Origin: Paenibacillus sp. oral taxon 786 str. D14
GTDB lineage: Bacteria > Bacillota > Bacilli > Paenibacillales > Paenibacillaceae
Assembly (NCBI RefSeq): GCF_000159955.1
Contig: NZ_GG695970.1
Coordinates: 434,168 to 461,753 of the forward strand
Direction of reading: 5' to 3'
DNA length: 27,586 bases
Under the pieces are notes generated by a model. The model was given only the letters and a program-made list of their open reading frames with translations, did not search any database and was not told the DNA's origin. Of the stretch, positions 1 through 27,586 are shown piece after piece; positions within the stretch are counted from its first letter, which is position 1; each line of letters starts with the position of its first letter. A program made the translations under genes and the position numbers.

Positions 1-2
1 TC

Positions 3-1109
3 GGCGAGTGGGTCGTCCCGGATGCCGGAGACGACCCCGATTTCGAGCCGCCGGACGGCGAAGCAGCGGCCGGTGCCGAGCTGGCCGATCCAACGCCGCC
101 GACAGCTCCCGTGCCGGCAGCCTCCGTTCCAACGGATCTGGACCGCTGCTGCGGCTTGCTGGTCTCCTTCGCTTATCCGGATCGGATCGCGTTCCGCCGC
201 CCGGATGGGCGGTATTTGATGCGGAACGGGCGGGGGGCGCAGTTGCTCCACAAGGATTCCCTAGGCCAATCCGCGTTCCTGGCGATTGCCGAGGTTGACG
301 ACGAAGGAGCAGAAGGACGTATTTTGCTGGCGGCCCCGCTGGAGGAAGAGGACGTGTACCGCCATCATGCGGAGGGGATTACCGAGGAGCGAAGCGCGGA
401 ATGGGATGACGCTTCGGGAACGGTGCGGGCGAGAATCCGCCGGACGTTTGGCGCGATCGTTCTGCGGGAGCAGCCGGACCCGTCGCCGAGTCCAGAGCAG
501 ATCACACAAGCCTTGCTCGAGGCCGTTGCCGCCAAAGGCGTCGCCATCTTGCCGTGGACGGAGAAGGCGCGGAAGCTGCAGGAGCGGCTGATGTTTTTGC
601 ACCGCCTAAATCCTGACTGGCCGGATGTATCGGATGAGACGCTAGCCGCAACCGCCGAGGAATGGCTGGCACCGTATTTGTCCGGCGTGCGTAAGCGGGC
701 GGATCTGCAGGCGCTGTCCTTATACAACATACTGGAGGGCCTTCTGACTTGGCCGCAGCAGCAGGAGTTAAACGCCGAAGCGCCAACGCACCTGCTTGTC
801 CCCAGCGGCTCCAAAATTCAAATTCATTACGACGGCCCCCAAGCCCCTTATGCGGCAGTACGCTTGCAGGAAGTGTTTGGCATGATGGAAACGCCGCGGA
901 TCGGGTTTGGACGGGTTCCAATTACGCTGCATTTGCTGTCGCCCGCCAGCCGGCCGGTTCAGGTCACGTCGGACCTGCGCAGCTTTTGGCAACACACTTA
1001 TTTTGAGGTCAAAAAAGACCTGAAAGGCCGTTACCCGAAGCATTACTGGCCGGACGATCCGCTTCAGGCCACCGCGACCCGAAAAGTAAGGCCGGATGGA
1101 CAACGTTAG
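3..1109 (+). CDS. hrpB: ATP-dependent helicase HrpB, C-terminal part
   Basis: The frame is open from the first bases of the window, so the 5' part of the gene lies outside. What is visible is the C-terminal third of an HrpB-type DEAH-box RNA/DNA helicase. The family signature near the end is clear: a stretch reading SFWQHTYFEVKKDLKGRYPK followed by HYWPDDP, which is the conserved HrpB C-terminal domain. The helicase motor motifs (Walker A, DEAH) would be upstream and are not seen. The region around residues 95-230 of the visible part (LPWTEKARKLQERLMFLHRL, then WLAPYLSGVRKRADL) also fits the family's helical accessory region. The cellular role of HrpB in Gram-positives is poorly defined. The gene ends at TAG 1107-1109, and a hairpin terminator lies about 260 bases further on. 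Confidence 0.9.
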   Translation, partial: GEWVVPDAGDDPDFEPPDGEAAAGAELADPTPPTAPVPAASVPTDLDRCCGLLVSFAYPDRIAFRRPDGRYLMRNGRGAQLLHKDSLGQSAFLAIAEVDDEGAEGRILLAAPLEEEDVYRHHAEGITEERSAEWDDASGTVRARIRRTFGAIVLREQPDPSPSPEQITQALLEAVAAKGVAILPWTEKARKLQERLMFLHRLNPDWPDVSDETLAATAEEWLAPYLSGVRKRADLQALSLYNILEGLLTWPQQQELNAEAPTHLLVPSGSKIQIHYDGPQAPYAAVRLQEVFGMMETPRIGFGRVPITLHLLSPASRPVQVTSDLRSFWQHTYFEVKKDLKGRYPKHYWPDDPLQATATRKVRPDGQR

Positions 1110-1156
1110 TTTAGTTTGGAAGTAAACGGACGGCTAGATCCGGACTTGCACGTGAT

Positions 1157-1337
1157 TGTATGCGAAAAATCGAATACATTCAGCGGACAGGGGGCCATTT
1201 TTGCCAGTTATATATGAAATTTCATATAGATTCGGGCTGCGGGGAGCCGAAAGCCACATTTTTATATGAAAAATCATATAGATTTCCCAATTTCAACGTT
1301 TTGCCACAAAATGTGTATGAAAAATCGAATATATCGA
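1157..1337 (+). repeat. Four-copy intergenic repeat, ~52-bp period
   Basis: Four related AT-rich units of about 25 bp start near 1157, 1209, 1262 and 1313, so the spacing is 52, 53 and 51 bp. The core reads TATGAAAAATCGAATAGATTC with variations (ATGAAATTTCATATAGATTC in unit 2, ATGAAAAATCATATAGATTT in unit 3). TTTTGCCA occurs before units 2 and 4. Each unit is partly self-complementary. In some frames the units read YEKSYRF or YEKSNIST, which makes short spurious ORFs. I recall similar strings as common small hypothetical ORFs in Paenibacillus genomes, but this is memory, not a search. Confidence 0.75.
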
Positions 1338-1367
1338 CCGAACCAGCGTGCATATATCATTCTTAAG

Positions 1368-1399
1368 ACGCGGCGATCTTCTCAGATCGTCGCGTTTTT
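1368..1399 (+). terminator. Rho-independent terminator
   Basis: A 12-bp stem ACGCGGCGATCT (1368-1379) / AGATCGTCGCGT (1384-1395) has one G-U pair and a 4-nt loop, and is followed by a T-rich run. It probably ends transcription from the hrpB-like gene after it has read through the repeat cluster. Confidence 0.8.
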
Positions 1400-1478
1400 A
1401 TTGCGCTTTATAGCCGATGTTCGATTAAATAATAGAAATTTATCCTTTTATCACCAAATCTATTATGATTTAATAGTT

Positions 1479-1507
1479 TTGTAAACACTTCAGAGAAATC
1501 CTATAGG
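1479..1507 (+). promoter_or_regulatory. Possible chitinase promoter
   Basis: TTGTAA (1479-1484) is followed after 17 bp by TATAGG (1502-1507). The match to the sigma-A consensus is moderate. It lies in the AT-rich stretch after the terminator and would give a leader of about 235 nt before the chitinase start. No cre site or riboswitch was recognised in that leader. Confidence 0.35.
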
Positions 1508-1543
1508 CGCCGGGAGTGGCTTTGAGGGCTTACAAGGAATGAA

Positions 1544-1612
1544 ATGAGATCTGAATTTGCGGAGGTGATCGGCTGCGGCGGACAGAGGACAAGCGAGGAG
1601 TCCATCGGTTAG
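1544..1612 (+). CDS. Possible 22-residue leader peptide
   Basis: A short ORF starts at ATG 1544, five bases after AAGGA (1534-1538), and ends at TAG 1610-1612. It encodes MRSEFAEVIGCGG followed by QRTSEESIG. It lies wholly in the long leader before the chitinase gene. Only position and ribosome site support it. It could equally be a chance ORF, and I recognise no regulatory peptide family. It is listed because the 1508-1748 stretch is otherwise unexplained. Confidence 0.2.
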   Translation: MRSEFAEVIGCGGQRTSEESIG

Positions 1613-1748
1613 TTCCATAAGGAAAGGAGATTTGCTGACGAGCACGGAAGATTTGTGACGTTGGTCCGTTTTGTGGATCTTACAGCCAGAGTTCTTGCTG
1701 CTAGCTTTATTCCAATTCAATTTCGATTGAAAGAGAGGGATTTAAGTG

Positions 1749-3839
1749 ATGCAATCGATAAGAACCCGAAGCTTCGCCAAGAAGTGGAAGCTGTTTACTC
1801 TGACCTGTCTGGCTTTATCTCTGCTGCTGCCGGGCGGCCTGCTCCAACCGAAAGCCGCTGAGGCTGCCGATCCTTACAAAATCGTTGCCTATTACCCATC
1901 CTGGGGGGCTTATGACCGCAATTTTAATGTCTATGATATCGATGCCTCCAAAATCACCCATATCAATTATGCCTTCGCCGATATCGCCTGGGACGGCCGT
2001 CACGGCAATCCGGATCCGGCCGGGCCGAACCCTGTGACCTGGCCGACGCAGGACGAGAAGGGCCAAACGATTAACGTGCCCAACGGCACGATCGTCTTGG
2101 GCGATCCTTGGATCGATACCGGCAAGCTATTTCCCGGCGACACCTGGGATCAACCGTACGCAGGCAATATTCATCAGCTAAATAAACTCAAACAGGCGAA
2201 TCCGCACTTGAAGACGATTATATCGGTGGGCGGGTGGACCTGGTCCAACCGATTCAGCGATGTGGCTGCCAGCCAAGTCACGCGCGAAACGTTCGCCAAC
2301 TCGGCCGTTGACTTCCTGCGGAAGTTCAATTTCGACGGCATCGATTTGGACTGGGAGTATCCGGTTGCCGGTGGATTGCCCGGGAATAGCTATCGTCCGG
2401 AGGATAAGCAGAACTATACGAAGCTGCTCCAGGAGATCCGGAATAAGCTGGATGCAGCCGGAACGGTGGATGGCAAAAGATATTTGCTGACGATCGCTTC
2501 CGGAGCTTCGCCTTCCTTCGTTAGCAATACGGAGCTCGGCAATATCGCATCCATCGTCGACTGGATTAATATTATGACTTATGATTTTAACGGCGGATGG
2601 CAGCAAATTACGGCTCACAATGCACCGCTGTACTACGATCCGGCCGCAGGCAACGCCGGCGTGCCCAGCGCCTCGGTCTTTAATGCCGACGCCGCAGTGC
2701 AAGGCCACTTAAATGCCGGTGTTCCCGCCAATAAATTGGTGCTTGGCATTCCATTCTACGGTCGCGGTTGGGATGGCGTAAACAACGCCGGCAACGGGCA
2801 ATACCAAAGCGCCAGCGGAGCGTCTTCCGTCGGAACTTGGGAGGCTGGTTCTTTTGATTACTACGACCTGGAAGCGAATTATATCAATAAGAACGGGTAT
2901 AGCCGCTATTGGAACGATACGGCCAAGGTGCCGTACCTGTATAATCCTTCGGTACGGCGGTTTATCTCTTATGACGATCCACAATCCATCGGCTTCAAAA
3001 CCGATTATATCAAGAGCCGTGGTCTTGCCGGCGCCATGTTCTGGGAACTGAGCGGTGACCGCAACAAAACGCTGCTCACCAAGCTGAACAACGATCTGAG
3101 CGGAGGCGTAACGCCGCCGGGAGATACGGTGGCTCCGTCTACGCCTACCGGTGTAAAGGTCACCTCCAAAACGGCGAACTCTGTCACGTTAACCTGGCAG
3201 CCTTCTTCTGATAATGTCGGCGTTGTTGGATACAACGTCTTCCGGAACGGAACGCAAGCGGCCAGCGTAACCGGGACGACGGCGACGATCAGCGGTCTTG
3301 CCCCCGCAACGACGTATACTTTTACGGTGGTTGCACGGGATGCTGCGGGCAATGTCTCACCGGCCAGCGCTCCGCTGACGGTCACGACCGAGCCTGGAAC
3401 CGACCCGGGCGACACAATCGCTCCCACCCCGCCGGGCAACGTTACGGTGACGGCCAAAACCTCGACCAGCGTCAGCCTGAGCTGGAGCGCATCGACCGAT
3501 AATGTCGGCGTGACTGGATATGAGGTATACAACGGTAGTCAACTCGTTGCGACGGTGACGGGGACAACGGCTACGATTAACGGACTTTCGCCATCTACTT
3601 CCTATACGTTTACCGTGAAAGCGAAAGACGCCGCCGGTAATCTCTCGCCTGCAAGCAATGCGGTGACGGTCACCACAGATTCGGCAGGGACGGGGCCGAC
3701 AGCTTGGGCACCTTATACGTCGTATACTGTGAATCAGCTCGTAACGTATAACGGTGTAACCTATAAAGTAATTCAAGCCCACACGTCGCTGCCTGGCTGG
3801 GAACCGGATAAGGTACCCGCGTTATTTCAGGCTCTATAA
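1749..3839 (+). CDS. Secreted GH18 chitinase with FnIII and chitin-binding domains
   Basis: This is an extracellular endochitinase that cleaves beta-1,4-GlcNAc links in chitin. Residues 1-40 are a Sec signal peptide (basic start, hydrophobic LTCLALSLLLPGG, cleavage near AEA-A). The GH18 catalytic domain spans about 42-450 and carries DGIDLDWEYP at 196-205, in which E203 is the catalytic acid. Two fibronectin type III domains follow (about 463-550 and 559-645). A CBM5/12 chitin-binding domain closes the protein (about 651-696: AWAPYTSYTVNQLVTYNGV, then GWEPDKVPALFQ). The order resembles Bacillus circulans ChiA1. The last usual Trp of the CBM (ALWQ) is Phe here. ATG 1749 is preferred over GTG 1746 because it sits 8-9 nt after GAGAGGG. 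The GlcNAc-type PTS genes follow, which suggests a shared role in chitin use. Confidence 0.93.
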   Translation: MQSIRTRSFAKKWKLFTLTCLALSLLLPGGLLQPKAAEAADPYKIVAYYPSWGAYDRNFNVYDIDASKITHINYAFADIAWDGRHGNPDPAGPNPVTWPTQDEKGQTINVPNGTIVLGDPWIDTGKLFPGDTWDQPYAGNIHQLNKLKQANPHLKTIISVGGWTWSNRFSDVAASQVTRETFANSAVDFLRKFNFDGIDLDWEYPVAGGLPGNSYRPEDKQNYTKLLQEIRNKLDAAGTVDGKRYLLTIASGASPSFVSNTELGNIASIVDWINIMTYDFNGGWQQITAHNAPLYYDPAAGNAGVPSASVFNADAAVQGHLNAGVPANKLVLGIPFYGRGWDGVNNAGNGQYQSASGASSVGTWEAGSFDYYDLEANYINKNGYSRYWNDTAKVPYLYNPSVRRFISYDDPQSIGFKTDYIKSRGLAGAMFWELSGDRNKTLLTKLNNDLSGGVTPPGDTVAPSTPTGVKVTSKTANSVTLTWQPSSDNVGVVGYNVFRNGTQAASVTGTTATISGLAPATTYTFTVVARDAAGNVSPASAPLTVTTEPGTDPGDTIAPTPPGNVTVTAKTSTSVSLSWSASTDNVGVTGYEVYNGSQLVATVTGTTATINGLSPSTSYTFTVKAKDAAGNLSPASNAVTVTTDSAGTGPTAWAPYTSYTVNQLVTYNGVTYKVIQAHTSLPGWEPDKVPALFQAL

Positions 3840-3866
3840 GGATAAAAATTTAAATAATTAACATCT

Positions 3867-3880
3867 TGTGTGCGCTTTCA
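3867..3880 (+). promoter_or_regulatory. cre-like CcpA site
   Basis: TGTGTGCGCTTTCA matches the cre consensus TGWNANCGNTNWCA with one mismatch (position 5). It lies just upstream of the -35 box of the PTS promoter, centred near -50. This suggests carbon catabolite control by CcpA, possibly of the PTS genes. CcpA itself is not in the window. Confidence 0.5.
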
Positions 3881-3888
3881 TTTTTCTA

Positions 3889-3917
3889 TTGACGCTAGCG
3901 AGAGCTTGAATTATTAT
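3889..3917 (+). promoter_or_regulatory. Sigma-A promoter of the PTS operon
   Basis: TTGACG (3889-3894), a 17-bp spacer and TATTAT (3912-3917) give a good sigma-A promoter. The expected start is near 3924, leaving a leader of about 205 nt that contains the RAT/terminator pair. Confidence 0.7.
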
Positions 3918-3952
3918 AGTCACATAACCGACCGACAATTGAATGACTTTTG

Positions 3953-4039
3953 GCGTGTTACCATTGATTCAGAATGGGCATGAGCCAAGGAAAGCAGACC
4001 TAGATAAACAATAGGCTTCTTTTCTTGGCTCTTTTTTTT
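3953..4039 (+). promoter_or_regulatory. GlcT-type RAT antiterminator overlapping a terminator
   Basis: GCGTGTTACCATTGATTCAG (3953-3972), followed by AATGGGCATGAG, has the layout of the ribonucleic antiterminator recognised by BglG/GlcT proteins, with a CCATT/AATGG stem and the flanking GTGTTA and GGCATGAG elements. Its 3' edge overlaps the 5' arm of a terminator: GAGCCAAG (3982-3989) pairs with CTTGGCTC (4024-4031), extended by GAAAG/CTTTT, before eight Ts (4032-4039). The overlap makes the two structures mutually exclusive, as in Bacillus ptsG. An antiterminator protein would have to be encoded elsewhere, since none is in the window. Confidence 0.75.
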
Positions 4040-4128
4040 CGCCTGTATCTCCCAATATCCGAGAGTAGGGCATATTGATTTCTTAAAGATGCCAGAATAT
4101 AGGTAATCAGAATTAGGAGGAGGGCCAT

Positions 4129-4626
4129 ATGTTTTCAAAATGGAGAAAGAAAAATACGGAGAGTAAAGTGCTGGAGATCCTCTCGCCGCTAACCGGGGAG
4201 GCTGTACCGTTAGCTCAAGTTCCAGATGAAGCGTTCGCAGGGGGCCATATGGGTCCGGGGATCGCTGTTGAACCCAGCGAAGGACGTCTGGTTGCGCCGT
4301 TTGACGGCAAAGTCGTTCATGTCATCAAAAGTAACCATGCCGTGATGATGGAGCATTCGTCCGGATTGCAGTTTCTATTTCATCTCGGAATCAATACCGT
4401 GTCGCTCAAAGGCGAGGGCTTTACTGCCCATGTCTCCGTGGGGGACAAAGTCAAAGCAGGTCAGCTGCTAATCGAATTTGATCTGGCAGCCATTCGCGAA
4501 GCTGGTTATCCGGTGATTTCGCCAATTATAGTAACAAACGCCGGAGAAGTGACGAGCAGCGTAGAACCCATCACCGGTCCTGTGACGGCAGGCAGCAGCG
4601 TCATTTTAAAGGCGGTTTTACAATAA
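4129..4626 (+). CDS. PTS EIIA component, glucose family
   Basis: This is a free-standing cytosolic EIIA of the glucose/GlcNAc family (165 aa). It accepts phosphate from HPr and passes it to an EIIB domain. The family core is intact: APFDGKVVHVIKSNHAVMM, then FLFHLGINTVSLKGEGF, where H85 is the phosphorylated histidine and H70 the supporting one. The C-terminal part (VGDKVKAGQLLIEFDL) is also typical. ATG 4129 is preceded by AGGAGGAGGG at good spacing. The EIICB gene starts 32 bp after its stop, and that protein has no EIIA domain of its own, so the two very likely form one transporter. Free EIIA proteins of this type (YpqE-like) can serve several permeases. Confidence 0.9.
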   Translation: MFSKWRKKNTESKVLEILSPLTGEAVPLAQVPDEAFAGGHMGPGIAVEPSEGRLVAPFDGKVVHVIKSNHAVMMEHSSGLQFLFHLGINTVSLKGEGFTAHVSVGDKVKAGQLLIEFDLAAIREAGYPVISPIIVTNAGEVTSSVEPITGPVTAGSSVILKAVLQ

Positions 4627-4658
4627 AATACAAGAAGTAAGGAAAGGATGGTTTGTGC

Positions 4659-6125
4659 ATGCTAGCTTTTCTCCAGAAAATCGGTAAGTCATTGATGCTT
4701 CCGGTTGCAACACTGCCTGCAGCGGCGATTCTGCTCAGGTTCGGCAGCATCGACTACATCAAGGATTTTCACCTGGGGGATGGAGTTGGGGGATTTCTCA
4801 ACACGTATATCGCACCGTTTCTAGCAGCGGGCGGAGGAACGATCTTTGACAATCTTCCGCTGATCTTCGCTGTTGGCGTTGCGATCGGTTTGGCCGGAGA
4901 TGCGGTAGCCGCATTGTCTGCAGTCATCGGTCATTTGATTTTGCTGAACGTGCTTGGTAGAGTACCCGGCATTTTTCCAGGACTCATGCAATCCGCCGAT
5001 ACCAAATTGGATATGGGGGTTCTTGGTGGTATTATCGTGGGTTGTATTTCCGCCTATTTGTACAAACGGTACCATGATATCAAACTGCCGGATTGGTTAG
5101 GCTTCTTCGGTGGCAAACGGTTTGTTCCGATGGTCACTGCGATAACGATGGTTGTTGTAGGTTTGATCTTCGGCTTGATTTGGGGACCAATACAAGCTGC
5201 CTTGGATGTCTTTGGCGATTGGGTAACCAGCTTGGGCGGCATTGGTTCGGCAATTCATATCGTTGCCAACCGCTTGCTGATTCCGTTTGGTCTTCACCAT
5301 ATCATCAACTCGATCGTATGGTTCCAAATTGGAGATTTTACGAATGCTGCAGGGGACGTTATTCATGGCGACTTGTACCGCTTCTTCGCTGGCGACAAGA
5401 CCGCAGGTATGTTCATGACCGGTTTCTTCCCGATCATGATGTTTGGTCTTCCGGCTGCAGCCTTTGCGATTATTCATACGGCTAGACCGGAAAGACGCAA
5501 AATGGTTAGCTCCATTTTCTTAGGGGCGGCATTGGCATCGTTCCTGACGGGGATTACAGAACCGTTGGAATTTGCCTTCATGTTTGTTGCTCCAGTGCTT
5601 TATGCGGTTCACGCAGTACTGTCGGGGATTGCGGCTTATGTCACTTACGCGCTTGGTATGAAACTTGGTTTCGGCTTCTCGGCCGGTTTCATCGATTATG
5701 CAATCAACTATCAAATCTCGACCAAGCCGTTGCTGCTCATCCCAGTTGGTCTAGTTACGGCGGTTGTGTACTATGTCATCTTCCGCTTCATGATTGTCAA
5801 GTTGAATTTGAAAACACCAGGTCGTGAAGATGCTGAGGATATCGCAGAAGTGGTAGAGGAAGGGGCTTCAGGAACAGGGAAGTCTGCCGCCGACAACCGT
5901 TCGGCCAAAATCCTGGCCAGCATCGGCGGACCGGAAAATATTGAGTCCGTGGATGCGTGCATTACCCGCCTTCGCCTCGTCGTCAAGGACGATAAACAGG
6001 TGAACGATGCCGCATTGAAGCAGTTGGGCGCATCGGGCGTCATGAGACTCGGCAAAGGCGCAGTCCAAGTCGTGTTCGGACCGCAATCCGAAGCGATCAA
6101 GGATGACATCAAAAAGATGCTGTAA
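4659..6125 (+). CDS. PTS EIICB, N-acetylglucosamine type
   Basis: This is a 488-residue membrane permease with an N-terminal EIIC domain (about ten hydrophobic segments, residues 1-385) and a C-terminal EIIB domain (about 410-488). C434 in the ESVDACITRLRL motif is the phosphorylated cysteine. The EIIC region carries GLHHIINSIVWFQIGDFTNA and FFPIMMFGLPAAA, closer to NagE/NagP GlcNAc permeases than to the glucose permease PtsG. That assignment is by motif memory. It would import and phosphorylate GlcNAc to GlcNAc-6-P, fitting the chitinase upstream. Start ATG 4659 is chosen (AAGGAAAGGA about 10 nt upstream) over an in-frame TTG at 4653. No nagA or nagB is in the window. Confidence 0.85.
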   Translation: MLAFLQKIGKSLMLPVATLPAAAILLRFGSIDYIKDFHLGDGVGGFLNTYIAPFLAAGGGTIFDNLPLIFAVGVAIGLAGDAVAALSAVIGHLILLNVLGRVPGIFPGLMQSADTKLDMGVLGGIIVGCISAYLYKRYHDIKLPDWLGFFGGKRFVPMVTAITMVVVGLIFGLIWGPIQAALDVFGDWVTSLGGIGSAIHIVANRLLIPFGLHHIINSIVWFQIGDFTNAAGDVIHGDLYRFFAGDKTAGMFMTGFFPIMMFGLPAAAFAIIHTARPERRKMVSSIFLGAALASFLTGITEPLEFAFMFVAPVLYAVHAVLSGIAAYVTYALGMKLGFGFSAGFIDYAINYQISTKPLLLIPVGLVTAVVYYVIFRFMIVKLNLKTPGREDAEDIAEVVEEGASGTGKSAADNRSAKILASIGGPENIESVDACITRLRLVVKDDKQVNDAALKQLGASGVMRLGKGAVQVVFGPQSEAIKDDIKKML

Positions 6126-6145
6126 GGTAACGCACGTATTGCATC

Positions 6146-6179
6146 GCAGGGCGGAATGGCAGTTCCGCCTTGCTTTTTT
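6146..6179 (+). terminator. Rho-independent terminator of the PTS operon
   Basis: An 11-bp stem GCAGGGCGGAA (6146-6156) / TTCCGCCTTGC (6163-6173) with one G-U pair and a 6-nt loop is followed by six Ts. It sits about 20 bp after the EIICB stop. Confidence 0.9.
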
Positions 6180-6291
6180 ATTTTACGGCTTTATCTAACG
6201 AAAGGATTCAATTTTTTTGTCTAACGCTTGCCAGCCCAATCTCGGGTTATGTAAAGTTAAGTCGAAGGAAAACGGCTTAAGGGGTTAGACG

Positions 6292-7155
6292 ATGTCCTAT
6301 AAATTTACGAAATGGTTGATCCTGATTGTTCCAACACTGGTGGTCGGGGTGTGGGAGGTGGTACGCCACCAATTTCTCATGCCGTTTGTGTCGATGGAGC
6401 TAGGGAATGTGTTGACGCCGGTCATTTTGTTTGCGGTGAGTATTACATTGCAATATCGCTGGTTTTCGAACTTGGAACGCATGCAGGAGGAATTACAGCG
6501 GGAGCGGGCGCTGAAGGCCCGTTTGGAGCAGCGGGAGCAGCTGGCTCGTGAGCTGCATGATGGGATCGCGCAATCTTTGTTCCTTCTCTCCGTCAAGGTG
6601 GACCGGGCAGAACGGCAGCAGCAGGCGGCAGGTAGTTCGTATGATTGGAACGGGCTGCGCAAATCGATCCATGAAGTGAACCGGTATGTGCGGGAGGCGA
6701 TTTCCGACCTGCGGATTCCGCCAGACTCTCGGGAAGGCGAAGCGGATGAAGCCTCCATGTCGGCAATCGTCCGTCGAATCGCTGTTGAACAGCAGCTCAC
6801 TTTGCATTTGGACTGGCAGCTGGAGGAAGCGGGCTGGCCGGCGAAGGCGAAGATGGAGCTGGTGTCCTGCCTGCGGGAAGCGGTGATTAACGCAGCCAAG
6901 CATGCGGGCGTACAAGCCATCGAGATCTCGGCATCGGGAGATGCGCAGGATTTCACCGTCACGATCACAGATCACGGGTGCGGCTTTGCGCAGGAGGGTG
7001 CGGCGAGACCAGGCCGCTACGGCCTGCAGATCATGCGAGAGCGGACGAACGAGATGGGCTGGGAGCTGACGGTTGCGTCCCAGCCAGGAGAGACGACGAT
7101 TCAAATTCGGGGAGGAGGCGGTTCAGATGAAGGTTCGCGTGTTGGTCGTGGATGA
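6292..7155 (+). CDS. NarL-type sensor histidine kinase
   Basis: A 287-residue membrane kinase of the HisKA_3 class (NreB/LiaS/DegS style). Two hydrophobic segments (about 8-26 and 38-56) are separated by only a short loop. A coiled coil (about 58-85) follows, then the phospho-acceptor helix RELHDGIAQSLFLL with H89. The HATPase_c domain shows NAAKHA, DHGCGF and GRYGLQIMRER. There is no PAS domain and no cysteine cluster like the NreB iron-sulfur motif, so the signal is probably sensed in or at the membrane. Its stop overlaps the start of the regulator gene by 29 bp, so the two are co-translated. The neighbouring genes for nitrite reduction suggest, but do not prove, a role in anaerobic control. 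Confidence 0.88.
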   Translation: MSYKFTKWLILIVPTLVVGVWEVVRHQFLMPFVSMELGNVLTPVILFAVSITLQYRWFSNLERMQEELQRERALKARLEQREQLARELHDGIAQSLFLLSVKVDRAERQQQAAGSSYDWNGLRKSIHEVNRYVREAISDLRIPPDSREGEADEASMSAIVRRIAVEQQLTLHLDWQLEEAGWPAKAKMELVSCLREAVINAAKHAGVQAIEISASGDAQDFTVTITDHGCGFAQEGAARPGRYGLQIMRERTNEMGWELTVASQPGETTIQIRGGGGSDEGSRVGRG

Positions 7156-7774
7156 TCATCCTCATGCCCGGGAAGCGATCGGGGAGATATTAGCCGAGGA
7201 TGATTCCTTTGAAATCGTGGCTTACGCGGAAGATGGCGACGAGGCCATTGCCCAGACGGAGCGGTGGATGCCGGATTTGATCTTGATGGATATCCGCATG
7301 CCGGGCAAGGACGGCTTGGAAACGACCCGCGAGATCAAGCTGCGCTACCCCTATGTGAAGATCGTGCTCATTACGGTATCGGATGACGCCGCTCATCTGT
7401 TTGAAGCGCTGAAGCAAGGCGCCCAGGGATACCTGCTCAAAAACTTGGAGCCCGGAACTTGGTTGGAATATTTAAGGGCGATCGCCAGCGATGAAGCGCC
7501 ATTATCCAGTGAGCTGGCTTTGCGGATTTTGCAGGAGTTTCCGGTGAACAGGCGGACAAGCGGTGAACAACCTCCGCTAACTGCCCGCGAACGGGAGATC
7601 CTTGGCTGGGTTGCGCAGGGCATGACCAATCGGGAGATTGCCGGGGTGTTGCACATTTCCGATCAGACGGTAAAAAACCATCTTAAAAACATTTTGCAAA
7701 AGCTGCACTTGGAAAACCGGGTACAACTCACGCGTTATGCGCTGGAGCAAGGGTGGATCGACCCGCGAGGGTGA
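7127..7774 (+). CDS. NarL/LuxR-type response regulator
   Basis: A 215-residue two-domain regulator and partner of the overlapping kinase. The receiver domain has the acidic pair D10-D11 and phospho-acceptor D55 in LILMDIRMPG. The LuxR-type helix-turn-helix spans about 150-205, with LTAREREILGWVAQGMTNRE and the recognition helix near SDQTVKNHLKNIL. ATG 7127 is chosen because it follows GGGGAGGAGGCGG and begins the receiver fold exactly. A longer in-frame reading from 7073 would add residues from the kinase frame overlap. The nearest downstream gene is the CuA lipoprotein gene, which has its own promoter and Fnr box. Confidence 0.9.
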   Translation: MKVRVLVVDDHPHAREAIGEILAEDDSFEIVAYAEDGDEAIAQTERWMPDLILMDIRMPGKDGLETTREIKLRYPYVKIVLITVSDDAAHLFEALKQGAQGYLLKNLEPGTWLEYLRAIASDEAPLSSELALRILQEFPVNRRTSGEQPPLTAREREILGWVAQGMTNREIAGVLHISDQTVKNHLKNILQKLHLENRVQLTRYALEQGWIDPRG

Positions 7775-7805
7775 TTTCAATGGCTGCAGGGACAAATGTC
7801 GAAGT

Positions 7806-7821
7806 TGTGACGGAAATCACA
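7806..7821 (+). promoter_or_regulatory. Fnr box of the CuA lipoprotein gene
   Basis: TGTGA (7806-7810), six bases, TCACA (7817-7821) is a perfect Bacillus-type Fnr/Crp half-site pair, extended to TTGTGA/TCACAA. Its centre (7813.5) lies 32 bp upstream of the centre of a TAAACT -10 box (7843-7848). This places it at -41.5 relative to a start near 7855, the class II activator position. Confidence 0.75.
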
Positions 7822-7842
7822 AAGCGTGAAGCCTTCCCGTTC

Positions 7843-7848
7843 TAAACT
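7843..7848 (+). promoter_or_regulatory. -10 box of the Fnr-dependent promoter
   Basis: TAAACT matches TATAAT at four of six positions. No -35 box is visible because the Fnr site occupies that place. The predicted transcript starts near 7855, about 31 nt before the ATG. Confidence 0.5.
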
Positions 7849-7885
7849 GAGAGTAGCTCTTAGTTCAAGAAGGGGAGAGAAGCTG

Positions 7886-8272
7886 ATGAATCAACGTTTG
7901 GGTGCTGTTGCCTGTTTGCTCGCGGCCGGGATGCTTCTGCTATCGGCATGTGCCGACGCCCCAGGGCGCTATATTGGCGAATCTGAGCCGGCGGCGGAAA
8001 CAACAGGACCGGTGAAGTCGTTTACCGTTCATGCCAGCTCATCGGGATACGACTTGACGGAAATCAAGGTCAAACGGGGCAATACGGTGCAGATTACGCT
8101 CAAAAATAAGCAGGGGATGCACTCGTTGAAAATCAAAGGATACAACAAAGAAGTCCGCGGAGGCAAAACGATTACGTTTACGGCTGACCAAGCCGGAACC
8201 TTTGAGTACTCCTGCAACATCTCCTGCGGCAAGAACCACAAGGAGATGAAAGGCATCTTGATCGTAAAATAA
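7886..8272 (+). CDS. CuA-type cupredoxin lipoprotein
   Basis: A 128-residue lipoprotein. The signal peptide ends in the lipobox LSAC with lipidated C22, so it should be anchored on the outer face of the membrane. The rest is one cupredoxin fold of the oxidase subunit II type. All side-chain ligands of a binuclear CuA centre are present in the canonical spacing C-x3-C-x3-H-x2-M: C110, C114, H118 and M121, with upstream H79 in GMHSLKIKGY. It lacks the two transmembrane helices of a true oxidase subunit II. A likely role is electron transfer outside the membrane during anaerobic respiration, perhaps to NirK or to a NO- or N2O-processing enzyme. The partner is inferred, not shown. ATG 7886 follows AGGGGAGAGA. 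The 5' flank carries an Fnr class II promoter. Confidence 0.85.
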   Translation: MNQRLGAVACLLAAGMLLLSACADAPGRYIGESEPAAETTGPVKSFTVHASSSGYDLTEIKVKRGNTVQITLKNKQGMHSLKIKGYNKEVRGGKTITFTADQAGTFEYSCNISCGKNHKEMKGILIVK

Positions 8273-8316
8273 AAAGCTGACGGCTCATCCAGCAGATGAA
8301 GTCGCCAGCTTTTTTT
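8271..8316. terminator. Bidirectional terminator between convergent genes
   Basis: AAAAAGCTG (8271-8279) pairs with CAGCTTTTT (8306-8314), with further partial pairing inside. Runs of A on one side and T on the other serve both strands. It begins within a base of the lipoprotein stop and lies about 70 bp from the end of the minus-strand operon. Confidence 0.75.
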
Positions 8317-8384
8317 GATAAGGAGAGCTGTATTTCTGCATGCGTGTGGCATCCCTTACGTGATTATCCCGTTGCATCACAACC

Positions 8385-8684
8385 TCAAAAATACCCCAAC
8401 TGCTCCTTGGCTGCCTCCGACATCTGCTCCGGCGACCAGCGCGGCTCCCAGACGACGTCGATGACCGGGTTTTGGATTCCAAGTTGATCGTTAAGAACCC
8501 AACGAACACCGCCAACAATCGTATCATGCATCGGGCAGCCCGGCGTTGTTAAAGTCATCTGAATGTAGACATGATCATCTTCTTCCCGAATGTCGTATAC
8601 CAGCCCTAGATCAACGATATTTACGCCCAGCTCGGGATCATAAACCTCACGCAGGCATTCACGGATTTGTTCAATTTTATTCAT
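8385..8684 (-). CDS. DUF59 (MIP18/PaaD/SufT-like) protein
   Basis: A 99-residue single-domain DUF59 protein, the family linked to iron-sulfur cluster assembly (SufT, PaaD, MIP18). The family core is complete: EVYDPELGVNIVDLGLVYDI near the N-terminus and TLTTPGCPMHDTI with the conserved Cys, then VVWEPRWSPEQMSEAA. It is the last gene of the nirK operon, 27 bp after the membrane protein gene. The start is taken as ATG at 8684 (nine bases after GGAGG) rather than GTG at 8690, which would leave only three bases of spacing. In this setting it may help mature a metal centre in a partner protein, which is an inference. Confidence 0.85.
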   Translation of the reverse strand: MNKIEQIRECLREVYDPELGVNIVDLGLVYDIREEDDHVYIQMTLTTPGCPMHDTIVGGVRWVLNDQLGIQNPVIDVVWEPRWSPEQMSEAAKEQLGYF

Positions 8685-8711
8685 GGCCACTAACCTCCAT
8701 TTGCATTGTCG

Positions 8712-9953
8712 TTAATGAGCAAACACCATTGCGATCAAAGCGATATAAGCCACCGAAACGATGGATAATACGGCGCCTCCGATGGCAATAACGATCGATG
8801 AGCCGGTCACGATGCCGATGAGGACGGTCAAATTCGCACAGAGAATCAAGGTTAACCCGAGATTCACTTTCCGCTCGTCCAGCAGGTCGGCCAGTACCGG
8901 CGTTCCCGGGCGTCCGGCTTGCTTGCCGTATTTGTAGGTCCACCACAGGAACGGTACGATTTTGGACACGTATCCAAGCACCGTGAACGACACCCAGTAG
9001 CTTAAATAAACAAAGCCGGCTGTGAGAACAGTTTGAGTTTCCAGCAGTTGCCCTGGTGACACCAGTGCCCGCACCGCAAACATGAGCGCAAAGGCGGCAA
9101 AGATTTGGCTTCCGGTGACTGTCCATTCAATGCCTGCCCCCGGGCTGCGTTTATGCCGTTTGCTGCGGATTTGCAACAGATGAACGTTATAACAAAGAAC
9201 GGCAACAACAATCAGGTGCAGCGCGGCAATTTTGAAGCCTGTTGGCAAACCAAACAGAAAGGAAGTCGCGCCTAGCAGAACCCCTGCGTTCCATACCCCT
9301 AAGACGACGTATTCCAGCCGGGTTGGATAGTTATGGGACAAATAAAACATCGGCAACAGCTTGTAGCTGAACCCGGTGATCAACAGACCAAACCAGCCTA
9401 GCGTCCCCAGCCAGATATGCGTACCAAATAGGTTTTCGTGCAAATCGTTGTAAAGACCGGTCGCAAAATTGATCCCCATCGCCATCCCGGATAACCCGGT
9501 GAGCAGCAGGTAAAACACCGCGCAGGCAGTGCTAATGGTGATCGCGTTCCACGTTTCGGCCCGCAGCAATGTGGCGGCCAGGTTCCAAACGAACAGGACA
9601 ACTCCAGAGAATGCGAGTGTGGCAAAGCCGCCAATCCAATACGTGTCGCCTTGAATGAAGCCAAATAGCAGACCAAACAGACCAATCGTAAAAAGTGTAT
9701 AATGCACATACCCGAGACGTTCGCTGTAGATCTTCGACTGCAAAATAACGTTGATCAGCTGGTAGACGGCACCCATCGCCAGCATGGTTGCCCAGCCCAG
9801 CACAAACAGGTGCACCTGGAACCAGCCGGCCGGGCCGCGGATCTCATCGCCGATCCAGCCTGTGAGTGACATCAGGGAGGTGGCGTGAAACAGGACGAAT
9901 CCGAAGATTCCGGTGACGATAAAGAGAAAGGGCAGGCGGGACATGGCCGGCAT
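8712..9953 (-). CDS. 12-helix membrane protein, oxidase subunit I/NnrS-like
   Basis: A 413-residue integral membrane protein with about 12 hydrophobic segments, the size of a small haem-copper oxidase subunit I. Histidines lie in or near helices: H48 in VHLFVLGWATMLAMGAVYQL, H172 and H179 in LHENLFGTHIWLG, H207, H246 and H258. A pattern H-x(3-5)-LGW-x(5)-G-x(2)-Y-x-L occurs twice (helix 2 and helix 6), and a looser version LGYVSKIVPFLWW is in helix 10, suggesting an internal repeat. The paired histidines that bind CuB and the HxH of helix 10 in true oxidases or NO reductases are not seen. It resembles NnrS-like or divergent oxidase-like proteins found near nitrite reductases. Function is unknown. 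ATG 9953 follows AAGGAGGTG at ideal spacing. Confidence 0.7.
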   Translation of the reverse strand: MPAMSRLPFLFIVTGIFGFVLFHATSLMSLTGWIGDEIRGPAGWFQVHLFVLGWATMLAMGAVYQLINVILQSKIYSERLGYVHYTLFTIGLFGLLFGFIQGDTYWIGGFATLAFSGVVLFVWNLAATLLRAETWNAITISTACAVFYLLLTGLSGMAMGINFATGLYNDLHENLFGTHIWLGTLGWFGLLITGFSYKLLPMFYLSHNYPTRLEYVVLGVWNAGVLLGATSFLFGLPTGFKIAALHLIVVAVLCYNVHLLQIRSKRHKRSPGAGIEWTVTGSQIFAAFALMFAVRALVSPGQLLETQTVLTAGFVYLSYWVSFTVLGYVSKIVPFLWWTYKYGKQAGRPGTPVLADLLDERKVNLGLTLILCANLTVLIGIVTGSSIVIAIGGAVLSIVSVAYIALIAMVFAH

Positions 9954-9966
9954 CAGGTTCACCTCC

Positions 9967-10527
9967 TTAAGGTTTGCGAATTTGGACTTTGGCCGTCCCA
10001 TCCGGTTGTTCTTCCACCGTATAGGTGCAGCCCAAGCTGTTTAATTCCTCGATAAGAAATACCGGTACCCGGTCGTTGTGAATATGCACCTCATCACCTG
10101 ATTTGCAGCGATCCAAGGCTGCCAGCGTTCGAACCATCGGTTGCGGCGGTTCCAGACCACGGTTGTCCAGCGTGATGATGTTAGGGGTGGCGGCAGATTC
10201 GCCGGATCCACCCGTTGATGCCGGAGCAACCTCTGCGGTTGCTTCAACTGGTACGGATTCGTTTTCCTCTTCGAGCCATGCCTTGTTTTTCTTATGGACA
10301 AATGTCGTGATCCAATGCTCTTTGTCTAGCATCACCGCTTTGCCGACGAGTCCCTTCATTTTCAGAAGCTTGAGCAAAGGGGTCGGCTTGAAGGGGGCGT
10401 GAAGCACGAAGAGATCGTCTTTTTCCAGCTTTTTGACAGTATCCATGATGAGCTGGAACGGCTCCAGTTTGTTCCGTAGTTGCTCTCGAACGTCCAGCTC
10501 TACAATTCTGGCGTCTTGTCGATTCAT
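9967..10527 (-). CDS. Protein with two DUF2249 domains
   Basis: A 186-residue cytosolic protein. The N-terminal DUF2249 domain (about 5-75) contains IVELDVREQL and FQLIMDTVKKLEKDD. A linker rich in E, A, S and G (about 85-115) follows. A second DUF2249/TusA-like domain (about 116-186) contains ITLDNRGLEPPQPMVRTLAA and ends VQIRKP. These domains have a SirA/TusA fold but lack its catalytic Cys here. They recur next to nitrite and NO reductase genes, where their role is undefined, perhaps in haem or metal handling. The gene lies 44 bp after nirK and 13 bp before the membrane protein gene. The start has GAGGTGACG upstream. Confidence 0.85.
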   Translation of the reverse strand: MNRQDARIVELDVREQLRNKLEPFQLIMDTVKKLEKDDLFVLHAPFKPTPLLKLLKMKGLVGKAVMLDKEHWITTFVHKKNKAWLEEENESVPVEATAEVAPASTGGSGESAATPNIITLDNRGLEPPQPMVRTLAALDRCKSGDEVHIHNDRVPVFLIEELNSLGCTYTVEEQPDGTAKVQIRKP

Positions 10528-10571
10528 CCAACGTCACCTCGTTTATGAATTTGCGTGAAAATGGTATTTCA

Positions 10572-11570
10572 TTAATGGCTCATCACCGGTTCTCCATGAT
10601 CTGTCCCGTCCTGGCTTACGCGCAGGATCGCCGTAGCTCCGAGGTTAGCATCACCCAGCTGATGGGTCAAAATCAGATAATCGCCTTCTTCCATGACGGT
10701 AAACTCAACGACTGCGCCGCCGCCGGCCGGAAGCAACACCGTTTGCATGCCGTACAGCTGATTGCTTGGATTCCCGTCCAGATAGACGCGATCAAAGGTC
10801 GTCCCAACCACATGGAACGAAGAAACATGATTTGGTCCCGCATTGATGACGTACAGCCGAACCTTGTCGCCGACTTTGGCGAGCAAGGGGTGTTCTTTTA
10901 ACGTAAAATCATCGCCGTTGAACACAACATACTCCGGATCACCTTGTTGAAAAGCATCCAAATCATTTGCCGCATACCACTCGCTTTGGACGATCGTATA
11001 TTCTCGGTCGATATCCGAGTCCGTAGGGTATCCGTCCTTCGGTTCAACGATGATCATCCCATACATCCCATTGGCTACATGCAGCAGTACCGGACTTGCT
11101 CCGCAATGGTACATGAACACGCCTGGCGTGTTGGCGGGATAAGTAAACGTGCCGTGCTCGTTAGGCATCACTTCAACGAACTTCTCGCTTGGAGCGGCAT
11201 GGACCGCATGGAAATCCATCGAATGCGGCATATCTGGATCTAGGTTTTTTAAGGTAAACTCCAGCTGATCGCCTTGCTTCACGCGCAACACCGGCCCGGG
11301 GGCGGTACCGTTAAGTGTCCAGGCGGGATAAGTGACGCCTTCGGAAATCTCGATATCCGCTTGCTGCGCGGTCATTTCAATGCGGACGGTATGGCCTTCC
11401 CGTTGAATGATTGGCTCAACTGGCGGTGGATGGAGATGCTGTTCTTCCTCTTGCAGGACGGTATCACTGACCTGGGGTGTCTCCGATGGGAACGCAAACC
11501 ATGCTGCGGCAATCATGACCAGACAGCACAAACTAAGCAATAGATGCTTCGGGATGTTCCGCGATTTCAT
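10572..11570 (-). CDS. nirK: Copper-containing nitrite reductase NirK
   Basis: A 332-residue copper nitrite reductase that reduces nitrite to nitric oxide outside the membrane. An uncleaved or cleaved hydrophobic N-terminus (about 9-27) exports or anchors it. Two cupredoxin domains follow. Type 1 copper ligands are H116 (MPHSMDFH), C156, H164 and M169 (YHCGASPVLLHVANGMYGM). Type 2 ligands are H121, H155 and H303. The catalytic pair is D119 and H253 (SSFHVVGTTFDRVYLDG). All key residues are therefore present. It heads a four-gene minus-strand operon and has an Fnr class II promoter upstream. The ribosome site is AAAGAGGA. No NO reductase gene is in the window, so the NO produced must be handled by a gene elsewhere or by an unrecognised partner here. 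Confidence 0.93.
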   Translation of the reverse strand: MKSRNIPKHLLLSLCCLVMIAAAWFAFPSETPQVSDTVLQEEEQHLHPPPVEPIIQREGHTVRIEMTAQQADIEISEGVTYPAWTLNGTAPGPVLRVKQGDQLEFTLKNLDPDMPHSMDFHAVHAAPSEKFVEVMPNEHGTFTYPANTPGVFMYHCGASPVLLHVANGMYGMIIVEPKDGYPTDSDIDREYTIVQSEWYAANDLDAFQQGDPEYVVFNGDDFTLKEHPLLAKVGDKVRLYVINAGPNHVSSFHVVGTTFDRVYLDGNPSNQLYGMQTVLLPAGGGAVVEFTVMEEGDYLILTHQLGDANLGATAILRVSQDGTDHGEPVMSH

Positions 11571-11626
11571 CGGTCATTCCTCTTTCTATCTGAAATGGCT
11601 AAGCAATAACTCCTTGATGTACCTTC

Positions 11627-11632
11627 ATCGTA
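11627..11632 (-). promoter_or_regulatory. -10 box of the nirK promoter
   Basis: On the minus strand this reads TACGAT, four to five matches to TATAAT. The predicted start is near 11620, about 50 nt before the nirK ATG. The place of the -35 box is taken by the Fnr site. Confidence 0.6.
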
Positions 11633-11653
11633 CGATGGGTCCGAAGACCGCAT

Positions 11654-11669
11654 TGTGATATGTATCACA
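11654..11669 (-). promoter_or_regulatory. Fnr box of the nirK operon
   Basis: TGTGATATGTATCACA has perfect 7-bp inverted arms around a 2-bp centre and fits TGTGA-N6-TCACA. Its centre (11661.5) is exactly 32 bp from the -10 centre, which is -41.5 from the predicted start. This is the same geometry as at the CuA lipoprotein promoter, so both units are probably switched on by Fnr when oxygen is absent. Confidence 0.85.
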
Positions 11670-11744
11670 TGAAAGTTGTCGAAAATGTTGTCATTTGATT
11701 CCCATTCTCAGTGCATAAATGAGTTAATTCCGATCTGTTTGATA

Positions 11745-11773
11745 TTGTATTCGCGGGGCAGATGAAGTAAGAT
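11745..11773 (+). promoter_or_regulatory. Promoter of the metE leader
   Basis: TTGTAT (11745-11750), 17 bp, TAAGAT (11768-11773). The start would be near 11780, about 20 nt before the riboswitch fold. Confidence 0.6.
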
Positions 11774-11802
11774 GGTAGGTATATTCCAACCGAATATAGC
11801 GG

Positions 11803-11975
11803 AAATAGGTGTTCCGGCCAAGATTGGCCGGAGCTTAAAAGGGAAGTCCGGTGCAATGCCGGCGCGGTCCCGCCACTGTAACGGAGGAGTCGGATGTGTG
11901 AGATGCCACTGGTGATGTAATCATTGGGAAGGTCACATCCGGCGATGATGCCGAAGCCAGGAGACCTGCCTATTT
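11803..11975 (+). ncRNA. Cobalamin riboswitch
   Basis: The conserved features of the B12 aptamer are present in order. P1 arms are AAATAGG (11803-11809) and CCTATTT (11969-11975). The core AAAAGGGAAGTCCGGTGCAA begins near 11837, followed by GCCGGCGCGGTCCCGCCACT and GTAACGG. The B12 box reads GCCAGGAGACCTGCC at about 11956-11970. A terminator follows, then metE. Binding of adenosyl- or methylcobalamin would favour termination and shut off the B12-independent enzyme. Confidence 0.95.
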
Positions 11976-12043
11976 CGACAGCACTGCTGTACCTACGGGA
12001 GATAGGGAGGTGTTAAAGTTGCAAGCCATCGAACAACGGATCG

Positions 12044-12080
12044 AAGGTCCTCTTTAGCCATGCTATCGAGGACCTTTTTT
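12044..12080 (+). terminator. Riboswitch expression-platform terminator
   Basis: AAGGTCCTC (12044-12052) and GAGGACCTT (12068-12076) form a 9-bp stem followed by a T run to 12080. It lies between the cobalamin aptamer and metE, so it is the probable switch element. Confidence 0.9.
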
Positions 12081-12130
12081 GTGCTTTACGGATTGGCGCG
12101 TTTTGAACTTACCAATGGGAGGCAATGAAT

Positions 12131-14437
12131 ATGGGGAAATTTGTTAGCGGAAATCTGGGGTATCCCAGAATCGGAAGACAACGGGAATGGAAGAAGCAGA
12201 TCGAGGCTTATTGGGCAGGAAAAATCACGGAGCCGGAGCTCCATGCTCGATTAAAAGAGATTCGCTTGAACAACCTGCGTCTGCAGCGGGATCGGGGACT
12301 TGATGTCATCCCGGTGGGCGATTTTACGTATTACGATCACGTCCTTGATACAGCGACGATGTTTGGCCTAGTACCGGAGCGCTTCGTATGGAACGGTGAC
12401 CAAGTATCGCTTGATCTGTATTACGCCATCGCAAGAGGCGACGACCAAGCGACCGCCAGTGAGATGACCAAATGGTTTAATACGAACTACCATTATATCG
12501 TGCCTGAGCTTGGGAACCGAGATCCCAAGTTGACCGTCAATCGGCCGCTGGCGGCTTATCTGGAAGCGAAACAGGAGCTCGGGATCAACGGAAGGCCTGT
12601 ACTGCTTGGGCTGTTTACTTTGCTGAAGCTGTCCAAGGGGGAAACGGCGGGGGAAGTCGAGACTTGGACCCGCAAGCTGCTGCCGCTATACGTACAGGTG
12701 CTGCGCGAGCTGAAGGCGGCGGGCGCAGATTGGGTGCAAATCGACGAACCGGCTATCGTTGTCTCTTTAAGTGAGGAGGACGTACACCGGCTTCGCTTGA
12801 TCTACCAGGCGATCGCGCAGGAGGTTCCGGGACTGCGACTGATGCTGCAAACCTACTTTGATGCGGTTGAACGATACGAAGATCTGATTGAACTGCCGGT
12901 GCACGGCTTGGGGTTGGATTTCGTACACGGCTGGGACGGTAACCTGGAAGCGCTCCGGCGTTACGGCTTTCCCGCTGGCAAGACGATGGGAGCGGGACTG
13001 ATTGACGGGCGGAACATTTGGCGCACGGATTTAGATGAGGCGCTTAGCCTGGTGAAGACGATTTCGCTCCAGTCCGGAGCGCCGGATGTGATCGTGCAGC
13101 CTTCCTGCAGCTTGCTGCATGTCCCGGTATCTGCTGCAGGGGAAGAGCGGCTTAATCCGGTATTGCGCGATGCGTTGGCCTTTGCCGAGCAGAAGCTGGA
13201 GGAGTTGGTGAGCTTAAGCAGGGCGGCAAATGGGGAAGAACCAGAGCCGGTGCAGTTCGCCGAGAATCGTCGCGCCTTGGCTGTACTTGCCGCAGATCCG
13301 GCCCGCAGCCTTGCTTCGGTGCGGGAAGAAGCAGCGCAGACTGCAGCGGCTCCGGCCGAGCGCGCCAGCGATTTCGCCGATCGGCGGCGGAAGCAGCAGG
13401 CAAAGTGGCAGTTGCCGTTCCTGCCGACCACAACGATCGGCAGTTTCCCGCAAACCGCCGAGGTTCGGGCCGCCCGGCAGAAATGGCGTAAAGGCGAGTG
13501 GAGCCCAGAGAAGTACGAGGCGTTCATTCTAGCGGAAATCCGCAAATGGGTTGAGCTCCAGGAGGAGATCGGGCTCGACGTATTGGTGCACGGTGAATTC
13601 GAGCGCACCGATATGGTGGAATTTTTCGGAGAGAAGCTTCCGGGATTTGCGTTTACGCAAGGAGGCTGGGTACAGTCCTACGGCACGCGCTGCGTAAAAC
13701 CGCCGATCATTTATGGAGACGTCGAATTTGCGGGGCCAATGACCGTTAAGGAAACGGCCTATGCCCAGAGCTTGACGAACAAACCGGTGAAAGGGATGCT
13801 AACGGGACCGATCACTATCCTAAACTGGTCCTTTGTTCGCAGCGACCTGTCCCGGGAGCAGGTGGCTTATCAAATTGCTCTGGCTCTGCGAAGGGAAGTC
13901 GAGGCGTTGGAGGAAGCGGGGATCGAGATGATCCAAGTGGACGAGCCTGCGCTGCGCGAAGGGCTGCCGCTCAAGCAGAAGGATTGGGCGAACTATTTGA
14001 AGTGGGCGGTGAAGGCGTTCCGCGTGACGACCTCATCGGTCCGGGATACGACGCAGATTCATACGCATATGTGCTACTGCGAATTTGACGATATCTTGGA
14101 GGAGATCCGTGCGCTGGATGCCGATGTGATCTCGATCGAAACGTCGCGCAGCCACGGCGAGCTGATCCAGAGTTTTGAGAAGCATACGTATCCGCTTGGA
14201 ATTGGGCTGGGGGTTTACGACATTCATAGCCCGCGCGTCCCGTCTGCGGAGGAGATGGTACGGTTGATCGAGCGGGCGCTCCAAGTTTTGGACCCGGAAC
14301 TTTTCTGGGTGAACCCTGATTGCGGCTTGAAAACGAGAGGACAACACGAAACGGTCGCAGCGCTGCGGCAAATGACGGCGGCAGCAGAGCAGGTTCGCAG
14401 CAAATTTGGACGTGGAACGCAGGCAACACGGCAGTGA
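12131..14437 (+). CDS. metE: Cobalamin-independent methionine synthase
   Basis: MetE (768 aa) transfers a methyl group from methyl-tetrahydrofolate (triglutamate) to homocysteine to make methionine without B12. The N-terminal half begins with GNLGYPRIGRQREWKK, a family hallmark. The C-terminal catalytic half starts at LPTTTIGSFPQTAEVR (about 434) and has the zinc ligands in IHTHMCYCEF and NPDCGLKTR. Length matches the family. ATG 12131 is preferred: GGGAGG lies eight bases upstream, whereas ATG 12125 would have only two bases of spacing. Control by the upstream cobalamin riboswitch implies that the organism takes up or makes B12 and has a B12-dependent MetH elsewhere. No clear terminator follows. 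Confidence 0.97.
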   Translation: MGKFVSGNLGYPRIGRQREWKKQIEAYWAGKITEPELHARLKEIRLNNLRLQRDRGLDVIPVGDFTYYDHVLDTATMFGLVPERFVWNGDQVSLDLYYAIARGDDQATASEMTKWFNTNYHYIVPELGNRDPKLTVNRPLAAYLEAKQELGINGRPVLLGLFTLLKLSKGETAGEVETWTRKLLPLYVQVLRELKAAGADWVQIDEPAIVVSLSEEDVHRLRLIYQAIAQEVPGLRLMLQTYFDAVERYEDLIELPVHGLGLDFVHGWDGNLEALRRYGFPAGKTMGAGLIDGRNIWRTDLDEALSLVKTISLQSGAPDVIVQPSCSLLHVPVSAAGEERLNPVLRDALAFAEQKLEELVSLSRAANGEEPEPVQFAENRRALAVLAADPARSLASVREEAAQTAAAPAERASDFADRRRKQQAKWQLPFLPTTTIGSFPQTAEVRAARQKWRKGEWSPEKYEAFILAEIRKWVELQEEIGLDVLVHGEFERTDMVEFFGEKLPGFAFTQGGWVQSYGTRCVKPPIIYGDVEFAGPMTVKETAYAQSLTNKPVKGMLTGPITILNWSFVRSDLSREQVAYQIALALRREVEALEEAGIEMIQVDEPALREGLPLKQKDWANYLKWAVKAFRVTTSSVRDTTQIHTHMCYCEFDDILEEIRALDADVISIETSRSHGELIQSFEKHTYPLGIGLGVYDIHSPRVPSAEEMVRLIERALQVLDPELFWVNPDCGLKTRGQHETVAALRQMTAAAEQVRSKFGRGTQATRQ

Positions 14438-14465
14438 AGGAAGTTTGATTTTTTTGAATCTGTAA

Positions 14466-14494
14466 TTGACAAAGTGGTAGTTAGCCTTTATCAT
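14466..14494 (+). promoter_or_regulatory. Azoreductase promoter with flanking inverted repeats
   Basis: TTGACA (14466-14471), a 17-bp spacer and TATCAT (14489-14494) form a strong sigma-A promoter. GGTAGT and ATTACC flank the -10 region as an imperfect inverted repeat, and AGTTAC/GTAACT with a 13-bp spacer lies downstream at about 14510-14534. Such sites could bind a MarR/HxlR-type repressor, but no known box is matched exactly. Confidence 0.6.
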
Positions 14495-14577
14495 TACCAT
14501 TGTTAAATCAGTTACAAGATAATATAGAGTAACTAGAAAAAAGAAAGTAAAGATAAAGAGTTGGAGGGAAACCACAG

Positions 14578-15204
14578 ATGTCTAAAGTTTTATTTGTCAA
14601 AGCCAATAATCGCCCAGCAGAGCAATCTGCTACTGTAAAGTTGTATGAAAGCTTCCTGCAAACTTACAAAGAAACTCATCCTAATGATGAAATCACCGAG
14701 TTGAACCTGTTCGAGTTGAACCTGCCTTATTATGATTTGGATATGCTAAACGGGCTGTTCAAAGTCAATAATGGGATCCCGACAACGCCAGAAGAGCAAA
14801 AAGCTGCTGACTTGGCCAATGGTTATCTGGAGCAATTTTTGAATGCGGATAAAGTCGTATTTGCGTTCCCGTTGTGGAACTTCACGATTCCGGCACAGCT
14901 GTTGACCTACCTGTTCTACTTGAACCAAGCTGGTAAAACGTTTAAGTACACCGAGCAAGGTCCGGTTGGCCTGGTCGGCGGCAAGAAAGTAGCGTTGCTG
15001 CAAGCGCGCGGCGGCGTTTATTCCGAAGGTCCAATGAGTGCGCTGGAAATGTCTCTGAACTATGTAAAGAACACCTTGGCCTTCTGGGGCATTAACGATC
15101 CGGAAGCCGTTGTGGTCGAGGGGCATAATCAATTCCAAGACCGCGCCGAAGAAATTATTCAAGATGGCGTAAAACGCGCTGCCGAGCTGGCTGCAAGATT
15201 CTAA
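14578..15204 (+). CDS. azoR: FMN-dependent NADH-azoreductase
   Basis: A 208-residue flavodoxin-like-fold reductase of the AzoR family. These enzymes use FMN and NAD(P)H to reduce azo compounds and quinones, and are thought to protect against quinone and thiol stress. Motifs are FPLWNFTIPAQLLTYLFYLN and LLQARGGVYS, the FMN-binding segments, and VEGHNQFQDRAEEI near the C-terminus. The start has GGAGGG about nine bases upstream. The gene has its own strong promoter and terminator, so it is a single-gene unit. Similar genes in Bacillus (azoR1, azoR2) are induced by quinones through YodB and MhqR. Confidence 0.92.
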   Translation: MSKVLFVKANNRPAEQSATVKLYESFLQTYKETHPNDEITELNLFELNLPYYDLDMLNGLFKVNNGIPTTPEEQKAADLANGYLEQFLNADKVVFAFPLWNFTIPAQLLTYLFYLNQAGKTFKYTEQGPVGLVGGKKVALLQARGGVYSEGPMSALEMSLNYVKNTLAFWGINDPEAVVVEGHNQFQDRAEEIIQDGVKRAAELAARF

Positions 15205-15226
15205 TTTATCTGATATGCAATTTGGG

Positions 15227-15262
15227 AAGCCTGAGCCGTTTAAAGACGGTTCAGGCTTTTTT
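15227..15262 (+). terminator. Terminator of the azoreductase gene
   Basis: A 13-bp stem AAGCCTGAGCCGT (15227-15239) / ACGGTTCAGGCTT (15246-15258) with one G-U pair is followed by Ts to 15262. It begins 22 bp after the stop codon. Confidence 0.92.
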
Positions 15263-15341
15263 CTTCTTGACCAACGAAGCAGGGAAAAAATAAAATGAGT
15301 CTAACAGAAAATCTAACAATATTAGAAAATTATCCCTCTAA

Positions 15342-15497
15342 CTATCAAGCCATACGCTGCATGATTTTCAGAAAGTGGATTGTAAGATTCATCTCTTGAA
15401 TCAAGGAAGGTTCACTTTTGAGGGATCTTATGATCAATTTGTAGAGTCTCATATCGATGCCAATCCCGATGATATCTTTGTTGAACTCGTAAAGTAG
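15342..15497 (+). pseudogene. Decayed 3' end of an unknown gene
   Basis: Between two in-frame stops, one frame encodes about 51 residues that look like the end of a real protein: HLLNQGRFTFEGSYDQFVES followed by HIDANPDDIFVELVK and a TAG at 15495. There is no ATG or ribosome site in frame. A strong terminator starts eight bases after the stop, as it would behind a true gene. An ATG at 15294 opens a different frame for 34 codons (MSLTENLTILENYPSNYQAI), so an original gene broken by frameshift is possible. I do not recognise the family. Base composition is more AT-rich than in neighbouring genes. Confidence 0.45.
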
Positions 15498-15504
15498 TAA
15501 TGAT

Positions 15505-15555
15505 GAAACTCTTGCTAATGGGGGGGAGACCCCGTTAGTAAGGGTTTCTTTTTTT
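15505..15555 (+). terminator. Long-stem terminator after the gene remnant
   Basis: A 19-bp stem from GAAACTCTTGCTAATGGGG (15505-15523) and CCCCGTTAGTAAGGGTTTC (15530-15548) contains three G-U pairs and a 6-nt loop, and is followed by seven Ts. Confidence 0.92.
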
Positions 15556-15574
15556 ACACTAGGGTATGTTCGAT

Positions 15575-15604
15575 TTGCACCAAAGTGCCGAATACAATTA
15601 TACT
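15575..15604 (+). promoter_or_regulatory. Promoter of the MgtC-like gene
   Basis: TTGCAC (15575-15580) and TATACT (15599-15604) are separated by 18 bp, or TTATAC by 17 bp. The start codon is about 30 bp downstream. Confidence 0.5.
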
Positions 15605-15633
15605 CACCTTATATACTTGAAGGAGTTGCGATC

Positions 15634-16347
15634 ATGAACAACGAAATGGAAATGGTTGTAAAGCTTGGCCTAGCTCTATTGTTCGGGTTATTTATCGGTA
15701 TCGACCGGCAATTAAAGCAGAAACCGCTGGGAATCAAGACGAGTATGGTTATTTGTATTGCCAGCTGCTTGGTTACGATCGTGTCGATCGAGGCGTTTGC
15801 CAAATTCGCCGGACCGGATCATCCGAACATGGATCCGATGCGGCTAGCTGCGCAAATCGTCAGCGGGATCGGTTTCCTGGGGGCAGGGGCGATACTTCGC
15901 CGAAGCAATGAGGGGATCTCCGGCCTTACCTCTGCGGCGATGATCTGGGCAGCGTCCGGGATTGGGATCGCAATCGGAACCGGGTTTTATCTGGCTGCTG
16001 CATTAACGGTGGTTCTGTTGATCATTTCCGTGAATGTCGTACCCTATATCATTAAATGGATTGGACCCTATAAGCTGAATCAGCGCGATGTCTCCATCAA
16101 AATCGTCATGGAGGATCACGGCAACGTAACCGAACTGATTCGTATCATCGAATGCAGCGGTGATCCAGAACAAGGAACGAAAGTGAACAAGCACCGGATT
16201 CGGCGGCTGAAAATCAAAGACTTGGAGGAAGGACGCCAGCGGATCGATATGGTGATTACCGCATCGGAGAAGGAGTATACGACGGAGCTGTACCATTTTC
16301 TCCGGAAGATTAACCATGTCATCAGCGTGGAAGTGGAGAATCTCTAG
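15634..16347 (+). CDS. MgtC/SapB family membrane protein
   Basis: A 237-residue protein with an MgtC/SapB N-terminal domain of about four to five helices and a cytosolic C-terminal domain. The family core is evident: LLFGLFIGIDRQLKQKPLGI, GIKTSMVICIASCLV, QIVSGIGFLGAGAI and GLTSAAMIWAASGIGIAIG. The C-terminal part (about 148-237, from QRDVSIKIVMEDHG) has an ACT-like pattern. MgtC proteins are linked to growth in low magnesium and to control of P-type ATPases. Whether this one does that is unknown, and no magnesium transporter is nearby. The ribosome site is GAAGGAG. It has its own promoter, so it is probably monocistronic. Confidence 0.88.
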   Translation: MNNEMEMVVKLGLALLFGLFIGIDRQLKQKPLGIKTSMVICIASCLVTIVSIEAFAKFAGPDHPNMDPMRLAAQIVSGIGFLGAGAILRRSNEGISGLTSAAMIWAASGIGIAIGTGFYLAAALTVVLLIISVNVVPYIIKWIGPYKLNQRDVSIKIVMEDHGNVTELIRIIECSGDPEQGTKVNKHRIRRLKIKDLEEGRQRIDMVITASEKEYTTELYHFLRKINHVISVEVENL

Positions 16348-16403
16348 TTAAGGTTTTATTTTGTTTAACTTCAGTTTAAATTCCGAATGTAGTCTTTTTC
16401 CTA

Positions 16404-16422
16404 GAGCCGGTATTTCCGGCTC
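16404..16422 (+). terminator. Weak hairpin, possible terminator
   Basis: GAGCCGG/CCGGCTC is a perfect 7-bp stem with a TATTT loop, followed by GTCTTGTTT, which is a poor T run. It may end the MgtC-like transcript or shape the leader of the ABC gene. Confidence 0.45.
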
Positions 16423-16460
16423 GTCTTGTTTCAGATAGAGATGGAAGGGAAGAGAAACAC

Positions 16461-18293
16461 ATGCCAAGGAATAACTTCAATTTTAAAGATACCGATCGTC
16501 AAGTGAGCACAAGTGGTGGAAGCTCAAAGGCGTTTTTCCGCCTGCTGCGGGAAACGAAGCCGCCGCTGCCGCTGTTTGCCGTCGCGATCGTCCTCAGCTT
16601 GCTGTCAACGTTGGTCAGCCTCGTGATTCCGATGTTCACGAAGAATCTTGTTGACGGCTTTTCGTTGTCTTCCATCAGCGGTTCGCAGATCGTGTGGATC
16701 GGCGCCGCATTTGTCGGGATGTCCGTCGCTTCGGGACTATCGATCTTCCTGCTGAATTATACCGGTCAGCGCATGGTTGCTGGCCTGCGGGATCGTTTAT
16801 GGAAGAAACTGCTCTGCTTGCCGGTATCTTACTTCGACAACAATCGGACCGGGGAGTCGGTCAGCCGAATGACCAATGACACCGGGATCATCAAAACGTT
16901 GATCTCCGAACAGGTCTCCGGCTTTATCAGCGGAATCATCTCGATTCTGGGTGCGGTGGCCGTTCTATTTTACTTGAACTGGAAAATGACCCTGGTGATG
17001 TTCGCGGTGATCCCGCTTGCCGCTTTGATTCTTGTACCGCTGGGCCGGACGATGTATAAAATTTCGCTGGCCATGCAGGACGAGACCGCATCTTTTACAG
17101 CGGCCTTAAGCCAGGTGTTGTCCGAAATCCGCCTGGTCAAAGCATCGAACGCGGAGCGGAAGGAATATGAAAGCGGCAGCCAAGCGATTGGCAGACTGCT
17201 CTCCTTCGGCGTGCGGGAGGGCAAAGTCATGGCATGGATTAGCCCGTTTATGGCCTTTGTCATGATGATGCTGCTCGTCGTGGTAATTGGCTACGGCGGG
17301 ATGCAGGTGGCGGGCGGCGGGTTGTCCGCCGGGGAACTGGTGGCGTTTATTCTGTACCTCGTTCAGATCGTCATGCCGATGACGCAGTTGACGACGTTTT
17401 TCACCCAACTTCAGAAAGCCAAAGGCGCTACGGAACGGATTCTCCAAACGCTGGATGCCGAGGAGGAGCCTTTTGGCCAAGGTCAGGAGATTACGAAGGC
17501 GGATCAGCCGTTAATCGTGGACGGGGTTACCTTCGGGTACAAACCGGACGAGCCGGTGTTGCAGGACGTTTCCTTTACGATGGAGCCGGGGACGGTAACG
17601 GCGGTCGTTGGCCCAAGCGGCGGCGGCAAAACGACGTTATTTTCCTTGCTGGAGCGGTTTTACGTGCCGCAGCAGGGCAGTATCCGACTGGGAGATGACC
17701 CCATCGATTCGTTTTCGCTTCGCTCCTGGCGTGGGATGATTGGGTACGTCTCGCAGGAAAGCCCGATTATCGCCGGAACCATCCGTGAGAATCTGTGCTA
17801 CGGCATCGAGCGCGAAGTCAGCGAAGCGGAGCTGCAGCGGGCGGCGGAGATGGCTTATGCTGACGGCTTTATCGCCGAACTGCCGAACGGGTTCGATACC
17901 GATGTCGGCGAGCGCGGGGTTAAGCTGTCCGGCGGGCAGCGGCAGCGGATCGCGATTGCACGGGCCCTGTTGCGCGATCCGAAAATCCTCATGCTGGACG
18001 AAGCGACCTCGAGCCTGGACAGCCGCTCGGAAATCGTCGTCCAGAAGGCGCTAAATAACCTCATGAAAGGCCGGACGACGATTGTCATCGCCCACCGTCT
18101 CTCCACCGTCATTGGGGCGGATCAGCTGATTTTTATCGAAAAAGGGAAGGTTACGGGCCGAGGCACACATGAGCAGCTCTTGCGTCAGCACGCCATGTAT
18201 CGCGAGTTCGCCTCGCAGCAGCTGCAAATCGCCGCAAGCCGAGAAGAGTCGGAACCGCTCGAAAACGAGGAGGAAGAGATGCAACATGGCTAA
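16461..18293 (+). CDS. ABC exporter, fused membrane and ATPase domains
   Basis: A 610-residue half-transporter of the BmrA/LmrA type, expected to act as a homodimer or with another half. The transmembrane domain (about 35-325) has six helices and the coupling-region pattern [20 protein letters not shown]. The ATPase domain (about 345-590) is complete: Walker [10 protein letters not shown] (about 384-392), signature [16 protein letters not shown], Walker [13 protein letters not shown] and switch histidine in IVIAHRLST. The substrate cannot be read from sequence; multidrug or peptide export is typical. Its last eight bases overlap the response regulator gene, so exporter and two-component system form one operon. 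That suggests the system controls the exporter or responds to the same compound. Confidence 0.92.
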
Positions 18294-18966
18294 AATTCTC
18301 GTAGTTGACGACGATCAGCATATCCGCGAGCTGGTTCGCCTGTTCCTGGAGGAAGCGGGCATCGATCAGGTGATGGAAGCCGAGAATGGACGCAAGGCGC
18401 TCGCTCTGGTGGAATCGGAGAAGGTCGACATGGTGATTTTGGACATCATGATGCCGGAGATGGACGGCTGGGACCTCTGCCGTGAGCTGCGCCGCTACTA
18501 TGATATGCCGCTGCTCATGCTGACGGCGAAGGGGGAGACTCGGCAGGTGGTTAAGGGCTTCGAGCTGGGCACGGATGATTATCTCGTCAAACCGTTCGAA
18601 CCGGCCGAGCTCGTCGCACGGGTGAAGGCGCTGCTCAAGCGCTATCAGGTGTCGATCTCCCAAACCGTGACGATTGGCGCGCTGCGAATGAACCGCAAAA
18701 CATTTGAAGTTGAAAGCGGCGAAAGCAGCATTACGCTGCCGCTTAAGGAGTTCGAGCTGCTGTTCAAGCTTGGCAGTTATGCAGGGCGAACCCTCACCCG
18801 GGAGCAGCTTATTGAGGAAATCTGGGGATACGATTTTGAAGGAAATGAACGCACGCTAGATGTGCATATTAATCGATTGCGCGAACGGTTTCCCGAGGAA
18901 ACGTTTGGATTTAAGATTCGTACGATCCGCGGTCTCGGGTATCGTTTGGAGGTGTGTGAACGTTGA
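18286..18966 (+). CDS. OmpR/PhoB-type response regulator
   Basis: A 226-residue regulator. The receiver domain has DDD at 8-10 and phospho-acceptor D53 in [12 protein letters not shown], with K in DYLVKPFEP. The winged-helix DNA-binding domain spans about 125-226 ([20 protein letters not shown], then [13 protein letters not shown] and [12 protein letters not shown]). ATG 18286 lies inside the end of the ABC gene behind GGAGGAAGAG, and its TGA overlaps the TTG start of the kinase by four bases. The overlaps at both ends indicate tight translational coupling of exporter, regulator and kinase. No binding site was identified upstream of the operon. Confidence 0.92.
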
Positions 18967-20027
18967 CCTTCTGGAGGAGAGCAGGAGAGATATTGCTCCG
19001 AATCGGCCAGATCCTTGTCATCCTCGCCTGTTTTGGTACGACTTGGTCTTTGGCGCGCTGGGTAACCGCAGCGGTTTACCGAAAATGGGAGCCTCCTTTT
19101 TCTGCTTATGTCATCGATCTGCTGAATGTCATTTTCGGAGTCATCTTATTTTTCTTGGTCGTGCTTCTGATCTCCGCGATGTTCCGGCCCCGTCAACTGA
19201 GAAGCCTGAACATCGTGATCGACGCGATTCGCCGGATCTCCCAAGGGGATTTCTCGGTTCGGATCGTCGGATTCGAACGGATGCGAGAGTTTGAAACCAT
19301 CGTTAACAGCATTAACGAAATGGCCGGAGCTTTGGGACAAATGGAAACGATGCGACAAGACTTCATCTCCAACGTGTCGCACGAAATCCAATCGCCGCTG
19401 ACCTCGATCCGCGGCTTTGCCAGAGCTTTGCGCAGACCGGACTTATCTCCAGAGAAACGGAACCATTACCTGGAGATCATCGAATCGGAAAGCCGCCGTT
19501 TGGCGCAGATGAGCGACAATTTGTTGAAGCTCTCCGCTCTGGAGACGGACCGTGCCTCGCTGCAAACGAACCGGTTTCGGCTTGATCGCCAACTGCAAAA
19601 CGTAGTATTGGCTTGTGAACCTCAGTGGCTCGCCAAGAACATTCAAATACAGATGGAAGTTTCAGCGTTGGAGGTGGAGGGCGCCGAGGATCTGCTTAGC
19701 CAGGTCTGGATGAATCTGCTTCATAACAGTATCAAGTTTACGCCGGAAGGCGGGGAAATTCGAGTTTCCCTCACGTCTGAAGGGGAACGGGCGGTTGTGA
19801 CGGTGGCAGACAACGGGATCGGTATGTTCGAGCAGGATTTGGTTCATATTTTTGAGCGCTTTTATAAAGCGGACAAATCCCGCACGCGCAGCGATGGGGG
19901 CAGCGGGCTGGGACTGTCGATCGTCAAAAAAATCGTGGACATCCATCAAGGTGAGATTACGGTGACTTCCGAGCCTGGCAAGGGCTCAAGCTTTAACGTG
20001 TTCATCCCTTTCCGCTGGAAACCATAA
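18963..20027 (+). CDS. HAMP-type sensor histidine kinase
   Basis: A 354-residue kinase and partner of the preceding regulator. Two transmembrane helices (about 10-32 and 48-70) enclose a short external loop of only about 15-20 residues, so sensing is probably within the membrane or through the ABC exporter. HAMP (about 72-125) is followed by HisKA with SHEIQSPLTSIRGF (the family usually has HELRTPL) and HATPase_c with N-box LLHNSIKFTPEGG, DNGIGMF, FERFYKADKSRT and GSGLGLSIVKKI. The start is TTG 18963, behind GGAGGTG, overlapping the regulator's TGA. ATG alternatives lie well downstream and would remove the first helix. Confidence 0.9.
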   Translation: MTFWRRAGEILLRIGQILVILACFGTTWSLARWVTAAVYRKWEPPFSAYVIDLLNVIFGVILFFLVVLLISAMFRPRQLRSLNIVIDAIRRISQGDFSVRIVGFERMREFETIVNSINEMAGALGQMETMRQDFISNVSHEIQSPLTSIRGFARALRRPDLSPEKRNHYLEIIESESRRLAQMSDNLLKLSALETDRASLQTNRFRLDRQLQNVVLACEPQWLAKNIQIQMEVSALEVEGAEDLLSQVWMNLLHNSIKFTPEGGEIRVSLTSEGERAVVTVADNGIGMFEQDLVHIFERFYKADKSRTRSDGGSGLGLSIVKKIVDIHQGEITVTSEPGKGSSFNVFIPFRWKP

Positions 20028-20132
20028 TCGGTGGAAATTGTAACCTTTTATTTGGATTTGGAGGCAAGAGACATGGTATGATGGTATTGTGTGCTCGTGT
20101 CTAACCAGCTCAAATAAAGGATGATTGGATGA

Positions 20133-20837
20133 ATGAGTAAACGTATTTTAATTGTCGATGATGACGAAAAAATCGCAAAACTGATCGAAATATATCTGAT
20201 GAATGAAGGCTATCATGTCCTGAAGGCGGAGGACGGCTTGCGGGCGCTGGAGATCACCGAGCAGGATGAGGTTGATTTGGTGATCCTTGACGTAATGCTC
20301 CCCGGGCTCGACGGAATATCTGTCTGTATGAAGATCCGTGAATCGAAGACCACGCCGATCTTAATGCTTAGCGCCAAGGACGGCGATATGGACAAGATTA
20401 CCGGGCTGATGACCGGAGCGGACGATTACATGGTGAAGCCGTTTAATCCGCTGGAGCTCGTCGCCCGCGTCAAATCGCTGCTTCGCCGCTCCTCCTATAC
20501 AGCACAGCCGCCAAGCTCAACGCAGTCATCGCAGGATCATATCATCAAGATCGCCTCGCTGGCGATCGACAAAGAAACGCACACGGCGACCGTAGACGGC
20601 AACCCGCTGAAGCTGACGCCTATCGAATTTGGCATTTTGCATTTGTTAGCCAGCCATCCCGGGCGGGTGTTTGGTTCTGAAGAGATCTTCGAGCTGATCT
20701 GGAAGGACAAATATTTGGACAGCAGCAATTCTGTAACCGTGCATATCAGCCGCCTCCGTGATAAGCTGGAGAAGGAAATGGATGGGGAGAAGCTGATTCG
20801 TACCGTATGGGGGGTCGGCTACAAACTTGAAAGCTAG
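20133..20837 (+). CDS. OmpR-type response regulator (VanR-like)
   Basis: A 234-residue regulator with acidic residues D9-D11, phospho-acceptor D53 in VILDVMLPGLDG and K in DYMVKPFNP. The winged-helix domain (about 135-234) shows LTPIEFGILHLLASHPGRVF, SVTVHISRLRDKLEKE and IRTVWGVGYKLES. It resembles VanR-type regulators, but no glycopeptide-resistance ligase genes are nearby. It overlaps the kinase gene by 11 bp. A set of 11-bp-phased CTTAA repeats upstream of the ECF sigma gene, about 1.2 kb downstream, is the most likely local target of this regulator. This is inferred from position and repeat phasing. Confidence 0.9.
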   Translation: MSKRILIVDDDEKIAKLIEIYLMNEGYHVLKAEDGLRALEITEQDEVDLVILDVMLPGLDGISVCMKIRESKTTPILMLSAKDGDMDKITGLMTGADDYMVKPFNPLELVARVKSLLRRSSYTAQPPSSTQSSQDHIIKIASLAIDKETHTATVDGNPLKLTPIEFGILHLLASHPGRVFGSEEIFELIWKDKYLDSSNSVTVHISRLRDKLEKEMDGEKLIRTVWGVGYKLES

Positions 20838-21918
20838 CCTGCGTTTTGTTGCCTGGTTGTTCTGGACCGTCGTCACTTCACTCATTTCGCTGTTTCTGCT
20901 TATTTTGCTGGCGCGGTTGTTTTTCCTCACCTTCCCGAGTATGACGGTGTACAATGTGGTGATGTGGATTAACCGAAATATCGGTTTCCCGGAAGCGTAT
21001 TATTTAACCGGCGTGCCGATTCTTATGCTGTTTTCGTTATATTTTTACCGCCGCAGCCTCCGCCGTCAAGAGAAGCGATACTTGGAGCAGCTGATCGAAG
21101 AGGTCCATAAAATCGAAGCCGGCTCCGTACGGAAAATCCCTGTGCAGAACGTCGGGCAGCTTGGACAGCTCGCGACCGATATCAACCGGATGATCGATCG
21201 GTTGGTCACATCCATCGAGGACGAGCGACGGGCGGAGCAGACGAAAAATGAGCTGATCACCAACGTATCCCATGATTTGCGCACCCCGCTTACCTCGATT
21301 ACCGGTTATTTGGGACTGATCGAAGAGGACCGTTACCGCGATGAGGTTGAGCTGCGTTATTATGTCAGCATGGCCTACGAGGAGTCGCTTCGATTAAAGC
21401 AGCTGCTGCAGGACTTGTTCGAATATACGCGTATGCAGAATAAGGAGATGAAGCTGGAGTTCAGGCGGATTAATCTGGCGGAGATGCTCCATCAAATGGC
21501 TGCCCATTTCGGCTGGCAGTTGCAGGAGAACGGCATGGAATGCCGGCTGTACCTGCATGGGCCGCTGTACGTTCAGGCGGATGGGGACAAGCTTCGCAGA
21601 GTCTACGAGAACCTGATGACCAATGCGATCCGGTATGGCCACGATGGCAAGTATTTGGATATTCGCGGCTGGCAGGAAGGCGATGAAATCATCACAGAGG
21701 TTGTGAATTACGGCGATCCGATCCCGACCGTCGACTTGCCGCATCTGTTTGACCGGTTCTACCGTGTGGAGAAGTCGCGCGCTTCCCAGACGGGGGGCTC
21801 CGGCATTGGCCTCGCGATCGCCAAGCATATCGTCGATTTGCATCATGGCACAATCTCAGCGGACAGCAACGAGTATCGTACCGCGTTTACGGTGCGGTTA
21901 CGCCGGGACGGTGCATGA
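20827..21918 (+). CDS. Sensor histidine kinase (VanS-like)
   Basis: A 363-residue kinase with two transmembrane helices (about 8-35 and 58-76), a short external loop, a HAMP-like linker (about 78-130), HisKA with NVSHDLRTPLTSITGYL, and HATPase_c with YENLMTNAIRYGHDG, FDRFYRVEKSRASQTGGSG and GIGLAIAKHIV. The G1 box is altered: where most kinases have DxGxG, the sequence reads VNYGDPIPTVDLPHLF, as in VanS-like kinases. Start TTG 20827 is chosen since it opens just before the first helix and overlaps the regulator gene. No strong ribosome site is visible there, which fits translational coupling. A hairpin terminator follows. Confidence 0.88.
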   Translation: MKASLRFVAWLFWTVVTSLISLFLLILLARLFFLTFPSMTVYNVVMWINRNIGFPEAYYLTGVPILMLFSLYFYRRSLRRQEKRYLEQLIEEVHKIEAGSVRKIPVQNVGQLGQLATDINRMIDRLVTSIEDERRAEQTKNELITNVSHDLRTPLTSITGYLGLIEEDRYRDEVELRYYVSMAYEESLRLKQLLQDLFEYTRMQNKEMKLEFRRINLAEMLHQMAAHFGWQLQENGMECRLYLHGPLYVQADGDKLRRVYENLMTNAIRYGHDGKYLDIRGWQEGDEIITEVVNYGDPIPTVDLPHLFDRFYRVEKSRASQTGGSGIGLAIAKHIVDLHHGTISADSNEYRTAFTVRLRRDGA

Positions 21919-21942
21919 ACTATCAACTAGAATTCGCATGAT

Positions 21943-21963
21943 GACGCCAGATGGCGTCTTTTT
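21943..21963 (+). terminator. Terminator of the regulator-kinase operon
   Basis: GACGCC/GGCGTC stem (with A-T closing at the loop) spans 21943-21958 and is followed by five Ts. It separates the two-component operon from the sigma factor gene. Confidence 0.75.
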
Positions 21964-21964
21964 G

Positions 21965-22041
21965 TTTAAGGAAAACGCAGTAAATTCTTAAGGAAAACTT
22001 AACAATTTCTTAGTCGGGACGCAAACTCTATTCGGCATAAT
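21965..22041 (+). promoter_or_regulatory. ECF sigma gene promoter with phased CTTAA repeats
   Basis: CTTAA occurs at 21987 and 21998, and CTTAG at 22009, exactly 11 bp apart. TTTAAGGAAAAC at 21965-21976 and the related TTAAGGAAAAC at 21988-21998 lie 22 bp apart, two further turns in phase. This is the pattern of direct repeats bound by OmpR/PhoP/VanR-type regulators. The last repeat ends where a -35 box would begin, and CATAAT (22036-22041) is a good -10. There is no canonical -35, so activation by a bound regulator is likely. Confidence 0.55.
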
Positions 22042-22109
22042 GGACCAAGTATGGCGGAGATATAAAGACAGCCTTGTTCTGAAAGCCGGGAGAAAGTGAG
22101 GAATCAATC

Positions 22110-22601
22110 ATGAAGACTCGTTCTATGGATTTGCTTTACCGCGAATATAAAAATGACGTTTTTCGATATTTGTATAGTATGTGCCGTAACTCGCATATCG
22201 CTGAGGATTTGATGCAGGAGACGTTTTGCCGGGCGCTGATGCACCTGCACGAAGCAGAGGGGAAAAGGGCCAAGGCCTGGCTTCTTCGCGTCGCCCATAA
22301 CGCTTATATCGACTTGCTGCGGAAGGAAAGCCGGTCGTCCTCGTACGAAAATGAATTTTTCCACCGTTATCCGAGTGACGATACACCGGAGAAATCCGTG
22401 CTTGGCGAGGAAAACCGCCGGGAACTATACGCGCAGCTGGCTTTTTTGCAGCCCAATCAACAACATGCGGTGCTGCTGTATGACGTACAGGGCTTCTCTT
22501 ATCAGGAGTCGGCGGATTTGATGGGCATCTCGTTATCCCATTTCAAAATCGTGTTGTATCGCGCCAGACAAAAGCTGCGCCGGTCTAGAGAAACAGCCTG
22601 A
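22110..22601 (+). CDS. ECF sigma factor, SigM-like
   Basis: A 163-residue sigma-70 family factor of the ECF group with region 2 (about 8-75) and region 4 (about 108-160) only. Region 2 contains YREYKNDVFRYLYSMCRNSH and IAEDLMQETFCRALMHLHEA, very like Bacillus SigM. Region 4 contains YQESADLMGISLSHFKIVLY followed by RARQKLRR. SigM in Bacillus governs cell-envelope stress genes and is held by the membrane proteins YhdL and YhdK. No anti-sigma gene follows here: the next 377 bp hold only a terminator and a broken ORF. Control may therefore be mainly transcriptional, through the phased repeats upstream. The ribosome site is GAGAAAGTGAGG. Confidence 0.88.
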   Translation: MKTRSMDLLYREYKNDVFRYLYSMCRNSHIAEDLMQETFCRALMHLHEAEGKRAKAWLLRVAHNAYIDLLRKESRSSSYENEFFHRYPSDDTPEKSVLGEENRRELYAQLAFLQPNQQHAVLLYDVQGFSYQESADLMGISLSHFKIVLYRARQKLRRSRETA

Positions 22602-22659
22602 TCTTATATACTTATACTTAATCATACTTAACTATCTAAATATGAAATTTTCACCTTTG

Positions 22660-22683
22660 AGGCTGCCTTTGGGCAGTCTTTTT
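22660..22683 (+). terminator. Terminator of the ECF sigma gene
   Basis: AGGCTGCC (22660-22667) and GGCAGTCT (22672-22679) pair with one G-U and a TTTG loop, followed by Ts. Confidence 0.8.
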
Positions 22684-22762
22684 GGTTTGTTCTCTGTTCA
22701 ATTCGGTTTACTTGATGTAGGATATTACCAGAAATCACCTGAACCTAAGGAGGACGAAACCC

Positions 22763-22919
22763 ATGTCGAAGTTGCCATATCATCTGCAAGACTGCGTTTC
22801 ATCTGGAAGCCTCGCCGCTGGGCCAAGGTCATTTGCTGGAGCATGAGTTACTGAAAGGCATAGATTCAGGCGATGGATGGGTTAAACCGCAACCAACGTT
22901 TTGGGTCGGATCCGGATAA
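22763..22919 (+). pseudogene. Frameshifted small ORF with strong ribosome site
   Basis: An ideal ribosome site AAGGAGG (22747-22753) stands nine bases before ATG 22763. In that frame only 27 codons follow (MSKLPYHLQDCVSSG..., TGA at 22844). The +1 frame is open across the same stretch and continues to TAA 22917-22919 with protein-like sequence: TAFHLEASPLGQGHLLEHEL followed by LKGIDSGDGWVKPQPTFWVG. Joining MSKLPYHLQ to this frame would give a protein of about 52 residues. This looks like a small gene with a one-base indel, or a gene fragment. A sequencing error or programmed shift cannot be excluded. I do not recognise the family. Confidence 0.4.
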
Positions 22920-22978
22920 AAACGTTCCAAAGTAAATGAAGCAAACCATCCTATATCAGATAAAAATGTGAGGTCAAG

Positions 22979-24223
22979 ATGAACCAGTCAACCGCCGTCA
23001 AAACGGCTAACCCTGCATTCACGGTCTATCCGATTCTTTTTGCGATCAGCACGGTGCATTTATTAAACGATACGATGCAATCCGCGATCCCGGCTTTATT
23101 CCCGGTACTGCGCGAATCTCTGTTGTTATCCTACGGCCAAATCGGCTGGATTTCGTTCGCCATGAACATGACGGCTTCCGTGTTTCAGCCATTGGTCGGT
23201 TTGTACTCGGATGTTCGGCCCCGGCCTTATATTCTGCCGCTTGGCGTTTGCTTTACGCTGGCGGGCATCGTCATGCTGGCCTTTGCCCCCAGCTATCCAT
23301 TGATTCTGCTGGCGGTCACCTCTATCGGGCTGGGCTCGTCGGTGTTCCACCCGGAGTCGTCGCGCGTTGCTTATTTGGCGGCAGGTACGAGACGCGGGCT
23401 GGCGCAGTCGATTTTTCAGGTCGGCGGGAATATCGGAGCTTCGTTAGGTCCGATCATGTCGGCTTTGATCTTTATCCCTTTGGGTCAGACCAGCGTCGCT
23501 TGGTTTGCTTTGGCGGCGGTGGCGGCGATCGTCATCCAGTTTTGCGTGGCAAAATGGTACAGCGGGCAGGATCTGAAACCGCGTAAGCCGCGTACAACAG
23601 GTTCGGCAGCCGCGGGCGGAGCCGCTCGGCCAAAGAGCCGCCTCAGCCGGGGCAAGATCATACTGGCCATCACCGTGCTGGTGCTGTTGTTATTCTCCAA
23701 AAACGTCTACTCGATCAGCATCTCGACGTTTTATTCGTTTTTCCTTATGGACCATTACGGCGTTGCTAAAGATACGGCACAATGGTATATTTTCGCCTTT
23801 TTGGCGGCTTCGGCGGTGGGTACGTTTTTTGGCGGGCCGATCGCGGACCGCTATGGTCGGCGCAACATCATATGGGTATCTATTCTTGGAACGGCGCCGT
23901 TTTCGATGCTACTGCCTTACGCTAACCTGTTCTGGTCAGGTGTACTTGTCGTCATTGCCGGCCTGATCATGTCCTCGGCTTTTTCGATTATCGTTGTGTA
24001 TGCGCAGGAGCTGCTGCCGGGAAAGGTAGGGCTGATCTCCGGCCTGTTCTTCGGCTTGTCCTTTGGACTTGGCGGCTTAGGTTCCGCCGTGTTGGGGAAC
24101 TTTGCCGATCAGGCAGGCATTCTGTTCATTATGCAGGTATGCTCCTTGCTGCCGTTGATCGGTCTGCTCACCGTCCTGCTGCCAAAGGATGAAGCATTAA
24201 AAGAGCAGGAGGCGGGGAGTTGA
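22979..24223 (+). CDS. MFS exporter, fosmidomycin-resistance (Fsr) type
   Basis: A 414-residue major facilitator with about 12 helices and a central cytosolic loop (about 198-222, rich in K, R, A and G). The N-terminal signature STVHLLNDTMQSAIPALFPV is the hallmark of the Fsr group, and the segment GLGSSVFHPESSRVAYLAAG also fits. A second motif, GGPIADRYGRRNI, is the MFS loop motif. Fsr proteins export fosmidomycin and perhaps other small molecules. The natural substrate here is unknown. The start follows GTGAGG at five bases. Its TGA overlaps the start of the next gene (TGATG), so the two are co-translated. Confidence 0.88.
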   Translation: MNQSTAVKTANPAFTVYPILFAISTVHLLNDTMQSAIPALFPVLRESLLLSYGQIGWISFAMNMTASVFQPLVGLYSDVRPRPYILPLGVCFTLAGIVMLAFAPSYPLILLAVTSIGLGSSVFHPESSRVAYLAAGTRRGLAQSIFQVGGNIGASLGPIMSALIFIPLGQTSVAWFALAAVAAIVIQFCVAKWYSGQDLKPRKPRTTGSAAAGGAARPKSRLSRGKIILAITVLVLLLFSKNVYSISISTFYSFFLMDHYGVAKDTAQWYIFAFLAASAVGTFFGGPIADRYGRRNIIWVSILGTAPFSMLLPYANLFWSGVLVVIAGLIMSSAFSIIVVYAQELLPGKVGLISGLFFGLSFGLGGLGSAVLGNFADQAGILFIMQVCSLLPLIGLLTVLLPKDEALKEQEAGS

Positions 24224-24810
24224 TGATGCCAACGATTGCAGGTGCAGCCGATTTGCGCGAGGCGATCCGTCGTCAGCCGGAGATAATGGCCGATCTGCAG
24301 CTCGTTGCTGAGCTGAGGTTGCCTCAGGGCTGCATTGCCGCCGGTTATATCCGCAACTTTGTCTGGGACGTGCTTCATGGCTATGCCGAACGGACGCCGC
24401 TGCACGATGTGGACGTGCTGTATTATGATCCGGCGTGTCTGGATGAAGAGGCGGAGAAAGTTTATGATGCACGGCTGCGCGAACGAAATCCTCGGCTAAA
24501 TTGGTCGGTGAAAAATCAGGCGCGCATGCATTTACGTAATGGGACGGCCCCTTACCGCTCCGTCGAGGATGCCATGCGCCATTGGCCGGAAACAGCGACA
24601 GCCGTTGGCGCACGCTTGAACGCTGCGGGGGAGGTCGAGCTGATCGCGCCCTTTGGGCTGGACGATCTCCTGTCACTTCAAGTTCGGCAGGGTCCGTATT
24701 TTCACGATCACGACGTGTTCCGGAAGCGGGTCAACGGCAAAGATTGGCTCAGACGCTGGCCGCTGTTAAAGCTGGTCGAGGGGGAGGAGGGGCTGCGGCT
24801 ACCTCATTGA
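24223..24810 (+). CDS. Nucleotidyltransferase-like protein (COG3575)
   Basis: A 195-residue protein of the nucleotidyltransferase-fold family often labelled DUF925/COG3575. The motif GYIRNFVWDVLHGYAERTPL followed by HDVDVLYYD contains the paired aspartates expected of the metal-binding site. RNPRLNWSVKNQARMHLRNG and YRSVEDAMRHWPETATAVG are also typical. Substrate and product are unknown. The start codon overlaps the stop of the MFS gene. TTG 24220 is in frame, but ATG 24223 is preferred. AGGAGGCGGGG upstream gives good spacing. Nothing in the sequence explains the pairing with an exporter. Confidence 0.85.
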   Translation: MMPTIAGAADLREAIRRQPEIMADLQLVAELRLPQGCIAAGYIRNFVWDVLHGYAERTPLHDVDVLYYDPACLDEEAEKVYDARLRERNPRLNWSVKNQARMHLRNGTAPYRSVEDAMRHWPETATAVGARLNAAGEVELIAPFGLDDLLSLQVRQGPYFHDHDVFRKRVNGKDWLRRWPLLKLVEGEEGLRLPH

Positions 24811-24839
24811 ACGAGGGGGTATCGCCAAGACCTAACAGA

Positions 24840-25024
24840 TAACGGACTCAGATGACGTTATTTTGAGTCCAAACGCTTAAAATCGATAATTAACGGACTC
24901 CAGAGACCTTATATCCTGGAATTTGCTCCTTTCAAGGCAAACCAAGGGCTAATAACGTCATTGAGGTCCGTTAGATTTTTTACAAGCACAAAATCAACGA
25001 AATAAGGACTCTGAGGTCCGTTAG
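24840..25024. repeat. Four-copy inverted repeat cluster, TAACGGAC family
   Basis: Four copies of a 23-24 bp unit with consensus TAACGGACYYCAGWGWC followed by STTATT are present. Copies 1 (24840-24862) and 2 (24891-24913) run forward. Copies 3 (24951-24974) and 4 (25001-25024) run in reverse. Copies 2 and 3 can fold into a hairpin, and 1 and 4 can pair around it. Copies 3 and 4 both end in a T run (TTAGATTTTTT, TTAGGTTTTT), so the array may also terminate transcription from the gene before it. This accounts for most of the 322-bp gap between genes. Confidence 0.8.
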
Positions 25025-25132
25025 GTTTTTATGCAATCCCTTCCGGCAACAAAACTTCCTGCTTCTCCCTGCGTTTCATGATAAAATTTGATTATTATTG
25101 GTTTTGATCCATACATAGGGAGAGTAGGATAC

Positions 25133-25531
25133 ATGAAGAGCTCAAAAGGGTATTTTTATTATTTTATCTGGATGCTGGGAGCGCTGGTGCTGATGTATTA
25201 TGGGCATCAGTTTATCGACATGATGAACAACAAGACGCAAACGCTGGGTAAAATCGATTACGGCTTGATCGGCAAAATCGTGTACGGGTTAGCATTTGGA
25301 TTGTATTTAAGCTTCCTGAACGGCTTTCCAAACCGGCGGAAGTTCCATCGGCCGCTGTTTGCTTTCGTATTTGTACCGAGCTTCCTGTTGCTGATCTATC
25401 CGATTATTACAATTTATGTGAAACAGATTTATATCGTAGGTTATTTCGAGATCGTGCGAGATCCGCAACTGTTTTTCTTTGGGATGCTAAGCGCTTTATC
25501 TTTGATCAAAAGTACGTTTGCGACGCGTTAA
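25133..25531 (+). CDS. Small four-helix membrane protein, unknown
   Basis: A 132-residue hydrophobic protein with about four predicted helices (about 8-24, 43-61, 73-95 and 104-126), short charged loops (NGFPNRRKFHRP) and no recognised motif. ATG 25133 is preferred because AGGGAGAGTAGGAT precedes it. The longer in-frame reading from about 25088 starts with a weak codon and has no ribosome site. It stands alone between the repeat cluster and the epimerase-like gene, 48 bp before the latter. I cannot assign a function. Confidence 0.75.
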   Translation: MKSSKGYFYYFIWMLGALVLMYYGHQFIDMMNNKTQTLGKIDYGLIGKIVYGLAFGLYLSFLNGFPNRRKFHRPLFAFVFVPSFLLLIYPIITIYVKQIYIVGYFEIVRDPQLFFFGMLSALSLIKSTFATR

Positions 25532-25579
25532 GCTCGTTAGAAGGTGACTCAATATCCGGCGATGGAGGAGGAAGAAGAA

Positions 25580-26470
25580 ATGGCAAAGATTTTAGTGCTT
25601 GGCGGCTCTCGTTATTTTGGCAAAAGATTGGTTAACCTGCTGGCAAGTTCGGGCTTGCACGAGATAACGGTTGCGACCCGGGGACAAACAGAGGTCCAGT
25701 TTGATTCTCCAGTTACGCAGCTGCGGCTGGACCGTACAGATGAGAAATCGTTGCAAGCGGCGGCTGAGGCTGGACCTTGGGATCTGGTGTACGATAACAT
25801 CTGTTTTTCGCCTAACGAAGCGCTTGCCGCGGTGCGGGCATTCAAGGAGCGCGTCGGGAAATATATTTTGACCTCCACCTTATCCGTCTACAAGTTGGGT
25901 AAATCGCCTTTAACCGAAGCTGATTTTGATCCCTATCATTATGAACTGAAGCTTGGCGATAAGCAGGCGTTTGATTATGGGGAAGGAAAACGGTTGGCTG
26001 AAGCGGCATTCTTCCAACAGGCAGATTTTCCGGTGAGCGCCTTGCGGATTCCAATTGTATTAGGGCCGGATGATTATACACGGCGGTTGCATTTTCATGT
26101 CGAGCATGTTCAGCAGGGGTTGCCGATTGGCGTACCGAACCCGGACGCGGCGATCTCGTTTATCACTTCGGCGGAAACGGCGAAGTTTCTGGCCTGGCTG
26201 GGGGAATCCGAACTGACCGGGCCGATTAATGCTTGTTCCGATGGGGAAATTACCATTGGAGAAATCATCCGCCTCATTGAATCCATCACCGGCAAAACAG
26301 CGTTGATCGAACGCGAAACGGCTCAGGAGCATCGATCTCCATTTGGCATCCCAAGCTCGTGGGTGATGGACAATACTAAAGCGCATGAGGCGGGATATCG
26401 TTTCGAAGCGCTGGACGATTGGCTGTCGGGGTTAATCTGTCACATCGCGGAAAGCGGACAGAAGGGGTGA
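25580..26470 (+). CDS. NAD-dependent epimerase/dehydratase-like protein
   Basis: A 296-residue extended/atypical SDR with Rossmann motif LVLGGSRYFGKRLVNLL at residues 4-20 and a catalytic Y-x3-K in FDYGEGKRLAEAAF. The serine-containing strand is ILTSTLSVYKLG. The C-terminal part (INACSDGEITIGEIIRLIES, then IPSSWVMDNTKAHEAGYRFE) is typical of sugar-nucleotide epimerase relatives. Substrate unknown. ATG 25580 is chosen because GGAGGAGGAAGAAG lies just upstream and the Rossmann strand begins at once. In-frame codons further upstream would add an acidic tail. A second dehydrogenase gene follows after 10 bp, so the two are probably co-transcribed. Confidence 0.85.
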   Translation: MAKILVLGGSRYFGKRLVNLLASSGLHEITVATRGQTEVQFDSPVTQLRLDRTDEKSLQAAAEAGPWDLVYDNICFSPNEALAAVRAFKERVGKYILTSTLSVYKLGKSPLTEADFDPYHYELKLGDKQAFDYGEGKRLAEAAFFQQADFPVSALRIPIVLGPDDYTRRLHFHVEHVQQGLPIGVPNPDAAISFITSAETAKFLAWLGESELTGPINACSDGEITIGEIIRLIESITGKTALIERETAQEHRSPFGIPSSWVMDNTKAHEAGYRFEALDDWLSGLICHIAESGQKG

Positions 26471-26480
26471 GTTTCGAGAC

Positions 26481-27230
26481 ATGTCTTTTGCAAATAGGAC
26501 TGTGATTGTAACGGGAGCGGGGCACGGCATCGGCCGCGGTGTGGCGGAAGCTTATGCCCGGGAAGGTGCGTCCGTCGTACTGGCGGAGCTTAATGAAGAA
26601 ACCGGCAGAGCGGCGGCGGAGGCAATTCGCAAGGCCGGGGACCGAGCCCTATTCGTGCCTTGTGATGTGCGCCAGGAGGCTGATATCGTTCGCTTAATGG
26701 AAACGGCCGAGCGTGAGTTGGGGCGGATTGATATTTTGATCAACAATGCGGGAGTATCGCGGTTTAAATCCACCTACGAGCTTACGGTAGAGGAATGGGA
26801 CGATGTGCTGAATACCAACGTGCGCAGTACGTTTCTAGCTTCCCGTGAGATGGCCAAACGTGTGAAGGGAAGCGGCCGGGGCGGAGCCATCGTGAACATC
26901 TCCTCCACGCGTTCGCTCATGTCTGAGCCCGGTTCGGAGGCGTACGCCGCCTCCAAAGGAGCGATTGTGTCGCTTACGCATGCGTTAGCTGTATCGCTTG
27001 GCCCGGATGGCATCCGCGTGAACTGCATCAGTCCGGGGTGGATTGAAACCGGGGATTACGGCGCTCTGCGCGAGATCGATCACAAGCAGCATCCGGCAGG
27101 ACGGGTCGGAACTCCGGAGGATATCGCCCGGGCTTGCTTGTACTTGACTCACCCGGACAATACGTTTGTTACCGGCGCGCATCTGGTGGTAGACGGCGGG
27201 ATGACGCGGAAGATGATTTATGAGCCTTAA
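26481..27230 (+). CDS. Classical SDR oxidoreductase
   Basis: A 249-residue classical short-chain dehydrogenase. The cofactor motif is VTGAGHGIGRG (about 10-20), and an acidic residue at the end of strand 2 (LAELNEE) suggests NAD preference. Further motifs are INNAGVS, catalytic Ser in NISSTRSLM, YAASK (Tyr and Lys), and SPGWIETGDYG. The C-terminus VTGAHLVVDGGMTRKMIYEP is typical of FabG or glucose-1-dehydrogenase relatives, but the family is too broad to name a substrate. The ribosome site is AGGGGTGAG. It lies 10 bp after the epimerase-like gene. Confidence 0.9.
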   Translation: MSFANRTVIVTGAGHGIGRGVAEAYAREGASVVLAELNEETGRAAAEAIRKAGDRALFVPCDVRQEADIVRLMETAERELGRIDILINNAGVSRFKSTYELTVEEWDDVLNTNVRSTFLASREMAKRVKGSGRGGAIVNISSTRSLMSEPGSEAYAASKGAIVSLTHALAVSLGPDGIRVNCISPGWIETGDYGALREIDHKQHPAGRVGTPEDIARACLYLTHPDNTFVTGAHLVVDGGMTRKMIYEP

Positions 27231-27369
27231 GGCGAACATTGATGAATCAACATGATATAAGGAGCTTAAGCATGGGACCGATTTGATCCTGCACTCTTGA
27301 ACCTAACCTTTTTTTTGACCCCGGGGTTTCCGGGTTATTTGGTTTGGAACAAAGGAGTGATACACGGGG

Positions 27370-27537
27370 ATGAAACGGTCCTTTTTATGGTTATGGAGTT
27401 CGCAGACCTTGTTCAATGTGGCGGACGTTCTGTATATCGTTGCATTCATCACGCTGGTACGGGTCCATCGTATGAATCGGTGTGATACACCCGCAGTTAT
27501 TTCATCAACCTGCACAAAACGAATCAGGATGGTATAA
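27370..27537 (+). pseudogene. Truncated MFS transporter, N-terminal fragment
   Basis: The ORF begins MKRSFLWLWSSQTLFNVADV followed by LYIVAFITLV, a clear start of a drug-exporter MFS protein (first helix). After residue 30 the similarity ends and the frame runs through RVHRMNRCDTPAVISSTCTK to a stop at residue 56. AAAGGAGTG lies about ten bases before ATG 27370. The rest of the gene is missing: the downstream sequence is already the promoter of the next gene. The gene was probably lost by deletion. The upstream stretch 27231-27369 holds only AAGGAG with a 4-codon ORF (27272) and no clear promoter or terminator. Confidence 0.6.
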
Positions 27538-27560
27538 TTAGGAAAAGATGATTCGTTTTT
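27510..27560 (+). promoter_or_regulatory. Promoter framed by an 11-bp inverted repeat
   Basis: CTGCAC (27510-27515), 17 bp, TATAAT (27533-27538) make a strong promoter with a start near 27545. AAAACGAATCA (27516-27526) lies in the spacer, and its exact inverted copy TGATTCGTTTT (27549-27559) lies just after the start. The repeat may be an operator, or a terminator for the MFS remnant since it ends in Ts. Confidence 0.6.
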
Positions 27561-27577
27561 CAAGGAGCTGTGGAGTT

Positions 27578-27586
27578 GTGGATGTG
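27578..27586 (+). CDS. Start of a gene leaving the window
   Basis: AAGGAG (27562-27567) is followed after ten bases by GTG 27578 (TTG 27576 is an alternative in another frame). Only about three codons are visible, so nothing can be said of the product. The promoter and ribosome site are the reason to expect a gene. Confidence 0.35.

What the first reader, a model, noticed from the sequence alone, without database searches (positions are those of the whole stretch)
8385..11570. Compact nirK operon with an uncharacterised 12-helix oxidase-like protein and no recognisable NO reductase
NirK makes toxic NO. The operon has no norB/qNor-type gene, but contains a 413-residue, histidine-bearing, 12-helix protein of oxidase subunit I size lacking the usual CuB histidines, plus double-DUF2249 and DUF59 proteins. 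Together with the co-regulated CuA lipoprotein it resembles a subunit I/subunit II split. It could be a new NO-handling or electron-transfer complex, or an NnrS-like NO-protection protein.
Basis: partly seen in the sequence, partly recalled or inferred. Interest (0 to 1): 0.75.

Follow-up and report, generated by a model that had tools for sequence, protein, structure and literature searches.

The report
Nitrite-linked, one-haem oxidase-like membrane protein
Next to the gene for a nitric-oxide-making enzyme, this bacterium carries a membrane protein folded like a respiratory oxidase but with room for probably only one haem; the two genes nearly always occur together in its family, and the protein most likely guards against nitric oxide or serves that enzyme.

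The parts
10572..11570 (-). nirK, copper nitrite reductase (332 aa), first gene of the operon
   Evidence: alignment with the solved nitrite reductase 3wi9 including the segments that carry the type 1 and type 2 copper ligands (ligand identity recalled)
9967..10527 (-). double-DUF2249 protein (186 aa)
   Evidence: PF10006, two stretches, E 4e-26; also TusA PF01206 E 2e-8
8712..9953 (-). TM12: 413-aa, 12-helix protein with the haem-copper oxidase/NOR subunit I fold; conserved H48 and H179
8385..8690 (-). DUF59-type iron-sulphur assembly protein
   Evidence: PF01883 E 1e-18; PDB 2cu6 E 4e-24
7886..8272 (+). CuA-type cupredoxin lipoprotein
   Evidence: aligns with oxidase subunit II CuA domains; lipobox LSAC read directly
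11654..11669 (.). Fnr-type box TGTGA-N6-TCACA, 83 nt before nirK
7806..7821 (.). Fnr-type box TGTGA-N6-TCACA, 64 nt before the CuA gene
6292..7155 (+). sensor histidine kinase (NarQ/NarX-type transmitter; start not fixed)
   Evidence: kept beside the operon in L034-L041
7127..7774 (+). NarL-type response regulator (listed ORF begins at 7073)
   Evidence: NarL model E 1e-50; kept in L034-L041

Best explanation
TM12 is an accessory protein of nitrite/nitric-oxide metabolism with the haem-copper oxidase fold and, most likely, a single b-type haem held by H48 (TM2) and H179 (TM6). It is made under low oxygen together with NirK and works by binding or trapping NO at the membrane, in the manner proposed for NnrS, while its operon partners (DUF2249, DUF59; ScdA/RIC in a few relatives) keep or repair iron-sulphur or other metal centres that NO damages. 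Shown here by computation: operon, predicted fold, absence of catalytic ligands, conserved histidines, co-occurrence with nirK, recurring Fnr-type boxes, exchange with scdA. Inferred: haem binding, place of the haem, low-oxygen induction, NO as the ligand, protection as the role, function of the partner genes.
Against: No haem binding, NO binding or phenotype is measured. The register match is weaker for A-type oxidases (46 ranks second for TM10, z 3.1 behind 82 at 3.7; second for TM2 behind 50) and absent for qNOR TM2; z is against other windows of the same protein, not shuffles. Position 46 is His in 55 of 100 (Gln in the window), and H84, H172, H207, H258 are His in 81-92 of 100, so other ligands are possible. 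22 of 80 named loci show none of the listed nitrogen-oxide genes nearby. G184 has nirK without TM12, NOR-size frame or detected globin, so TM12 is not indispensable. A globin of flavohaemoglobin size is present in 28 of 32 genomes. Class-wide hits include remote members and a few short frames (G339, G370) that may do something else. The Fisher values ignore relatedness, and nirK and TM12 are often neighbours, so joint transfer explains part of the pairing.
Confidence: 0.48

Rival explanations
1. Electron-supply protein: TM12 oxidises menaquinol through its one haem and passes electrons outward to NirK, directly or via the CuA lipoprotein.
For: Near-exclusive pairing with nirK in the family, same operon or island, box shared with the CuA gene. 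PMC3475470 (passages read) says that Bacillus azotoformans nitrite reductase could use menaquinol and that how was unresolved.
Against: TM12 occurs without detected nirK in 3 of 31 family genomes and in 6 of 13 genomes reached through named loci, one of which (L116) is G031 again. A CuA gene is near TM12 in 17 of 80 loci. One haem gives no obvious route across the membrane. DUF2249, DUF59 and ScdA are not known electron carriers to the outside (recalled).
Confidence: 0.2
2. Maturation factor: TM12 with DUF2249 and DUF59 inserts or repairs a metal centre of NirK, NOR or nitrate reductase.
For: DUF59 is an Fe-S assembly domain; ScdA takes the upstream place in 3 of 80 loci; hemY (11) and a radical SAM gene (9) lie near in some of 80 loci.
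Against: NirK is a copper enzyme outside the membrane while DUF59 and DUF2249 proteins look cytoplasmic (no signal peptide seen); an oxidase fold is unusual for a chaperone; G184 keeps nirK without TM12.
Confidence: 0.15
3. A real NO reductase or other NO-consuming enzyme of a new type that takes the place of qNOR.
For: 20 of 28 nirK+TM12+ family genomes, G001 among them, have no recognisable haem-copper NOR. Invariant Q65, K198, K331 stand at matching places of the three repeats.
Against: No second haem site or FeB/CuB ligands, which known haem-copper NORs need (recalled); TM12 coexists with a qNOR-size frame in 8 of 28 family genomes and 14 of 20 others.
Confidence: 0.08
4. NO or redox sensor that signals to the adjoining NarX/NarL-like pair.
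For: Kinase and regulator genes next door in the window and close relatives.
Against: The kinase was found near TM12 in 10 and this regulator in 11 of 80 named loci.
Confidence: 0.05

Closest known systems
HCO-homology (HCOH) proteins incl. NnrS (Pei, Li, Kinch, Grishin 2014, Protein Sci 23:1220)
   Same: As recalled: 12 helices in three repeats, oxidase fold, mostly two conserved histidines, proposed single haem, denitrification context. The paper is not held; I saw only its citation in PMC11218638.
   Different: NnrS PF05940 not matched by 26 members. Whether this exact family is in that paper I could not check.
NO reductase subunit NorB and cbb3 subunit CcoN
   Different: No FeB/CuB ligands, no TM10 histidines, one candidate haem site
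DUF2249 proteins of denitrification: DrpA/DrpB of Thermus thermophilus and those of Haloferax mediterranei
   Same: DUF2249 genes beside nar or nirK and linked to denitrification (PMC6282519, PMC11218638, passages read)
   Different: The passages I read do not describe a DUF2249-TM12-DUF59 unit
ScdA/YtfE (RIC) iron-sulphur repair protein
   Same: scdA directly precedes TM12 in 3 of 80 loci; same class of stress (role of RIC recalled)
   Different: Not in the window; hemerythrin-type protein, different fold

Membership tests
Haem-copper oxidase superfamily (fold level) | 12-helix subunit I fold | tested here: met
Haem-copper oxidase/NOR catalytic subunit | six-histidine set: TM2, TM6, TM7 HH, TM10 HxH (set recalled) | tested here: not met
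   no conserved His in TM7, none at TM10 ligand positions 312/314
Haem-copper oxidase/NOR catalytic subunit | COX1 PF00115 above curated cut-off | tested here: inconclusive
   window protein: no match; 4 of 5 relatives scanned score 26.1-35.7 bits against 34.8, the paralogue none; 17 of 26 match at E<=1
NnrS | Pfam NnrS PF05940 | tested here: not met
   7 families matched among 26 members at E<=1, NnrS not one of them
NnrS | protects from NO; haem protein | not testable with these tools
   needs wet work
Three-repeat HCOH protein (definition recalled) | three internal repeats | tested here: met
   windows 46, 179, 312 align, z 3.6-6.4
Three-repeat HCOH protein (definition recalled) | two conserved histidines for one haem | tested here: met
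   H48 100/100, H179 99/100; haem itself untested. H84, H172, H207, H258 are also common (81-92 of 100)
Copper nitrite reductase NirK | TIGR02376 cut-off | tested here: not met
   207.5 bits vs 296.3; none of 196 family genomes passes it either
Copper nitrite reductase NirK | copper-ligand segments | tested here: met
   alignment with 3wi9; ligand positions recalled
CuA domain | His plus C-x3-C-x3-H-x2-M | tested here: met
   aligned with 2lln/2cua

The most novel reading that the evidence does not exclude
nirK bacteria without any known NO reductase rely on this protein as a new kind of NO-handling membrane enzyme, with its only haem in the oxidase pore that solved haem-copper enzymes leave empty (as recalled: pore A, between helices 2 and 6), and with the invariant Q65/K198/K331 around the pseudo-threefold axis serving protons or an anion.
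Probability: 0.1. Interest if true: 0.88.

Novelty: new variant of a known kind. Interest (0 to 1): 0.55.

Why it matters
20 of 28 nirK+TM12+ genomes here show no haem-copper NO reductase; how such bacteria survive their own NO is open, and this operon gives a concrete, deletable candidate in cultivable Paenibacillus. If the haem is where the repeat register puts it, the oxidase fold can host haem in a third position, which bears on how oxidases and NO reductases evolved. It also ties DUF2249 and DUF59 proteins to nitrite/NO metabolism in Gram-positive bacteria.

Tried and rejected
Profile-profile alignment of TM12 with small home-made sets of qNOR, A-type and B-type oxidases found no match (shallow alignments); window-by-window profile scoring was used instead. 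That scoring goes partly against me: for A-type oxidases another register ranked first for TM10 (82) and for TM2 (50), qNOR TM2 did not match, and no shuffle control was run.

PDB sequence searches with TM12 or its profile gave nothing significant. A second protein search with the alignment listed no wider kin: its 120 listed rows are nearly all those. Literature, open-licence library only: no paper holds DUF2249 with DUF59; one holds DUF2249 with 'heme-copper oxidase'; none holds two of HCOH, heme-copper oxidase homology, NnrS. Listings only were seen for beyond the papers named in the report.

Considered and dropped: 'ordinary oxidase' (no ligands). 'NirS instead of NirK in TM12+ nirK- genomes': PF02239 matched 3 of 11 genomes (G001, G184, G209) with pieces of 21-28 bits; only G209 is TM12+ nirK-; probably other beta-propellers (inference). 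'TM12 follows nitrate reductase': narG in 20 of 31 TM12+ against 46 of 165 TM12- genomes (Fisher 1.4e-4), far weaker than nirK, and not found in G001.

Limits. The PF00115 search can miss very divergent NORs: it missed TM12 itself in many genomes. I judged NOR by frame size (757-916 aa); sequences were read only for those. The 545-593 aa frames of G003 and G011 read as ba3-type oxidases (GHPLVY kept); one of G029 (L188) reads as NOR-like (that Tyr lost). L192 gave a wrong-strand ORF and was not used. Frames were judged by size alone. 'Globin of flavohaemoglobin size' rests on PF00042 and frame length. The narK-like count may include other transporters (down to 26% identity). The family is called Paenibacillaceae from the named loci; the tool gives only f1. 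The 111 rows hold 100 distinct sequences; two of its nine divergent rows (L114, L060) are the same gene.

Full report
What is there. The window has a compact minus-strand operon, nirK - double DUF2249 - TM12 - DUF59 (11570 down to 8385), with gaps of 44, 13 and 21 bp. Convergent to it lie a kinase, a NarL-type regulator and a CuA lipoprotein (6292-8272). NirK aligns over residues 43-331 with the solved nitrite reductase 3wi9 (Geobacillus, as recalled). The CuA protein aligns with soluble CuA domains of oxidase subunit II. DUF59 aligns with PDB 2cu6; the DUF2249 protein has no PDB relative by sequence at E<=1. The organism is a Paenibacillus near P. barengoltzii (TM12 94% identical in L066); the nearest held genome, G001, shares 93% of sampled words and its TM12 is 99% identical.

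Ligands. In 100 distinct sequences H48 is invariant and H179 is kept in 99. Both hold in the most divergent copies too (26-42% identity), where H84, H172, H207 and H258 are not all kept. No TM7 position has His in more than 6 of 100; in TM10 only H340, at the cytoplasmic end, is common (66 of 100); 312 and 314 have no conserved His. The three repeats of TM12 align on themselves at 46, 179 and 312 (z 3.6-6.4). TM10 HxH segments fall on register 46 best for B-type oxidases and qNOR, second best for A-type. H48 thus corresponds to the second and H179 to the first histidine of HxH. In oxidases the low-spin haem is held by the second TM10 histidine and the TM2 histidine (recalled). The same pair, moved on by one repeat, is TM2-H48 with TM6-H179. 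That predicts one bis-histidine haem between repeats 1 and 2, in the pore that oxidases leave empty (recalled). Q65, K198, K331, Y328 and P334 are invariant in 100 of 100 and unexplained. Position 46 is His in 55 of 100 but Gln in the window.

Distribution. Of 196 genomes of the family, 31 have TM12 and 29 have NirK at 194-217 bits, with the next match at 110; 28 have both, G184 has NirK only, G029, G031 and G058 TM12 only, 164 neither (Fisher 2e-29; genus g1 alone 9 both, 12 neither, p 3e-6). NarG is less tightly linked (20 of 31 against 46 of 165). Class-wide, 79 of 398 genomes have a family member at E<=0.001 and 38 have NirK at E<=1e-40; 34 have both. These tests do not correct for relatedness or joint transfer. 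Of 13 genomes reached through named TM12 loci, 6 had no NirK; two of the 13 (L116, L114) are G031 and G011 again.

NO reductase. Among the 31 TM12+ genomes, frames of qNOR size occur in 8 (read), all of them nirK+; so 20 of 28 nirK+TM12+ genomes show none. G001 has a caa3 oxidase and a quinol oxidase. A globin frame of flavohaemoglobin size is found in 28 of 32 genomes including G001. Outside the family, 14 of 20 nirK genomes with a TM12-family protein also have a qNOR-size frame. TM12 is therefore better seen as an accessory of NO metabolism than as a plain replacement for qNOR.

Neighbours. Of 80 named loci kept from 102 found, 77 have DUF2249 just upstream and DUF59 just downstream of TM12. 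In the other three (L119, L126, L130) scdA/ric lies immediately upstream instead; L126 has DUF2249 and DUF59 about 9 kb further on. Near TM12 are NirK in 32, NarG in 19, NarK-like in 23, a CuA gene in 17, scdA in 10, hemY in 11, qNOR in 5 of 80; 66 of the 80 have full flanks on both sides, and 22 show none of the nitrogen-oxide genes. NirK lies on the same strand within 2.5 kb in 26 of 80.

Regulation. The only two perfect TGTGA-N6-TCACA sites in 27.6 kb lie before nirK and before the CuA gene (shuffle mean 0.02). In 32 fetched loci a box with at most one mismatch lies before nirK or the first gene of the triad operon in 30 (26 perfect); L059 and L065 have none, L065 being cut off by its contig end. 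The box matches the Bacillus Fnr consensus as recalled; binding is untested.

Mechanism. The Fnr-type box, the link with nirK and, without nirK, with nar or qNOR, and the exchange with scdA fit a membrane NO-protection protein with cytosolic Fe-S partners. Electron supply to NirK fits the nirK link well but not the nirK-less genomes.

Known or new. The kind (12-helix oxidase homologues with two histidines, NnrS among them) was, as I recall, described in 2014 (Pei et al.); I could not read that paper. The passages I read in PMC11218638, PMC6282519, PMC3475470, PMC11388526 and PMC1274295 do not describe this unit. Hence: new variant of a known kind.

Noticed in passing
11790-11987 (+): Cobalamin riboswitch (Rfam RF00174, 112.5 bits) in front of the metE-like ORF 12125-14437, between nirK and that gene.
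   Followed up: no
L003 1474-1863 (-), in G001: A 129-aa, oxidase-like protein with an HAH motif (COX1 E 4e-7, DUF2871 E 2.5e-4); its repeat matches all three TM12 repeats. A single-repeat relative of the same fold.
   Followed up: partly
L104, L120, L136, L091, L144, L127, L060 (second copies): A second TM12 paralogue (26-30% identity) near the first, in some loci beside radical SAM and hemY genes; it keeps H48, Q65, H179, K198, K331.
   Followed up: partly
L095, L104, L124 and others, upstream of the triad: An unknown ~115-120 aa protein (36 of 80 named loci) and a single-DUF2249 gene (49 of 80) lie near TM12 and often open the operon in relatives; neither is seen in the window operon.
   Followed up: no
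G155:C283:564091-565319 (L064): TM12 gene in two pieces, with a stop codon in one, in one genome; nirK present about 15 kb away.
   Followed up: no
TM12 residues 65, 198, 331 (8712-9953, -): Q65, K198 and K331, at matching positions of the three repeats, are invariant in 100 of 100 distinct sequences; no function known to me.
   Followed up: no
G184 (L190): nirK with neither TM12, a NOR-size frame nor a detected globin.
   Followed up: partly
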